From Phormidium tenue FACHB-1050 (GTDB lineage: Bacteria > Cyanobacteriota > Cyanobacteriia > Pseudanabaenales > Pseudanabaenaceae): 64,000 nucleotides of DNA. Shown here piece by piece: positions 1 to 64,000 of the stretch. Position 1 is the first letter of the stretch, and each line of letters starts with the position of its first letter. The DNA lies in the NCBI RefSeq assembly GCF_014696925.1, contig NZ_JACJQY010000004.1:124001-188000 (forward strand), given 5' to 3'. Position numbers and translations under genes: made by a program. The notes under the pieces are model-generated. The model was not told where the DNA came from. It did not search any database and saw only the letters and a program-made list of their open reading frames with translations.

Positions 1-307
1 CTTCTATTTGATCGGTAATTGCGACATGATCAATCCGCAAACTAACTGCATCCAAAGTTAAATCAGTGATGCCATCGCGCACAGGTCGCAGACGAATCTT
101 GCAAGTACCTGCGATCGCTTGTTGTGGAATATCAAGCACCAAATCTAGGGCTATATGCTCGACCTGTCCTGGGCGATCGGGGTTGTAATGTGGCTTTGCT
201 CCTGGTAGGTGAAAAGACTTATGTTTTTTCGATTTGTCACTATCGCCATCCCAAAATCCTAATTCTGAGGCTAATTCTAAATAGCTATCCCAAGATTTGC
301 GGGTCAT
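1..307 (-). CDS. M1-family aminopeptidase, N-terminal part (runs off the left edge)
   Basis: An open reading frame starts with ATG at 307 and runs leftwards without a stop to the window edge, giving 102 codons. The translation contains PGAKPHYNPDRPGQVEHI followed by a beta-rich stretch (ALDLVLDIPQQAIAGTCKIRL). This matches the N-terminal saddle domain of cyanobacterial peptidase M1 (aminopeptidase N-like) proteins, in which zinc-dependent removal of N-terminal residues is carried out by a later HExxH domain. That domain lies outside the window, so catalysis cannot be checked. I base the call on the recognisable N-terminal pattern only. Confidence 0.7.
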   Translation of the reverse strand, partial: MTRKSWDSYLELASELGFWDGDSDKSKKHKSFHLPGAKPHYNPDRPGQVEHIALDLVLDIPQQAIAGTCKIRLRPVRDGITDLTLDAVSLRIDHVAITDQIE

Positions 308-380
308 AAAACTCGATCTCTAATACGTACCTTGATTTCACCATAGTATAGCAATCTCAAAAGAGTTGGGAAAATATAGC

Positions 381-1355
381 TTAATGGTAGATGGCTATAT
401 TGCTAAAATTGTCTGCATTAGTCTTAATACAATCATTTAAGTCATATAAATCAATTTCTTCTTTGAAATATTTTAAAATGTTAGAGCCTACAAAATAAGC
501 TAAATTCACAGGTACAGAATTACCGATCATTTGTTCTAGATTTGTTTTAGTTCCAAAAAACTTAAATGACTCTGGGAATGTTTGAATATAGCTTCTTTCT
601 ATAGTTGTTAAAGGTCTAACTGTAGCGATATCAATATCCTGAGGATCGCCACTATGCAATTTATAATTTGCAGGGATTGGACGATTAACGCCTCTGATGG
701 TTGGACTTGGCTCATCAATTGAGAAAATCCCTCTACGTGCATAACTTCTAGGATGTCGATAATAATATTGTAGATTTAATCGATCTCCAAGATAGTCTCT
801 AACTGTCATCGGTTTATTAGCCAAATTAATCTTAAATAAATCTACTAAAGTATTTTGTTTTCTGCCAAGTTCACCAATCATGAAAAAACGTGATCTTGCC
901 TGTGGCACATGACAGAGAGAAGCATCTAAAATAACACTTGACAAACCATAACCGCATCTTATGAAATGCTCCGATACTTGCTGAAGAATCGGGCTTTTAG
1001 TAATTCTCTGCACATTTTCCATCACAAACCATTTTGGCTTAATCTCACAGATAATATTTGCAAAATTGTAAGTTAGATTAGCACGATCTCCATTTAAATC
1101 ACGTTTTCCAGCACTTGAAAAGTCTTGACATGGAGATCCCCCAATGATCATTTCTGGTGCAAATTTACGAATTATTCTAATTGAGGTATTTTCATCAGAT
1201 AAATCTTGTTGAATAGCTGGATGATTAAAGTTTTCTCGATAAATATCTAGCGCAATATCCCAGTTATCAATAGCTGCTAAAATCTCAATTCCTGCTTGCT
1301 GAAAACCAAGAGATAAACCACCACAACCACTAAATAAATCAACAGCAGTAATCAT
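381..1355 (-). CDS. DNA (cytosine-5-)-methyltransferase, type II R-M modification subunit
   Basis: This 324-residue protein carries the ordered motifs of C5 cytosine methyltransferases: DLFSGCGGLSLGF at residues 6-18 (motif I, SAM binding), GGSPCQDFS with the catalytic Cys (motif IV), MENV (motif VI), QARSRFF (motif VIII) and GNSVPVNLA near the C-terminus (motif X). It transfers a methyl group to C5 of cytosine in the host recognition site, protecting it from the partner nuclease. Its start overlaps the stop of the upstream nuclease gene in an ATGA arrangement (1352-1355), which suggests translational coupling. The variable region between motifs VIII and X is short, so the target cannot be read from it. 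Confidence 0.93.
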   Translation of the reverse strand: MITAVDLFSGCGGLSLGFQQAGIEILAAIDNWDIALDIYRENFNHPAIQQDLSDENTSIRIIRKFAPEMIIGGSPCQDFSSAGKRDLNGDRANLTYNFANIICEIKPKWFVMENVQRITKSPILQQVSEHFIRCGYGLSSVILDASLCHVPQARSRFFMIGELGRKQNTLVDLFKINLANKPMTVRDYLGDRLNLQYYYRHPRSYARRGIFSIDEPSPTIRGVNRPIPANYKLHSGDPQDIDIATVRPLTTIERSYIQTFPESFKFFGTKTNLEQMIGNSVPVNLAYFVGSNILKYFKEEIDLYDLNDCIKTNADNFSNIAIYH

Positions 1356-2407
1356 GAGAATAGCTCTGGTGAATTGAAAATAATTGCGTCAAATCTACGT
1401 TCTGGACTTAGCAGATTTTGTCCACCGCCCAAAATAATATTTTTGATTTCGTCTTTTGTAATTCTGGGAGATGTCAAATTTGTGCATGACATATATGGGT
1501 TTGTTACATTCCCTGCGGAAGCAAAAGCTTTATCATTTTTAGTGTTGTAAGAAAGTTTATCAATGATGTCTTTATAGTCACATCTGCCATGTGTACAGAT
1601 ATCCAGAAGCATTTTATATAGCCAAATACTTGTTCTAGTTTGGCGTGTTATTTGAGTTGCTGCATTATCATTTTTAGATATTTGTGAGATAAACCAAGCA
1701 AAGGCAGCATCACTCCAAACAAAAACATCAAGACAACTCTCTGCTAGTTTTGGTGATTTCCCAACAGTCTTCCAAATTGGATGTAAAAGAAATGGAGATT
1801 GATTTTTCTCAATATCAATACTAATATCAGAAATACAGTTAATAATTTTTGTAATACTGTTAATTACTTCTCTTGCATCTGACCAATTCTCAATAAGTAC
1901 AGCAGTACTTTCAATATGTTGCCTAACTATCTCAATATTTGTGCTGACTATACTTGCTGCTAAATATACTATCGTGTCAGGTCTGACCACAATTTCAGAA
2001 CCAAATTTATCATCACTCAAGTTACAAGTCGTGTTATCAGGTAATGCAGTTAATTTAACTTCTAAGCCTCGTAAACATTGCCCTGTAAGACTATCTTGAA
2101 TAACTAAGTCAGTTCTAGGTAGAGTTCCAATAACATATTTTTGAAATGGGGTATGTTGGGCTTCAAAAGCAAAATATGTGTTTGTTTGATTGGGCTTAAT
2201 CCCGAAAACACTTGTAATATCGATGAAATTTATCCCAAACTTTTGATTGGCGAAGGATATGTAATTAGCAGCAAAACCTCGATGATCGAGATAACAAGAT
2301 AAAGCGGCTGGAAAACTTGAATTAAATTGATTTTTGCCCCAAGCATCTGCTTTAGTAAAATCTCGATTTGAATTGTTCAAGCCAAATAAACTTGCTTGCG
2401 ATGCCAT
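1352..2407 (-). CDS. Type II restriction endonuclease, HindVP-like family
   Basis: This 351-residue protein lies upstream of and overlaps the methyltransferase gene. Around residues 98-125 it has TDLVIQD followed by GLEVKLTALPDNTT, a plausible PD-(D/E)xK layout with an Asp and then ExK on the next strand. The phrases WGKNQFNSSFPAAL, EVKLTALPDNTT and VRPDTIVYLA resemble the HindVP restriction family, whose founding member is reported to recognise GRCGYC. The family match is from memory and the specificity is inferred. The gene is AT-rich, with few HIP1 sites compared with its neighbours, which fits horizontal acquisition. A 65-bp gap separates it from the TPR gene upstream. Confidence 0.75.
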   Translation of the reverse strand: MASQASLFGLNNSNRDFTKADAWGKNQFNSSFPAALSCYLDHRGFAANYISFANQKFGINFIDITSVFGIKPNQTNTYFAFEAQHTPFQKYVIGTLPRTDLVIQDSLTGQCLRGLEVKLTALPDNTTCNLSDDKFGSEIVVRPDTIVYLAASIVSTNIEIVRQHIESTAVLIENWSDAREVINSITKIINCISDISIDIEKNQSPFLLHPIWKTVGKSPKLAESCLDVFVWSDAAFAWFISQISKNDNAATQITRQTRTSIWLYKMLLDICTHGRCDYKDIIDKLSYNTKNDKAFASAGNVTNPYMSCTNLTSPRITKDEIKNIILGGGQNLLSPERRFDAIIFNSPELFS

Positions 2408-2472
2408 TAACCTATCCTTATGTCACTAACTGATGAAATTAATTCAGACTTAAACAGAAGCTACTAAACTTA

Positions 2473-4512
2473 CTACTCAAATTGTGGCATTTCGAGAGCA
2501 ACTGGTGCAAACTCTAGTTGAACTGCGGCTTGTCGAACTTTGGCAGCGAAGGCGAGCGGATCGAGGTCGAATTGCTCGAATAGTTCCCGTCCTCGTAAAC
2601 AGCGTAATTCAGGACTTTCAGCAGCACCACTGACTACCCACAATACAAAATCCTTGTTGCTACGGGCATTTTCAATCTCGATCGCCGAAATTGCAAAGGA
2701 CTCGCGATCGCTGGTAAAGCTTTTAATTACTACCGCTTCACTCAGATCATCTTTGGTACATTCAAGATCGTATCCAACTTGGGACTTATCTACTGATCGC
2801 ACCATCCAGCCTTCGCGCATATACTGAGCCATCACCGAAATCATCGCCAGTTTTTCGGCAGTGCTAGGATCTTCGATGGAGAAAGGTATTGGTTTTTCGA
2901 CAACTTTCTCGACAACACGATCTACAAATTTCTCAACTACGCGATCGACGACCTTCTCGACTTCAACAAATTTCTCAACTTCAACTATTTTTTCTACTTC
3001 AACAATCTTCTCGACCTCAACAATCTTTTCCACTTCCACAACCTTTTCCACAATCTTCTCAACTTCCACAATCTTTTCGATCGCTTCAGTCAAATCAGAT
3101 ATGGCAGTTTCTGCGTTAGAGATAGCGACTTCATTGGAGATTGGTTCCGTCGCCATAATAAGTCTGCTAGTCTCTTCATCATGATCGTCATTACTATCAG
3201 TACTCGTAGACATAGCTAGCGGCACTTCAGCAATAATTTCGGGCTGATTATCTACAACAGCATTGGTGTCAGGTTCAGCAGCACTGATCGCGTAGCTGCT
3301 TCTTGGTCTAGCCTTAGGCAAGGAATCAATTGCGAGGGTTTCCAGCAATTCTTTCGCTTTTTTTGCCTTTTCGGGCTTACCCTGAGTTTGATAAAGGACG
3401 ATCGCTTTGCGAAAATCATCACCAGCAAGGGTTTCATCGGCAGTGTCAGGCTGAGAATAAGCTAAGCCACGATAGTAATAGGCATCAACATTGCTAGGCT
3501 GCAACTCGATCGCATGGCTAAAGTCCCGAATCGCTTCAGGAAATTCCTTAAGAATATAATGGGAGCGTCCTCGTCGGAATACTGCCAAATCTCGCTCAGG
3601 ACTGATCTCAAGGGTTTTGCTATAGGCCGCGATCGCCTGTTCGTAGCTCTTAAGCTTGAAATAGGTATTGCCTAAAGAAAAATGAGCATCGGCATAATTT
3701 GGATCAATGGCGATCGCTGCCTGAAAATCTGCCATCGCTTGCTGAAACTGTCCCAGCAAGAAATTAATTTCGCCACGCTTATAGTAGGCAAGCCTCGCCT
3801 TATCGGGTCGCATGGAAATAGCCTTGCCATAATCTCCCACCGCTTTGGCATATTCCCTCAAATTCACATGGGCATCGCCTAGCCCCAAATATGCCTTGAT
3901 AAAATTAGGATTGAGTTTCAGCGCTTGCCGAAATGACTCCAAAGCATCTTGAGGGAAACCTTGTTGAATATCCTCTAATCCCCAACGGTAATAAACATCA
4001 ATCAGACTAATTCCCTTGCCAGCCCGAAAAGCCTTTTGGGTTTGACGTTCCCACTCGCGATCAAGCATTCGCACATACTCTTCACGAAATACACCTGCAT
4101 CACTCTGTGGTTCGAGGGGCATTCCCTGAAAATGTGGCAACTGCTTTAAATAATCAGTCCTAAGCGGCTCATCAAAGCTCACACAGGCATCCCAAGCCAC
4201 CCATACCCGAAAATTATTAGATTGTGAGTCAATGTCGTAAGCTTCGCTCAGTTCCCGATAACGAGCCGATCGCAGTTTGAGTTGATATTCACGATCCGCA
4301 GGAACTACAGTTCCCGAAGCAAAATAGCCCTGATTGGCACTACCGATTCGCTTAAAGTAAGCGCGATCGCCCGCCTTGAGCGTTTGAATGTTGCCGCAGT
4401 TCCAAGTAACGATATACTGCTCCCCCTCAGAGATATCGGCGATCGCTTCACGAATAAAATCGCGAATCTCTGGCTCAGTCTGTTCGTTACACAGAAAAAT
4501 TCTTGTGACCAT
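2473..4512 (-). CDS. Multidomain protein: EVE/PUA-like N-terminus, TPRs, VEK-repeat linker, DUF3883-like C-terminus
   Basis: This 679-residue protein has four parts. Residues 1-150 hold LKAGDRAYFKRIG and GYFASGTVV, then PQSDAGVFREEYVRML and W, a pattern like the EVE/PUA-type domains of modification-dependent restriction proteins. Residues about 165-390 are five or six TPR units. Residues about 472-540 are a VEKIVE-type hexapeptide repeat, probably a long charged helix or stalk. The last 110 residues contain GYDLEC and VVIKSF, resembling DUF3883/PD-(D/E)xK-type folds, but the Glu usual in ExK appears replaced, so nuclease activity is doubtful. The gene sits directly upstream of the restriction-modification pair on the same strand. 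Sensing of modified DNA is an inference; TPR and linker are plain in the sequence. Confidence 0.6.
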   Translation of the reverse strand: MVTRIFLCNEQTEPEIRDFIREAIADISEGEQYIVTWNCGNIQTLKAGDRAYFKRIGSANQGYFASGTVVPADREYQLKLRSARYRELSEAYDIDSQSNNFRVWVAWDACVSFDEPLRTDYLKQLPHFQGMPLEPQSDAGVFREEYVRMLDREWERQTQKAFRAGKGISLIDVYYRWGLEDIQQGFPQDALESFRQALKLNPNFIKAYLGLGDAHVNLREYAKAVGDYGKAISMRPDKARLAYYKRGEINFLLGQFQQAMADFQAAIAIDPNYADAHFSLGNTYFKLKSYEQAIAAYSKTLEISPERDLAVFRRGRSHYILKEFPEAIRDFSHAIELQPSNVDAYYYRGLAYSQPDTADETLAGDDFRKAIVLYQTQGKPEKAKKAKELLETLAIDSLPKARPRSSYAISAAEPDTNAVVDNQPEIIAEVPLAMSTSTDSNDDHDEETSRLIMATEPISNEVAISNAETAISDLTEAIEKIVEVEKIVEKVVEVEKIVEVEKIVEVEKIVEVEKFVEVEKVVDRVVEKFVDRVVEKVVEKPIPFSIEDPSTAEKLAMISVMAQYMREGWMVRSVDKSQVGYDLECTKDDLSEAVVIKSFTSDRESFAISAIEIENARSNKDFVLWVVSGAAESPELRCLRGRELFEQFDLDPLAFAAKVRQAAVQLEFAPVALEMPQFE
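2892..3096 (-). repeat. Tandem hexapeptide-coding repeat (VEKIVE type)
   Basis: Inside the TPR gene, about 68 codons encode near-perfect repeats of the pattern V-E-K-[IVF]-V-E, with later units drifting to VDRVVEKF. At DNA level this is an 18-bp periodicity. The opposite strand is therefore open in several frames and gives Ser/Thr/Phe-rich spurious proteins. Length variation by slippage would be expected here. Confidence 0.9.
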
Positions 4513-4547
4513 AGGGCTATTATCTTACGTTTGAACTGATTGTATCT

Positions 4548-4586
4548 AGAAAATAGAGGGAGTACTTAGCACTCCCTCTATTTTCT
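4548..4586 (-). terminator. Hairpin directly after aroH
   Basis: A perfect 16-bp stem (4548-4563 with 4571-4586) with a 7-base loop begins at the aroH stop codon and lies between aroH and the downstream TPR gene. There is no clean T-run after it on the minus strand, so efficiency as an intrinsic terminator is uncertain. Confidence 0.55.
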
Positions 4587-4966
4587 CAAATTTGAGCGTA
4601 AACAAGATCGGGACGCAAATCGCGTGCGCCATTTAAATAAATATGTTTAATTTGGTGCTGCTCAAGCGGTGTATTTACGTGAATTAATACTCTGATACAG
4701 CGCTCTAAACTACCCTTAACATACATTTGCTGCACATCTAAAAGCGGGACATTTTCCCATTGTGATCGCGATCGGGCGATTTTGGCAGGAAAGACCACAT
4801 CAATGTCCGTTGTTGCCGAAAAAGTAGCACTTACTATTTCGCGCGGATCAATATCATTTTGTGCCTCGATTTCCTCCATAAGCTCTAGCACAGCCCTCTC
4901 TAGGGCTTCGTATGTATTTGCCTCAACTGTTGTTGCACCACGAACGCCACGTACACGCCAACCCAC
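4586..4966 (-). CDS. aroH: Chorismate mutase, AroH type
   Basis: This 126-residue protein has the length and motifs of the monofunctional AroH-class chorismate mutase: VRGATTVE at the N-terminus, SATTDID and FPAKIAR in the middle, a conserved Cys in ERCIRVLIH, and RPDL near the end. It converts chorismate to prephenate for phenylalanine and tyrosine synthesis, in the cytoplasm as a trimer. ATG at 4966 gives the expected N-terminus. It is transcribed towards the defence-like genes, but a strong hairpin follows it. Confidence 0.93.
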   Translation of the reverse strand: MGWRVRGVRGATTVEANTYEALERAVLELMEEIEAQNDIDPREIVSATFSATTDIDVVFPAKIARSRSQWENVPLLDVQQMYVKGSLERCIRVLIHVNTPLEQHQIKHIYLNGARDLRPDLVYAQI

Positions 4967-5088
4967 GTTTTACACCATCCGTACTGTATGTAAGTGTTTT
5001 TGATGTTTAATCATATTCATCATTTATCAGATTACCCCTAAAAAACAATGTTAAGTTAATTGAGATCGCCTAAAACATAAAATCCCTA

Positions 5089-5634
5089 GTGAATATGATC
5101 AATGTTTTTAAAGTGTCACCACTGATTCGGATTACTTTATTACTGTTATATACCGCGCTCACTGCTCCTTTGCCCTTTTTGAGCAACTTTACCCATGCGA
5201 CGATTCCTGCCTCTTGGTTAAGTATTGGCTTAGTATTCGGGTTTGTGTTTTTGTACGGGGCGCTTAGCGATCGCGTTATTCTTGATGATCAAGGGATTAG
5301 TTTGGTTTACCCACGCTGGTTTCCGAGTTTATTGCGTAAGGGGTGGTCATTGCCTTGGCAAAATATCAAAGCTCTCAAACCAAGGATTACTGGTCAGGGT
5401 GGCCTTGTTTATTATTTTGTTAGCAAGGACTCAGAGCAGGCTTATTTACTACCAATGCGGGTAGTTGGCTTTACGCAATTAGTCAAACAGGTTGAAGAAC
5501 ATACAGGTATTGACACAAGAGATATTCGTCCTCTCGCTCAACCTTGGATGTATTTAATTTTGCTGATGTTTACTCTTTTATTACTCCTAATGGATAGCTG
5601 GACGATTTACATAGCCTTAACTCTTCCCCATTAG
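5089..5634 (+). CDS. Conserved membrane protein with PH-like middle region, unknown function
   Basis: I do not recognise a characterised family. The 181-residue product has hydrophobic segments at about residues 10-32, 42-60 and 150-178. Between them is a soluble stretch (DDQGISLVYPRWFPSLL, SLPWQNIKALKP, VQQ-like helix) that resembles bacterial PH-like membrane proteins. The frame opens with GTG at 5089 and also has ATG at 5095; either may be used. Its stop overlaps the stop of the convergent GAF gene by four bases. Confidence 0.65.
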   Translation: MNMINVFKVSPLIRITLLLLYTALTAPLPFLSNFTHATIPASWLSIGLVFGFVFLYGALSDRVILDDQGISLVYPRWFPSLLRKGWSLPWQNIKALKPRITGQGGLVYYFVSKDSEQAYLLPMRVVGFTQLVKQVEEHTGIDTRDIRPLAQPWMYLILLMFTLLLLLMDSWTIYIALTLPH

Positions 5635-6275
5635 ACTAAATCTAAAGGACGGTACTTAGCATGTAATTGAGCATTAACTACTATTGCCGCAATGATTTCC
5701 ATGCAATACTGCATCATCATGCCGAGCTCTTCATTAAAATGGTTCGGCTGAGGATGCGTCAGCGTAATAATCCCGATCGCCTCAATGCCATAGATTAAAG
5801 GAATTGCCAAAGCCGAGCGAGCAACATAGGGCTGATCTGGCAACTGTACCCAACGGTCGTCAGTAACCGCATCATAGATGATGCCGATCTGTCGATGGCG
5901 AAAAGCCCAGCCTGCTAAACCCTCATCTAAGACTTTAGAAATCACAGAATCTTTGCGATCTCTTGTCACAGGGCTTCGAGCTAAGATACTCTCCTCAATC
6001 TGTCCATCTTCATTAATCAAAAAAATACTCCCTTCACCTGCATCAGTAAATTGGGTGAGAATTTCCAAAGTCTGTTTGAGCGTAGCTTTAAGGATGAGGC
6101 TACCACTTATGGACTGAGCATAGGAGATCGAACTTTTGAGTAAATTTGTTTGTAACTTGATTGCAGCTTGAGACGCTATTAGTAGCGAATGCTCTTCTAA
6201 ACTGGACTGGAAAGGAACCACGTTTAGGCGATCAGGGATTGGAGAGTCTTGTGAGTTGATTTTTGTCAGGTTCAT
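5631..6275 (-). CDS. GAF-domain sensor protein
   Basis: The product is about 214 residues with one GAF domain: a helix with LKQTLEILTQFTDAGEGSIFLI, then GLAGWAFRHRQIGIIYDAVTDDRW, ARSALAIPLIYG and IGIITLTHPQP. GAF domains bind small ligands or bilins. No output domain is fused, and I see no Cys in a phycobilin-type position. I chose ATG at 6275 because an open extension up to 6383 would start inside the palindrome at 6370-6436 and encodes a Cys-rich, unconserved-looking tail. It is convergent with the membrane-protein gene. Confidence 0.78.
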   Translation of the reverse strand: MNLTKINSQDSPIPDRLNVVPFQSSLEEHSLLIASQAAIKLQTNLLKSSISYAQSISGSLILKATLKQTLEILTQFTDAGEGSIFLINEDGQIEESILARSPVTRDRKDSVISKVLDEGLAGWAFRHRQIGIIYDAVTDDRWVQLPDQPYVARSALAIPLIYGIEAIGIITLTHPQPNHFNEELGMMMQYCMEIIAAIVVNAQLHAKYRPLDLV

Positions 6276-6346
6276 ATTTCGATGTGCTGCTTCAAAAAAA
6301 AGTGTAATCCGATTTTTGGGTTTACAGAGCTTTTTACAGCAATTTA

Positions 6347-6459
6347 TATAGCAACGTAAGTTTTGCTTCGGACATAAAACCAAAAAGATGAATGGCGGCG
6401 CGAAGCGCCGCCATTCATCTTTTTGGTTTTATGTCCTCATACACTTGGCGACAGCTATA
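6347..6459. repeat. TATAGC-ended palindromic element with 32-bp hairpin
   Basis: The core at 6370-6436 is a perfect hairpin: 32-bp arms and a GAA loop, with GCGAAGC at its centre (6400-6406). The element begins TATAGCAACGTAAGTTTTGC and ends GCTATA. The left flank (AAGTTTTGCTT.GGACATAAAACC) recurs at 7321 and, inverted, at 45159. No T-run follows either arm. Confidence 0.85.
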
Positions 6460-6483
6460 AAATCACAAAATGGCTACGCCATT

Positions 6484-7278
6484 TTATGATTTGGGATAAG
6501 ATCGTTGACGTTTTGCTTCATAGAGCAGTAGAGCCGCACAAATAGCCACATTTAAGGACTCAACGCGATCGCTTTGAGGAATTGATACCGCTTCATCGGC
6601 AAGTTCAATTAATTCTGGTGATAGCCCATTACCCTCATTACCTAGCAAAATCAAAGTCGGTTGCGTAAAGTCATATTCCCAATAGGTTTTAGGCGCATTA
6701 GCTAACGTAGCAATTACTTTTATCCCTTGAGACTGCAATTTGCGAATATCCGCAGCGATATTTGTAGATGTTTGCATCGCACAACGAAACCATTGCCCTG
6801 CGGTAGCCCGAATGATTTTGGGATTGGTCAAATCTACACTGTCACTACTTACCAACATGCCGTCCAGTCCTACGGCAACCGCCGATCGCACGATCGCCCC
6901 AATATTTCCGGGATCTTGAATAGTTTCTAGGGCTAAACCTAAGCTATGGATTTGGGCAATTTCGCGAGATGGCATTAGTGCTGCTGCGATCGCCCCGTCA
7001 GGATTTTTGGTAGAGGCGATCGCTTGAAGTACTTCTTCCGAGACAATTTCTAATCTTTCAATTTCCTCAGACCCTGCAATCTGTTCATACAAATCAGGAT
7101 TGGCGGCGATCCATTTTTCGGTGCAACAAACTATTGAAAGCGGATAAGCTGTAGCGATCGCCTCTGTCAGTGCATGAGTTCCTTCTACTAAAAATAGTCC
7201 TTGTTCTTTGCGATCTTTAGCACTCTCACCAAGCGATCGTAGTTGCTTAACTAATGGATTTTTGGTACTAGTGAGCAA
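6484..7278 (-). CDS. TrmH/SpoU-family RNA 2'-O-ribose methyltransferase
   Basis: This 264-residue protein has an N-terminal substrate-binding region (TSTKNPLVKQLRSL, GLFLVEGTHAL) and a SPOUT domain with the three family motifs: QDPGNIGAIVRSA, LLGNEGNGLSPEL and IPQSDRVESLNVAICAALL. These knotted enzymes use SAM to methylate the ribose of rRNA or tRNA; the 23S rRNA-directed TsnR/RlmB group is the nearest in layout, but the exact target nucleotide cannot be read. The start at 7278 fits family length. The gene lies between two palindromic elements. Confidence 0.9.
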   Translation of the reverse strand: MLTSTKNPLVKQLRSLGESAKDRKEQGLFLVEGTHALTEAIATAYPLSIVCCTEKWIAANPDLYEQIAGSEEIERLEIVSEEVLQAIASTKNPDGAIAAALMPSREIAQIHSLGLALETIQDPGNIGAIVRSAVAVGLDGMLVSSDSVDLTNPKIIRATAGQWFRCAMQTSTNIAADIRKLQSQGIKVIATLANAPKTYWEYDFTQPTLILLGNEGNGLSPELIELADEAVSIPQSDRVESLNVAICAALLLYEAKRQRSYPKS

Positions 7279-7320
7279 TTGCTAATTCCTAGAGTAAATA
7301 TTCTTTCATTGACATTTTAA

Positions 7321-7438
7321 TATATGGCTAAGCAAGTTTTGCTTAGGACATAAAACCCAATAATCGAGTGGCGGTGCGAAGCGCCGCCACTCGATTATTG
7401 GGTTTTGGTTTGTACTAGCTAACTCTTTTGTTGCTATA
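7321..7438. repeat. TATAGC-ended palindromic element, second copy
   Basis: The core is 7352-7406, with 26-bp arms, a GAA loop and one T-G wobble. The left flank AGCAAGTTTTGCTTAGGACA and the right flank ACTAGCTAACTCTTTTGTTG both recur in inverted order around 45159-45255. Ends are TATATGGC and GCTATA. It lies in the 490-bp spacer before the DUF4189 gene. Confidence 0.85.
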
Positions 7439-7553
7439 GCCGTCACTATAAAGTTATTTTACGTAGAACAAGTATGGACGGTCATAATGTTGCAATGTCA
7501 TCTTGAAATAGGATTTGGAGACCAAATCCCTACATTTTTATACAATTTATTAT

Positions 7554-7624
7554 TTTTAAGCAGGATTTAATTCTCAATAAGAGATACTTTTGTGGCTTTA
7601 TTGAGAATTAAATCCTGCTTAAAA
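7554..7624. repeat. 27-bp perfect inverted repeat with 17-base loop
   Basis: Arms 7554-7580 and 7598-7624 are exact reverse complements and centre on CAGGATTTAATTCTCAATAA. The longer loop and absence of the GC core separate it from the other hairpins. Just before it, 7511-7529 holds a short hairpin (GGATTTGG-AGA-CCAAATCC) that recurs inverted at 46920-46938. The rest of the spacer up to 7760 shows nothing else I can name. Confidence 0.85.
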
Positions 7625-7774
7625 GATAGTTAAAACTATTTCTAAACAAAGGTTTTACGAGTTTTAATTATCATCTTAAGTGTTACAAATATCTAAACGC
7701 AGTTAAGAAAAATATAACTTGCGGGGTACTATACAAATTATAGGGAGTCACCAATGGTTTAGGGAGGATTGTAT

Positions 7775-8173
7775 ATGTCTAAAAAATTCTGGAATTCTTT
7801 AGCGATCGCTGCGGCTGTTATAATTCCAACAATTTCTGTGGGAGCGCTAGAAGCTTTAGCTCAAAATAGCTATGGTGCGATCGCTCGCTCTCCTTCAACT
7901 CAAGACAAAGGCTATTCTTGGAATTATCGAACTCGTGCTGCTGCTGAAAATAGAGCCTTACAAGAATGTGAAAGTAGCTCTGAACCAGGAGATTGTGAGG
8001 TGATGGTGTGGGCTCGTAATGCTTGTATGTCAATCGCTGAGGGTAGCAATGGTGCAGCAGGAACAGCTTGGTCAACGAGCAGTAGACAAGCCGAAGCCAC
8101 TGCACGCAGAGTTTGCCGCGATTATGATGGCGTAAATTGTAGAGTAACACGCACGATATGTTTGCCTAAATAA
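7775..8173 (+). CDS. Exported DUF4189-family protein
   Basis: The 132-residue product starts with a typical signal peptide (MSKKFWNSLAIAAAVIIPTI, then GALEALA-QNSYG), with cleavage likely after the last Ala. The mature part holds NSYGAIARSPST, then AAAENRALQECESS, a WARNACMSIAEGS segment and six Cys residues, which fits the DUF4189 fold of small secreted proteins. Its function is not established. ATG at 7775 is preferred over an in-frame TTG at 7769 because the ribosome site AGGGAGG (7761-7767) lies 7 bases before it. A strong hairpin follows the stop. Confidence 0.8.
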   Translation: MSKKFWNSLAIAAAVIIPTISVGALEALAQNSYGAIARSPSTQDKGYSWNYRTRAAAENRALQECESSSEPGDCEVMVWARNACMSIAEGSNGAAGTAWSTSSRQAEATARRVCRDYDGVNCRVTRTICLPK

Positions 8174-8186
8174 ACCACAATAAATC

Positions 8187-8237
8187 AATAATAAAGAAAA
8201 TGAGTCAAACATTGTTTGACTCATTTTCTTTATTATT
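8187..8237 (+). terminator. 24-bp perfect hairpin after the DUF4189 gene
   Basis: Arms 8187-8210 and 8214-8237 pair exactly around an ATT loop, 13 bases after the stop. The 3' arm ends in TTTTCTTTATTATT, so it can act as an intrinsic terminator. It ends 21 bases before the pilD start. Confidence 0.75.
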
Positions 8238-8258
8238 GAACTACCTTTTTCAAATCCT

Positions 8259-9083
8259 TTGCTATTAATTGAATCTCTATTTTTACAATGTTTAGCGATC
8301 GTTCTCGGAGCCTGTATTGGTAGCTTCTTAAACGTGGTAATTTATCGCGTTCCAGCAGGTTTATCAATTTTACATCCGCCATCGCGTTGTCCCCATTGTC
8401 TGCGGCAACTTGCGCCCCACGATAATATTCCGATTATTGGCTGGTTTTTGATTAAAGGAAAATGTCGTTATTGTCATACACCTGTGTCATGGCGCTATCC
8501 TGCGATCGAAGCGTTAACTGCTTTTCTGTTTTGGTGTGTAGCCTCATCTTTCGGAACTTCGATACCAGTCATAATTTTGTGTTTTTATGCTGCCTTTCTC
8601 AGTTGGTTGCTAGCACTTGCCATGATTGACATTGATACGATGACATTGCCTAATTGCTTAACGCAATCAGGTTTGGTATTAGGTTTAATTTATCAAATTA
8701 GCCTAGCTTTGATTAAGACTGGCGATCGCCTCGCTTTTCCCACCCTGTTACTATTTGGGATCGGTGGAGCCGTCCTAGGTATATGGCTGTTAGACATTAT
8801 GCGAATTGCGGGTAGAGTCTTCCTACAAAAAGAAGCAATGGGTGGTGGCGATCCGAAACTTGCGGCGATGATTGGTATGTGGTTAGGATGGCAAAATGTC
8901 TTGTTGACACTTTTGATTGCTTCAGCGATCGGCACTCTTGTGGGGATGATCGCCATATTTACTAAAGATTTAGGAAAACAACAGCCAATTCCCTTTGGTC
9001 CCTTTTTATCATTAGGCGGAGCGATTTCACTATTTTTCGGTAAGTCAATTCTCTCAACTTATCTAAGTTGGTTTGGGCTATAG
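8259..9083 (+). CDS. pilD: Prepilin peptidase/N-methyltransferase (type IV pili, competence)
   Basis: This 274-residue membrane protein shows the A24A peptidase layout: an N-terminal GACIGSFLNVVIYR segment, two zinc-type CxxC pairs (CPHC and CRYC) at about residues 42-72, and the two catalytic Asp sites, AMIDIDTMTLPN and GGGDPK. It cleaves the leader of type IV prepilins at the inner membrane and N-methylates the new N-terminus. The best available start is TTG at 8259; upstream the frame has no ATG or GTG before a stop at 8217. No clear ribosome site is visible. Confidence 0.93.
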   Translation: MLLIESLFLQCLAIVLGACIGSFLNVVIYRVPAGLSILHPPSRCPHCLRQLAPHDNIPIIGWFLIKGKCRYCHTPVSWRYPAIEALTAFLFWCVASSFGTSIPVIILCFYAAFLSWLLALAMIDIDTMTLPNCLTQSGLVLGLIYQISLALIKTGDRLAFPTLLLFGIGGAVLGIWLLDIMRIAGRVFLQKEAMGGGDPKLAAMIGMWLGWQNVLLTLLIASAIGTLVGMIAIFTKDLGKQQPIPFGPFLSLGGAISLFFGKSILSTYLSWFGL

Positions 9084-9084
9084 C

Positions 9085-9157
9085 TAGCTAGGGATGAGTG
9101 GCGGCGCTATGCGCCGCCACTCATCCCTAGCTATAGCTTGGCGGCGCATAGCGTCGC
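9085..9157. repeat. GGCGGCGC-core hairpin plus a small second hairpin
   Basis: The main stem is 23 bp (9085-9107 with 9111-9133) with a TAT loop. The left flank has an extra TAGC copy, so outer pairing needs a 4-base bulge. A second imperfect stem, GGCGGCGC-ATA-GCGTCGCC, follows at 9139-9157. It lies between the pilD and cdsA 3' ends. Confidence 0.8.
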
Positions 9158-9198
9158 CTTCTTTGGCTTGAGCGTAAACAATAAACAGCAAAAAATGC

Positions 9199-10110
9199 TC
9201 AAGAAGCTTTATGCACAAGAGGCAAAATCAAAGTCAGGAAGTAATACACCAAAGGCGCAGTAAACACATAACTATCAGCACGATCAAGAATGCCACCATG
9301 CCCCGGCATGATCTGCCCCGAATCTTTGACTCCAGCATCACGTTTCATCATCGATTCCGTCAGATCACCCAGCAACCCCGCGACCCCGATTAATAAGCCT
9401 AAAATTGCACCCGATAGCCACCATTCATACCATCCGAGACTAAAAGCCCAAATAATCGCCGTAATGCAGCAGCATAGTAATCCTGCGATCGCCCCTTCTA
9501 CGGTTTTCTTAGGACTAATATCCGAAAGTCTAGTGCGCCCAAACACTTTGCCAAATATATAAGCTCCCACATCAGAAGCCCAAATACAGCAAAACGCCAT
9601 CACTACATAAACTGCCCCAGAGGATACTGGAAAAGTGATTTTCAGCCACGAAAGCTGATCGAGATTGCGTAATTGATTAAAGAAATCAAACTGGTGCAGG
9701 CGATCGCTGACTTCAAAGATTGTGTTATCGCCGATCCCTCTAATCCTCACCCAAAAGCTAGGTAAGTATCCACCATAAAACAACCCCAATATCGATGCGG
9801 AAATATCAGAAATCGTGGCGATGCGTGACTGAAACAACAGATAAAAACAAATAAATGTTCCCGCGATCGGGATTACTGCATCAGCAAGATCAACTCTTAC
9901 TTGTGAAACGATGAGCAATGCTAAACTAACAAATATAGTGATCTTGCTGGCTGGGACAATTTCCTTGGCTCTTACCAATGCAAAATATTCCATCTCACCA
10001 AAAACCACCAGCAATGCAAATGCGGCTGTGAATGCCCATCCACCTAGGGCAATCGCCGCTAGTACGAGGGGAATAACTAATAAAGCACTGATAATCCGAG
10101 TCCAAGGCAT
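9199..10110 (-). CDS. cdsA: Phosphatidate cytidylyltransferase
   Basis: The 303-residue product is a multi-span membrane enzyme ending with the CDP-diglyceride synthetase signature: SMMKRDAGVKDSG, then PGHGGILDRADS. It makes CDP-diacylglycerol from CTP and phosphatidic acid, the precursor of phosphatidylglycerol. I chose ATG at 10110 (MPWTRIISALL). The frame stays open to 10404, but that extension crosses the hairpin at 10142-10202, overlaps the divergent J-domain gene and lacks family character. It is convergent with pilD. Confidence 0.92.
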   Translation of the reverse strand: MPWTRIISALLVIPLVLAAIALGGWAFTAAFALLVVFGEMEYFALVRAKEIVPASKITIFVSLALLIVSQVRVDLADAVIPIAGTFICFYLLFQSRIATISDISASILGLFYGGYLPSFWVRIRGIGDNTIFEVSDRLHQFDFFNQLRNLDQLSWLKITFPVSSGAVYVVMAFCCIWASDVGAYIFGKVFGRTRLSDISPKKTVEGAIAGLLCCCITAIIWAFSLGWYEWWLSGAILGLLIGVAGLLGDLTESMMKRDAGVKDSGQIMPGHGGILDRADSYVFTAPLVYYFLTLILPLVHKAS

Positions 10111-10141
10111 GAAAATAGCACAACTGAGAAAGTGGACAACG

Positions 10142-10202
10142 ATGAAACCGATTTCAGGATTTTTAGAACCTTTGGTTCTAAAAATCCTGAAATCGGTTTC
10201 AT
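10142..10202. repeat. 29-bp perfect hairpin between divergent cdsA and J-domain genes
   Basis: Arms 10142-10170 and 10174-10202 pair exactly around a TTT loop. The outer arm ATGAAACCGATTT recurs in the composite hairpin at 28079-28135. It sits in a divergent promoter region, so it is not a terminator for either neighbour. Confidence 0.9.
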
Positions 10203-10257
10203 AATGAAAGTAGCTGTTACTTGTAGGCTTTGTCTGTAGATTATATCTGTAAGTGCT

Positions 10258-10731
10258 ATGTCTAAAACCTATTACGCCATCCTCGGAGTCACTCCTTGGG
10301 CAAGTGAAATCGATATTCGTCGGGCTTATCGCGATCTTAGCAAGCTCTATCATCCTGATACTACCCAATTGCCTAAAGATGAGGCAGTTGAAAATTTTCG
10401 CCAAATTAACGAAGCTTATGCCACGCTTAGTAATGCTGAGCGCCGCAGTGCCTATGATCGCCGTATTCAGTTTTCACGATTTCAGTACGCAACCTTTGAT
10501 AATGGTGTAAAATCCCAAAATCAAACACCCAAAAACCTCCAAACGGCAGATGATGACGGTTTGCCTATTGAGCGTCCATTATCTGGTGGTGAACTATTTT
10601 CACTCTTGTTAATTGGTGCTACGCTAGTTGCTTGTTTAGTGTTAGTTGTTTTAGTCGCCCTACTAAGAGGCGATCGCCTTTTACCTGAAGCGATCGCACC
10701 TGTATCAGTTTTTTGGACTTACTTCCCGTAA
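10258..10731 (+). CDS. J-domain protein with C-terminal membrane segment
   Basis: Residues 1-70 are a complete J domain (YYAILGVTPWASEIDIRRAY, HPD at about residue 32, NEAYATLSNAERRSAYDR). It should stimulate the ATPase of a DnaK-type Hsp70. The G/F, zinc-finger and substrate-binding domains of true DnaJ are absent. Residues about 117-140 form one hydrophobic helix, so it is probably a membrane-tethered co-chaperone. ATG at 10258 begins directly with the J-domain pattern. It is followed by the DUF3143 gene 44 bases downstream. Confidence 0.88.
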   Translation: MSKTYYAILGVTPWASEIDIRRAYRDLSKLYHPDTTQLPKDEAVENFRQINEAYATLSNAERRSAYDRRIQFSRFQYATFDNGVKSQNQTPKNLQTADDDGLPIERPLSGGELFSLLLIGATLVACLVLVVLVALLRGDRLLPEAIAPVSVFWTYFP

Positions 10732-10775
10732 AACATTTCATAAATTCTTTGACAATTCCTATAAACTCGTCTGCT

Positions 10776-11048
10776 ATGGCGCTTCCCTCCCCTACAACCC
10801 CACTCTATAATCATCCCTTGCCTGCGCTGGAAGCATGGCTAGACGAGCAGGGATGTTACCAAGATCAGTCGAATCCTAATGTCTGGCGTGTTACGCGATC
10901 ATCATGGCAAGCAGAAATCGTGATGGATGTTGAAGATATCCGTGTGCGCTATATCCAAGATGCCTATGGTGGCAAAGAAATTCAACGCGCATTTCCCTAT
11001 TCCCTCAGTCGCCAAGATGTTGAAGATGCAATTTTTACAGGTCCCTAG
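10776..11048 (+). CDS. DUF3143-family protein
   Basis: The roughly 90-residue product contains LYNHPLPALEAWLDEQGC, then WQAEIVMDVEDIRVRYI and IQRAFPYSLSRQDVEDAIF, the recognisable DUF3143 pattern conserved in cyanobacteria. No biochemical role is known to me. I chose ATG at 10776; the open frame begins at 10713 inside the preceding gene, but the extra 21 residues look unrelated. Its place just after a J-domain gene may mean co-transcription. Confidence 0.82.
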   Translation: MALPSPTTPLYNHPLPALEAWLDEQGCYQDQSNPNVWRVTRSSWQAEIVMDVEDIRVRYIQDAYGGKEIQRAFPYSLSRQDVEDAIFTGP

Positions 11049-11186
11049 CCAAAAAAATTAGCAATATTCTGAAAGTTTGTTACTATGTAATCAAGCAAGA
11101 CATAAATGACGAAACTATACATAAGTCACTTCATCGTCTTAGCAAAAGTTTTCCACCTAATTTGATGTTTTTATTTTGGAGGTTCA

Positions 11187-12203
11187 TTGAGTAGGAAATA
11201 TAACGTTGCCATTCTTGGAGCGACAGGCGCAGTGGGTACAGAGCTTCTAGCTTTGCTAGAAGAAAGAAATTTTCCTTTAGGTAATTTGAAGCTTTTAGCT
11301 TCAGAGCGATCAGCGGGTAGGTCGATTTCCTTTGCTGGCAAAGATTTAGTGATTGAGGCTGTTACTGAGTCATCTTTTGACGATGTAGATATTGTGCTTG
11401 CTTCCGCAGGTGGAAGTATTTCTAAGAAATGGTTACCGATCGCCACTAAGGCAGGAGCTATTTCCATTGATAACTCGAGTGCTTTTCGGATGCATCCTGA
11501 TGTACCGCTAGTTGTGCCAGAGGTCAATCCTGAAGCGGCGGCTCAGCACAAAGGCATCATCGCCAATCCTAACTGCACGACCATTTTGATGACCGTAGCC
11601 ATATATCCTCTCCATCAGGTGCAACCAATCCAGCGCATCGTCGTCTCTACTTACCAGTCAGCAAGTGGTGCAGGTGCGAGAGCAATGGAAGAAGTGAAAG
11701 TGCAATCTCAAGCAATGCTCAATGGTGAGCCTGCTATACCTGAGATCCTGCCCTATCCGCTTGCGTTTAATCTGTTTCCCCACAATTCACCGATGACAGA
11801 AAATTCCTATTGCGAGGAAGAGATGAAAATGGTGAATGAAACTCGCAAGATTATTGGCGATCACGATATTCGGATCACGGCTACCTGTGTACGGGTTCCC
11901 GTATTGCGAGCGCATTCTGAAGCGATTAATCTAGAGTTTGCTCATCCCTTTAATCCAGACAAAGCTAGAGAAATTCTAGCTACAGCGGCTGGAGTAGAGT
12001 TGGTAGAGGACTTTACGAAAAATTATTTCCCAATGCCGATTGATGCTAGCGGTAAGGATGATGTATTGGTAGGGCGAATTCGTCAAGATATCTCTCACCC
12101 TAATGGTTTGGAATTATGGATATGCGGTGATCAAATTCGGAAAGGGGCTGCCTTAAATGCAGTCCAGATCGCCGAACTAGTGATTGCTAAGTCTCTCATC
12201 TAA
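11187..12203 (+). CDS. asd: Aspartate-semialdehyde dehydrogenase
   Basis: This 338-residue enzyme has the NADP-binding GATGAVGTELL at residues 11-21, the active-site Cys in NPNCTT, and the conserved GAGARAMEE and RVPVLRAHSEA segments. It reduces aspartyl phosphate to aspartate semialdehyde, the branch point to lysine, threonine and methionine. Translation apparently starts at TTG (11187): the ribosome site GGAGG at 11178-11182 is 4 bases upstream, and no ATG in frame fits. dapA follows after 71 bases on the same strand, so the two likely form a lysine/diaminopimelate unit. Confidence 0.95.
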   Translation: MSRKYNVAILGATGAVGTELLALLEERNFPLGNLKLLASERSAGRSISFAGKDLVIEAVTESSFDDVDIVLASAGGSISKKWLPIATKAGAISIDNSSAFRMHPDVPLVVPEVNPEAAAQHKGIIANPNCTTILMTVAIYPLHQVQPIQRIVVSTYQSASGAGARAMEEVKVQSQAMLNGEPAIPEILPYPLAFNLFPHNSPMTENSYCEEEMKMVNETRKIIGDHDIRITATCVRVPVLRAHSEAINLEFAHPFNPDKAREILATAAGVELVEDFTKNYFPMPIDASGKDDVLVGRIRQDISHPNGLELWICGDQIRKGAALNAVQIAELVIAKSLI

Positions 12204-12274
12204 GTCCAATAAACAGTGCGAAGTACTATTTGGCTAGCAAAATTTGGTTGGCAAGCTTCTATTTATGAGTATCT

Positions 12275-13168
12275 ATGAGTGAAATCGATTTCGGACGTTT
12301 ACTAACGGCAATGATTACTCCTTTCGATAGAGAAGGGAATGTCGATTATGCGAAAGCAGAACAGCTTGCCGTTCATTTGGTCGAGACGGGGACTGATACG
12401 ATTGTCGTATGTGGTACGACAGGCGAATCGCCAACCCTGAGTTGGGATGAGGAATATAAATTGTTTTCGGTGTTACAGCAGGCGATCGCTGGTAAAGCGA
12501 AAATCATGGCAGGTACAGGATCAAATTCCACTTCTGAAGCGATCGAGGCTACTCAAAAAGCCGCACATCTCGGATTAGATGGTACACTGCAAGTAACACC
12601 GTATTACAACAAGCCTCCGCAAGAAGGTTTATATCAACATTTTCGAGCGATCGCCGAAGCTGCACCAGAGCTTCCGATTCTTCTCTATAATGTTCCTAGT
12701 CGCACAGGTTGCAAACTGGAACCTGAGACTGTTGCTAAACTGGCTGAAATCCCTAGTATTATTGGGATTAAAGAAGCAACAGGTGATTTAGATCAAGCTA
12801 GTCAAATTCGCGCCCTCACACCAGCCGATTTTGCGATCTATTCAGGTGATGACTCTCTCACATTGCCATTAATGGCTGTGGGTGCAAAGGGAGTGGTTAG
12901 CGTTGCCTCCCATCTAGTTGGCAAGCAACTTCAAACAATGATGCAATCCTTTGCCGCAGGCAAAGTTCAAGAAGCATTGCAAATCCATATTCAACTTTTT
13001 CCTTTGTTTAAAGCTTTATTTTTAACTAGTAATCCAATCCCTCTCAAGTTAGCTCTGCGCTTATTGGGATTAGATACAGGCGTAGTGCGATCGCCTCTAG
13101 TTGCTGGTAATGACGAACTTGAAGCAAAGCTCAAAGTTGTATTAAAAAAAGTTGGAATTCTTTCCTAG
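12275..13168 (+). CDS. dapA: 4-hydroxy-tetrahydrodipicolinate synthase
   Basis: This 297-residue TIM-barrel aldolase has the family marks [10 protein letters not shown] (pyruvate/ASA site), the catalytic Tyr in [10 protein letters not shown] and the Schiff-base Lys in GIKEATGD. It condenses pyruvate with aspartate semialdehyde, the first committed step to diaminopimelate and lysine. ATG at 12275 is chosen because an ATG at 12265 in another frame stops after five codons. It directly follows asd, which supplies its substrate. Confidence 0.96.
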
Positions 13169-13382
13169 TAAAGCCTGACAACTTCAAATCTAGAGACATA
13201 GAGTTTTATTACTTCTGATAATTATGAACTTGGGGGGGAATACACCTTTTTAGTCATTCTATCTAAGTACTTATAAACGCAGAGTTTAGCTTCACCCATT
13301 AAATTGAATCACCTTGAGTATTCAGAATATTCAATTTTTACCTTTTTACCTTTTACTTTTTTCTTTACATTAGAGATAACCT

Positions 13383-15281
13383 ATGACTACATCTAACGCA
13401 CCAGCACTCAAAATTATTGCCCTCGGCGGACTCCATGAAATTGGCAAAAATACATGGGTATTTGAATATAACGACGAAATCATGCTCCTTGATGGGGGCT
13501 TGTCTTTCCCTGACAACATGATGCCAGGGGTAAACGTCGTATTGCCTGATATGACTTATTTACGCGAAAACAAACATAAGATCAAGGGCATGATCGTCAC
13601 CCACGGTCACGAAGATCATATCGGTGCAATTTCATTCCATTTGAAGCAATTTGAAATTCCTGTTATTTATGGTCCTCGTTTAGCAATGGCTCTGCTCGAA
13701 GACAAACTTCGCGAAGCGGGTGTCCTAAATCGTACTGAACTCCGCCGTGTCATGCCCCGCGATATTGTTCGTGTTGGTACTAACTTCTTTGTGGAATTCA
13801 TTCGTAATACTCACTCGATCGCTGACAGTTTCTCGATCGCGATTAATACACCTGCGGGGATGGTGATTCACTCTGGTGACTTCAAAATTGACCATACTCC
13901 TGTTGATGGTGAATTCTTTGATCTTGCTCGTCTTGCAGAACATGGCGAAAAAGGCGTATTGGCTTTGATTAGTGACTCGACTAATGCGGAACGCCCTGGA
14001 ATTACGCCTTCGGAAAGGGCTGTATATCCTAACCTTGAGAAATACATCATGATGGCAAAAGGTCGGGTGATTATCACCACTTTTGCATCTTCTGTTCATC
14101 GTGTGAACATGATTTTGGATATCGCTGATAAACAAGGGCGCGTGGTTGGCGTGGTTGGCAGATCAATGCTGAATGTCATTGCCCATGCGCGTAATCTTGG
14201 TTACATTAAGTGCCGCGATGATCTGTTCCAACCTTTACAAAATCTACGTCATTACCGTGATGATCAAATTCTAATTTTGACTACTGGTTCTCAAGGTGAG
14301 CCAATGTCAGCATTGACAAGAATGTCTCTTTGCAGCCATCGTCAATTGGAAGTACGTCAAGGCGACACTGTAATCTTCTCCGCCAATCCAATTCCTGGTA
14401 ACACGATTCCTGTGGTGCGGACGATTGATCGCTTGATGGCTCTTGGGGCAAATGTGATTTACGGTAATGACAAAGGTATTCACGTTTCGGGGCATGGATC
14501 TCAAGAAGAACATAAGATGATGTTGGCGCTTGTACGTCCGAAGTTCTTCTTCCCTGCTCACGGTGAATTGAGAATGCTCAGACAACATGCCAAGATGGCG
14601 GAAGCAATGGGCATCCCTAGCGAAAATATCGTGATTGCCGAAAATGGTGATGTGGTTGAAGTTTGCCAAAACTACATGAAGATTGTGGATAAGGTTCCTT
14701 CGGGTGTTGAGCTAGTCGATTCTTCTCGCGATGGCATGGTTAAGGGTGATGTATTGCGCGATCGCCAACAGATTTCTGGTGAAGGCATCTTCTCGATCGC
14801 GGTATCCGTCGGTCTGGATGGCAAGCTTGCCACATCTCCTGATATTCAACTAAGCGGTGTCGTTCTACCGATGGAACATTCGCAAATTATTGCTTTAGTT
14901 GCTAAGGCGATCGATAATTCCTTGGCTAATTCTTGGGGTAACTTTGCCCGTAATGTTGGTTCTCTGGAAGTTGACTGGACTGGCTTACGTGGACAACTTG
15001 AGCGCGACCTCACCCGTGTCTTGCGTCAACAAATCCAAAGCAAACCAGTAATCGTGTTTCTATTGCAAACACCTCCAAATTCTACACAATCTGCACCTGT
15101 TCCCGCCGCAAAGCCAAATGCTTTGGGTGTGACTTTAAAAGCAGGTAGCGGCAAAGTGATTCCTAAGATTGAGAATGGAAGTAATGGCAACGTTGCGGCG
15201 GCGACTAGTGAAGTAGTGACTACTACAGGTGCGGCCACGGCAAGTGCTGGTAGACGCAAGCGTACTGCGGCAACAGTTTAA
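13383..15281 (+). CDS. rnj: Ribonuclease J
   Basis: This 632-residue protein is a metallo-beta-lactamase/beta-CASP RNase. Zinc ligands are seen in THGHEDHIGA (about residues 75-84), HSGDFKID and ISGHGSQEEH-like VSGHGS segments, with SANPIPGN and PAHGELRML in the beta-CASP part. It degrades and matures RNA by endonuclease and 5'-3' exonuclease activity. After about residue 560 the C-terminus becomes low-complexity (Ala/Thr/Gly), as is common in cyanobacterial RNase J, and ends in a basic GRRKRT tail. The 214-bp spacer before it shows no clear motif. Confidence 0.95.
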   Translation: MTTSNAPALKIIALGGLHEIGKNTWVFEYNDEIMLLDGGLSFPDNMMPGVNVVLPDMTYLRENKHKIKGMIVTHGHEDHIGAISFHLKQFEIPVIYGPRLAMALLEDKLREAGVLNRTELRRVMPRDIVRVGTNFFVEFIRNTHSIADSFSIAINTPAGMVIHSGDFKIDHTPVDGEFFDLARLAEHGEKGVLALISDSTNAERPGITPSERAVYPNLEKYIMMAKGRVIITTFASSVHRVNMILDIADKQGRVVGVVGRSMLNVIAHARNLGYIKCRDDLFQPLQNLRHYRDDQILILTTGSQGEPMSALTRMSLCSHRQLEVRQGDTVIFSANPIPGNTIPVVRTIDRLMALGANVIYGNDKGIHVSGHGSQEEHKMMLALVRPKFFFPAHGELRMLRQHAKMAEAMGIPSENIVIAENGDVVEVCQNYMKIVDKVPSGVELVDSSRDGMVKGDVLRDRQQISGEGIFSIAVSVGLDGKLATSPDIQLSGVVLPMEHSQIIALVAKAIDNSLANSWGNFARNVGSLEVDWTGLRGQLERDLTRVLRQQIQSKPVIVFLLQTPPNSTQSAPVPAAKPNALGVTLKAGSGKVIPKIENGSNGNVAAATSEVVTTTGAATASAGRRKRTAATV

Positions 15282-15287
15282 ATAACC

Positions 15288-15320
15288 AAAGGTGTAATCC
15301 ACGCAGTGGATTACACCTTT
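15288..15320 (+). terminator. 15-bp hairpin after the RNase J gene
   Basis: Arms AAAGGTGTAATCCAC (15288-15302) and 15306-15320 pair exactly around GCA, 6 bases after the stop. The 3' arm ends in CTTT with no longer T-run. It lies only 9 bases before the next start codon. Confidence 0.6.
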
Positions 15321-15329
15321 GCTAAATGA

Positions 15330-15563
15330 ATGAAAAAATCGATTAAGGTCAAGCCAAACTCTAAAAAGCAAGCCATTATCGAAGAAGAAGATGGAAGTCT
15401 AACGGTGCATTTAAAATCGCCACCCGTTGATGGTAAAGCTAATAAAGAACTAATTGAGCTTTTAGCCAAAAATTTTAGTGTGACAAAATCTCAAATTACA
15501 ATTTTGATTGGTTTATCTGGAAGAAATAAGTTAGTAAATATTGAAAATACTGAAAGCTGCTAA
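15330..15563 (+). CDS. DUF167/YggU-family small protein
   Basis: The 77-residue product shows the DUF167 pattern: [11 protein letters not shown] at the start, [20 protein letters not shown] in the middle, and [16 protein letters not shown] at the end. The family is a small alpha/beta fold of unknown function that is broadly conserved. Length fits a complete member. ATG at 15330 is used because the ATG four bases earlier reads into a stop. Confidence 0.85.
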
Positions 15564-15580
15564 CTTTTGTGCAGAATAAA

Positions 15581-15627
15581 AACCCATAAATAAAGGCGGC
15601 GCTTCGCGCCGCCTTTATTTATGGGTT
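15581..15627. repeat. GGCGGCGC-core hairpin, 22-bp perfect stem
   Basis: Arms 15581-15602 and 15606-15627 pair exactly around TTC, with GCTTCGC at the centre. The outer arm AACCCATAAATAAA is unlike that of the other copies. It follows the DUF167 gene. Confidence 0.88.
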
Positions 15628-15759
15628 CAAAACTTATATTGTTCTAGAAATAGACTCACTTGGTAGCCAACAAACTAATTAGCATCATGCGCTACATACT
15701 AAGAGATCACCATGACGCTATAAAATGTATTGCGAGTTACCTAAGAAATACAAGATTTT

Positions 15760-18700
15760 ATGCCCCGCCGTAATGACATCCAAAAGATTTTGCTGATTGG
15801 CGCTGGCCCAATTGTGATCGGGCAAGCCTGCGAATTCGACTATTCGGGAACCCAAGCCTGTAAAGTTTTACGGGACGAAGGCTATTACGTGATCCTAGTT
15901 AACTCCAATCCCGCTACGATCATGACCGATCCCGCTACAGCCGATCGCACTTACATTGAGCCGATTACGCCCGAAGTTGTCGCGCAGATTATCGAAAAAG
16001 AGCGTCCTGATGCCATCTTGCCGACGATGGGTGGACAAACAGCCCTAAATACGGCGGTTTCCCTCGCTAAAATGGGGGTTTTAGAAAAATATGGCGTGGA
16101 GCTAATTGGGGCAAAACTAGAAGCGATCGAAATGGCAGAGGATCGCAAACTATTTAAGGAAGCAATGGAGCGAATCGGCGTTGCCATGTGTCCGTCTGGC
16201 TTGGGGACAACCATGGAAGAATCCCGCGCGATCGCCCATGAAATTGGTACTTATCCCTTAATTATCCGTCCTGCCTTCACAATGGGTGGTACTGGCGGCG
16301 GCATCGCTTACAACCAAGAGGAATTTGAAGAAATTTGTGCCTCTGGGCTTGAAGCTAGTCCCGTATCGCAAATCTTGATCGAGCGATCGCTGATTGGCTG
16401 GAAAGAATACGAGCTAGAGGTGATGCGCGATCTCGCCGATAACGTGGTGATCATTTGTAGCATCGAAAATATTGATCCCATGGGTATTCATACAGGTGAC
16501 TCGATTACGGTTGCACCTGCTCAAACCCTGACTGACAAAGAATATCAGCGCTTACGTGACTATTCAATTAAAATCATTCGCGAAATTGGCGTAGAAACTG
16601 GCGGCTCAAATATTCAGTTCTCGATCAATCCTGAAAACGGCGATGTCGTTGTAATTGAGATGAATCCTCGCGTGTCGCGTAGCTCGGCACTTGCATCGAA
16701 AGCGACTGGCTTCCCGATCGCTAAATTTGCTGCGAAACTTGCTGTGGGTTATACCCTTGATGAAATTTCTAACGACATCACTAAGAAAACTCCTGCGAGC
16801 TTTGAACCAACGATCGATTATGTCGTAACTAAGATTCCTCGCTTTGCCTTTGAGAAATTCCCTGGATCTGAGCCAGTGCTCACTACCCAGATGAAATCCG
16901 TCGGTGAAGCGATGGCGATCGGACGCACTTTCCAAGAGTCGTTCCAGAAAGCATTGCGATCGCTAGAAGTTGGTCGTTTTGGTTTTGGTGGCGATCGCGA
17001 AGAAGTATTGCCTGACCTCGATAAAATTAAGTACAGCTTGCGGGTTCCTAATCCCGATCGCATTTTCTCGATTCGCGATGGATTTTTGTCAGGGCTATCA
17101 GTTCAAGCCATTTTTGAATTGACTAATATCGATCCTTGGTTCTTGCAAAAAATGCGCGAGATCACCGATGTGGAACTTTCGATCAAGGGTCGGAAGCTAG
17201 ACAGTATCAAAAAAGATGAGATGCTGGAAACAAAACGCATGGGCTTTAGCGATCGCCAGATTGCCTACCTCACTAGCACAAATGAAGATGCAGTTCGTAC
17301 TTATCGCAAATCCCTCGGCGTGATTCCCTCCTACAAGACTGTCGATACTTGTGCGGCTGAGTTTGAAGCGCTCACGCCCTATCACTACTCTACCTACGAA
17401 GAAGAATCAGAAATTCTACCTTCGACAAAGCGCAAGGTCATGATCCTTGGTGGTGGTCCAAACCGCATTGGACAAGGGATTGAATTTGACTATTGTTGTT
17501 GTCATGCTAGCTATGCATTACGTGCCGCAGGTTTCGAGACAATCATGGTTAACTCCAATCCTGAAACCGTTTCCACGGATTACGATACTAGCGATCGCCT
17601 CTATTTCGAGCCATTGACCCGTGAAGATGTATTGAACATCATCGAAGCGGAACAGCCTGAAGGTGTGATCATTCAGTTCGGTGGACAAACTCCACTTAAG
17701 CTTTCAGTTCCGCTCCTGCGTTATCTGGAAGAGAATAACTCTAATACTAAAATTTGGGGTACTTCGCCAGATTCTATTGATATTGCTGAAGATCGTGAAC
17801 GCTTTGAAGCTATCTGTCAACAACTAGGAATCCTGCAACCTAATAATGGTTTGGCGCGTTCTGAAGAAGAGGCGGTGGTCATCGCTCAACGTGTTGGTTA
17901 TCCCGTCGTAGTCCGTCCTAGCTACGTTCTTGGTGGTCGTGGTATGGAAGTGGTTTACTCTGATACCGAACTCGAAGACTATATGCGTCGGGCGATCATC
18001 ATCGAACCAGAGCATCCTGTACTGATCGATCATTTCCTTGAAGGAGCGATCGAGGTGGATGTGGATGCGATCGCTGATCAACTTGGCAATGTCACCATCG
18101 GCGGCATCATGGAGCATATCGAAGAAGCAGGGATTCACTCTGGTGACTCCGCTTGTTCAATTCCTACTTTCTCTTTGCCTCCTGAAGTTCTTACCACCAT
18201 TCGCACATGGACGATCAGCCTTGCCAAGTCTCTCAACGTAATTGGCTTGATGAATATCCAATATGCTGTCCAGTTGAATAATAACAACCTCAAAGAGAGC
18301 AAGGTCTTTATTCTTGAAGCTAATCCTCGCGCTTCGCGTACTGTTCCCTATGTCAGTAAAGCGATTAATGTTCCCCTCGTTAATTATGCATCTCGCATCA
18401 TGGCTGGAGCCACCCTTGCCGAACTTGGCTTAACGGAAGAGGTAATTCCTAAACATATTTCGATTAAGGAAGCTGTACTTCCCTTTGCGAAGTTTGCAGG
18501 AACCGATACGATTTTAGGTCCTGAAATGCGATCGACTGGTGAAGTCATGGGCATTGATACCGAATTCGGACGCGCCTTTGCCAAAGCGCAAATCGCCGCA
18601 GGAACTCATTTACCTCTTGAGGGAACTGTATTCCTATCGGTTAACGATCGCGATAAAAGCGGCATCCCCTCGGTTGCGGAAGCCTTTGTCGAATTGGGCT

Positions 18701-19011
18701 TTAAAATTGTGGCTACGGAAGGAACCTATAAAATCCTGCGTCGTAACAATATTGAATCCAAGCAAGTTCTCAAAGTCCATGAAGGTCGTCCCCACATTGG
18801 TGACTCGATGAAGAATGGTCAAATCCAATTGATTGTCAATTCGCCTAGTGGTGAAGAGGCGAAAACCGATGGCAAGATGATTCGCCGTACAGCGCTTGCT
18901 TATAAGATTCCTGTAATTACCACCCTTGCTGGTGCGAAAGCAGCGATCGCGGCGATTCGTTCTCTCCAAACTGGAGCGATTTCTGTAACTGCGCTTCAGG
19001 ATTACGCTTAA
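15760..19011 (+). CDS. carB: Carbamoyl-phosphate synthase large subunit
   Basis: This 1083-residue protein has the full duplicated architecture: two ATP-grasp halves ([17 protein letters not shown] near residue 14 and [17 protein letters not shown] near residue 568) and a C-terminal MGS-like allosteric domain. The repeated [11 protein letters not shown] and [12 protein letters not shown] segments mark the two phosphorylation sites. It makes carbamoyl phosphate from bicarbonate, ammonia from the CarA partner and two ATP, for arginine and pyrimidines. carA is not in the window. Codon use is rich in HIP1 sites, like the other core genes. Confidence 0.97.
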
Positions 19012-19021
19012 AGTCCTAACT

Positions 19022-19236
19022 AAAGAATACCCTCCGCATTGCGGCTACTACCCACAAGTCCTAAAACCTAGCTAAATCAAGAATCAATCGCCCCCTAGCC
19101 CCCAATTCTAGGGGGACAAGAAATATTATTATTTCAAAGTCCCCCAGAATTGAGGGACTTAGGGGGATTAGATAGATTGAAACGAAGATAGGGAGACTTG
19201 AATATACAGGCTAGCGAGTTGCGGAGGGTATTTTTT
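19022..19236. repeat. Nested quasi-palindrome, about 215 bp
   Basis: Outer arms AAAGAATACCCTCCGCA (19022-19038) and its near complement (19220-19236) enclose a second pair of arms (19091-19117 and 19139-19166), which are imperfect complements rich in CCCCC/GGGGG. The layout suggests a defective MITE-like element between carB and the CHAT gene. The spacer from 19237 to 19405 shows nothing else I can name. Confidence 0.7.
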
Positions 19237-19418
19237 GTTGCGCTTAGAGAATGTTCACTCAGATCTTGCACCTGTTTGAGAGGGTTGAAGGGCAATAGAT
19301 AGGATGTTGTTAAGATCTCAGTTATCTTTTTTGTAACGATCGCCTGTTTTGGAGAATATCGCTTTATGCTGGCTGGTAAGCAACTACGGGTTTTGATGTA
19401 AATGTGAGGATGTGGGCA

Positions 19419-22304
19419 ATGAAGAAGATTGTTGGCATTGCGATGTTGACCTTTTTGTCTTGTGGGCAAGTGCAGATAGTGATGAGTGAGAGCGCCCAAG
19501 CACAAACAACACAAGACCGTAAAGCGGAAGCAGATCGACTGTTGCAACAAGGAAATCAGCAATATCAAATTAGCCAGTTTGAGACAGCATTTCAGTCATG
19601 GCAGCAAGCATTGAGCATTTATTACGAAATCAAAGATAGACAAGGCGAGGGAGCAGTCCTTGGAAATCTTGGTCTTGCTTACTATTTTCTCGGCAATTAT
19701 GAAAAAGCCATTGAATATCATCAAAAAGCATTAGCAAGCTTATGGGAAATCAAAGACAGACAAGGTGAGGGCACAGTTCTTGGCAATCTTGGTCTTGCTT
19801 ACTATTCTCTCGGCAACTATGAAAAAGCCATTGAATATCATCAAAAAGCATTAGGAATTGCAAGAGAAATCAAAAATAAATTGGGAGAAGGAAATGCTCT
19901 TGGGAATCTTGGTCTTGTTTACTACTCTCTCGGCAACTACGAAAAAGCTATTAATTATCATCAGCAAAGGTTAGCAATTGCAAGAGAAATCAAGGATAGG
20001 GAAGGAGAAGGACAGTCACTTGGTAATCTTGGTCTTGCTTACGATGCCCTTGGGAACTATGACAAAGCCATTGAGTTTCATCAACAACAGTTATCGCTTG
20101 CAAAAGAAATAAAAGATAGGCGAGGAGAAGGACAGTCGCTTGGTAATCTTGGTATTGCTTACGATGCCCTTGGGAACTATGACAAAGCCATTGAGTTTCA
20201 TCAACAAGCTTTAGCAATTGCAAGGGATATTAAAGATATACAAAGAGAAGGTCAAATACTCGGTAATCTTGGTCTTGCTTATCATGCTCTAAGCAACTAC
20301 GGCAAAGCCATTGATTATCAGCAACAGCGCTTAGCAATCGCAAGAGAAATCAAAGATAGACGAGGAGAAGGACAATCGCTTGGTAATCTTGGTATTGCTT
20401 ACGATGCCCTTGGCAACTATAGCAAAGCCATTGATTATCAGCAACAGCGCTTAGCAATCGCAAGAGAAATCAAAGATAGACGAGGAGAAGGACAGTCACT
20501 TGGCAATCTTGGTCTTTCTTACAATAAACTTGGTAACCACGTCAAAGCCATTGATTTCTATCAACAAGCTTTAGCAATTGCAAGAGAAATCAAAGTCAGA
20601 CTCGGAGAGAAAAATGCATTGGGAGGACTCAGTCTTTCTTACTTTCGGCTCGGAAACTATGACAACGCCATTAAATATGAACAACAAGCCTTAGCGATCG
20701 CAAGAGAACTCAAAGATAAGCAAGGAGAGGGACAGGCTCTAGGAAATCTCGGAGCTACTTATTATGTTCTTGGTCATTATGACAAAGCTATTGATTACTA
20801 TTCGCAAGCTTTAGAAATTGTACGAGAAACTAAAGATAGAGATGGCGAAGGGATTGTTCTCCAAAATATTGGGGTTCTACTTAGCAATCAAAATCAATCT
20901 GAACTCGCTATTCTTTTTTACAAACAATCGGTTAATGTAAGAGAATCAATCCGTAAAGATATCAAAAAGCTTAATAAAGAAGAACAGCAATCCTATACCA
21001 ACACCATTACAAGTAGTTATCGTCGCTTAGCCAATTTGTTGATTAAGCAAGATCGAATCGTGGAAGCACTCCAAGTCCTTGATCTCCTCAAAGTCCAAGA
21101 ACTCGAAGACTATTTCAAAAATATCAAAGGCAGTGACAGATCGGCGCAAGGAGTCCGACTTTTAGAACCAGAGAAAGCTATGAGCGATAAGCTATTAGCG
21201 GTTAGTTTTGAGAATAGTCTTGAAATTAACAGCCAACTTGCTAACAAAATCCAACAACTTCCCAAATCAGAAATCAACAAAGTACCCGACTATCTCCAAA
21301 AAATCCCTCAAGGCACAGCCTTACTTTATCCCTTGATTTTAGGAGACAGACTCGAAATCATCCTCTTCTCACCCAACACCACCCCCATCAGCCGCACCGT
21401 CAAAATCTCTCAAAAAGAACTAGAAACCCTAGTGACTGATTTTAGAGCCACACTCCTTGATGCTGGCTCTGAAGACGTCAAAGAACCTGCGGCACAACTA
21501 TACCAATTACTGATTAAACCCATCGAAGCCGAACTAGTCCAAGCTAAAACCACCACAATTCTGTATGCACCCGATGGCATCTTGCGATATATTCCCATCG
21601 CTGCACTCTATGACGGCAAACAATGGCTAGCAGAGAAATACCGCATTAGTAATCTAATCTCCTATAGCCTCTTTGACTTTTCCGCACAACCTAAAAACTC
21701 ACCCAACATCCTTGCAGGAGCCTTTGGTGGTAAAGCAGGAGAGCAAAAGCATGGACAAACAGCCTTACCCGCAACCCTTAAGGAAGTTCAAGCGATCGCA
21801 AATTCATTCACAAACTCAGTTACCTTAATCGAAGAAAACTTTAGCCGACAAGCGATTGAATCGAAATTCAAAAATCATAATATTCTGCATCTCGCCACCC
21901 ATGCCGAATTCAACATAGGTGTACCAGACAACTCCTTCATCATTTTTGGCAATGGTGACAAAATCCGTCTCAATGAAATCACCGACTGGCAAATTCCGAA
22001 TATAGATTTGATTGTGTTGAGTGCTTGTCAGACTGGAGTGGGTAAGCTCGGCGATGGTGTAGAAATTTTAGGATTTGGCTATCAAGTCCAAAAAGCAGGA
22101 GCAAAAAATGCGATCGCCTCACTCTGGAAAGTTGATGATGCTGGTACACAAGCCTTAATGGTTGCCTTTTATGATGAACTCAAAAAAGGCAATGTTACTA
22201 GTACAGAAGCATTACATAGAGCGCAAGTTTCTCTAATCAAATCATCAGAGTTTAATCATCCAAATTATTGGTCAGCATTTTTTGCGATCGGCAATGGGTT
22301 GTAG
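19419..22304 (+). CDS. Exported TPR-CHAT protease-like protein, first paralogue
   Basis: The product is about 961 residues. Its N-terminus is a signal peptide (MKKIVGIAMLTFLSC, then SAQAQTT); cleavage after AQA or a lipoprotein Cys are both possible. Residues about 60-480 are ten or eleven 40-residue TPR units (GEGxxLGNLGLAYxxLGNYxKAI). The C-terminal third is a CHAT domain, a caspase-like fold, with catalytic His in HLATHAEF and Cys in LSACQTGVGKLGDG. Both catalytic residues are present. I prefer ATG at 19419 because GAGGA at 19406-19410 is 8 bases upstream; GTG at 19404 is in frame. A close paralogue follows. Substrate is unknown. Confidence 0.88.
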   Translation: MKKIVGIAMLTFLSCGQVQIVMSESAQAQTTQDRKAEADRLLQQGNQQYQISQFETAFQSWQQALSIYYEIKDRQGEGAVLGNLGLAYYFLGNYEKAIEYHQKALASLWEIKDRQGEGTVLGNLGLAYYSLGNYEKAIEYHQKALGIAREIKNKLGEGNALGNLGLVYYSLGNYEKAINYHQQRLAIAREIKDREGEGQSLGNLGLAYDALGNYDKAIEFHQQQLSLAKEIKDRRGEGQSLGNLGIAYDALGNYDKAIEFHQQALAIARDIKDIQREGQILGNLGLAYHALSNYGKAIDYQQQRLAIAREIKDRRGEGQSLGNLGIAYDALGNYSKAIDYQQQRLAIAREIKDRRGEGQSLGNLGLSYNKLGNHVKAIDFYQQALAIAREIKVRLGEKNALGGLSLSYFRLGNYDNAIKYEQQALAIARELKDKQGEGQALGNLGATYYVLGHYDKAIDYYSQALEIVRETKDRDGEGIVLQNIGVLLSNQNQSELAILFYKQSVNVRESIRKDIKKLNKEEQQSYTNTITSSYRRLANLLIKQDRIVEALQVLDLLKVQELEDYFKNIKGSDRSAQGVRLLEPEKAMSDKLLAVSFENSLEINSQLANKIQQLPKSEINKVPDYLQKIPQGTALLYPLILGDRLEIILFSPNTTPISRTVKISQKELETLVTDFRATLLDAGSEDVKEPAAQLYQLLIKPIEAELVQAKTTTILYAPDGILRYIPIAALYDGKQWLAEKYRISNLISYSLFDFSAQPKNSPNILAGAFGGKAGEQKHGQTALPATLKEVQAIANSFTNSVTLIEENFSRQAIESKFKNHNILHLATHAEFNIGVPDNSFIIFGNGDKIRLNEITDWQIPNIDLIVLSACQTGVGKLGDGVEILGFGYQVQKAGAKNAIASLWKVDDAGTQALMVAFYDELKKGNVTSTEALHRAQVSLIKSSEFNHPNYWSAFFAIGNGL
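19625..20850 (+). repeat. Tandem 120-bp repeats encoding TPR units
   Basis: About ten units of 120 bp, each beginning near GAAATCAAAGATAGA and containing GGTAATCTTGGT...GCTTAC. Neighbouring units around 20100-20520 are nearly identical at DNA level, so recent duplication or gene conversion is likely. No spacer structure as in CRISPR. Confidence 0.9.
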
Positions 22305-22338
22305 TCATTTGTTAAGTATCTCAGCATAGTTATAAAAT

Positions 22339-22391
22339 AAGCCCAAATTGCTGTTTCGCTAGCGTAGCTAGCGGAACAGCAATTTGGGTTT
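22339..22391. repeat. 25-bp hairpin between the two CHAT genes
   Basis: Arms 22339-22363 and 22367-22391 pair around GTA with two G-T wobbles. It contains CGCTAGC-GTA-GCTAGCG at the centre. It has no T-run. Confidence 0.82.
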
Positions 22392-22455
22392 AAAGTTTAG
22401 ATGGACTGTTGTGAGGCGCAATCAAATTTTGTGATTTAGGAGGACAGTTTTTGCC

Positions 22456-24984
22456 ATGAATAAAGGTTTGGGCGCGATCGCATTGGTCACTCTTTTGTCT
22501 TGCTTGTCCGTAACAACATTAGGTAGCGATCGCCTATGGGCGCAAGAAGCATCTGACAGCAGAGCAGAAGCAGGTAGATTGCTAAACCAAGGATTGCAGC
22601 AATATCGCAATAATCAGACTCAAGCCGCCTTTCAGACATGGCAGAAGACCCTGCAAATTTATCGAGAGATCAAAGACCGTGCAGGCGAAGGAAAAGTACT
22701 GAACAATTTCGGCATTGCGTACTACATGCTGGGACAGTACGACAAATCAGTTAATTTTTTTCAACAGCGTTTAGCGATCGCCCGCGAACTCAATGATCGC
22801 AAAGGTGAAGCCAATGCCCTCGACAGTCTTGGACTTAACTACATCCTCCTAGGACAGTACGAAAAAGCGATCGCCATCTACCAACAAGCAGTGGCGATCT
22901 TCCAAGAACTTAACGATCGCCAGAATGAAGGAAATGCTGTCGGAAATCTTGGCATCGCTTACCGTGAACTAGGGAAATATCAGAAAGCAATCAATTTCCA
23001 TCAACAACAGTTAACCATTACTCGCGAAATCAAAGACCGTGCAGGGGAGGGGCGAGCGCTCGGTGGGCTTGGCATTGTTTACCGCGAATTAGGTCAGTAC
23101 CAAAAAGCAATTACCTTTTACGAACAGGACTTGGCGATCGCTCGCGAATTTAAAGACCTTAATGGTCAAGGCAGGGCTTTCAACAACCTTGGCATCGCCT
23201 ATGGTGATTTACTGAAATACAAAGAAGCCGTTACCTTTTATCAACAGGCTCTAGAAATATTCCGCGATATTGAAAATCGCAAGGAAGAAGGAAGCACCCT
23301 CGGTAATCTTGGCATTGCGTATCGCGAACTGGGTCAGTACCAAAAAGCCCTCACCTTCCACCAACAACAACTAGCGATCGCCTATGCAATCAAAGATCGT
23401 GTCACTGAGGGCAAAGCCGTTGGTGGGCTTGGCATTATTTACAACAAACTCAGACAGTACGACAAAGCGCTCCCATTTTATCTGAGAGACTTAGCGATCG
23501 CGCTCGAACTTGGCGATCGGCGCGGAGAAGGGAGAGTATTCAATAACTTGGGGGTAATCTTTGCCGACCTCGACCAAACCACATTGTCTATCCTTGCTTA
23601 CAAGCAATCAGTAAATATCCAAGAATCGATCCGCAAAGATCTGCGCGGACTGAGTAAAGAAGAACAGAAGTCTTTTTTGGATACAGTTGCCCGCACCTAT
23701 CGCCATCTTGCCAGTCTACTACTAATGCAAGGACGAGTAATAGAAGCTCTACAAGTCCTCGATCTCCTGAAAGTACAAGAGCTAGAAGACTATCTCAAAA
23801 ATGTGAAAGGGAATGATAGAACAGCTCAAGGAGTAAAGCTCTTAGAACCAGAGACAGTGACTGCTCGTCAATTGTCGCTTTTAAAGTTGGAGGATAGCGC
23901 GGAAATCAATCTACAACTTGCTAATCAGATCCGCCAAATCCCTAGATCAGAGCTAAACAAAATTCCCGACTATCTGCAACAAATTCCTCAAGGTACAGTA
24001 CTGCTCTATCCATTGATTTTAAGCGATCGCCTTGAGCTAATCCTTTTCTCTCCCAATTCTCCTCCCCTCAACCACACTGTCAAAATCTCCCAAAAAGAAC
24101 TAAAAGACTTAATTAATAATTATAGAACGGGACTGCTCGATACAACTTCTGAAGATTATAAAGCTGCGGCTGTTGCCCTTTACAATCTACTGATCAAACC
24201 CATCGAAGCAGAACTCATCCGATCCAAAGCCAAGACGATTCTCTACGCACCTGATGGGCAAATGCGATATGTTCCCCTTGCCGCTCTATATGATGGCAAA
24301 AAATGGCTAATTGAAAAATATCAAATCAGTAACCTGATCGCCTATAGCCTATCTGACTTTTCCCCAAAGCCTAAAACTCAGCCTAATATCCTAGCAGGAG
24401 CGTTTGGTGGGAAAGCAGGGGAGAAAAGATTTGGACAATTGGGATTACCTGCTACGCTCAAAGAAGTCCAAGCGATCGCCAATTCATTCCAAAATTCCGT
24501 TACCTTAACCGAAGATCAGTTTAGTCGCCAAGCGCTCGAGTCTAAATTCAAAAACCACAACATTCTCCATCTTGCCTCCCATGCCGAATTTAATACTGGC
24601 GCACCAGACAACTCCTTCATTATCTTTGGCAATGGTGATAAAATCCGCTTAAATGAGATCAGCGATTGGCAAATTCCCAATATAGATTTAGTTATACTCA
24701 GCGCTTGCCAGACTGGTGTTGGCAAGCTTGGTGATGGAGTAGAAGTTTTAGGATTTGGTTATCAAGTCCAAAAGGCAGGAGCAAAACAGGCGATCGCCTC
24801 ACTCTGGAAAGTTGATGATGCAGGCACACAGGTGCTCATGGAAGCATTTTACCAAGAACTCAAGAAAGGTAATATCACCTCCACCGAAGCATTACAACGC
24901 GCCCAAATATCCCTGATTAAATCTCCAAATTACAATCATCCAAATTATTGGTCAGCATTTTTTGCGATCGGTAATGGACTGTAA
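22456..24984 (+). CDS. Exported TPR-CHAT protease-like protein, second paralogue
   Basis: This 842-residue protein mirrors its upstream neighbour: signal peptide (MNKGLGAIALVTLLSC, then LWAQEAS; LLSC could also be a lipobox), about eight TPR units of 40 residues, and a C-terminal CHAT domain with HLASHAEF and LSACQTGVGKLGDG. The last 350 residues are very similar in both proteins while the TPR number differs, so repeat gain or loss has followed gene duplication. AGGAGG at 22438-22443 supports ATG at 22456. Likely periplasmic or envelope-associated, which argues against a cytoplasmic gRAMP/Craspase-like role. Confidence 0.88.
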   Translation: MNKGLGAIALVTLLSCLSVTTLGSDRLWAQEASDSRAEAGRLLNQGLQQYRNNQTQAAFQTWQKTLQIYREIKDRAGEGKVLNNFGIAYYMLGQYDKSVNFFQQRLAIARELNDRKGEANALDSLGLNYILLGQYEKAIAIYQQAVAIFQELNDRQNEGNAVGNLGIAYRELGKYQKAINFHQQQLTITREIKDRAGEGRALGGLGIVYRELGQYQKAITFYEQDLAIAREFKDLNGQGRAFNNLGIAYGDLLKYKEAVTFYQQALEIFRDIENRKEEGSTLGNLGIAYRELGQYQKALTFHQQQLAIAYAIKDRVTEGKAVGGLGIIYNKLRQYDKALPFYLRDLAIALELGDRRGEGRVFNNLGVIFADLDQTTLSILAYKQSVNIQESIRKDLRGLSKEEQKSFLDTVARTYRHLASLLLMQGRVIEALQVLDLLKVQELEDYLKNVKGNDRTAQGVKLLEPETVTARQLSLLKLEDSAEINLQLANQIRQIPRSELNKIPDYLQQIPQGTVLLYPLILSDRLELILFSPNSPPLNHTVKISQKELKDLINNYRTGLLDTTSEDYKAAAVALYNLLIKPIEAELIRSKAKTILYAPDGQMRYVPLAALYDGKKWLIEKYQISNLIAYSLSDFSPKPKTQPNILAGAFGGKAGEKRFGQLGLPATLKEVQAIANSFQNSVTLTEDQFSRQALESKFKNHNILHLASHAEFNTGAPDNSFIIFGNGDKIRLNEISDWQIPNIDLVILSACQTGVGKLGDGVEVLGFGYQVQKAGAKQAIASLWKVDDAGTQVLMEAFYQELKKGNITSTEALQRAQISLIKSPNYNHPNYWSAFFAIGNGL

Positions 24985-25013
24985 GGGCAATTCATGAATT
25001 GCCCTTACAGTCC
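24976..25013. repeat. 38-bp perfect palindrome across the CHAT stop codon
   Basis: GGACTGTAAGGGCAATTCA is followed directly by its exact complement. The stop codon TAA (24982-24984) lies in the left arm, so the palindrome includes the last codon of the gene. Confidence 0.9.
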
Positions 25014-25105
25014 AAAACTAAAAATGGCTCCGCCATTTTTAGTTTTAAAACCCTTACAGGGTTTGGTTTTTAATTCACAAAAGTGTTGGCTCACTTTTGT
25101 GAATT
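25014..25105. repeat. Composite three-hairpin repeat, copy 1
   Basis: Three stems in a row: 25014-25046 (15-bp arms, ATGGC...GCCAT inside), 25048-25064 (AAACCCT-TAC-AGGGTTT) and 25072-25105 (14-bp arms). The same order and core words occur at 45050-45156 with paired changes in the arms. Confidence 0.85.
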
Positions 25106-25122
25106 AGTATAAAACATAATTT

Positions 25123-25189
25123 AACGTGAGTTCGATAAGCTATTTGCGGCGTGCTTCGCACGCCGCAAATAGCTTATCGAACTCACGTT
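25123..25189. repeat. 67-bp hairpin with 32-bp perfect stem
   Basis: Arms 25123-25154 and 25158-25189 pair exactly around TTC, with GCTTCGC at the centre. It ends 3 bases before the stop of the methyltransferase gene on the minus strand and has no T-run. Confidence 0.92.
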
Positions 25190-25192
25190 GAT

Positions 25193-26143
25193 TTAAGCTA
25201 CTTTCGCAATTACAGTGCGATGACGTGGTGAATTCGCAGTGATGCAGGGAGCCTCAAACCCTGCGGCAACTAGTTCAGAGGCAAGATCAAAGGAAAAATA
25301 TTGATCGAGATAGGGTTCTGTACTTTTGAGTAGAGTCAAAATATAGGGAGGCATCTTGACATAGATATCTGAATAGGGATTCATATCCATGAGAGTGAAG
25401 TAACCATTAGGACGCAAAACACGGCGAATTTCACGGAGTATTTGGCGCGTTGCATCTTGAGGTAGTTCATGGAATAGCAGAAAACAGGATACAAAATCAA
25501 ATGAACTATCAGGTAATCCCGTTTGTTCGGCGGTAGAATGAATCCATTGCACCTGTCCATTTTCGGCTAACTCAGGATGCTTGGTGTGCGTATTGTAATT
25601 AGCGATCGCTAAAAAATGTGGTGATAAATCCAAACCCGTAATTTTGGCTTGAGGATAGGCTTTATGCAATACAAAAGTACTCATGCCTACACTGCAACCA
25701 ATATCGAGAATATCTTGAGGTGGAGTGGCGATCTTCTCTTTGACAATATCAATATAACTTTGACGCAAACGTGCATCACCTTCCACTGGAGGCTGATCAT
25801 CATTCCAAATGCGTGAATGTACAGCATAGGCAGCAACTTCTACTTCCGTTGCAGGCAACCAACCAAGATTCCCTTCTTCGTAGGCATGGAAGTGCTTGAG
25901 ATAATATTCGGGATATTGGATATGAGGATTTTGGACTTGGGCAATTTCGCTATCAAGATCTTGTTTTTGTAAATCAGCGACAATTTGCCGCCAGTTTACG
26001 CCCATTGACTCAGCCCTTTCGATCATCATGTTGCGGGCGCGTTGCTTAGCGATGTTAAATAAAGGCGCGATCGCTAAAATGCCATTTACTAAGCGGGATG
26101 CTAGTCCAATTTTTGGAGTAGTGGCTGAAGTGGTAGAAGTCAT
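25193..26143 (-). CDS. Class I SAM-dependent methyltransferase
   Basis: The 316-residue product has a roughly 120-residue N-terminal helical part and then a Rossmann-type methyltransferase: ILDIGCSVGMSTF (motif I), ITGLDLSPHFL (acidic end of beta 2), FDFVSCFLLFHELP (motif post-II) and VLRPNGYFTLMDMNP. The substrate is not evident. ATG at 26143 (MTSTTSATTPK) is preferred over ATG at 26173. It lies downstream of the carbamoyltransferase on the same strand with a hairpin between them; a joint role in modifying a small molecule is possible but unproven. Confidence 0.85.
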   Translation of the reverse strand: MTSTTSATTPKIGLASRLVNGILAIAPLFNIAKQRARNMMIERAESMGVNWRQIVADLQKQDLDSEIAQVQNPHIQYPEYYLKHFHAYEEGNLGWLPATEVEVAAYAVHSRIWNDDQPPVEGDARLRQSYIDIVKEKIATPPQDILDIGCSVGMSTFVLHKAYPQAKITGLDLSPHFLAIANYNTHTKHPELAENGQVQWIHSTAEQTGLPDSSFDFVSCFLLFHELPQDATRQILREIRRVLRPNGYFTLMDMNPYSDIYVKMPPYILTLLKSTEPYLDQYFSFDLASELVAAGFEAPCITANSPRHRTVIAKVA

Positions 26144-26203
26144 TTTAAACTTTTTAATTATAATCACAGCCATTATATAACTGTCGCCATTCTTGTAGGA
26201 AAT

Positions 26204-26240
26204 ATAGTGTGAGGCAGCGCGAAGCGCTGCCTCACACTAT
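26204..26240. repeat. 17-bp GCGAAGC-centred hairpin
   Basis: Arms 26204-26220 and 26224-26240 pair exactly around GAA. It lies between the carbamoyltransferase stop and the methyltransferase start. Confidence 0.88.
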
Positions 26241-26242
26241 TG

Positions 26243-27985
26243 CTAAGGACGTTCGACATAGTACGAGCCAAGCACGATCACATCCATACTAGTACGCAAA
26301 AAACAGGCGATCGCTTCATTAGGAATCCTGACCACTGGCTCATTTTCGTTTAATGACGTATTTAAAATCATGGGTACGCCTGTGCGTTGAGCAAAGGTAT
26401 TAATCAAGTCCCAGTAAAGTGGATTAGTTCTATAGCTAACGCTTTGTAATCGCCCCGTCCCATCAACATGGGTCACCGCAGGGATTTGCGATCGCTTTTC
26501 GGGCTTAATCTTAAAGACCTTTTCCATGAATGGTGTCGGCTCATCAATCTCAAAATATTCACCAACTTTTTCCTCAAGAATACTGGGGGCAAAAGGTCGA
26601 AATTTCTCGCGAAACTTAATTTTGAGATTAATAATATCGCGCATATCCGCACGGCGAGGGTCAGCTACCAAAGAACGATTACCTAAGGCTCTTGCCCCAA
26701 ATTCCATTCTTCCCTGAAACCAGCCAACGACCTTACCATCACACATCGCATCGACAACTTTTTCTAGCATCACTTGGCGATCGCGTGGTTGATCTAATGG
26801 TAAATAATGCGATCGCAAATTATGTTTAGCGATCGCCTCCAAGCATTCAGCATCACTAAATTCTGAACCCCAATAGCCATGTTCAAGCACAAAATTACGA
26901 GGATGCTTCAGAATTTGATTCCACACGTAAAAAGCTGCACCAAAGCAAGTCCCATTATCGGCAGCACCAACTGGGATATATACCTGCTTGAAGGGAGTCT
27001 TTTGCGTGATTTTCCCGTTAGCGACCGAGTTCATCGCCACACCGCCAGCTAGACAAAGATGATCGCTTTTAGTGCGTTCCCATAAGCGATTGAGGATATG
27101 AAAGATAATTTCTTCAGTGATAACCTGCAATGAGGTAGCAATATTTTGGTGTTTTTCGGTGAGTTCATCTTGAGGCTGGCGAGGTTTACCAAGCAATTTT
27201 TCTAATTTTTGGCTATGAAATGGTAAAACTGTGGGTATTCCTCCAGTCCAATTCATCGATATCCCATTTTTATGATGATTGAAGTACTCAAGATTTAGTT
27301 CTAGCCCATCACCTTGAGGGGAGATAAGTTGGCGCAACTCTTCTAAATACTCAGGCTCTCCATAGGGAGCTAGCCCCATAACTTTATACTCATCTCCATA
27401 GTTAGGAAATCCTAGATAAAGAGTAATTGCGTTATAGAGATATCCTAGAGAATGGGGAAAATAAGTTCGCTCAAAATATTGTAATTGATTCCCTTTTCCT
27501 ACTCCAGAGAGAGTACTCACAAAATCTCCCATGCCATCAATCGATAGAATCGCAGCTTCTTCAAAGGGCGAAACAAAGAATGTACTCGCAAAGTGGGTGG
27601 AGTGATGCTCTAGAGTATGAATTACAGCCTTAATCTTTTCTGGTAATACATTGCAGGCGATCGCTAAATTATCTCGAATTCCTAAGCTTTTGCTTTGCTT
27701 ACCAAAGCGATCAATTAATGAGCTAAGAGAAGGACGCTGTTGTAATGTAACTAGTAACTTGCGGTTGAGATTTGCCTTAGGGTTATAAGAAAGAGCCACA
27801 TGATCTAACTGCGTAACATCAATACCACCAACTTGTAGGCAATAACGAATTGACTCGGATGGGAATCCCGCCCAATGTTTGATTCTTTGAAAGCGCTCTT
27901 CTTCAACAGCAGCAACCATTTGACCGTCTTGGATGAGACTTGCAGAACTATCCCCATGATATGCATTGATGCCCAGAATATTCAT
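26243..27985 (-). CDS. NodU/CmcH-family carbamoyltransferase
   Basis: The 580-residue product starts MNILGINAYHGDSSASLI and has the N-terminal ASKHA-like part with HLSHA-type motif (HTLEHHSTHFAST), LSIDGMGD and LCLAGGVAMN. The C-terminal part holds GRMEFGARALGNRS and PFAPSILEE, the NodU carbamoyltransferase signatures. Such enzymes move carbamoyl from carbamoyl phosphate to a hydroxyl of a sugar, antibiotic or polyketide. ATG at 27985 is chosen because the open extension to 28030 lacks family character. The acceptor is unknown; a SAM methyltransferase gene follows. Confidence 0.92.
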   Translation of the reverse strand: MNILGINAYHGDSSASLIQDGQMVAAVEEERFQRIKHWAGFPSESIRYCLQVGGIDVTQLDHVALSYNPKANLNRKLLVTLQQRPSLSSLIDRFGKQSKSLGIRDNLAIACNVLPEKIKAVIHTLEHHSTHFASTFFVSPFEEAAILSIDGMGDFVSTLSGVGKGNQLQYFERTYFPHSLGYLYNAITLYLGFPNYGDEYKVMGLAPYGEPEYLEELRQLISPQGDGLELNLEYFNHHKNGISMNWTGGIPTVLPFHSQKLEKLLGKPRQPQDELTEKHQNIATSLQVITEEIIFHILNRLWERTKSDHLCLAGGVAMNSVANGKITQKTPFKQVYIPVGAADNGTCFGAAFYVWNQILKHPRNFVLEHGYWGSEFSDAECLEAIAKHNLRSHYLPLDQPRDRQVMLEKVVDAMCDGKVVGWFQGRMEFGARALGNRSLVADPRRADMRDIINLKIKFREKFRPFAPSILEEKVGEYFEIDEPTPFMEKVFKIKPEKRSQIPAVTHVDGTGRLQSVSYRTNPLYWDLINTFAQRTGVPMILNTSLNENEPVVRIPNEAIACFLRTSMDVIVLGSYYVERP

Positions 27986-28064
27986 TAATATTTCATTGGT
28001 GCGACAGTAATTGTCGCAATCATAGAGCAATTGCGTAAAACTTTAATGTTCATAGTTTGATAGC

Positions 28065-28193
28065 AGCAATTCTCATTATGAAACCGATTTTAATGTTTCC
28101 AGCGCCTTTGGCGCTGGAAACATTAAAATCGGTTTTTTGAAAGCCCGCCGTTGAAGGGCTTTCAAAAAACCGATTTTTATAAGGAGAATTGCT
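28065..28193. repeat. Nested cruciform-like repeat with alternative pairing
   Basis: A 26-bp perfect stem (28081-28106 with 28110-28135, TTT loop) is followed by a second stem (28128-28146 with 28156-28174). Both share the ATCGGTTT/AAACCGAT arm, so one strand can pair two ways. An outer pair, AGCAATTCTCATTAT (28065-28079) with 28179-28193, closes the whole structure with one mismatch. Confidence 0.85.
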
Positions 28194-28287
28194 AGATGAG
28201 AATTACTGATTTTTTAGGGTTAAGATCTTAACTGTAATGTTGATTGCTATACAATATTAAAGCTTTTCTAATGGTCGAGTTTTTTCT

Positions 28288-28671
28288 ATGCAAGTTTGGG
28301 TATTGCTGTTTAACGCCAACACCGATAACGAAGGTATCTACACTCTAGAAATTGAGGGCAGTAATATTATTGTCGCCTTTGAGCAAGAGGATGATGCAAT
28401 TCGTTATGCAGGTTTATTGGAAGCACAGGACTTCTTGTCGCCAACAGTAGAAAGCATTGATAGCAAAGATTTAGAAGAATTTTGTGAAGAAGCAGGCTAT
28501 GACTTAAACATCGTACCAACCGATGCCCTATTAGTCCCCCCTGAAAAAAATGTGGATAAAACGGACTGGTCAGCCGATCGCGATCAAAATCTACCCGAAC
28601 CAGAGGACGAAATTGAGGTAGAAGATCCCGTAATTGCGATGATGCGCCGTCGTTTAGAAAATTTACTATAA
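28288..28671 (+). CDS. DUF3110-family protein
   Basis: The 127-residue acidic protein begins MQVWVLLFNANTDNEGIYTL and holds AFEQEDDAIRYAGLLEAQDF and SIDSKDLEEFCEEAGY, the DUF3110 pattern of cyanobacteria and plastids. Function is unknown to me. The C-terminal 40 residues are Asp/Glu-rich and end in a basic MMRRRLENLL helix. A hairpin follows three bases after its stop. Confidence 0.85.
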   Translation: MQVWVLLFNANTDNEGIYTLEIEGSNIIVAFEQEDDAIRYAGLLEAQDFLSPTVESIDSKDLEEFCEEAGYDLNIVPTDALLVPPEKNVDKTDWSADRDQNLPEPEDEIEVEDPVIAMMRRRLENLL

Positions 28672-28673
28672 GA

Positions 28674-28708
28674 CATAAGAATGCGTCCCTAAGGGACGCA
28701 TTCTTATG
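28674..28708. repeat. 17-bp hairpin after the DUF3110 gene
   Basis: CATAAGAATGCGTCCCT (28674-28690) pairs exactly with 28692-28708 around one base; the practical loop is a few bases. No T-run, so terminator function is uncertain. Confidence 0.8.
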
Positions 28709-28739
28709 ACATGACTAGAGTTTGTTTTAGGTATAAATT

Positions 28740-29216
28740 ATGACGGCTGAACTTACTTCTAATCCTTTAACCAACGCAATTACTAAATTTGAGCCTAGTT
28801 CTGAAAACGGAGGCTGGTTTAACTATGCTGTGCGCGTATATCCTCATCACACTGACTATGCGGGTGTAGTGTGGCATGGTACATATCTCACTTGGATGGA
28901 AGAGGCGCGGGTAGAATGCTTGCGAACTGTGGGCATGAGCTTTGAGGAATTAGTCTCAGCAGGTGTGGACTTGCCAGTTGCCGAGATGAATTTGCGCTAT
29001 CACCGTTCGGCGCGGATGGGTGATGATGTACTCGTAATGACTCGACTTGTACCAGATAAAGTCCGCCTGAACTGGGAATATCAAATTCGTACTGAAACAG
29101 ATCTATGTGTAACAGCAGTGGTTACCCTCGTACCTGTAGATTTTGAAAAACGTAAGTTGTTGCGATCGCTACCAAGTTCATTGGAAGGGGCGATCGCCAA
29201 ATTAACGGGAATTTAA
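28740..29216 (+). CDS. Hotdog-fold acyl-CoA thioesterase (4HBT family; possible DHNA-CoA hydrolase)
   Basis: This 158-residue single hotdog domain has the catalytic-type segment HHTDYAGVVWHGTYLTWMEE, with the Asp used by 4-hydroxybenzoyl-CoA thioesterase relatives, then RYHRSARMGDD and LNWEYQIRT. In cyanobacteria this family includes the 1,4-dihydroxy-2-naphthoyl-CoA hydrolase of phylloquinone synthesis, which is my best guess. A general acyl-CoA thioesterase is the alternative. The start at ATG 28740 leaves a 25-residue unstructured N-terminus. Confidence 0.82.
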   Translation: MTAELTSNPLTNAITKFEPSSENGGWFNYAVRVYPHHTDYAGVVWHGTYLTWMEEARVECLRTVGMSFEELVSAGVDLPVAEMNLRYHRSARMGDDVLVMTRLVPDKVRLNWEYQIRTETDLCVTAVVTLVPVDFEKRKLLRSLPSSLEGAIAKLTGI

Positions 29217-29218
29217 GT

Positions 29219-29245
29219 TTTGCATCTTGCGAAGCAAGATGCAAA
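29219..29245. repeat. 12-bp GCGAAGC-centred hairpin
   Basis: TTTGCATCTTGC-GAA-GCAAGATGCAAA, three bases after the thioesterase stop and 30 bases before argJ. Confidence 0.8.
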
Positions 29246-29275
29246 TGCACAGTAACTGAGGAACTCAATCAAATC

Positions 29276-30487
29276 ATGGCAAATTGGCAAGTAATAGCAG
29301 GCGGTGTGACCGCAGCAAAGGGCTATAAAGCCGCAGGAATCACCGCAGGACTGAAACCATCTGGCGCACCTGACCTAACTTTGATCGCATCGGATGTCCC
29401 AGCGATCGCCGCAGGCGTATTTACTAAGTCTTGTGTCAGAGCTGCCTGTGTAGACTTCAACCGCGAAGTATTGGCAAAGGGTTGCCATGTCAGCGCGATC
29501 CTCTGCAATGCGGGTCAAGCCAATGCTAGTACAGGTGCAGAAGGTTGGCAGAATGCAGTGGAATGTGCCGAACTAGTGCAGAAAGCTTTAAATACAGTCG
29601 ATGGGGTTTTAGTTGCTTCCACTGGTGTCATCGGCAAGCAATTGCTAATGGATAAGATGCGCTCAGGTATTGCCAAAATTGCGCCCCTGATTTCGCCCGA
29701 TGGTGGTGAAGATGCCTCGCGATCGATCATGACCACGGACACTGTGCCGAAAAGTATTGCCCTAGAAACCGTAATTGATGGCAAGCCCGTGAGAATTGGT
29801 GGCATCTGTAAAGGTTCGGGAATGATCCATCCCAACATGGCGACGATGCTGGGTTTTGTCACTTGTGATGCTGGTGTGGAGCCAAAGCTATGGCAAAAGA
29901 TGCTATCTAGTTCCATTGATGCCAGCTTCAACCAAGTTACCGTTGATGGTGATACCAGCACCAATGACATGGTATTAGCACTAAGCAATGGTCAGTCGGG
30001 CGTAGTTATCGATGATGAAAATTCTGATGCAGCGCAACAGGTGCAGGCGATGTTGCAAGAAGTTTGTATGAGCTTAGCTAAGGCGATCGCCCGTGATGGT
30101 GAAGGGGCAACCTGCATGATCGAGGTGAATGTCACTGGTGCATCTAGTACCGTCGCCGCTCGGCAAATTGCCAAAACTATCGTCGGTTCATCCCTTGTCA
30201 AATCTGCCGTCTTTGGCAACGATCCTAACTGGGGTAGAATTGCCGCCGCCGCAGGGCGATCGGGTGTAGATTTTGATCAAAATTTGTTGAATATTCAACT
30301 GGGCGATTTTGTGATGATGAAGGACGGCACGCCACAGGAATACGATCGCAATGCCGCCAGCGACTATCTCAAAAATGACACTGTAATCATCAATGTCGGT
30401 GTCGGTGATGGTAGTGGTGAAGGCACGGCATGGGGCTGTGACCTTAGCTACGATTACGTCAAGATTAACGCTGAATACACAACATAA
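29276..30487 (+). CDS. argJ: Bifunctional glutamate N-acetyltransferase/amino-acid acetyltransferase
   Basis: This 403-residue protein matches ArgJ. The self-cleavage site is visible as KGSGMIHPNMATMLGF, where the Thr after MA becomes the N-terminal nucleophile of the beta chain. TDTVPKS, DGDTSTND and FGNDPNWGRI are also typical. It moves acetyl between ornithine and glutamate in the cyclic arginine pathway, and may also use acetyl-CoA. Size is normal for the precursor. It stands alone, with hairpins on both sides. Confidence 0.96.
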   Translation: MANWQVIAGGVTAAKGYKAAGITAGLKPSGAPDLTLIASDVPAIAAGVFTKSCVRAACVDFNREVLAKGCHVSAILCNAGQANASTGAEGWQNAVECAELVQKALNTVDGVLVASTGVIGKQLLMDKMRSGIAKIAPLISPDGGEDASRSIMTTDTVPKSIALETVIDGKPVRIGGICKGSGMIHPNMATMLGFVTCDAGVEPKLWQKMLSSSIDASFNQVTVDGDTSTNDMVLALSNGQSGVVIDDENSDAAQQVQAMLQEVCMSLAKAIARDGEGATCMIEVNVTGASSTVAARQIAKTIVGSSLVKSAVFGNDPNWGRIAAAAGRSGVDFDQNLLNIQLGDFVMMKDGTPQEYDRNAASDYLKNDTVIINVGVGDGSGEGTAWGCDLSYDYVKINAEYTT

Positions 30488-30527
30488 ATCTTAAAAGGTG
30501 GCGGTTCACGCCACCTTTTAAGATTTA
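30485..30527 (+). terminator. 19-bp hairpin at the argJ stop codon
   Basis: Arms 30485-30503 and 30509-30527 pair exactly. The left arm includes the stop codon TAA (30485-30487). The 3' arm ends TTTTAAGATTTA, so termination is possible but there is no classic T-run. Confidence 0.65.
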
Positions 30528-30550
30528 GCTATGACGAAATCATGGCGTGA

Positions 30551-30709
30551 GACAAGACTAACCTCGATATTTTCTGGCTCAAGGACAAAAGCCTCGCCGA
30601 TCTTGATAATCTCCCCGACCCCGATATTCTTGCCAATGAAATCATCGAAAATATCGAAGCAGGGTTAGCTAGTTTTCGTGAAATTATGGAGATTATTAAT
30701 CTAACCTAA
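30551..30709 (+). pseudogene. Remnant of type I restriction methylase gene hsdM (C-terminal end)
   Basis: An uninterrupted 52-codon frame ending in TAA encodes DKTNLDIFWLKDKSLADLDN, then LPDPDILANEIIENIEAGL and ASFREIMEIINLT. This is the typical C-terminal tail of type I restriction-modification DNA methylase subunits. It is preceded by TGA in the same frame, and no upstream methylase sequence, start or partner gene is present. It is a gene fossil in the 403-bp spacer between argJ and the exporter genes. Confidence 0.8.
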
Positions 30710-30718
30710 GCTACTACT

Positions 30719-30763
30719 CAAGGATTAGCGGTGAGGCGCGAAGCGCCTCACCGCTAATCCTTG
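30719..30763. repeat. 21-bp GCGAAGC-centred hairpin
   Basis: Arms 30719-30739 and 30743-30763 pair exactly around GAA. It starts 9 bases after the stop of the hsdM remnant. The rest of the spacer up to 30890 shows nothing I can name. Confidence 0.88.
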
Positions 30764-30890
30764 GCTTTTAATGTCTATTTTTAATCTAGCCTGAGCGTAG
30801 GATGTCATAGATATGGACAAACTGCTATAGCTTGATACACTATTGGCTAGTTTTTAATTCTAAGCCGAAGTATATAGAGGCAAAGAGCAT

Positions 30891-32165
30891 ATGCAGGTGG
30901 ATGAACAGGCGGATAAACAGGTAGAAACATCTACGGAAGTCAGTAATATATCTGGAGATACACAAAGTACTTCAGCCAAAAATCAAACTATTAATATGAA
31001 GAAGGCGCTAGCACCTAAAAGTTCCAATAAATTATTAATCCCTGCGATCGCTTTGGCAATAGCCGCACTGGGTGTAAGTATTTGGTTTGTGATCGGACGT
31101 TTTAGTAGTAACCCATCATCAGCCACATCTCCCGCAACTAATACCACTGGTAACAGTAGCAAAGAACAACCCAGAGCAATCAGTGCCTTAGGTCGCGTAG
31201 AGCCACAGGGAGAAGTTGTCAAAGTTGCCTCACCTTCAGCGCTAGGGACATCTCGCATTGTCAAATTAATGGTCAAAGAAGGCGATATGGTCAAGCAGGG
31301 ACAAGTGATCGCCATTCTTGATAGTTACGATCGCTCAGTCGCCACTTTACTTCAAGCTCAAAGTCAAGCCCAAGAAAGCGATCGTAATCTTGCCAGAGTT
31401 CGCGCAGGGGCTAAGGGTGGCGATATTGAAGCCCAAGCAGGTAATGTTGAAGCGGCTAAAGCAAATGTTAATGCTATTAGTGTAAATGCGGCTCGACTTA
31501 AAGCAGAACTAGATATTGCTGAGCGAGACTACAATCGCTTTCAGCAGCTACAAAAAGATGGTGCAATTTCAGAGTCAATGTTGGATACTTATCGACTGAA
31601 AGCAGTCACTCTCGCAGGACAACTTGAACAAACTAAGCAACAGATTCAACAAGCAGAGTTTAGTCTAAAACAATCTCAAGGATTACTCAGTAGTGTTAGA
31701 GAAGTCCGTCCCACTGATATCCAGTTTGCCGAAGCTCAATTACAAACGGCGATGGTCAATGTCAAAAAAGCTGAAGTAGATCTTGATCTAGCCCAAGTTC
31801 GTGCTCCAATTGATGGACAAGTTCTCAAAATCAATACGAAAACTGGTGAATTTGTCAGTCAGACAAATGGAGTAGTTGACCTTGGCAATACCAGTCAGAT
31901 GTATGTAGTAGCAGAAATCTATGAAACTGATATCGGCAAAATCAAGATTGGACAGAAAGCAAGCATCCAAAGCGAAGCCTTTGAAGGTGAAATTACTGGC
32001 AAAGTTGATCGCATCGGGTTGCGGATTGCCAAAAATGATGTACTGGGAACCGATCCTGCTGCAAAAACCGATGTCAGGATTATTGAAGTCAAGATCAAGT
32101 TAGATGACAGCTCCAAGGTTTCAGGGCTTACCAATTTGCAAGTCAGAGTCAAGGTAGAGGTTTAA
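30891..32165 (+). CDS. devB: DevB-type membrane fusion protein (HlyD family)
   Basis: This 424-residue protein has a charged N-terminus, one membrane helix (about residues 45-67: LLIPAIALAIAALGVSIWFV) and then the lipoyl/barrel-sandwich halves (GRVEPQGEVVKV, KEGDMVKQGQVIAIL and VRAPIDGQVLKINTKTGE) separated by a long coiled coil. This is the periplasmic adaptor of an ABC exporter of the DevBCA type, which in filamentous cyanobacteria exports heterocyst glycolipids. Here the substrate is unknown. The permease gene follows after 57 bases. Confidence 0.88.
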   Translation: MQVDEQADKQVETSTEVSNISGDTQSTSAKNQTINMKKALAPKSSNKLLIPAIALAIAALGVSIWFVIGRFSSNPSSATSPATNTTGNSSKEQPRAISALGRVEPQGEVVKVASPSALGTSRIVKLMVKEGDMVKQGQVIAILDSYDRSVATLLQAQSQAQESDRNLARVRAGAKGGDIEAQAGNVEAAKANVNAISVNAARLKAELDIAERDYNRFQQLQKDGAISESMLDTYRLKAVTLAGQLEQTKQQIQQAEFSLKQSQGLLSSVREVRPTDIQFAEAQLQTAMVNVKKAEVDLDLAQVRAPIDGQVLKINTKTGEFVSQTNGVVDLGNTSQMYVVAEIYETDIGKIKIGQKASIQSEAFEGEITGKVDRIGLRIAKNDVLGTDPAAKTDVRIIEVKIKLDDSSKVSGLTNLQVRVKVEV

Positions 32166-32222
32166 TGGGAGTGCAAAGCACTCTTAATTAAATCTAATTT
32201 TTTTAACGCTAGATGAAATTTT

Positions 32223-33608
32223 ATGATTTTTGCTGTACCTCTTGCTTGGCTACAACTTACCTACGAAAAAAGCCGACTGCTGGTAGCGATCGCAGGGATT
32301 ACCTTCGCGGTAGTTTTAATGTTTTTACAATTAGGATTCCGCGATGCTCTATTTACTAGTGCGATTCGCTTGCAAAGTAATTTGGTAGGTGACTTAGTAA
32401 TTATTAGTCCTCAATCCACTAACCTCGTGGGAATGCGGAACTTCTCACAACGTCGCCTTTATCAAGCTTTGGGAATGAAGGAAGTTGCTTCAGTTAACCC
32501 AGTATATATCGGACTTGGTGCTTGGAAAATCCAAGAAGACCCTGCGGGACAGACTCGTAATATCTTAGTATTGGGCGCAAATCCTGAGGCAAAGGTCTTT
32601 AAAATGGCGGGCGCAGAAGCAAATATTGATCATATCAAAACTCAAGATGTAGTTCTCTTTGATCGGGCTTCCCGTGCTGAGTTTGGTCCAATTGTGGGAG
32701 AATGTGGCACTTTAGCGCTCAAGGCGAAGTTCACCGATGATGCTTTTGCTTGTAACAATCTCGTCACTCGCGAAGTTGCCAATCGCAAACTGACAATTGG
32801 AGGTTTATTTGAGCTAGGTGCATCCTTTGCTGCTGATGGTGCAGTGATTACTAGCGATACTAATTTTCTTCGCATTTTTGATAGTCGTCGTTCAGGATTA
32901 ATTAATGTCGGCTTGATTAATCTAAAACCTGATGCATCACCTTACGAAGCAATGCGAAACTTCATTTTGAGTCAACCCAGTGATCATGTGATTTTGCCTC
33001 GCGAAAAATTACAACCCGACGGTAAAAGAGTTCAGATTTTGTATAAAGAAAGTATTGATGCAAATGGAAAAATGATTCGCGAAGAGAATAAAGATAAGGT
33101 GTTTGTCTATAAGACCGATCTCACGGTGGAAGATCTGAAAAAAACTCACGATGCGGCGGTCGATGATACGCGGATCTTGACTATGGAAGGCTACATTGAC
33201 TTTGAGAAAGGATATTGGCAAAAAAGTACGGCGATCGGCTTTATCTTTAGTCTTGGAACTGTGATGGGATTCATTGTCGGAATTGTGATCGTTTATCAGA
33301 TTCTCTATACAGATGTTTCTGATCACCTTGCAGAATATGCGACGCTTAAGGCGATGGGCTATGGAAATTTATACCTAGCTCAAGTTGTCATTCAAGAAGC
33401 GTTTGTTCTATCGATTTTGGGTTTTATTCCTGGGTTAGGAATTTCCTTTGGGCTGTACAATCTCACCAAAAATGCCACGTTATTGCCTCTGTATATCTGG
33501 GATAAGGCAATTCCTGTGATGATCTTAACGATGGTGATGTGTGTGATTTCTGGTGCGATATCATTACGCAAAGTCCAATCTGCCGATCCTGCGGAAATTT
33601 TTGGATAG
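32223..33608 (+). CDS. devC: DevC-type ABC exporter permease with an extra insert
   Basis: The product is 461 residues, longer than the 385-390 I expect for DevC. The N-terminal helix (PLAWLQLTYEKSRLLVAIAG), the GFRDALF segment, and the C-terminal FtsX-type part (YIDFEKGYWQKSTAIGFIF, YTDVSDHLAEYATLKAMGY, SADPAEIF) are typical. The extra length lies in the periplasmic loop at about residues 255-320 (QPDGKRVQILYKESIDANGK region). No DevA ATPase gene follows; the next gene is a nuclease. The ATPase must be encoded elsewhere if the pair works. Confidence 0.88.
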   Translation: MIFAVPLAWLQLTYEKSRLLVAIAGITFAVVLMFLQLGFRDALFTSAIRLQSNLVGDLVIISPQSTNLVGMRNFSQRRLYQALGMKEVASVNPVYIGLGAWKIQEDPAGQTRNILVLGANPEAKVFKMAGAEANIDHIKTQDVVLFDRASRAEFGPIVGECGTLALKAKFTDDAFACNNLVTREVANRKLTIGGLFELGASFAADGAVITSDTNFLRIFDSRRSGLINVGLINLKPDASPYEAMRNFILSQPSDHVILPREKLQPDGKRVQILYKESIDANGKMIREENKDKVFVYKTDLTVEDLKKTHDAAVDDTRILTMEGYIDFEKGYWQKSTAIGFIFSLGTVMGFIVGIVIVYQILYTDVSDHLAEYATLKAMGYGNLYLAQVVIQEAFVLSILGFIPGLGISFGLYNLTKNATLLPLYIWDKAIPVMILTMVMCVISGAISLRKVQSADPAEIFG

Positions 33609-33649
33609 AGCGATCGCTGTTCTCAAAAACTTTACGCTCCCATCCAAAG

Positions 33650-33700
33650 CAAAAGATTTTTTGAAAGTGTTGCTTTGCAACACTTTCAAAAAATCTTTTG
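33650..33700. repeat. AAAGTGTTGC-core hairpin, 24-bp stem
   Basis: Arms 33650-33673 and 33677-33700 pair exactly around TTT. The core AAAGTGTTGC is shared with hairpins at 35699 and 45267. Confidence 0.88.
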
Positions 33701-33749
33701 TGGTTTGTTCGTTCATGCTAGATTGATACAGCGAAGTTTTTTAGGCAGT

Positions 33750-35657
33750 ATGTCCCATCCTATTTATCTGACAAAATCCGATCTCAAGACTGCCCGCAGT
33801 TGCACAACCAAACTTTATTACAAGAAGTTGGGCTATCCCACGGTCGATCGCGTTGATGCCTATACCAGAATATTAGCCGATGGGAATTTCATCATTAGTA
33901 AGATTGCTCACCTTCTCTATCCTGAAGGCATCTACATTTCGGCAAATCTTAACTCCGATGAAAGCATTGCAAGTGCTGCTCAAGAAACGATCGCTTATTT
34001 ACAACAGGAGAATGTGACTCTCTTTGAGCCAGTTTTTTATGCATCCCATAAGCTAGCCCGAGCTGATATTCTCGTCAAGCAAGGCGATCGCATTGAGATT
34101 ATCGAAATTAGATCTAAAGGATTTGATAGTAATGCTCACGAAAACTTAGTCAAATACCGCAATCTTTCTCTCTTTCGCAATAAACGTACTGGAAATGTTG
34201 GCGGTGAATGGAGATATATCATCGAAGATGTGGCTTACCAAGTTGGGATTTTGCAAGAAATGCTAGCCGAGCATTTACCTGATTGCACGGCAGAGATTGC
34301 GCCTTATTTACTGGTTCCCGATCGCGCCAAAACTACAGCCATAGATCATCTTGCTTCCTATTTCCAAATTCAGCGTCTATCGACCCCTCGTAATTCCTTT
34401 TCCAAAATGAATGGAATTAAGGTTGATTTTATCGGGGATATTCAGGAACTAGAAAAAGATCAATTTCTCACTAAAGTTAGTATCGAAACAGAAGTTGCAG
34501 AATTAATCGAGCCGACAATTGCTTCTGCTCAGAAATATTTAGACTATTTGCTAGAGCGATCTTCTGAAATATTTGCGCCGATTAGCAAAAGCTGTAAAAG
34601 TTGTGAGTACCGTGCTAGCGATCGCGATCCCCGTGATGGTTTTAAGGAATGTTGGGGTGACTTAGCGGATGTCGAGAACCATGTCCTCGAACTCTATCAA
34701 ATGGGGCGCATTGGTGGTCATGAGACTCCTCTAGTCAATGAAATGATTCAGCAAAAGCAAGTCAGTATGTTTGATGTTCCCTTAGAAGAACTCACTGACG
34801 AGACCTATAGCTATCGTCAACTTATTCAGATTGAATACACGCAAAAAAACAAAGAATGGATTTCTGAGCATCTCCCCCAAATTGTGCAGCAGATAGAATA
34901 TCCCATTCATTTTATTGATTTTGAGACTTCGCGCATGGCAATCCCCTATCGTGCAGGGATGCGCCCCTATGAGCAGGTTGCCTTTCAGTGGAGCTGTCAC
35001 ACAATTTCTGAGCCAGATGCAGATCCTATCCAAACAGAATGGCTAGATCTGGAAAATACCTTCCCGAATTTTCAATTTGCCGAATCGCTGATGGAATGCC
35101 TAGGCGATCGCGGCACAATCTTGACATGGGCAACCCATGAAAACAGTGTATTGCGCGATATCTACTATCAAATGCAAGCCTATGACTATCAAAATCCGCA
35201 ATTACAAACATGGCTAGCGAATACCGCTAAGTTGGGAAGCAAGGGCAAATCGCACCTAGTTGATATGAATGCGCTTACACTTAATCATTATTTTCATCCC
35301 TTAATGAAAGGACGTACTTCCCTTAAATGTGTTTTACCTGCGGTTTGGAAAACCAATCCCTACTTACATAAAATTCCCTGTTTTCAGGAATACTATCGAG
35401 AAGTTGATGGTGAAATCCTGAGTCCCTATGATGTGTTGCCGCAATTGCAAATAGGCGATCGCGTTCAAGTGGTGAATGAGGGTGCTGGCGCAATGCTAGC
35501 CTATCAAGACCTGATGTATGGCGAAAATCGCGATCGGGGAATGGACAATCAAGCCATGCGATCGCAGTGGAAAGAGTTGCTCTATCAATACTGCCGCCTT
35601 GATACGATGGCAATGGTCATTATTTGGAAACATTGGCAAAATTTGTGTTCAAACTAA
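33750..35657 (+). CDS. Cas4-like / DUF2779 fusion nuclease
   Basis: The 635-residue product has two nuclease-like parts. The N-terminal part resembles Cas4/AddB-type iron-sulphur PD-(D/E)xK enzymes: a first Cys near residue 17 (SCTTKLYY), an RADILV Asp, and CxxC plus a last Cys near residues 281-300. The catalytic strand reads IEIRSKG where family members usually have ExK, so Lys appears replaced by Arg. The C-terminal DUF2779 part looks like a DEDD exonuclease: FIDFET, TWATHENSVLRDI, LVDMNAL and YCRLDTMAM. ATG at 33750 is chosen because the open extension runs from the hairpin. DNA repair or defence are both possible. Confidence 0.72.
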   Translation: MSHPIYLTKSDLKTARSCTTKLYYKKLGYPTVDRVDAYTRILADGNFIISKIAHLLYPEGIYISANLNSDESIASAAQETIAYLQQENVTLFEPVFYASHKLARADILVKQGDRIEIIEIRSKGFDSNAHENLVKYRNLSLFRNKRTGNVGGEWRYIIEDVAYQVGILQEMLAEHLPDCTAEIAPYLLVPDRAKTTAIDHLASYFQIQRLSTPRNSFSKMNGIKVDFIGDIQELEKDQFLTKVSIETEVAELIEPTIASAQKYLDYLLERSSEIFAPISKSCKSCEYRASDRDPRDGFKECWGDLADVENHVLELYQMGRIGGHETPLVNEMIQQKQVSMFDVPLEELTDETYSYRQLIQIEYTQKNKEWISEHLPQIVQQIEYPIHFIDFETSRMAIPYRAGMRPYEQVAFQWSCHTISEPDADPIQTEWLDLENTFPNFQFAESLMECLGDRGTILTWATHENSVLRDIYYQMQAYDYQNPQLQTWLANTAKLGSKGKSHLVDMNALTLNHYFHPLMKGRTSLKCVLPAVWKTNPYLHKIPCFQEYYREVDGEILSPYDVLPQLQIGDRVQVVNEGAGAMLAYQDLMYGENRDRGMDNQAMRSQWKELLYQYCRLDTMAMVIIWKHWQNLCSN

Positions 35658-35694
35658 TAGGATTGCGCCCCGCAGGGGCGCAATCCTATTAGTT
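35652..35694. repeat. GCGCCCC-core hairpin at a stop codon
   Basis: 20-bp arms (35652-35671, 35675-35694) pair exactly around GCA. The stop codon of the DUF2779 gene (35655-35657) is inside the left arm. Related cores occur at 47729 and 50661. Confidence 0.88.
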
Positions 35695-35698
35695 ATTG

Positions 35699-35757
35699 CC
35701 AAACAAAAAAATATTAAAAGTGTTGCGAAGCAACACTTTTAATATTTTTTTGTTTGG
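35699..35757. repeat. AAAGTGTTGC-core hairpin, 28-bp stem
   Basis: Arms 35699-35726 and 35730-35757 pair exactly around GAA, with GCGAAGC at the centre. The 3' arm contains TTTTTTT before GTTTGG, so it could also end transcription from the left. Confidence 0.88.
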
Positions 35758-35780
35758 GTTTGAGCGCAAAGCGCTGTAAT

Positions 35781-37412
35781 TTAACGCTTCTTGCCAAAAC
35801 GCATGAAATTAATCAAGCGCTTGGGAAAACGCGTTAATCCTTTCCAAAACTTTATGAGCAAATCTTCGATCTTGAGAACGATTTCATCAAGCCAAAGCAG
35901 TAACCTAATTACAGGATTATTGGAACGCCCACCAATATTTGCCTTGTTTTCAATCCAAGCTCGTAGAGGGCGATCGCTGTCGGTATCAGAACTTTGCTGT
36001 TGATACCTCAATAGTTCTTCTTCAAAAACTAAACTCCCATTAAGTTGATCTTGAGAAATTTGTGTAGTTGTAGTTTCAAAATTTTCTAACTCGCCCGATG
36101 AATGGATGGCAACTCGATCTGGTGATTTACTAAATGCAATGGATTCATATTCCAAGGGCATCGGCCAAGGACCATTGTCATCGCCAAATACATCCTCCAT
36201 CGTTAACCATGCTTTGTCGCTGGGAGTGATGTCCGAGGTTTCTTCTAGAGTTGACGATCGCTGTTTACCAAAGAAATAGGCGATCGCTTCTTCAATTAAT
36301 CTTTGTAAGCGGTCTAGTTGATAGTCAACTTTGAGTGCGTCAGAAAATTCGGAATCTTGATTAAGATCACCACGAGGATCACGCTTGGGATAACTGTTAG
36401 TTCTAGATTGAAGCTGATTAATTAGTCGCTCTGCTAGCAAGTCGGGCTGAGTTCCATTGATGCTATCTGCCTTATCTTGATCACCACCTAGCGATCGCTT
36501 GCCAATGAAATAATCAATTGCGGCGGCAATCAGATCGCGCAGACGGTCTAGCTTGCTACTTTCAACTAGAGGGGCATTTTTTTTAAGTGTTTCCGCTTTT
36601 GCAGAAGTGACTCGTCGCCGCCTTAACTTGGGACTGTCTGGCAATGCTTCTGCGGATTCTGTGCCAAATATTTCTGAGCTTTCTTCCTTATTGTCTAGGC
36701 TAGATTCTGGAGAAGGGGATTGATTGCCAAAAAAGTAAGCGATCGCTGCTTCTATTAAACGACGTAATTGCTCTAGTCTTCTATTTTTGCCCAGAGATAC
36801 ATTTTCAGCGAGTCCATTATTTTCTTTTAAGGTGTTCCGTTCGGCTTGGGCTATCTGTTGTTGCCAGATTTCCGCAAAGATGCGATTAGCATTTAGATTG
36901 GGTTCTAGGTCTGGATTTTCAGAAGTTGCAAGGTAATCTGTTTGGCGCTTAACGATCGCCGCAATATTGCGATCTAGCTGAGTTTTAGTGCGATCAATCC
37001 AATCCAAAAACTTAGTTAATGGACGCAAAAGTAGAGGAATCTCTGGCTTAGGAAGATCAAGCTTTGGCTCAAGAGGTTGATCAAGATTTGGCTCAAGATC
37101 TGGACTATCAAATTCAGATAAAAGCCCCACCGCCTCTGGTTGCGATCGCAGTTTTTCTTTAGGCTCAGCCTTGCCTCGCTCAAGTGCTGGAAAAACACGT
37201 TTTGCTGTAGATGCAATCAGATACACAGGATATAGAGCTGCCTTGGCTACTTGATAAGCTAGCAAGCGCGGCAACTCTTGGAGTGGTAGTCCTGCAAGCT
37301 GTCGAATTTTTTGATCGAGCGATCGCCTTACGCTGCGCCCAAGTTGGGCAGGTAATGAGCTATCAATCCAATTAAAAAGTCGGCTTTGAAATCTAGGCAT
37401 ATGTAACATCAT
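35781..37412 (-). CDS. Cyanobacterial protein with three LDRLxxLIxxAIxYFFG repeats, unknown function
   Basis: I do not recognise a characterised family. The roughly 543-residue product has a basic N-terminal region (WIDSSLPAQLGRSV, then a hydrophobic AALYPVYLIASTA). A 20-residue motif appears three times: LEQLRRLIEAAIAYFFGNQ, LDRLRDLIAAAIDYFIGKR and LDRLQRLIEEAIAYFFGKQ, separated by acidic linkers. Near the C-terminus are AWLTMEDVFGD and a LLLWLDEIVLKIEDLLIKF helix, then a very basic tail. The helices look amphipathic, suggesting membrane-surface association. The frame extends to a TTG at 37454; ATG at 37412 or 37400 is more likely. Confidence 0.65.
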   Translation of the reverse strand: MMLHMPRFQSRLFNWIDSSLPAQLGRSVRRSLDQKIRQLAGLPLQELPRLLAYQVAKAALYPVYLIASTAKRVFPALERGKAEPKEKLRSQPEAVGLLSEFDSPDLEPNLDQPLEPKLDLPKPEIPLLLRPLTKFLDWIDRTKTQLDRNIAAIVKRQTDYLATSENPDLEPNLNANRIFAEIWQQQIAQAERNTLKENNGLAENVSLGKNRRLEQLRRLIEAAIAYFFGNQSPSPESSLDNKEESSEIFGTESAEALPDSPKLRRRRVTSAKAETLKKNAPLVESSKLDRLRDLIAAAIDYFIGKRSLGGDQDKADSINGTQPDLLAERLINQLQSRTNSYPKRDPRGDLNQDSEFSDALKVDYQLDRLQRLIEEAIAYFFGKQRSSTLEETSDITPSDKAWLTMEDVFGDDNGPWPMPLEYESIAFSKSPDRVAIHSSGELENFETTTTQISQDQLNGSLVFEEELLRYQQQSSDTDSDRPLRAWIENKANIGGRSNNPVIRLLLWLDEIVLKIEDLLIKFWKGLTRFPKRLINFMRFGKKR

Positions 37413-37506
37413 AAAAAAGAAATGCGCGATCGCACTTTTCTTTTTGGGGATCAAGCTTTAAAAACTAGAGCTATTAATGTTTATTTGCTATGCCTAGGAC
37501 ATAAAA

Positions 37507-37555
37507 CCCAAGAATTAGAGGTGTGGCGCTTTGCGCCACACCTCTAATTCTTGGG
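37507..37555. repeat. GTGGCGC-core hairpin with a GGACATAAAACCC flank
   Basis: 23-bp arms (37507-37529, 37533-37555) pair exactly around TTT. The left flank CTAGGACATAAAACCC matches the TATAGC-ended elements, so this is probably a shortened copy. A small palindrome (AGTCCACT-TC-AGTGGACT, 37582-37599) follows. No other feature is evident before mnmG. Confidence 0.85.
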
Positions 37556-37702
37556 CGGGAAGGGAGTAAGAAATATTTTGTAGTCCACTTCAGTGGACTT
37601 TAGCTTTTAGCCAATAACTTGAGTTCTTGGGTTATTTGCGATCGATAGATTCATCTTAATTTTGGGCTAAAATAAAGTTTTGTTGGTCAGGGCTGTTAGA
37701 CA

Positions 37703-39637
37703 ATGAGCGAGATAACGAGTAATTCAATTAATTCAGCCAATCAAGTTCAGTTTCTTGATGAATTTGAAGTCGTCGTCGTGGGTGCAGGACATGCAGGCTG
37801 TGAAGCCGCCCTCGCCTCAGCACGCATGGGCTGCAAAACCCTACTCCTCACCCTCAACCTCGATCGCATTGCATGGCAACCCTGTAACCCCGCCGTTGGT
37901 GGTCCCGCCAAATCGCAACTTGTCCATGAAGTCGATGCCCTCGGTGGCGAAATTGCCAAAATCACCGATCGCACCTATTTACAAAAACGCATCCTCAACA
38001 GTTCACGAGGTCCTGCTGTCTGGGCATTGCGAGCGCAAACCGACAAGCGCGAATATGCTGCGGAAATGAAAGCTGTAGTTGAGAATGAGCCGCATCTCTC
38101 CGTTCGCGAAGGAACAGTAATTAACGTTTTGCTAGACCCTAACCAAGCAATTATTGGAGTCGAAACTCAGTTTGGTGTGGGTTATGCTTGCAAAGCCGTC
38201 ATCCTGACCACAGGTACATTTCTCAATGGCAAGATTTGGGTGGGCAATCGCTCCATGTCCGCAGGTCGGGCAGGAGAATTTGCAGTCTCAGGACTTACGG
38301 AAACTCTCAATGTCTTGGGATTTGTCACCGATCGCCTAAAAACTGGCACACCAGCAAGAGTCGATCGCCGCAGCGTAGACTACAGCAAAATGGAAGTGCA
38401 ACCTTCGGATACTGAGCATAACTGGTTTAGCTTCGATCCAAGTGCATGGGTGGAACGTGAGCAAATGAATTGCTACTTAACTCGTACTACTGCCGAAACC
38501 CATCGCATCATTCGCGAAAATCTTCACCTTACGCCTGTTTATGGCGGCTTCATCGATGCAAAGGGACCGCGCTATTGTCCGAGCATCGAAGATAAAATTG
38601 TGCGTTTTGCCGATAAAGAAAGTCATCAAATTTTTATCGAGCCAGAAGGTAGAACGATTCCTGAGCTTTATATTCAGGGCTTCTCAACGGGAATGCCTGA
38701 GAATATTCAATTGCAAATGTTGAGAACTCTCCCAGGTTTAGAGAATTGTCACATGCTTCGCGCCGCCTATGCCGTCGAATATGACTATATTCCTGCGACT
38801 CAGTGCTATCCCACTTTGATGACGAAATTGATTGAAGGGCTATTTTGTGCGGGGCAAATTAATGGAACTACTGGTTACGAAGAAGCGGCGGCTCAAGGGG
38901 TGATTGCAGGAATGAATTCGGCGCTATTTGCAAAGGGTAAAGAGATGGTGGTATTACCTCGTGCTAGCAGCTATATCGGTACGCTAATTGATGATCTTTG
39001 CACTAAGGAATTGCGCGAACCCTATCGGATGTTGACGAGCCGTTCCGAATATCGCTTAATTTTGCGATCGGACAATGCCGATCGCCGACTTACGCCGATT
39101 GGACGCGAGATCGGCTTAGTCGATGATCGTCGTTGGCAATTGTTCTGTGATAAACAGGAGCGTGTTTATGCAGAAGTGGAGCGTCTGAATGGAACTCGCG
39201 TTAAGGAAAAGGATGAACTTGGGCAAAGAATTACTGCCGAAACAGGAGAAATAATTCGTGGTGCAATTACGCTTTCGGATTTATTGCGTCGTCCTAAGTT
39301 TAACTATGCGGAATTGATTCACTATGGTTTAGCCGATCCTAACTTGAATCGGTTTGAACGTCTGGCTGCGGAAATTGAAGTGAAGTATGTGGGCTATATC
39401 CAACGTCAAGAGCATCAAATTGAGGAGGTTGCGAAACATAGCGATCGCAAGTTACCAACGGATATTGATTACAATGCGATCGAGACTCTTTCTAAGGAAT
39501 CAAGAGAGAAGTTGAGCAAGATTCGTCCAATGACGATTGGGCAAGCTAGCCGTATTGGTGGGGTGAATCCTGCGGATGTGAATGCATTGCTAGTGTATCT
39601 GGAGATTCAGCATCGACTTGCGGCGAAGACAAGATAA
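37703..39637 (+). CDS. mnmG: tRNA uridine-5-carboxymethylaminomethyl modification enzyme MnmG
   Basis: This 644-residue FAD protein begins with the dinucleotide fold [21 protein letters not shown] and has [12 protein letters not shown], the conserved [12 protein letters not shown] segment, [21 protein letters not shown] and the C-terminal helical tRNA-binding part ([20 protein letters not shown]). With MnmE it installs the cmnm5 group on U34 of certain tRNAs. Length and motifs are complete. A toxin-antitoxin pair and a NACHT gene follow; the first copy of the direct repeat begins 9 bases after its stop. Confidence 0.97.
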
Positions 39638-39646
39638 TTAGTTGTG

Positions 39647-39675
39647 GCGATCGCCCTAAACACCATGACTCAAGA
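39647..39675. repeat. 29-bp direct repeat, copy 1 (left of the toxin-antitoxin pair)
   Basis: GCGATCGCCCTAAACACC followed by ATGACTCAAGA. It matches copy 2 at 40242-40270 in 28 of 29 positions. It contains the first codons of the NACHT gene (ATG ACT CAA GA), although here they lead only to a short frame. Confidence 0.88.
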
Positions 39676-39686
39676 GCGAATTGAGT

Positions 39687-39956
39687 CTAATAAACATCAT
39701 CATGAGTACCAAGATCGATCAACAAAACTTTGGTATCGGATAGAAATCTAAAAACTAATCTCTGCTCATAGTTGATGCTGATTGACCAAGAGCCTGCAAG
39801 ATTTCCAACTAGGCTATGGGTTTTTAATGATGGATGAAATGGATCATTTTTGAACAGTTCAAGTTTTTGTTGAAATCGAGCAACGAGTTCAGGATGCTTT
39901 TTGCGCCATTTCTTTAAGATTCGCGCAAATGATTCATCCCAAGTTAGTTCAATCAT
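39687..39956 (-). CDS. Type II toxin, YafQ/RelE-StbE family
   Basis: The 89-residue product has the RelE/ParE fold pattern seen in YafQ-like mRNA interferases: WDESFARILKKWRKKHPELV, then FHPSLKTHSLVGNLAGSWSI, YEQRLVFRFL and LIDLGTHDDVY, with the C-terminal His expected for ribosome-dependent cleavage. It should cut mRNA on the ribosome unless bound by the antitoxin. Its start overlaps the antitoxin stop by 8 bases. The pair lies between two copies of a 29-bp direct repeat. Confidence 0.88.
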   Translation of the reverse strand: MIELTWDESFARILKKWRKKHPELVARFQQKLELFKNDPFHPSLKTHSLVGNLAGSWSISINYEQRLVFRFLSDTKVLLIDLGTHDDVY

Positions 39957-40164
39957 CGCTAGAATCCATCATGAGATCTTCAATAGAACCTGTGCGAACT
40001 TTACCAAGTCGATAGTTTTCTTCGGCTTCTTGAATTCTTAAGGCAATTTGTTTTCTGCGTAGTTCGACCATTCTTTTTTGCAAGGTTTCGGCTACAAATA
40101 GTTGATCTTCAAAGGCAAGAACCGATATAGCTTCTAAAATATTGCCGACTGTTAATGTTTGCAT
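39949..40164 (-). CDS. Antitoxin of the YafQ/RelE-type pair
   Basis: The 71-residue product (MQTLTVGNILEAISVL, then LRRKQIALRIQEAEENYRLG and VRTGSIEDLM) fits the cyanobacterial antitoxins paired with RelE/StbE toxins. It has a helix for the toxin groove and no obvious ribbon-helix-helix start. The frame is open to 40290, but that extension overlaps the divergent NACHT gene and lacks family character, so I use ATG at 40164. The toxin gene overlaps downstream. Confidence 0.8.
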   Translation of the reverse strand: MQTLTVGNILEAISVLAFEDQLFVAETLQKRMVELRRKQIALRIQEAEENYRLGKVRTGSIEDLMMDSSDD

Positions 40165-40241
40165 ACAACTTGGATCAATTTTCAATGTTGTTACTTTACG
40201 ATCATACCAATTTATTTTGATTAGTTTACAATGCTTGAAAT

Positions 40242-40270
40242 GCGATCGCCCTAAACACAATGACTCAAGA
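40242..40270. repeat. 29-bp direct repeat, copy 2 (across the NACHT start codon)
   Basis: GCGATCGCCCTAAACACA followed by ATGACTCAAGA; the ATG at 40260 is the NACHT start. Together with copy 1 it brackets the toxin-antitoxin pair, with 595 bp between the two starts. Confidence 0.88.
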
Positions 40271-42587
40271 ACCAGAACCAAAACTAACATTACAGGAACA
40301 GATTGTTGATCTTTTATTTAAGGCAACAAGGACAGGTGGTGTAGGGCTTGGTGGTATTCATGCGTTTTGGATATTGTTTAAGGAGAGTGATATTCCGAAA
40401 GCGATCGCTTCGGCAGCTATTGGTGTGGGAATTTCCTATGCCGCGAAAGTATTACAACCGATTCACAAAGGGACTGAAGAACGGGCTGAAAGACTTGGTA
40501 AGGTAATTAATGAAGGAATTGATCGTGTTGGTGGTGCGCTTGTTGCAAAAGTGATCTCGTTAGAAGATCGCTACTTTGAGGCACAGGCATCGGACTGTGA
40601 GCTTTGTAGGACTGAAGGTGTTGGGAAAATGGATAACATTGCAACACCGATGTTAGAGGATGTGTTTGTGCGGTTGAGCCTGAATCTGAATATGGGGATG
40701 GCGGGATTTCGCCATGAGCAGAAATTCGCTCAGTTAGTCAAATCTGAAAATTTTAATGCAAAAGACCTAGAGGATCGTTTCACGGTTGATATTTGGCAGT
40801 TACTAGCAAAAGTAAAAAGTGACTCGATTTATCGGCAGATTGCGATCTTGGCTTGGGGTGGTTATGGCAAAACAACCCTCTTGCGCCATGTTACCTATCG
40901 CCTATGTCGCAATAAACAGAATCAAGATGTACAGCGCTTTGTGCCTGTGCTATTGCTATTACGGAAGTATCGCGATTTACTCACCCAAGAAAGTCCTGAA
41001 GACTTACCAACAATCATTGAGAAACATCATATTCCTAGTCTGAATGCTAATTTGCAAATGCCGACAAATTGGGCGCGAGATCTTCTCAATAAAGGCAAGA
41101 TGGTAATTTTATTAGATGGATTTGATGAGGTTCCTAAACTACAGCGCCCCTTGGTGGCTCGATGGCTGAATAAACAAATGCAGAACTATCCCAAGTCATT
41201 ATTTGTTTTGTCATCCCGTCCTAAAGCCTACATTGAGCAACCCTTTGCAAATAATCGCTTAGATCTAAAATCAGTGTTTCATGTGCAGCCTTTTACGCTC
41301 CCGCAGATTCAGGAATTTGTGGGCAAGTGGTATTGGTGTCAAGAATATTATGGCTGTGGCAAAACAAACACTCCCGCAGTTCGCAAAGAAGCAACGGATG
41401 CAGCCAATGAATTGTTAGGACAAATCGCTAGTCGTGATGAATTAACTAAACTAGCGAGTAATCCCCTATTGTTAACCATGATTGCACGGTTTCATCGTCG
41501 CTATCCGAGTGCGGAACTGCCAAAGCGGAGAGTGGATCTGTATCAAGAAATCTGCAATTTGCAACTCAAGGATCGTCCCAATGCAAGACAGTTAGAGACA
41601 ATGCTTAGAGAGGTTGAGGCACAGGTGATCTTGCAAATGTTGGCGTTAGAGATGATGCAGCAAAAGGAAGAACGGATAGATCGTGAAATCTTGCTAGAAA
41701 GACTAGATGCTTATTTGAAGGAACAGGGGGAAACTGTTAATGCGAGTGAATTTCTTAAACAAGTAGAAGAGATTAGTGAGTTGTTAGTTCAGAAAGATGA
41801 TGAGCTTGAGTTTTCGCATTTGAGTTTCCAAGAATTTCTGGCAGCGATGGAAATTATCCGCATCAAAAAGGAAGATATTTTACACACACATTTCCATGAG
41901 GATTGGTGGAAACAGGTGACTTTGTTGTATGTGGGCAAGGTGAAGAATCCTAGTAGTCTCATCAAAAAAGCGCTAGATGCAGGGGCGATCGATTTGGCTT
42001 TGGCTTGCACTCAGGAGACAAGGAAGCAGATTGATGCAGGGGTTAAGAAAGATTTACAAGCCCTAGAGGAACAACGTCAGTTACAAGCTGTAGAAGTTGA
42101 GGTAAAAAACTCTCTCTATCAACAATTAGAGGAATATCTCAAAAATCAGCAATGGTATGAAGCGGATCAGGAAACTTGGAAGTTGATACTTAAGGTAACG
42201 GAACGAGAGGAAGATGGATGGGTGAGAGCGGAAGATATTAAAAATTTCCCTTGCCAAGATTTATTTACGCTCGATCGCCTGTGGGTGGTATATAGCAAGA
42301 AACATGGATTTGAGTTTGGCTTTAGCGTTCAGAAGGATATTTATGTCGAGTGTGATGGTAAGCTAGATTTTAGTTATCCGAGTGATGAGACTTGGAATAA
42401 ATTTTGCGATCGCACCGCATGGAAAAGCGAGGGTAATTGGGTGGACTATCCAGACCCATTTTTCAAGAAAGACCCATTTTTCAAGAATAATTTTATGAGT
42501 GGGAAGGGACACCTCCCTTATACCCATGAGGGAAGGGTAGGGTGGAGGGGAGTCTTCTTTTCTCGCATCGAGACTTGTAGAGTGTAA
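40260..42587 (+). CDS. NACHT NTPase with C-terminal GUN4 domain
   Basis: The 775-residue product has a hydrophobic, Gly/Ala-rich stretch near residues 25-65, a NACHT NTPase with Walker A (WGGYGKTTLL, about residues 198-207) and Walker B (MVILLDGFDEVP, about 280), a helical region, and from about residue 617 a GUN4 domain: WYEADQETWKLIL, FPCQDLFTLDRLWVVYS, FGFSVQKDIY and a KGHLP...FFSRIETC ending. GUN4 domains bind porphyrins and are known from chlorophyll synthesis; NACHT proteins include antiphage proteins. How the two work together is unknown. It faces away from the adjacent toxin-antitoxin pair across 95 bases. Confidence 0.82.
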   Translation: MTQEPEPKLTLQEQIVDLLFKATRTGGVGLGGIHAFWILFKESDIPKAIASAAIGVGISYAAKVLQPIHKGTEERAERLGKVINEGIDRVGGALVAKVISLEDRYFEAQASDCELCRTEGVGKMDNIATPMLEDVFVRLSLNLNMGMAGFRHEQKFAQLVKSENFNAKDLEDRFTVDIWQLLAKVKSDSIYRQIAILAWGGYGKTTLLRHVTYRLCRNKQNQDVQRFVPVLLLLRKYRDLLTQESPEDLPTIIEKHHIPSLNANLQMPTNWARDLLNKGKMVILLDGFDEVPKLQRPLVARWLNKQMQNYPKSLFVLSSRPKAYIEQPFANNRLDLKSVFHVQPFTLPQIQEFVGKWYWCQEYYGCGKTNTPAVRKEATDAANELLGQIASRDELTKLASNPLLLTMIARFHRRYPSAELPKRRVDLYQEICNLQLKDRPNARQLETMLREVEAQVILQMLALEMMQQKEERIDREILLERLDAYLKEQGETVNASEFLKQVEEISELLVQKDDELEFSHLSFQEFLAAMEIIRIKKEDILHTHFHEDWWKQVTLLYVGKVKNPSSLIKKALDAGAIDLALACTQETRKQIDAGVKKDLQALEEQRQLQAVEVEVKNSLYQQLEEYLKNQQWYEADQETWKLILKVTEREEDGWVRAEDIKNFPCQDLFTLDRLWVVYSKKHGFEFGFSVQKDIYVECDGKLDFSYPSDETWNKFCDRTAWKSEGNWVDYPDPFFKKDPFFKNNFMSGKGHLPYTHEGRVGWRGVFFSRIETCRV

Positions 42588-43041
42588 GGCATAAAGGTTT
42601 TACACTCTTATTAACTTTTGTAAACCGACAATTAGCTACGACATAATGCGCCTTTCCAAGATCCGTTACCTGTCACCAGCCTCTTCACCATCACCACACC
42701 ATTATCCGAAAATTTCTGGCAAGCCACCTTGGGATCATAGCAATTTGCCATCATTTCGTAGGGGCAGAGCATTACCGTCACAATTTATAAAATTAACAGA
42801 TCCCCTCCATTCGGTAATGCTCTGCCCTAAACCTCCAACATTCATCGATCATCCCCAAACCGCAGGGATAAATTATCGATGACAGCAAAGAGGGTAGAGC
42901 ATTTGCGTATAAAGATTTCGATGATAATTTACAAATATCAGCGCAAATGCTCTACCCCTACAACCTACAAATATTTTCCTTCTCTACCAAATTTTGGTGG
43001 CGCAGAAAGCAGCACCACCAAAATTTAAACGATCGCTACTT
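42588..43041. other. Spacer with two long-loop inverted repeats
   Basis: The 454-bp spacer has two related inverted repeats: TAGGGGCAGAGCATTACCG (42759-42777) with 42812-42829, and AGGGTAGAGCATTTGCG (42891-42907) with 42942-42959. Both share the word AGAGCATT and have loops of about 34 bases. A 78-codon frame at 42646-42882 crosses the first repeat and resembles no protein I know; I do not call it a gene. Confidence 0.75.
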
Positions 43042-44451
43042 TTAAGGCGTAGTCGTTACAGTCAAAACCTGTGGTGGAGTAGCATCCGCAGGATAGAGAA
43101 AATCAAACTGGACAACACGGCGATCGCTTGGTGGCATAGTTAATGTCACAAGAGACTTCCCACGCTCACCACGACGCATCATCAAATGGACATAGCGCGT
43201 TTGTGCTAAGCCCCTATCATCACGAAATCTCACCCTTACCGAACCACGGAAAAATACATCATCAGGAAGTGGTTCAAAAAATTGCAAACCACCAACTGGC
43301 TTGTCGTATTTGATCGGATTTTGGAATGAGAGAACGACAGTTTGGGTTTCGCTAGTAGGGTTATGCAGAGGCATTGTCAAATTGTACTGCACACCATAAT
43401 TGCCGTGAGCCGAATAAGCCGTATCGGGATAGCGAACCTTTAGCGGTGCTGTTTGTACTTGCCCCGTTCCCATCGTGCCATATTGCAAGAGACTCAACCC
43501 ATAAGAATAGGATTCACCACGTTTGGGAATAGCTAGATCATTACTATCCTTATCGGTCAAATTCCCAAACCATTGGGAACCTAGCTGCACACCAGCCACA
43601 CGGCTATATTCAAATCTTCCTTCCGTCAAATCAGGTGGCGTAGGCACGACATCACGAGGTTTAGCTAGTTCTCCTTTTTTGAGAATCTCTTCCCATTCTC
43701 CAAGATTAGGAGCGCGTTCGGTTCCATCAGGATTTAGACGGGCATAGAGAGAGAGCGTCGCTACATAAACCTTGCCATCACTGCGTAACCGCGATAATCC
43801 AGATCGCCCATTTAAGGGTGGTTCTAATTCCTTTACAGGAATCGGCACATTCATTAACATGCGGCTTTGCTTGGGTGGAATTACAATCTGAGCAGGGAAG
43901 ATATCCTGCCGACGACCGCGCAAAATGTCGAGCATGGCGCGATCGCCAGGACCACGATACACTTCACCATTGTTATTTAAGGAGTAGCTAGGGGCATCGT
44001 AAAAAGGCGCATCGGGCTGACTGAGATAGCTAGCCCCTAACAATATATCGACTTTTACAGGCTGATCGGTGGGGTTATAGGCGATCGCACCAATATACAA
44101 AGTCCTTAAGTCTTCTGGGGGTGGAGCTTTGGAAATATGGTGCGTAAATAAATCGAACCGACCTTGAAAGGGAAAGTTTAAATGCGCCTTGGGATGAGCC
44201 ATCCCTTCAGGTGGAAAAGCTGACAGCAAAATTCCTTCTGTTTGCACAATCTCAGGACTATTGCTATTAAACATTGGTACATTGTCAAGTTGCCCCATAA
44301 GCGGACGCATTTCTTGGCGATCTAGAATAATTTGGCGTTGGTTGGCAGCTTGAGCAACTTTATTAGTGACAGTAGGGCTGTTTACGGAGTTTGTTGTAGG
44401 TAAAACTGGGGTAATCGGAGTTAATAGCGACATTAAAAAAGCTGTCAACAT
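43042..44451 (-). CDS. Exported DUF3370-family protein
   Basis: The 469-residue product has a hydrophobic N-terminus (MLTAFLMSLLTPITPVLP), consistent with a signal peptide. The mature part reads MRPLMGQLDNVPMFNSNSPE, ILLSAFPPEGMAHPKAHLNF and TLYIGAIAYNPTDQPVKVDI, the pattern of cyanobacterial DUF3370 proteins. The sequence is rich in beta-type segments and Pro/Gly and lacks catalytic motifs that I recognise. It probably acts in the periplasm or envelope. Confidence 0.78.
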   Translation of the reverse strand: MLTAFLMSLLTPITPVLPTTNSVNSPTVTNKVAQAANQRQIILDRQEMRPLMGQLDNVPMFNSNSPEIVQTEGILLSAFPPEGMAHPKAHLNFPFQGRFDLFTHHISKAPPPEDLRTLYIGAIAYNPTDQPVKVDILLGASYLSQPDAPFYDAPSYSLNNNGEVYRGPGDRAMLDILRGRRQDIFPAQIVIPPKQSRMLMNVPIPVKELEPPLNGRSGLSRLRSDGKVYVATLSLYARLNPDGTERAPNLGEWEEILKKGELAKPRDVVPTPPDLTEGRFEYSRVAGVQLGSQWFGNLTDKDSNDLAIPKRGESYSYGLSLLQYGTMGTGQVQTAPLKVRYPDTAYSAHGNYGVQYNLTMPLHNPTSETQTVVLSFQNPIKYDKPVGGLQFFEPLPDDVFFRGSVRVRFRDDRGLAQTRYVHLMMRRGERGKSLVTLTMPPSDRRVVQFDFLYPADATPPQVLTVTTTP

Positions 44452-44505
44452 AGGCTTGTGGCATCCAAAGATTGAAGCAAGTTTATCTAATAATCGCGAT
44501 TATAA

Positions 44506-45003
44506 CTAGCGTCCCGCACTAATCGCCATCATAAAAGCATCAGTAGTAGCAAGAGAGGCGATCGCAATGCCAATTCCTTGGGAGATCATCGCCTTTCGCA
44601 AAAAAACTGTGCGTTCAGCCTTATAGGTTTGTAAATCCTCGATTTGCTGCATCCATGTAGTGGTAATTGCAGTTTGCAAGCTTTCATTTTTTTGCATTAA
44701 TACTTCAGGAGAAAGTCCTGTGGTTGCGACTTTACGAGGATATAGTCCCAATACAGCAAAGGCGATCGCGATCGCTAGAGCCACACATGCCGAAAGTTTG
44801 AGACTTAAATAGATAAAGTACAGGTTTTCCTGATCTGGTTTGACATAGATTTGAAAGGTAGAAGTAACACGCAAACCCAGCAATAGTAATGCACTAATTT
44901 CCATAACCCCTGAGAGTTTTGTTCCTAGCGTATCGACTCCATGCTGAGCTTGCTCTAGGCAAAATTTAGTATATTCGTAGAGAAAATTTTGCTGTTCTTC
45001 CAT
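44506..45003 (-). CDS. Small membrane protein with three predicted helices, unknown function
   Basis: The 165-residue product has a soluble N-terminal helix (residues 1-30), two membrane helices (about 32-50 and 66-87: LSLKLSACVALAIAIAFAVLG) ending in LYPRK, a coiled-coil-like middle (about 95-135) and a last hydrophobic helix (about 138-160). The HMxx-LYPR layout is reminiscent of small membrane effectors such as PycTM-like proteins, but I see no cyclase gene nearby, so this is only a weak analogy. Start ATG at 45003. Confidence 0.55.
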   Translation of the reverse strand: MEEQQNFLYEYTKFCLEQAQHGVDTLGTKLSGVMEISALLLLGLRVTSTFQIYVKPDQENLYFIYLSLKLSACVALAIAIAFAVLGLYPRKVATTGLSPEVLMQKNESLQTAITTTWMQQIEDLQTYKAERTVFLRKAMISQGIGIAIASLATTDAFMMAISAGR

Positions 45004-45049
45004 ACTTTCGTTGCTTTTACTTTTGTTTTTTGTGCGACCAGTTTATACC

Positions 45050-45156
45050 AAACCACAAAATGGCTACCCACAAAAGGCTACGCTATTTTGTGGTTTTAAA
45101 ACCCTTACTGGGTTTGGTTTTTAATCCACGAAAGTGTGGCTACACTTTCGTGGATT
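45050..45156. repeat. Composite three-hairpin repeat, copy 2
   Basis: Stems at 45050-45064/45082-45096 (one mismatch), AAACCC-TTACT-GGGTTT in the middle, and 45123-45136/45143-45156. Compared with copy 1 (25072-25105), the last stem differs at two base pairs, and in both the partner base changes too. Confidence 0.85.
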
Positions 45157-45158
45157 TG

Positions 45159-45255
45159 TATAGCAAAAAAAAGAGTTAGCTAATCGAGTGGCGGCGCTTC
45201 GCGCCGCCACTCGATTCTTGGGTTTTATTTCCTAAGCAAAACTTGCTTTGCTATA
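45159..45255. repeat. TATAGC-ended palindromic element, inverted copy
   Basis: Begins TATAGCAA and ends TTTGCTATA. The core 45182-45216 has 16-bp arms around TTC with GCTTCGC at the centre. Both flanks match the element at 7321-7438 read on the other strand. Confidence 0.88.
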
Positions 45256-45266
45256 TTATTTGCGCT

Positions 45267-45327
45267 CAAACCAAAAGATTTTTTGAAAGTGTTGCAAAGC
45301 AATACTTTCAAAAAATCTTTTGGTTTG
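45267..45327. repeat. AAAGTGTTGC-core hairpin, 29-bp stem
   Basis: Arms 45267-45295 and 45299-45327 pair around AAA with one G-T wobble. Very similar to 33650-33700 but with five more outer base pairs. Confidence 0.88.
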
Positions 45328-45342
45328 GGTTTGAAGGGTTTT

Positions 45343-45377
45343 CAAAGCACAAAACGGCTAAGCCGTTTTGTGCTTTG
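45343..45377 (-). terminator. 17-bp hairpin after enolase
   Basis: CAAAGCACAAAACGGCT (45343-45359) pairs exactly with 45361-45377, 13 bases beyond the enolase stop on the minus strand. Together with the preceding hairpin it is a plausible end for the eno transcript, though without a T-run. Confidence 0.55.
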
Positions 45378-45390
45378 GTATTACGATTAC

Positions 45391-46695
<1,305 letters not shown>

Positions 46696-46804
46696 TTAAG
46701 TAAAGCTAGTCGCAACAATCTTACAGTTTTGCGTTGTCCCATTTCTCAAATGTTAGGTCTTCATCAAAAAAATTGACAAAATTCACTTTTTGGTATGCTT
46801 TATA

Positions 46805-46863
46805 GCTCCAAGTCAAAAGAGAATGGCGGCGTGAAGCGCCGCCATTCTCTTTTGACTTGGAGC
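46805..46863. repeat. GGCGGCG-core hairpin, 28-bp stem
   Basis: Arms 46805-46832 and 46836-46863 pair around GAA with a T-G pair next to the loop, which changes the usual GCGAAGC to GTGAAGC. Confidence 0.88.
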
Positions 46864-46880
46864 GTGAAACTCTGAGATTT

Positions 46881-46938
46881 GGGCTTGGAAACCAAGCCCC
46901 TACTTTTACAAATATGTAGGGATTTGGTCTCCAAATCC
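46881..46938. repeat. Two small GGxxxTGG-type hairpins
   Basis: GGGCTTGG-AAA-CCAAGCCC (46881-46899) and GGATTTGG-TCT-CCAAATCC (46920-46938), each followed or preceded by CCCTAC/GTAGGG. The second is the inverted counterpart of 7511-7529. They fill the 331-bp spacer upstream of eno with the hairpin at 46805. Confidence 0.75.
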
Positions 46939-47005
46939 TTTTTTAGGATGATTCAGTAAGAATCAATTTTTTGGTGACACGGCTTTGCCGTGCCACCAAA
47001 AAACT

Positions 47006-47686
47006 TTAACTGCGTTCTATCAATACTTGTTTTAAACGCATGGGATCGCCCTGATCAATAACTTTGCCATGCTCTAATAAAAATGCACCATCAGCATAAT
47101 CCAACTCATTTAATCGATGCGTAACCCATAGAGCCGTCAGATTTTTTTGTTTGACCAACTCTCGCACCGAAGCAACCAGATCGGTTTGATTTTCGCCATC
47201 CAATAAAGCTGTAGGTTCGTCTAGTAATAAAACTTCCGCATGACGTGCGATCGCCCCTGCGATCGCCACCCGTTGTTTTTGACCACCACTGAGAGCATAA
47301 ATGGGGCGACGGAGCATTTGCTCTAGATTAACCGCGCTCAGGGATTCTTTGACTCGATGCAAAGTTTCTATGTAGGAAAGATTTTCGGATGCTAAGCCAA
47401 AGGCAATATCTGCGCCGACCGTTGGCATCACTAATTGATGATCGGGATTTTGAAATACAAAGCCAATACGGGAGCCGATCTCAATATCGCCACAGCTTGG
47501 TTTGAGCAAACCTGCTAGGAGCCTAAGCAAAGTCGATTTGCCACTGCCGTTAGTACCCAACAGCATCCAAAATTCCCCTTTTGGTACAGATAAGGTGCAG
47601 CGATCGAGGACGGTTTCGCCTGAAGCCCATGCAAAGCTAAGATCGCGAACACTGATGGCGGTGGTTACAGATTGATCGGTGGGCAT
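47006..47686 (-). CDS. ABC transporter ATPase, energy-coupling-factor (EcfA/CbiO) type
   Basis: The 226-residue protein has Walker A (LGTNGSGKSTLL), Q-loop within VFQNPDHQLVMPTV, the ABC signature LSGGQKQRVAIA, Walker B (EVLLLDEPTALLD) and the H-loop (WVTHRLNEL). The QNPDHQ phrase is typical of ECF/cobalt-type ATPases that drive vitamin or metal uptake. No membrane partner or substrate-binding gene is next to it, so the substrate cannot be inferred. Confidence 0.88.
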   Translation of the reverse strand: MPTDQSVTTAISVRDLSFAWASGETVLDRCTLSVPKGEFWMLLGTNGSGKSTLLRLLAGLLKPSCGDIEIGSRIGFVFQNPDHQLVMPTVGADIAFGLASENLSYIETLHRVKESLSAVNLEQMLRRPIYALSGGQKQRVAIAGAIARHAEVLLLDEPTALLDGENQTDLVASVRELVKQKNLTALWVTHRLNELDYADGAFLLEHGKVIDQGDPMRLKQVLIERS

Positions 47687-47728
47687 TGTTAATAGCAGGT
47701 ATGTACTTGTACAAAAAATTACTTAACC

Positions 47729-47765
47729 CCTTAGAGTTGCGCCCCTGTGGGGCGCAACTCTAAGG
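47729..47765. repeat. GCGCCCC-core hairpin, 17-bp stem
   Basis: CCTTAGAGTTGCGCCCC (47729-47745) pairs exactly with 47749-47765 around TGT. It lies 1 base beyond the UPF0367 stop on the minus strand. Confidence 0.85.
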
Positions 47766-47766
47766 A

Positions 47767-48030
47767 TTAGCCACGGATAAAGCCTGCGCCCATATTCGCA
47801 GAAGCCCCTGACTTTTCAGAAACCTGCACAGCCGAGATTTCGCTGGCAAGTACTGAGACTTTCTTGCCTTCCTGTTTTTCGCAGGTTAATTCCAAGATTT
47901 TGGTATTACCGTCAGCGATCGCATTAGCGATTTCACGATAAAGCGCCTCAGCATTTTCTTGCTCCTTGCGCTGTACAGACAAAGCGATCGGATTATTTTT
48001 GAGGGTGATTTCAACTGTATACATCAGCAT
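47767..48030 (-). CDS. UPF0367-family small protein
   Basis: The 87-residue product reads YTVEITLKNNPIALSVQRKE, then ILELTCEKQEGKKVSVLASE and ISAVQVSEKSG, which is the UPF0367 pattern conserved in cyanobacteria. Function unknown. ATG at 48030 and 48024 are both in frame. CAGGA upstream is 12 bases from the first, slightly favouring 48030, while the family usually begins at the second Met. The Gly-rich C-terminal tail (ANMGAGFIRG) extends beyond the core. Confidence 0.83.
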   Translation of the reverse strand: MLMYTVEITLKNNPIALSVQRKEQENAEALYREIANAIADGNTKILELTCEKQEGKKVSVLASEISAVQVSEKSGASANMGAGFIRG

Positions 48031-48183
48031 TGATTCGGTTGTCCTGCCTAGAAATGAAAGGTAGATAGAGTCGTTACAAGGTTTAGCGCAGATGCATTAG
48101 TGATTTGCATACCTGTTTATTACCTTCAGTATGCCATTGCATAGACAATCAAGGTGAGGTTTGTGCAGTAGAGCATCCCGTAA

Positions 48184-48240
48184 TAGGAACAAAAAGATGA
48201 GTGGCGGCGCGAAGCGCCGCCACTCATCTTTTTGTTCCTA
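48184..48240. repeat. GGCGGCGC-core hairpin, 27-bp perfect stem
   Basis: Arms 48184-48210 and 48214-48240 pair exactly around GAA with GCGAAGC in the centre. It is a close relative of 6370-6436; two outer base pairs differ, and both have changed on both arms. Confidence 0.9.
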
Positions 48241-48308
48241 GCTATCTCTTGATGTAAATCTTGGAATTAAGATACATAATAAGAATTGATGCGAAATTAG
48301 CTGCGTTT

Positions 48309-49565
48309 ATGATCGTAAAAGGTTTAGAACTACCCAACTGGGAAAATATTAAACGGGAGTGGCGTGATGCCGATCCTTTATTACTGATTTTCCCGATCCT
48401 ATTGATGATTTTAGGTGGCATTGCCATTTATAGTTCAGACTTTCGCTCTCAGCGCACCGAATGGTGGCAGCATTGGGTCACAGGCTCGGTTGGGCTGGTT
48501 GCCATGTTTGCGATCGCCCGTTTTCACTACGATCAGTTATTGCGGTTGCACTGGATCACCTATGCAATCACCAATATCTCTTTGGTTTTGGTGATGATTG
48601 TTGGCACAACGGCACTTGGTGCAGAACGTTGGATTACGATCGGTGGGTTTAATATCCAGCCTTCAGAATTTGCCAAGGTCGGAATAATTATTTCCTTAGC
48701 TGCGGTGATGCACGATCGCCCGATTCAAAGTCCCATCGATGCTTTTAAAGTGGCTTGGGTGACCGTACCGCCTTGGATATTGATTTTTTTACAACCGAAC
48801 CTTGGTACATCTCTGGTGTTCGCCGCGATTACAATTGGGATGCTCTATTGGGCGGGTGCAAGTTTAGGGTGGTTGGTACTTATATTTTCGCCAATTGTGT
48901 CCGCAGTCCTATTTTCACTTTATTTACCCGCTTGGATTGTTTGGGTAATCCTGATGGGTGTAGCAGCTTGGGTATCATTACCTTGGTTTCGGATTGTCAG
49001 CACAGTGATTGCAGTAGTAGTCAACTTGGTGTCTGGCCAAGCAGGAACTTTATTGTGGAATATTCTCCATGATTATCAAAAAAAGCGCCTGCTGCTATTT
49101 ATCGACCCTAATCAAGATCCTCTCGGTGCTGGCTATCACGTCATCCAGTCCAAAATTGCGATCGGTGCTGGGCAACTCCTTGGTCAAGGATGGCTCAAAG
49201 GTACACAAACACAGTTAAATTTTATTCCTGAACAACATACTGACTTCATTTTTTCGGCGATCGGAGAGGAGTTTGGCTTTGCTGGTTGTCTTTGTGTTTT
49301 GTTGTTGTTCTTGGGAGTTTGTTGGCGCTTGTTGGTGGTTGCGGTAAATGCACGGGATAACTTTGGTTCGCTCTTGGCGATCGGTGTATTTTCTTTCATC
49401 CTATTTCAAACCTTTGTCAACATTGGGATGAATATTAATGTTGCGCCAGTGACAGGAATTCCTTTGCCTTGGCTCAGTTATGGACGCTCGGCACTAATTG
49501 CTAATTTTATGGCGATCGGTTTGGTGGAGTCTGTGGCAGCCCATCGCCGCACAATCAAATTCTAA
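48309..49565 (+). CDS. rodA: Rod-shape peptidoglycan glycosyltransferase RodA (SEDS family)
   Basis: The roughly 418-residue polytopic protein has the SEDS marks: GAERWITIGGFNIQPSEFAK, the FIDPNQDPLGAGYHVIQSK loop with the catalytic Asp region, GQGWLKGTQTQLNFIPEQHT, DFIFSAIGEEFG and PVTGIPLPWLSYGRSALI. It polymerises lipid II for the lateral wall with a class B PBP. I prefer ATG at 48309; an in-frame TTG at 48261 would add 16 residues. A hairpin with T-run overlaps its stop. Confidence 0.93.
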   Translation: MIVKGLELPNWENIKREWRDADPLLLIFPILLMILGGIAIYSSDFRSQRTEWWQHWVTGSVGLVAMFAIARFHYDQLLRLHWITYAITNISLVLVMIVGTTALGAERWITIGGFNIQPSEFAKVGIIISLAAVMHDRPIQSPIDAFKVAWVTVPPWILIFLQPNLGTSLVFAAITIGMLYWAGASLGWLVLIFSPIVSAVLFSLYLPAWIVWVILMGVAAWVSLPWFRIVSTVIAVVVNLVSGQAGTLLWNILHDYQKKRLLLFIDPNQDPLGAGYHVIQSKIAIGAGQLLGQGWLKGTQTQLNFIPEQHTDFIFSAIGEEFGFAGCLCVLLLFLGVCWRLLVVAVNARDNFGSLLAIGVFSFILFQTFVNIGMNINVAPVTGIPLPWLSYGRSALIANFMAIGLVESVAAHRRTIKF

Positions 49566-49600
49566 AAGAAGAAGGCGCAAAGCGCCTTCTTCTTTTTTTA
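49564..49600 (+). terminator. Intrinsic terminator of rodA
   Basis: AAAAGAAGAAGGCGC (49564-49578) pairs exactly with 49582-49596 around AAA, then continues with T residues. The left arm includes the end of the stop codon. GC-rich stem top and a T-rich 3' side make this a good intrinsic terminator. Confidence 0.8.
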
Positions 49601-49641
49601 GCTTTTACGCTTTAACTTTATCTAGACTCAGTTTTAAAATC

Positions 49642-50610
49642 ATGCCGACACAAATACAAGATTATCGATCGCCTAAAGTCACCGTTATCGGTGCGGGTAA
49701 TGTCGGCGGTATGCTTGCACAGCGTATTGCCAAACAAAATTTGGCAGATGTGGTGCTATGCGATGTTGTCCAAGGAAAACCGCAGGGAATTGCCCTTGAT
49801 CTTGCCCAAGCGCATACCATCTCCAATCACGATCGCCAAATTATCGGCACTAACGACTATAACGACACCAAAGACTCAGATGTCATTGTGATTACCGCAG
49901 GCTTGCCACGCAAAGAAGGGATGAGTCGTAATGATCTGCTGAAAATTAATGCATCAATTATCAAGGAGGTGGTGCAGAAGGCGATCGCGCTATCTCCCCA
50001 TGCAATTTTGTTGATTGTTACTAATCCTCTTGATGTGATGACCTATCTCGCATGGCAAGTAAGTGGGTTACCACCTCAGAGAGTAATTGGGATGGCGGGA
50101 GTGCTAGATGCGGCGAGATTTCAAACTTTTATTGCGATGGAATTAGGGATTTCCACGGCAGATATTTACACCACGGTTTTGGGTGGACATGGTGATTTGA
50201 TGTTGCCTTTACCACGACTATCGACGGTAAATGGGATACCGATTACCGAGCTACTGTCAGAGGAGGCGATCGCTAGACTCGTAGAGCGAACTCGTAATGG
50301 CGGAGCCGAAATCGTCAAGTTACTCCAAAATGGGAGTGCCTATTTTGCGCCATCGGCAGCCGCCTATGTAATGGTAGAAGCAATTATTAGCGATCGACAT
50401 CGAATTTATCCTGCGGCGGCTCATCTTAGTGGTGAGTATGGATTAACAGATATATTCATGGGTGTACCAGTGCAAATAGGACGACAAGGTGTCGAAAAAG
50501 TGATTGAGCTGAAACTTACAGACGCTGAACTTGCTGCTCTCCACGCATCAGCCTCATCGATCAAAGAAAATATCGGGATTCTACAATTTAAACCAGAATC
50601 CAATTTTTAA
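49642..50610 (+). CDS. mdh: Malate dehydrogenase (LDH-like type)
   Basis: The 322-residue product has the NAD-binding VTVIGAGNVGGMLAQRI, TAGLPRKEGMSRNDLL (substrate-loop Arg residues), VTNPLDVMTYLAWQVSGLP and the catalytic-His segment VLGGHGDLMLPLPR. These favour malate over lactate dehydrogenase. It oxidises malate to oxaloacetate with NAD. I chose ATG at 49642; the frame is open to 49498 inside rodA, but those residues are basic and unlike the family. Confidence 0.94.
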   Translation: MPTQIQDYRSPKVTVIGAGNVGGMLAQRIAKQNLADVVLCDVVQGKPQGIALDLAQAHTISNHDRQIIGTNDYNDTKDSDVIVITAGLPRKEGMSRNDLLKINASIIKEVVQKAIALSPHAILLIVTNPLDVMTYLAWQVSGLPPQRVIGMAGVLDAARFQTFIAMELGISTADIYTTVLGGHGDLMLPLPRLSTVNGIPITELLSEEAIARLVERTRNGGAEIVKLLQNGSAYFAPSAAAYVMVEAIISDRHRIYPAAAHLSGEYGLTDIFMGVPVQIGRQGVEKVIELKLTDAELAALHASASSIKENIGILQFKPESNF

Positions 50611-50660
50611 TTGCGCGGCAAAGTCGCGCTAAGTAGCTAGGCATAATTAATCACAAAGCA

Positions 50661-50705
50661 AAACCCTTAAAGTAGCGCCCCAGTGGGGAGCAACTTTAAG
50701 GGTTT
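50661..50705. repeat. GCGCCCC-core imperfect hairpin
   Basis: 21-bp arms (50661-50681, 50685-50705) pair around AGT with two mismatches. It lies downstream of mdh. Confidence 0.8.
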
Positions 50706-50848
50706 GATAATTTATTGTAATGAAATTAACTGTTAAGTTTTGGGAATAGTGGATAGGTCAAATAAACAACCAAGAACCTTTCATGAAATAGCGATCGCTG
50801 TATCATGTAGAGAAATGATACGTAAAACTTATTTTCATATCGATCACC

Positions 50849-52780
50849 ATGACCAATGCTGAAGCAATTCTTGCAGGCAGATATCAAATTGTAAAACCGC
50901 TTGGTGGTGGTGGTTTTGGGCAAACATTTTTAGCACGGGATTTACAACTGCCCAATCAGCCTGCTTGTGTCGTTAAGCAGCTCAAGCTGCAATTGCTTAA
51001 ACCTCAAGAACTAGCGATCGCCAAACGCCTATTTGATAGCGAAGCAAAGACTTTGCACGACTTGGGAGTTCACGATCAGATTCCAAGGCTGTTCGCTCAC
51101 TTTGAGCAAAATGGTGAATTTTATCTAGTGCAGGAGTATGTCGAAGGTCAAACCTTGGAGTCGGAGATTGGTGCTGGAAAACAATGGCAACAGGCTCAAT
51201 TGATTTCCAGTTTGTACGATATTTTGCAAGTTCTCGCTTTTGTCCATAGCTGCCAAGTGATTCATCGTGATATTAAACCTGCTAACTTGATTCGTCGTCG
51301 TAGCGATCGCAAAATCGTCCTGATTGACTTTGGGGCAGTCAAAGCCCTGAATCCAGACTCTTTAGAACGCTTTATGCAAGATGAAAACCAGACTCGTAGT
51401 GTTGTGGTTGGCTCATTGGTGTACATGCCAAATGAACAATTAGCAGGGCAGCCAAAATTTTGTAGTGATGTCTATGCTTTAGGAATAATGTGCCTACAGG
51501 CTTTCACGGGGCTTTCCTTTAGAGAATTACCAAAGGATAAACAAACCAATGAATACAGTTGTGCCTTGGCTGTTGCTCAGGTCAACCTTAAAATTAATTC
51601 AGGACTAGCCGCAATTATTGACAAAATGGTGCGATATGACTATCGCCAAAGATATCATGATGCGACAGAGGCTCTGCTAGCACTGGAGAACCTTCTCCGC
51701 AATGCCAAGGCTGCAACAACTATTTCTAGACCGCCGCAACAACAGCAACAGCAACAATTTCAATTAGAAGAGCCTGAAGGGCAAATAGAACTAGGTTCTC
51801 ATTTTTACATTCAGCGACCTCCCATTGAAAAAGACTGTCTCGCAACTATGCTGCGGGCTGGCTCCCTAATTCGGATTAAAGCTCCCCGCCAAATGGGAAA
51901 GTCATCTTTGCTATCACGTACTCTAGCCTTTGCCAAGCATAAGGGCTATCAAGTTGCCCACTTATATTTTCAACAAGCAGATAGCGCTATATTTGATGAT
52001 CTGGATTTATTTCTGCAATGGTTTTGCGCCAGTATTGCTTCGGAACTAGATCTAGACGACAATTTAGAACCTTACTGGCAAGGCGTTTTGGGTAGCAAAA
52101 ACAAATGTACCAAATATTTTCAGCGTTATTTGTTGACCGCTACGGAATATCCTTTAGTCCTAGGACTAGATGAAGTAGATCTAATCTTTCAATATCCCAA
52201 AATTGCCTCTGATTTTTTTGGTTTGCTAAGAGCTTGGCATGAGAAAGCCAAGAATGAAGATGTCTGGAAAAAGTTGAGATTAGTGATTGTTCATTCTAAA
52301 GAAGTTTATATCCCTTTAAATATTAACCAGTCACCTTTTAATGTCGGATTACCGATTGAATTGCCAGAATTGAATTTGTCACAAATTGCGGACTTGGTAC
52401 AGCGACATCAACTAGATTGGCAACCTGCTCAGGTAAAACAACTGATGCTACTTACTGGTGGGCATCCATATTTAGTCAGGCAAGCACTCTACCAAATTGC
52501 TAGAGGTCGGATAAATTGGGATACTTTATTACAATTGGCTCCTACTGAAGAAGGCATTTATGGTGATCATCTCCGTCGTCAACTAGGAAACTTAAAGGAA
52601 GACCCTGAGTTGTTGGAAGCTTATAAAGAACTAGTGCAAAGCGATCGCCCTTTACAGTTAGATAGTCAAATATCCTTTAAATTGAGGAGTATCGGTTTAG
52701 TTAAGTTTGTCGGCAATCAGGTAGTTCCCATGTGTAATTTATATTATCGATATTTTCAACAAACTATGAGCAAAAACTAA
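50849..52780 (+). CDS. Ser/Thr protein kinase fused to an AAA-like (AAA_35) domain
   Basis: Residues about 10-275 are a Hanks-type kinase: GGGGFGQTFLARD (P-loop), VVKQLKL (Lys), HRDIKPANLI (about 139) and IDFGAVKAL. The SVVVGSLVYMPNEQ activation segment is typical for cyanobacterial kinases. A Gln-rich linker follows. Residues about 310-640 are an AAA-like domain starting FYIQRPPIEKDC, with Walker [11 protein letters not shown] (about 346) and LGLDEVDLIF. It presumably phosphorylates proteins under control of a nucleotide switch. The AAA part is related to the N-terminus of the next protein. Confidence 0.9.
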   Translation: MTNAEAILAGRYQIVKPLGGGGFGQTFLARDLQLPNQPACVVKQLKLQLLKPQELAIAKRLFDSEAKTLHDLGVHDQIPRLFAHFEQNGEFYLVQEYVEGQTLESEIGAGKQWQQAQLISSLYDILQVLAFVHSCQVIHRDIKPANLIRRRSDRKIVLIDFGAVKALNPDSLERFMQDENQTRSVVVGSLVYMPNEQLAGQPKFCSDVYALGIMCLQAFTGLSFRELPKDKQTNEYSCALAVAQVNLKINSGLAAIIDKMVRYDYRQRYHDATEALLALENLLRNAKAATTISRPPQQQQQQQFQLEEPEGQIELGSHFYIQRPPIEKDCLATMLRAGSLIRIKAPRQMGKSSLLSRTLAFAKHKGYQVAHLYFQQADSAIFDDLDLFLQWFCASIASELDLDDNLEPYWQGVLGSKNKCTKYFQRYLLTATEYPLVLGLDEVDLIFQYPKIASDFFGLLRAWHEKAKNEDVWKKLRLVIVHSKEVYIPLNINQSPFNVGLPIELPELNLSQIADLVQRHQLDWQPAQVKQLMLLTGGHPYLVRQALYQIARGRINWDTLLQLAPTEEGIYGDHLRRQLGNLKEDPELLEAYKELVQSDRPLQLDSQISFKLRSIGLVKFVGNQVVPMCNLYYRYFQQTMSKN

Positions 52781-52822
52781 AAGAAGAAAAAGGGTTTGCC
52801 CCTTTTTCTTCTTTTAGTTTTT
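52772..52822 (+). terminator. 23-bp hairpin at the kinase stop codon
   Basis: Arms 52772-52794 and 52800-52822 pair exactly around TTTGC; the kinase stop codon (52778-52780) is in the left arm. The 3' arm ends in TTTTAGTTTTT. It separates the kinase from the WD40 gene by partial termination or stabilises the mRNA. Confidence 0.72.
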
Positions 52823-52836
52823 ATAGAAGGTGAATG

Positions 52837-55800
52837 ATGCTTGCAGAAAGAACTACAAATTATCTATATCAGGTTGGTGGCAGTCTCTCTGTTGATGCGC
52901 CCACTTATGTGGCGCGGCAAGCTGACACCGATCTCTATGAAAGCTTAAAATCTGGAGAATTTTGTTACGTTCTAAATTCACGGCAGATGGGGAAATCGAG
53001 CCTCCGAGTCCGCACAATGAAACGCCTCCAAGAAGAAAACTTCACCTGTGCGGCGATCGATATTACGGCGATCGGCACATCTGATATTTCGCCAGAGCAG
53101 TGGTATGCGGGGCTAATTGACAGCATTATCAGCAGTTTGGATTTGTATGATTCTTTTGATTTGGAGGATTGGTGGGAACGGAACCGCTTACTATCGCCAG
53201 TGCAGCGTTTTGGGAAGTTTCTTGATGAAGGATTGCTCAAAAAAATATCTTCACCCGTAATTCTATTTGTTGATGAAATTGATAGTATTCTCAGTTTAAA
53301 TTTTGCTGTTGATGATTTCTTTGCCCTGATTCGTGAATTATTTAATCGTCGCGCCGATCGCATTGCCTATAATCGTCTGACCTTTGCACTATTTGGAGTA
53401 GCTACACCTGCGGATCTGATTCGTGATAAACAACGCACTCCTTTTAACATTGGTCGAGCGATCGAACTCAGAGGCTTTCAGTTAAAAGAAGCAAAACCCC
53501 TAATGCGAGGATTATTAGCAAAATCGCAAAATCCCGTAGCCGTTCTCAAAGCGATTCTTGCCTATACGGGTGGGCAACCATTTCTCACCCAAAAACTTTG
53601 TCAAATTATTCTGACCTCATCGGAGTCGATTCCTCTCAATCATGAACTTGTCTGGGTGAATAATTTAGTGCGATCGCGCCTAGTCGAAAACTGGGAAATA
53701 CAGGATCAGCCTGAACATTTCAAAACAATTCGCGATCGCATTCTTTGGAGCAGTGAAAATCGCCAGGGTAAACTGCTCGGACTATATCAACAAATTTTGA
53801 AGTCTGAGCCATCTTTACACAAGCTTGAATATGGAATTATTGCCGATGATAGTCCTGAACAAACGGAGTTAAGAATTACAGGACTAGTGGTTAAACGAGA
53901 GGGAAAGCTGAGGGTCTACAATCCCGTTTATGCAGCAATTTTCAATCAAAATTGGGTAAACCAAGCCCTAGCAAATTTACGACCCTATGGTGAAGCATTC
54001 AAAGCTTGGATGGATTCGGACTATCAAGATGAGTCAAGATTGTTACGTGGGCAAGCTTTGCAAGATGCTTTGGCATGGTCAGCAGATAAAAATTTAAGCA
54101 ATCATGACTACCAATTCTTTTCGGCGAGTCAAGAACTAGAAAAGCGCGAAGTGGAAATAGCTCTCTTTGCCCAAGCCGAGGCAAATCAAATTCTATCAGC
54201 AGCAAAACAAAGACTAGAAAAAACTCTGGCGGCGGAACAAGAAGCCAAGATTAGACTGGTGGAGATGCAGCAACAACTGCACGCTAGCTTAATGCAAGCT
54301 GAAGTTGTTCTCAAAAGTGCTTCTGCTAAGGCAACATTTATCCTCAATCAGCAATTTGAAGCGCTCTTAGAATCCATAGCAGCAGGGCAGCAGTTACTGG
54401 ACTTAGAAAACTCCACAGGTGAAAGAGCAAGCCTCCGAATGCATGGGATTACCGCTTTACACCAAACCGTTTACAACGTGCGCGAATATAATCACCTTAC
54501 GGGGCATCTAAATACCGTCACTTGCATTGCGATCGCGCCAAATGATTATCTCATAGCCTCAGGAAGTAGCGATCGCACCATTAAAATTTGGGATAGTAAA
54601 GGGAACCTCAAACAAACCCTAAGTGGACATACAAACTGGATTACTAGCCTAAGTTTTAGCCGCACTGGACAATATTTAGCTTCAGCGAGTCGTGACGGAA
54701 CGATTAGGCTTTGGAAAATGGATCGATTTACAAAGTTATATATTGAGCAACCCATCCAAATCCTGAAGGATCATCAATCGCCAGTCTTAGCAGTGAGATT
54801 TAGTCCTACTGATGCCATATTTGCATCCTGTGGCGAAGATGCCAAAGTTAGATTATGGCGCGATGATGGTACTGCATTTAACACCTTTACTGGCGGACAT
54901 AGCAAATGGATAACTTGTCTCTGCTTTAGTCCTGATGGAGAGCGGATAGTTACAGGTAGTGCGGATCAATTGCTAATTATTTGGAACGTCAATGGAACTA
55001 TTATAAGAACTATTAAAGCCCATGATAGATTTATTGAAGATGTGGATATTTCTCCATCTGGGCGGATTATAGCCTCTGTAAGCCGTGGGCATGACACCAA
55101 ACTTTGGAATATGGAAGGTAATCTGATCGCCGATCTTGATGGACACAGTGATAAAGTGTTGGGAGTGAGATTTCACCCTAATGGCAAATCTTTAGCTTCA
55201 GTTAGTAGAGATCGCACAGTTAAAATTTGGGATATTAAAGGTAATTTATTGAAAACTTTGTATGGACACAAAGGCAGTGTTCATAGTATCAACTTTAATA
55301 CTAACGGCAGTACCATTATCACGGGGAGCCAAGATACAACGATCAAATTTTGGCGGACTAATGGTAATTCTCTACCTTGTTTAGTTGGTCATACTGATGA
55401 GGTGAATTGCATTACTTTTAGTGCTGATAATCGGTTTATTGCCTCAGCTAGTAATGATTGTACGGTTAAAATTTGGCTAGCTAATTCTCAATTGATTACA
55501 TCTCTTGAAGGACATAAAGAAAGTGTGAATAGTGTTTGTTTTAGCCCAGACAATCGATTTTTATTATCTGTTAGTAGCGATCGCGCCATTAAAATTTGGA
55601 ATTCTAAAGGAATCTTACTTAAAAGTATATATAACGAACATGAAGCCTCGATCTACAGTGTTGCTTATCGTAGTGATGGAGAGCTATTTGCTTCGGCTAG
55701 TGCTGATTGCACAGTCAAGTTATGGAGTAAAGAAGGTGAATGGATACATACATTAATCGGTCATGCCAATGCTGTTTATCAAGTGTGTTTTAGTCCTGAT

Positions 55801-56292
55801 GGCAATATGCTAGCGACAGCAAGCCAAGATAAAACGGTTAAAATATGGCATTGGGATGGAACGTTGTTAAATACTTTTAGTGGACATACGGGTGAAGTTT
55901 ATAGTGTTTGCTTTAGTCCAGATAGTCAGACTGTGGCGAGTAGTAGTAAAGATGGCAGCATTAAATTATGGAACCTTGATGGTAAATTATTAAAAAGCCT
56001 CAATGAACATACAGCCGAAGTTAGAAGTGTTTGCTTTAGTCCCGATGGTAATGCTTTGGTATCGGGTAGTAGCGATCGCACAGTTAAGATATGGAGTATT
56101 GATGGAAAGGAACTGTTAACTCTTCAAGGACATCAATCGCCTTTGCGAAGTGTTTGCTTTAGTCCTAATGGCAAAACGATCGCCTCAGCTAGTGTCAATA
56201 GTAAGGTCATTTTATGGGATCTCAGTTTGACGCATCTGATGGAATTAGGCAACAACTGGATTCAAGACTATTTGGAAACCCATGAGCCTTGA
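52837..56292 (+). CDS. AAA-like (AAA_35) domain protein with C-terminal WD40 propeller repeats
   Basis: The roughly 1151-residue product starts with an AAA-like domain: [20 protein letters not shown], Walker [13 protein letters not shown] (about residue 48) and [10 protein letters not shown] coiled coil (about 445-500, [20 protein letters not shown]) joins it to 14 WD40-like repeats (about 550-1140), each with a GH start and a KIWD-type end, enough for two seven-blade propellers. This is a STAND-like signalling layout, though the core is not NB-ARC. The partner is unknown; the upstream kinase has the same AAA type. ATG at 52837 is 6 bases after AGAAGG; ATG 52834 is also possible. Confidence 0.9.
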
Positions 56293-56366
56293 CACAAAAC
56301 TATTTCCGCTAAGCATCAATTCTGTTCCAATATGCGCCTTGTGATTATTTGAGAGGCGAGCTTACT

Positions 56367-56837
56367 TTATAAAATCTCCCAAAAATCAACATTTAAGATG
56401 TCATCAATATCGTGACTAAATTGCCACTTATCTGGGAAATCAACATTTTTGAACCCTTGATTTTTCCTTACAGTACGCAAAGCAAGAGCAAAAGCTTCTT
56501 CAAATAATTCATCACTATTTACATAGCTTTTTAGGCTAGGCGACTGACTTAAAATACCGATTATTTCAAATCGAGTGCGATCAATAGTGATTTCCCATCC
56601 TGCATAGTCATACTCGCTTCTAACATAGCAACGCTTGAGTAAATGTTCGAGAAGAGTTGATAGCCTTCTTCTTAACTCGCGCCGATCTCTACCTGCCAAG
56701 CCTTCCAACTCCTCTACCAGATTTTCAATATCGAGGTTTTCTAAATTACCACTCTTTAATTGCACGATCACCGTTTCTAACCACAGATTTAGATCTTGGT
56801 CATAAAGTGATATTTTTTTTGCAATTGTTTGAGTCAT
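56367..56837 (-). CDS. DUF29-family protein
   Basis: The 156-residue product contains LYDQDLNLWLETVIVQLKSG, IENLVEELEGLAGRDRREL and LLEHLLKRCYV, then YAGWEITIDRTRFEI, the DUF29 pattern that is abundant in cyanobacteria. Function unknown. ATG at 56837 is preferred over 56858, because GGGAGA lies 7 bases upstream of it. It is convergent with the WD40 gene. Confidence 0.88.
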   Translation of the reverse strand: MTQTIAKKISLYDQDLNLWLETVIVQLKSGNLENLDIENLVEELEGLAGRDRRELRRRLSTLLEHLLKRCYVRSEYDYAGWEITIDRTRFEIIGILSQSPSLKSYVNSDELFEEAFALALRTVRKNQGFKNVDFPDKWQFSHDIDDILNVDFWEIL

Positions 56838-57023
56838 TAGAGATTCTCCCGCGATCACTCATCTCAGCTTATTCTAGTCTAGATGTTAACTGTAAGTGAT
56901 CGCCTTTTACTGCACTTATCCAAGTAGCGAGTTAGTCCCAATCTCATAAACCAAGCATTTGTCTAACATCATTTAAGGTGAACGCAAGTTCACTTCAATC
57001 AACCAGCGATCGCCTTAGACATA

Positions 57024-57050
57024 AAAAAAGCGCACTTAGTGCGCTTTTTT
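57024..57050 (-). terminator. Intrinsic terminator of transketolase
   Basis: 12-bp arms AAAAAAGCGCAC (57024-57035) and 57039-57050 around TTA, 34 bases beyond the transketolase stop. On the minus strand a GC-rich stem is followed by TTTTTTT. This is one of the few classic terminators in the window. Confidence 0.85.
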
Positions 57051-57084
57051 ATGGAAATCTTTCTCAAGGAAATACTTCTACTAT

Positions 57085-59088
57085 TTAACCGAGAACTTTG
57101 CGAGCAGTTGCTACAACGTTATCAACGGTGAAGCCAAACTTGGCGTAACCAATAGGGCCAGGAGCCGAAACACCGAAGGTATCCATACCGATCGCTGCAC
57201 CTTCAGAACCGATGTACTTGTGCCAGCCAAAGGTGCTACCAGCTTCAACACTGACGCGCTTCTTGACAGATGCAGGAAGTACGGATTCTTTGTACTCATC
57301 AGATTGCTCATTGAAGAGTTCTTGACAAGGCATAGAAACTACGCGCACTGCCTTACCTTCGCCCGCGAGGATAGCGGCTGCCTTAGTTGCCAACTCAAGT
57401 TCCGAACCTGTAGCAATCAAGATCAGGTCAGGATTTGCTGCATCAACAACAGTGTAAGCACCCTTCTTCGCGCCTTCGATGGAAGTACCAGCGAGATTCT
57501 TCACATTTTGACGAGTGAAGGCTAGGAAGCTAGGACGCTTACGGTTAGCGATCGCTACTTGATAAGCAGCAACGGTTTCGTTAGCATCCGCAGGACGGAT
57601 GGTCAAGGAGTTAGGAATGACACGCAAAGAGGCGATCGTTTCTACTGGTTGGTGAGTAGGACCATCTTCACCAAGCATTACGGAGTCGTGGGTGAGGATG
57701 TACAGTACACCAATTTCTGACAAAGCCGAGAGACGCATTGCGCCACGCATATAGTCAGCGAATACAAGGAAGGTCGCACCGTAAGGAATTGTGCCGCCGT
57801 GGAGGAACATTCCATTCATGATTGCGCCCATCGCGTGTTCGCGCACACCAAAGCGGAAGTTACGACCTTCGTATGATCCATGCTGGAAGTCAGCAAGCCC
57901 CTTAACATAGGTCATGTTGGAGTGAGCCAAGTCAGCGGAACCGCCCAAGAATTCAGGAAGTACAGGAGACAAAGCATTCAAGCAAGCTTCGGAAAGAAGA
58001 CGGGTTGAAGTTTCCTTTTGAGCAACAGGCTCAAGGGCTTTTTCCCAACCTTCAGGAAGTTCGCCAGCCATGATGCGTTTGTATTCAGCAGCTTCGGCAG
58101 GATAGGCTTTTTCGTAAGCAGCAAAGCGCTCATTCCATTCAGCCTCAGCCTTAGCACCCTTATCAACAGCTTGACGGAAACGAGCCAGAGCATCAGCAGG
58201 AACATCGAAAGGTTCATGAGTCCAACCGAGATTAGCGCGAGTTGCCGCAACTTCATCGCCACCGAGAGCCGCACCGTGAACGCCAGATGTACCAGCTTTC
58301 TTAGGTGAGCCATAACCGATGGTGGTAGTAACAACGAGCAAGCTAGGCTTGTCGGTGACAGATTTGGCTTCAGCGAGTGCCTTGGCGATCGCATCTAAGT
58401 CTTCGTTACCATCAGCGACCTTGACAACGTGCCAACCGTAAGCTTCATAACGCATAGCCACATCTTCGGTGAAGGCTAAGTCTGTGCTGCCATCGATGGA
58501 GATGCTGTTGCTGTCATACATCATGATCAGCTTGCCGAGCTTGAGGTGACCACCCAAGGAAGCAGCTTCAGAAGCAATACCTTCCATGTTGCAACCATCG
58601 CCAAGAATCACATAGGTGTAGTGATCAACGATATTGTGACCAGGTTTGTTAAAACGTGCCGCTAAATGTGCTTCAGCGATCGCTAAACCAACGGCATTAC
58701 CAACACCTTGACCAAGAGGTCCTGTGGTGACTTCTACACCTGCGGTTTCAAAGTTTTCAGGGTGTCCTGGGGTGGGGCTACCCAATTGACGGAAATTTTT
58801 GATGTCTTCGATGCTAACGCTGTCATAGCCAGTCAGGTGTAGCAATGAGTATTGCAACATACAGCCATGTCCTGCGGAGAGGACAAAGCGATCGCGATCG
58901 ACCCACTTAGGATTTTTAGGGTTAAACTTTAAAAACTGATCGAACAGCACAAAAGCCATTGGTGCTGCGCCCATCGGCAGACCGGGGTGACCAGATTTTG
59001 CCTTTTCGACCGCATCGATCGATAAAAAGCGGATGGAGTTAATGCAGAGTGTCTCAAGAGTTTGAGGTTTCGAGGGTGCAGCGACCAT
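57085..59088 (-). CDS. tkt: Transketolase
   Basis: This 667-residue enzyme has [15 protein letters not shown], the thiamine diphosphate motif ([18 protein letters not shown] followed by [10 protein letters not shown]), the [13 protein letters not shown] catalytic loop and [20 protein letters not shown]. It moves two-carbon units in the Calvin cycle and pentose phosphate pathway. Complete length. The 272-bp upstream spacer to 59360 shows no structure I can name apart from a short GGGATCAAGCCC word. Confidence 0.96.
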
Positions 59089-59360
59089 AGTTACAATTGC
59101 TTAAGAAAATTTTGTACTCAATCAGATACATTTTCCCTCAAAACTGTCCCATACAATAATAAATTTTAAGATTTGGTATCATCCGACTCAGTTTTACCTA
59201 TGAACATCAGAACTTGTGTCGAAACTCAAACAATTATTAAGCAACCTTAAAATCAGCAATCCCTGACAATGTAAGTATTAAAATATACAGAGTTAGGGAT
59301 CAAGCCCTACATTAATCCTAAAAATTAAGTTCTCTAGATATTCCTTTGAGGGTGATAGTT

Positions 59361-59507
59361 ATGAACGGTTTAGCAAAAAAATTTAGAAGCATGGTGGAAT
59401 ATCTGAGCGATGCGATCGCTAAAATTTTCTCCCCAAGCAAAGATGATTTCCCCGCTACTGGCGCACAACCTTATAAAGGCGATCCTGCCTCTGAAAATTC
59501 TAAATAA
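59361..59507 (+). CDS. Conserved-looking 48-residue protein, possible AtpTheta/Norf1-like family
   Basis: A 48-codon gene, MNGLAKKFRSMVEYLSDAIA followed by KIFSPSKDDFPATGAQ and PYKGDP. The ATG at 59361 has GAGGGTGAT 4-12 bases upstream. It has an amphipathic N-terminal helix and then an F-SPS-DD-P-xxG-QP tail. I recall cyanobacterial families of 40-55 residues with this tail, and I suspect, without being able to check, a link to the ATP-synthase inhibitor AtpTheta (Norf1). A hairpin follows 27 bases after the stop. Confidence 0.65.
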   Translation: MNGLAKKFRSMVEYLSDAIAKIFSPSKDDFPATGAQPYKGDPASENSK

Positions 59508-59534
59508 AACCCCAAAACTGATTTTGCTATTTTC

Positions 59535-59579
59535 AAAAAAATATAAGGGAACGCTTTGCGTTCCCTTATATTTTTTTGG
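59535..59579 (+). terminator. 21-bp hairpin after the small-protein gene
   Basis: Arms 59535-59555 and 59559-59579 pair exactly around TTT; the 3' arm has TTTTTTT near its end, giving a good bidirectional terminator shape. Confidence 0.78.
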
Positions 59580-59628
59580 TGTATTGTTTATGCAGCGCAT
59601 TGCGCGGTAAATAATTTGTAGATGCATC

Positions 59629-60810
59629 ATGACGCAAACTTCGGTCACGCCACCACTCCTAGCATCACAGAGTCCTCTAGCATGGGCAAAAAAAAATCTA
59701 TTTAGCAGTTGGCTTAATAGCTTACTTACATTTTTTTGTATCTGGTTGTTATATCAGTTTGTAAGTAATGTCTGGCTTTGGGCTACAACTCAAGCTCAAT
59801 GGTCAGTAGTGAGTAGTAATTTGCGGTTGTTTTTAGTGGGGCTTTATCCTGTCGAAGAGTTTTGGCGATTGTGGAGCATTTTAGCGATCGCAGGCAGTTT
59901 GGCAGGAATCTCATGGGGGCTATGGGGCAGATTTAGTCGGTTTGTGGCAATCTCTATCGGTGCACTTGCGATCGCCCTTGCAATCTTGCTACCTGTTGAT
60001 GGCATCTCCAAAGTTTTGACTTTAGCAATTAGTGGCGCGATTGGGCTTGGGTTTCTGGTCGGTCAGCAAGGTAAGAAATTTACTCAAAGTTCTCTGATTT
60101 TGGCGATCGCATGGTTTGCAACTTTACCCATTTCTCTATGGCTAATTGGTGGCAATCTGGGATTAACAGTCGTTGATGTGAATGTTTGGAATGGACTAGT
60201 TTTAACCTTGATCGTGGCGATTTCAGGGATCATCTTTTCTTTCCCATTGGGAGTTTTGCTAGCTTTAGGAAGACAGAGTACATTGCCCTTAATTAAATGG
60301 TTCTGTGTCTTCTATATTGAAATTGTGCGCGGATTGCCACTAATTGGCATTCTATTTATGGCGCAAGTGATGCTGCCCTTATTTTTACCAGCAGGTTTAG
60401 AGATAGATCGCGTTTTGAGAGCGATCGCCGCTTTTGTATTTTTTAGTGCCGCCTATCTTGCGGAAAATGTGCGTGGTGGCTTGCAGTCAATTCCTAAAGG
60501 GCAAGCAGAAGCCGCTAGAGCCTTGGGATTAAATATTCCCTTAACGATTACTTTAATTGTTTTACCTCAAGCTCTCAAAGCTTCGATACCTGCAATTGTT
60601 GGTCAATTCATTGGATTATTTAAAGATACTTCACTAGTGGCGATCGTCGGTCTAGTCGATTTGATGGGTGTGTCTCGTACTGTCTTATCACAGCCAGAGT
60701 TTATTGGTCGCTATGCTGAAGTTTATCTATTTGTGGCTTTAATCTATTGGATGTTCTGCTTCTCCCTATCTCAAGCTAGTCAGAAATTAGAGAAAAAGCT
60801 CCAGACTTGA
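59629..60810 (+). CDS. Polar amino-acid ABC transporter permease (HisM/GltK family)
   Basis: The 393-residue product has eight or so membrane spans. The C-terminal 220 residues hold the permease domain: NGLVLTLIVAISGIIFSFPL, EIVRGLPLIGILF and the EAA loop AENVRGGLQSIPKGQAEAARALG that docks on the ATPase. The long N-terminal part is as in the second permease of general L-amino-acid systems (AapM, cyanobacterial Nat type). The ATPase, first permease and binding protein are not nearby. Confidence 0.88.
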   Translation: MTQTSVTPPLLASQSPLAWAKKNLFSSWLNSLLTFFCIWLLYQFVSNVWLWATTQAQWSVVSSNLRLFLVGLYPVEEFWRLWSILAIAGSLAGISWGLWGRFSRFVAISIGALAIALAILLPVDGISKVLTLAISGAIGLGFLVGQQGKKFTQSSLILAIAWFATLPISLWLIGGNLGLTVVDVNVWNGLVLTLIVAISGIIFSFPLGVLLALGRQSTLPLIKWFCVFYIEIVRGLPLIGILFMAQVMLPLFLPAGLEIDRVLRAIAAFVFFSAAYLAENVRGGLQSIPKGQAEAARALGLNIPLTITLIVLPQALKASIPAIVGQFIGLFKDTSLVAIVGLVDLMGVSRTVLSQPEFIGRYAEVYLFVALIYWMFCFSLSQASQKLEKKLQT

Positions 60811-60864
60811 TCCAAAAAATCAAAATACCCGCTATATAAGCACTTTGATTATTTTGGATCAAAT
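60808..60864. terminator. Imperfect hairpin between convergent genes
   Basis: TTGATCCAAAA-AATCAAA (from 60808) pairs with TTTGATT-ATTTTGGATCAA (to 60864) with a bulge and loop of about 20 bases. It overlaps the permease stop and the stop of the ATPase-TOPRIM gene. Confidence 0.55.
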
Positions 60865-62796
60865 CCTATTTAAGAAATTCCATTGATTCATCCAAGTCCC
60901 TTTATTGACGACTTTAATCAGTTCTATAAAATCAGTTTCACAGGAAAAACTAACCCCATACTGCTGTGTGATCGCATGAATAACTACTTCAACATCACTC
61001 TTTCGCATTAGCCAATAATAATTAGCTGTTTCTAAAGTATCTTGCAAATTCCTCCTGACTAAATTAGTTAATTGAATATCACTTTGAGGAATAATTGCGG
61101 GTTTGCCAAATAGAGCATTTGTTTTTTCTCTAATATCTCTATACCTTTGAGCCACCTCTTCAATAAATTTATCAGTATATTTTGCTTGTAATAGTTGGTG
61201 AACCTTGGCATATTCATGTTGAAGAGATAGGAGCAATTCATTCCTATCAACTTCACGATTAGTTTTAAGTTCTAACCATTGGCTAATCAGCGATGACAAT
61301 AATTCTAGATTCTCAAAAACGGTAGACTCAAAGGTATAAGCATCACAGCTAAATACCTCTAGCTGATACTTTTCTTTGAATTTAGCAATAATTGCTTGCT
61401 GGTGATCATGATTTAGATAGTCTTTGTCAATCACAACACAGGATTTTTGCCATAGATTCTGACCATTTTTGATCGCAGAAAATACGGTCTTATAGGCAAG
61501 TATATTTTCAAATACTTCACTAACACCTCCTAGCACCCAAAACATATATCGCTTTCTGATCCCCAATTGCTGCTTTAGTAATACATTTAGATATCTTGCA
61601 TCATCTTCGCCCTCCACAAAAATTAAGCGATCGCATTCTATGGCATTAATAAAATCCAGCCCTGTTATTTCGCCAACCGTGCGAATAATGGGATTGATTA
61701 AAGATGGATAAATCCCTTTAAAGCGTGGTTGCAACTTCTCAATTTCAGATTCATTAATTGGGTGATACTCACCGATAGATTTCCCATCTAAATGAAATAG
61801 ATGCTCAACAGGAACTGAGCGAATAAAAGACTCATTATGTGTAGAAATTATAATTTGGGTATTGGCAGAGAATCTGGTGATTATTTCAATTAAACGTTTT
61901 TGAATATCTCGATGAATATAGCTGTCTGGCTCATCTAACATAACCAATCGAATTTCTTTCCCTTGCAGGTCTACTAGATAAAAATTAACTAATATTTCAA
62001 TTAGTTGTAATGTACCACTACCTAATAATGAAAGGTCTTTAGGATTTTCGTTTGATTTGGTTTTATATTTGACAACAATATGACTATTCTCAGTATCCTC
62101 GAAAATAAAATCAAATGATATTTTACTTTGATTGTTAAATAGAATGTAGGCTAAATCTCTTTGAAATATATCAAAAGTGGCAGGAAATTTAGAGATTTGG
62201 AATAGTCTATTTCTAATAACTGAACTAGATCTATGATCCATACATGCCTGTTCAACTTCCGCTAAATCTATATATTTCTCAGAAGGAGCCACAGTTGCTA
62301 TTGGTGAAGCATAGTAAATACTAAATGTGTTTGGCAATGATCTAAAAAATGAATTAAATTTTACAAAATCAAAATTTGTATGTTTATCTAGTGCAATTTT
62401 GTAATTATACTTTAATCCACTAATACTAAATTTAATCTCAAGAATATCACCTTCAGCATTTTGGAATGTTACACCTAACTTTATTTTATTTTTTATCTGG
62501 CATTCATAAAAAATATCTTCAATATAATACTTAGAACTACTCTGGAGTTGATCAAAACTACTAAATATATCTGATCTTAATCGGAATATCCAATCTTCTT
62601 TTTTATATTTTTTTTGATTTCTAATTGCTTGAATTATAAGTTTAGTAAAGCATTCATGCCATAGAGATAGAGCTTCAAGAACTGTGGTTTTGCCAGAATT
62701 ATTTTTTCCTGTCAATATGTTTACATCTTTATTGAAATATAAAGTTACATCTTGAAATGATTTAAAATTTTGGATTTGAAATTTCTGGATAAACAT
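60859..62796 (-). CDS. ATPase-TOPRIM protein, OLD-like / possible fused PARIS (AriA-AriB)
   Basis: The 645-residue product has an SMC-like ATPase: FQIQNFKSFQDVTLYF, Walker A GKNNSGKTTVLEAL (about residue 31), an ABC-type signature (LLGSGTLQLIEIL), Walker B VMLDEPDSYIHRD and STHNESFI. From about residue 390 it has a TOPRIM-type part: IFVEGEDDARYLNVLL and CVVIDKDYLN. OLD-family proteins are nucleases in phage defence; EGEDD and DKD resemble the DUF4435 TOPRIM of PARIS AriB, which would make this a fused PARIS-like protein. No helicase (GajB) gene is adjacent. The gene is AT-rich with few HIP1 sites. Confidence 0.75.
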   Translation of the reverse strand: MFIQKFQIQNFKSFQDVTLYFNKDVNILTGKNNSGKTTVLEALSLWHECFTKLIIQAIRNQKKYKKEDWIFRLRSDIFSSFDQLQSSSKYYIEDIFYECQIKNKIKLGVTFQNAEGDILEIKFSISGLKYNYKIALDKHTNFDFVKFNSFFRSLPNTFSIYYASPIATVAPSEKYIDLAEVEQACMDHRSSSVIRNRLFQISKFPATFDIFQRDLAYILFNNQSKISFDFIFEDTENSHIVVKYKTKSNENPKDLSLLGSGTLQLIEILVNFYLVDLQGKEIRLVMLDEPDSYIHRDIQKRLIEIITRFSANTQIIISTHNESFIRSVPVEHLFHLDGKSIGEYHPINESEIEKLQPRFKGIYPSLINPIIRTVGEITGLDFINAIECDRLIFVEGEDDARYLNVLLKQQLGIRKRYMFWVLGGVSEVFENILAYKTVFSAIKNGQNLWQKSCVVIDKDYLNHDHQQAIIAKFKEKYQLEVFSCDAYTFESTVFENLELLSSLISQWLELKTNREVDRNELLLSLQHEYAKVHQLLQAKYTDKFIEEVAQRYRDIREKTNALFGKPAIIPQSDIQLTNLVRRNLQDTLETANYYWLMRKSDVEVVIHAITQQYGVSFSCETDFIELIKVVNKGTWMNQWNFLNRI

Positions 62797-62944
62797 GATT
62801 TTCGATATTTATGCTTACATTAGCCAATTTTAACAGCGCATTTTTAAATTTATCATCACCTAGTTCTGGAATTTCATATTGAGTTCCCACACTTCGAAGG
62901 TCTCTTAGTACATCGGGGATATCGCTAACATCTATTAGCTGCAT
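62762..62944 (-). CDS. Small upstream frame overlapping the ATPase-TOPRIM gene
   Basis: A 60-codon frame (MQLIDVSDIPDVLRDLRSVG, then YEIPELGDDKFKNALLKLAN) ends 35 bases inside the ATPase gene. I recognise no family. The overlap, same strand and sensible composition suggest a coupled partner or leader, but no clear ribosome site precedes the ATG. Confidence 0.4.
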   Translation of the reverse strand: MQLIDVSDIPDVLRDLRSVGTQYEIPELGDDKFKNALLKLANVSINIENHVYPEISNPKF

Positions 62945-63069
62945 AAATTTATAGGTTTGGGCTTGAAGCTAAAGCGCTGTAAGTGCTACTTTAAGCAGCC
63001 TATGGTAAGCTCTAGACATTGCGGTGAAATATTCTACCCTATCCTTCTAAGCTCTATTTATTTTTTCCT

Positions 63070-63627
63070 ATGACAGAATTGATCGAAAAAGCCGCATTTC
63101 AGCAACGCCCCACATGGGACGAGTACTTTATGCTGCTGACTAAACTTGCCGCCATGAGATCGACCTGTCTTGCCTTTCCTGTGGGAGCCGTGATTGTTAA
63201 AAATAAGCAGGTACTTGCCACGGGCTACAATGGCTCACCCTCAGGCTCAGTCCATTGCACGACGCAAGGTTATTGCTATCCAGAGATGAGTAATTGCACC
63301 GTGAACAAAGATTTTCCCTCAAGGGCTGTTCATGCTGAAGCCAATGCGATCGCGCAAGCAGCTAAACATGGAATTTCCACCGATGGTGCGAGTATTTATG
63401 TGACTTTGGAACCCTGTATTTCTTGTTTAAAGCTGGTGGTGTCGGCGGGTATTCGCGAAGTTTTTTATGAGACGACTTTTAATAAAGGTAATAACGCAGC
63501 TCTATGTAAATCCTTTGTAGATGAGGGCTTGGTAGCTCTCAAGCAGATTAAGATATCACCATCAGTACTGCGAAGAGCAGATTTATTTCTCAATTCTCCC
63601 ACCTCTGAATTACGTTTATTTCCTTAG
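63070..63627 (+). CDS. dCMP/cytidine deaminase-family protein (ComEB-like)
   Basis: The 185-residue product has the zinc deaminase motifs HAEANAIAQAAKHG (His ligand and proton-shuttle Glu) and LEPCISCLKLVVSAGI (two Cys ligands), with GAVIVKNKQVLATGYNGSPSG before them. The insert GYCYPEMSNCTVN adds His/Cys residues as in dCMP deaminases. It should convert dCMP to dUMP for thymidylate synthesis. Its stop abuts the convergent gene without a spacer. Confidence 0.9.
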   Translation: MTELIEKAAFQQRPTWDEYFMLLTKLAAMRSTCLAFPVGAVIVKNKQVLATGYNGSPSGSVHCTTQGYCYPEMSNCTVNKDFPSRAVHAEANAIAQAAKHGISTDGASIYVTLEPCISCLKLVVSAGIREVFYETTFNKGNNAALCKSFVDEGLVALKQIKISPSVLRRADLFLNSPTSELRLFP

Positions 63628-64000
63628 CTACTTAGACAGAGCGATCCGAAATCCATAATAGTTGTACCAATTTACAAATGGATCTTTGCGGCGATTGGTA
63701 GCTCTACATTCCCATGCATCATGATTCCAAGAGCCTCCTCTTAAGACTCGATATTGTGGATCGCCTCCCAAATCCCACACTGAGGCATTTGTTGGTCTAC
63801 CGCGATAGTCTTTATGCCAAGGATCTGCACACCATTCCCAAACATTCCCATGCATGTCATATAAACCAAAATTGTTAGGCGAAAAAGTGCCAACAGGGGT
63901 CGTCTTGTCGCGATATTTTACAGAAGCTTCAGATTCATACTGAAATCTACCGTCATAGTTGGCAAAATCTGAGCTAATCTTATCTCCAAAATAGTAGCGA
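63628..64000 (-). CDS. Formylglycine-generating-enzyme-like (SUMF1) protein, C-terminal part (runs off the right edge)
   Basis: The frame is open from the window edge to the stop at 63628, giving 124 codons. It reads GDKISSDFANYDGRF, TPVGTFSPNNFGLYDMHGNV, WEWCADPW, VLRGGSWNHDAWECRATNRR and YGFRIAL, the C-terminal half of FGE-sulfatase/SUMF1-type domains. In cyanobacteria this domain is often fused to kinases, caspases or GUN4-like partners. The N-terminus lies outside, so the architecture is unknown. Confidence 0.9.
   Translation of the reverse strand, partial: RYYFGDKISSDFANYDGRFQYESEASVKYRDKTTPVGTFSPNNFGLYDMHGNVWEWCADPWHKDYRGRPTNASVWDLGGDPQYRVLRGGSWNHDAWECRATNRRKDPFVNWYNYYGFRIALSK

What the first reader, a model, noticed from the sequence alone, without database searches (positions are those of the whole stretch)
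2473..4512. EVE-like/TPR/VEK-repeat/DUF3883-like protein next to an R-M pair
An N-terminal domain like those reading modified DNA bases is joined to TPRs, a repetitive helical stalk and a C-terminal fold related to PD-(D/E)xK, 65 bp upstream of a restriction gene on the same strand. The architecture suggests a modification-sensing or defence accessory protein that I have not seen described. The apparent loss of the ExK Glu hints at a binding rather than cutting role.
Basis: partly seen in the sequence, partly recalled or inferred. Interest (0 to 1): 0.7.

Follow-up and report, generated by a model that had tools for sequence, protein, structure and literature searches.

The report
Inactivated modified-base-reading nuclease, core in Pseudanabaena
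A cyanobacterial gene that looks like a defence enzyme for cutting chemically marked DNA has lost its cutting residue but is kept and tightly conserved in every Pseudanabaena genome examined, so it probably now only recognises and binds marked nucleic acid; the restriction genes beside it are a chance neighbour.

Summary
The domain observation is right: the 679-aa gene at 2473-4512 (-) has an EVE-fold N-terminus, TPRs, a VEK repeat and a C-terminal NOV_C (PF13020, formerly DUF3883) domain of PD-(D/E)xK fold that lacks the ExK glutamate. The defence-accessory reading is not supported. The gene is core in Pseudanabaena (26 of 26 genomes), usually just downstream of aroH. The R-M pair adjoins it in 4 of 24 loci, is low in GC and free of HIP1, and is missing from an empty site in a relative. 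A patchy Nostocales family (7 proteins found, one on a mobilizable plasmid) has the same EVE-TPR-NOV_C layout, one TPR or fewer detected, and a complete D...ExK motif. Other relatives carry HNH instead of NOV_C, and some EVE domains sit on McrB-like GTPases. In the Pseudanabaenales clade every motif is broken, in at least two different ways, while the EVE, VEK and NOV_C parts stay under purifying selection as strong as AroH. Best reading: a modification-dependent restriction-type nuclease turned into a non-cutting, core reader of modified bases with an enlarged TPR scaffold. Ligand and partner are unknown.

The parts
2473..4512 (-). EVE-TPR-linker-VEK-NOV_C protein, 679 aa (whole gene)
   Evidence: 26/26 Pseudanabaena genomes
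4018..4512 (-). EVE (PUA superfamily) domain, aa 1-165
   Evidence: AF2 pLDDT 90.6; VIA-align Z 11.3 to 2ar1, 10.2 to 2eve, 8.7 to VcaM4I; profile reaches EVE modules of McrB-like proteins at E 6e-15
3328..4017 (-). TPR array, aa 166-395, five repeats by TPR_1
   Evidence: PF00515 E 1.4e-38, five stretches
3079..3327 (-). variable linker, aa 396-478
   Evidence: dN/dS 0.26 against 0.03-0.06 elsewhere
2890..3078 (-). VEK repeat, aa 479-541, 6-residue period
   Evidence: tandem repeats of period 18 bp; dN/dS 0.036
2476..2889 (-). NOV_C (PF13020, DUF3883) domain, PD-(D/E)xK fold, aa 542-679
   Evidence: Pfam E 5.3e-10; structural matches Hjc, I-Ssp6803I, EcoRV
2722..2769 (-). degenerate active site: Asp582 kept, ExK Glu replaced by Val595, Lys597 kept
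4548..4586 (.). 16-bp perfect hairpin between aroH and this gene, terminator-like (neighbouring feature)
   Evidence: read directly from sequence
1352..2407 (-). HindVP-type restriction endonuclease (neighbour, judged not part of the system)
   Evidence: PF09519 E 3.3e-137; insertion shown
381..1355 (-). C5 cytosine DNA methyltransferase of the R-M pair (neighbour, judged not part of the system)
   Evidence: PF00145 E 4.6e-67

Best explanation
The gene descends from a modification-dependent (type IV-like) restriction nuclease of layout EVE-TPR-PD-(D/E)xK and has become a non-cutting, vertically inherited reader. The EVE domain would flip a modified base out of nucleic acid, most likely a methylated cytosine in DNA, into a pocket. 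The dead NOV_C domain would add nucleic-acid affinity without cleavage. The enlarged TPR array and VEK spacer would hold a protein partner that carries out the response. Shown by tool results: both folds, the broken motif, relatives with an intact motif, core distribution, purifying selection, and the R-M pair as an insertion. Inferred: loss of cleavage, the modified base, DNA rather than RNA, base flipping in this protein, and the partner.
For: EVE fold and PD-(D/E)xK fold. Nostocales relatives with EVE plus NOV_C and complete D-ExK, 7 of 7 proteins, one on a mobilizable plasmid. Pseudanabaenales form one clade in the EVE tree (97/93) with motif D/V-or-I/K in Pseudanabaena, D/A/K in G532 and G533, D/S/R in G098, K/E/K in G531. 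Because G531, the first branch, kept Glu and lost Asp while the others lost Glu, at least two separate losses from an intact ancestor are the simplest reading. The best-scoring TPR families call one stretch or none in the three Nostocales proteins scanned, and three to five in Pseudanabaenales. Median dN/dS 0.033 EVE, 0.055 TPR, 0.036 VEK, 0.039 NOV_C, 0.039 AroH. Precedent: PD-(D/E)xK domains inactivated but retained, predicted for nucleic-acid binding, in CoCoNuT systems (PMC11090510).
Against: No binding data. The EVE pocket could not be mapped residue by residue on VcaM4I (P24, W82, Y130; PMC7897488), and the window protein lacks the WNPxxWxW-like start of EVE-HNH and EVE-McrB relatives. 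EVE, YTH and ASCH domains also bind RNA. The direction active to inactive is inferred; the tree root is midpoint only. dS values of 0.9-1.6 are high, so dN/dS values are approximate.
Confidence: 0.5

Rival explanations
1. Reader of modified RNA (tRNA, rRNA or mRNA) rather than DNA, for example in RNA metabolism, with the same inactive nuclease fold used for RNA affinity.
For: YTH and ASCH structures rank close to EVE for the model; core, slowly evolving gene; inactivated PD-(D/E)xK domains are predicted to bind RNA in CoCoNuTs.
Against: Nearest sequence relatives are EVE-HNH, EVE-McrB-like and EVE-NOV_C with intact motif, all restriction-type layouts.
Confidence: 0.2
2. Still an active nuclease: another acidic residue replaces the lost Glu and the protein restricts modified DNA.
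For: Asp582 and Lys597 are kept in Pseudanabaena; a nearby Glu592 is invariant in the Pseudanabaenales alignment; PD-(D/E)xK enzymes can relocate active-site residues (own knowledge).
Against: The position is Val or Ile throughout Pseudanabaena and the motif is broken in different ways in sister genera, including loss of Asp (G531) and Lys (G098). Glu592 is five residues before the Lys, expected on the opposite face of the strand.
Confidence: 0.1
3. Defence accessory that works with the adjacent HindVP-type R-M pair.
For: Same strand, 65 bp apart; type IV-like ancestry.
Against: R-M adjacent in only 4 of 24 loci; R-M GC 0.34 against 0.46, with no CGATCG in 2 kb against 193 in 64 kb; empty site in L048; gene intact without R-M.
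Confidence: 0.05
4. Stand-alone core defence protein that senses modified phage DNA and signals through TPR partners instead of cutting.
For: EVE-type specificity domain; TPR array; relatives in the restriction world.
Against: Core and near-invariant EVE domain is unlike arms-race genes; neighbours read by eye are mostly housekeeping.
Confidence: 0.15

Closest known systems
EVE-HNH modification-dependent endonucleases (VcaM4I, PMC7897488)
   Same: N-terminal EVE fold (Z 8.7 to 6yex), modified-base reader joined to a nuclease-type domain
   Different: NOV_C instead of HNH, catalytic Glu lost, TPR array and VEK spacer added, core distribution
EVE-TPR-NOV_C proteins of Nostocales (e.g. WP_264268008, Tolypothrix PCC 7712 plasmid)
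   Same: Same domain order; 39% identity over the EVE domain and first TPR
   Different: Intact D...ExK, one TPR or fewer detected, no VEK repeat, patchy and partly plasmid-borne
EVE-TPR-HNH proteins of cyanobacteria (L019, L020, L058)
   Same: EVE plus TPR; 36-39% identity over aa 1-275 or 1-304 for L020 and L019
   Different: C-terminal HNH_2 nuclease (E 4e-13 to 8e-15) in place of NOV_C
EVE domains of McrB-like GTPases (L110, L111)
   Same: EVE module matched by the profile at E 6e-15 and 1.5e-14
   Different: GTPase translocase instead of TPR-NOV_C
Type II/III CoCoNuTs (PMC11090510)
   Same: Inactivated PD-(D/E)xK fold retained, predicted nucleic-acid binding, in a type IV restriction lineage
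   Different: McrBC-based GTPase system, not an EVE-TPR-NOV_C single protein

Membership tests
EVE domain (PF01878) | profile match over curated cut-off | tested here: inconclusive
   Window protein E 0.13, below cut-off; aligned relatives L060, L110, L111 over cut-off
EVE domain (PF01878) | EVE/PUA fold | tested here: met
   Z 11.3 over 126 residues to 2ar1, rmsd 2.8; 2eve 10.2
EVE domain (PF01878) | binding of a modified base in the pocket | not testable with these tools
   needs binding assay; pocket residues could not be mapped
NOV_C / DUF3883 (PF13020) | profile match over curated cut-off | tested here: met
   39.7 bits against 22.1, E 5.3e-10
Active PD-(D/E)xK nuclease | PD-(D/E)xK core fold | tested here: met
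   Hjc Z 9.0, I-Ssp6803I 8.7, EcoRV 6.3; Foldseek EcoRV E 2.4e-3
Active PD-(D/E)xK nuclease | D...(D/E)xK catalytic triad | tested here: not met
   D/V/K in the window; broken in every Pseudanabaenales row; intact in 7 of 7 Nostocales proteins
Modification-dependent (type IV) restriction enzyme | reader domain plus active nuclease | tested here: not met
   reader fold present, nuclease motif broken
Modification-dependent (type IV) restriction enzyme | restricts modified phage DNA | not testable with these tools
   needs phage assay
Component of the adjacent HindVP R-M system | conserved linkage to the R-M genes | tested here: not met
   4 of 24 loci; empty site
PADLOC defence gene | match to a known defence model beyond generic TPR | tested here: not met
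   only weak TPR models, best E 6.5e-5

The most novel reading that the evidence does not exclude
A restriction enzyme turned into a bacterial epigenetic reader: the protein reads the host's own cytosine methylation, for example m5CGATCG within HIP1 (GCGATCGC), the highly repeated cyanobacterial palindrome of unsettled function, and recruits a partner through its TPRs. HIP1 occurs 111 times in the window against 0.84 expected, and a candidate CGATCG-type C5 methyltransferase is in 26 of 26 Pseudanabaena genomes.
Probability: 0.12. Interest if true: 0.8.

Novelty: new variant of a known kind. Interest (0 to 1): 0.5.

Why it matters
It appears to catch a modification-dependent restriction nuclease at two stages: intact-motif, patchy and partly plasmid-borne in Nostocales, and inactivated, fixed and slowly evolving in Pseudanabaenales with a larger TPR scaffold. 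If it reads host methylation, it would be a bacterial reader protein for a DNA mark whose function is open, and it gives a direct gene to delete and a direct ligand to test. I found no description of the EVE-TPR-NOV_C layout in the EVE survey (PMC7641849 has no TPR or cyanobacterial mention); of the seven library papers that name DUF3883, the two opened do not describe it.

Tried and rejected
R-M accessory role: rejected on distribution, composition and empty site. Phage homologues of the EVE domain: none in 50,697 phage records or viral contigs. Plasmid search with aa 1-200 found only the Tolypothrix protein. Mapping the VcaM4I base pocket by sequence: PDB profile searches did not list VcaM4I, so this is inconclusive. 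PDB sequence search with the NOV_C profile gave only chance hits. PADLOC gave only generic TPR for the window protein. Promoter and terminator scan: counts no higher than shuffles. Host-methylation correlation: mixed, not claimed.

Full report
Observation. The ORF at 2473-4512 on the minus strand encodes 679 aa and ends 65 bp before a restriction gene (1352-2407) that overlaps a C5 methyltransferase gene (381-1355), all on the minus strand. Pfam gives RE_HindVP (E 3.3e-137), DNA_methylase (E 4.6e-67), five TPRs and, upstream, AroH chorismate mutase.

End domains. The C-terminal 135 aa match NOV_C/DUF3883 at E 5.3e-10, over cut-off; the AlphaFold2 model (pLDDT 82.8) matches PD-(D/E)xK enzymes: EcoRV first by Foldseek (E 2.4e-3), Hjc Z 9.0 and I-Ssp6803I 8.7 by VIA-align. 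The N-terminal 165 aa reach EVE only weakly by Pfam (E 0.13), but relatives reach 3.7e-4 and 4e-5, and the model (pLDDT 90.6) matches EVE structures first: 2ar1 Z 11.3, 2eve 10.2, THYN1 with 5mC DNA 9.5, VcaM4I 8.7. A profile of the domain also finds EVE modules on McrB-like GTPases (E 6e-15 and 1.5e-14).

Distribution. A C-terminal query matches all 26 Pseudanabaena genomes and four genomes of three other genera of the family (G098, G531, G532, G533), but not g2, g4, g5 or g212. Within Pseudanabaena the gene usually follows aroH by about 70-90 bp. The downstream side varies. Of 24 loci where it is visible, four carry the R-M pair: the window, L033, L100 and L050. In L048 the gene is followed after 127 bp by the aminopeptidase gene, whose upstream sequence is the same as that found after the methyltransferase in the R-M strains. 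The R-M genes have GC 0.34 against 0.46 for the gene and 0.43 for the window, with no CGATCG in 2 kb where the window has 193 in 64 kb. The R-M pair is therefore best read as an insertion.

Relatives. The EVE domain with one or more TPRs occurs elsewhere in cyanobacteria with two kinds of C-terminus. EVE-TPR-HNH proteins are in L019, L020, L058 and others; in Nostocales several share one chromosomal site. EVE-TPR-NOV_C proteins are in seven Nostocales loci, one on a mobilizable Tolypothrix plasmid beside an integrase and a cytosine methyltransferase (for L144 the scan found EVE and NOV_C but no TPR). In that family, 25 of 218 genomes have a match of any kind.

Active site. All seven Nostocales EVE-NOV_C proteins and three other NOV_C proteins from Pseudanabaena genomes keep D and ExK. 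All Pseudanabaenales rows are broken: D/V-or-I/K in Pseudanabaena, D/A/K in G532 and G533, D/S/R in G098, K/E/K in G531. In the EVE tree Pseudanabaenales is one clade (97/93), G531 branching first. Since G531 lost Asp and kept Glu, while the rest kept Asp and lost Glu, at least two losses are the simplest account. The tree has a midpoint root, so the ancestor being active is inferred. TPR_1, the best-scoring TPR model for the window protein, calls five repeats; three are called in G531 and G533 by their best models, one in P0001 and L145 and none in L144.

Selection. Median dN/dS in Pseudanabaena is 0.033 for EVE, 0.055 for TPR, 0.036 for VEK, 0.039 for NOV_C and 0.26 for the linker; AroH is 0.039. 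The inactive nuclease domain and the VEK repeat therefore appear to be kept for a function. dS is high, so values are approximate.

Mechanism. The simplest account is a former modification-dependent nuclease that still recognises modified nucleic acid but does not cut, with the TPRs holding a partner. Retention of inactivated PD-(D/E)xK domains, predicted for nucleic-acid binding, is described in CoCoNuTs (PMC11090510). EVE domains flip 5mC/5hmC in VcaM4I (PMC7897488). Ligand, partner and cellular role remain inferred.

Host methylation idea. HIP1 occurs 111 times in the window against 0.84 expected. HIP1 contains CGATCG, methylated to m5C in Synechocystis and Anabaena (PMC6604393, PMC4390886). 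A C5 methyltransferase whose length and C-terminal motif suggest the CGATCG type (my judgement from memory; specificity not tested) is in 26 of 26 Pseudanabaena genomes but not in G098. This fits the report that Pseudanabaena PCC 7367 has HIP1 without a recognisable CGATCG methyltransferase, if G098 is that strain, which I infer from genome size.

Literature. The EVE survey lists EVE-PD(D/E)XK and EVE-HNH proteins but mentions neither TPR nor cyanobacteria. Seven library papers name DUF3883; the two opened do not describe this layout. Only open-licence papers were searchable.

Noticed in passing
window 381-2407: HindVP-type R-M pair looks newly acquired: GC 0.34, no HIP1 and no CGATCG.
   Followed up: yes
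window 1-64000: 111 HIP1 palindromes (GCGATCGC) against 0.84 expected.
   Followed up: partly
window 4548-4586: 16-bp perfect hairpin between aroH and the gene, terminator-like; a -10-like GATAAT lies close to the start codon, so the gene may have its own promoter and a very short leader.
   Followed up: no
L146, L147, L149, L151, L095, L096: EVE-TPR-HNH genes share one Nostocales chromosomal site near a DHH-type phosphoesterase gene, and are broken by a stop or split in G512, G640 and G612.
   Followed up: partly
L114:9001-14306: Mobilizable Tolypothrix plasmid with intact-motif EVE-TPR-NOV_C gene, integrase, cytosine methyltransferase and an unnamed 516-aa protein that may be its restriction partner.
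   Followed up: partly
L145, 1.9-2.2 kb after the gene start: ORF of repeated VSIPQAGFVEFQ units, as a CRISPR array would read.
   Followed up: no
L155, L156, L157: Stand-alone EVE-like proteins of about 160 aa in Nostocales; L155 lies near phycobilisome-like genes.
   Followed up: no
L099: Two identical-looking 405-aa OrfB/TnpB-like genes downstream of the orthologue in G158.
   Followed up: no
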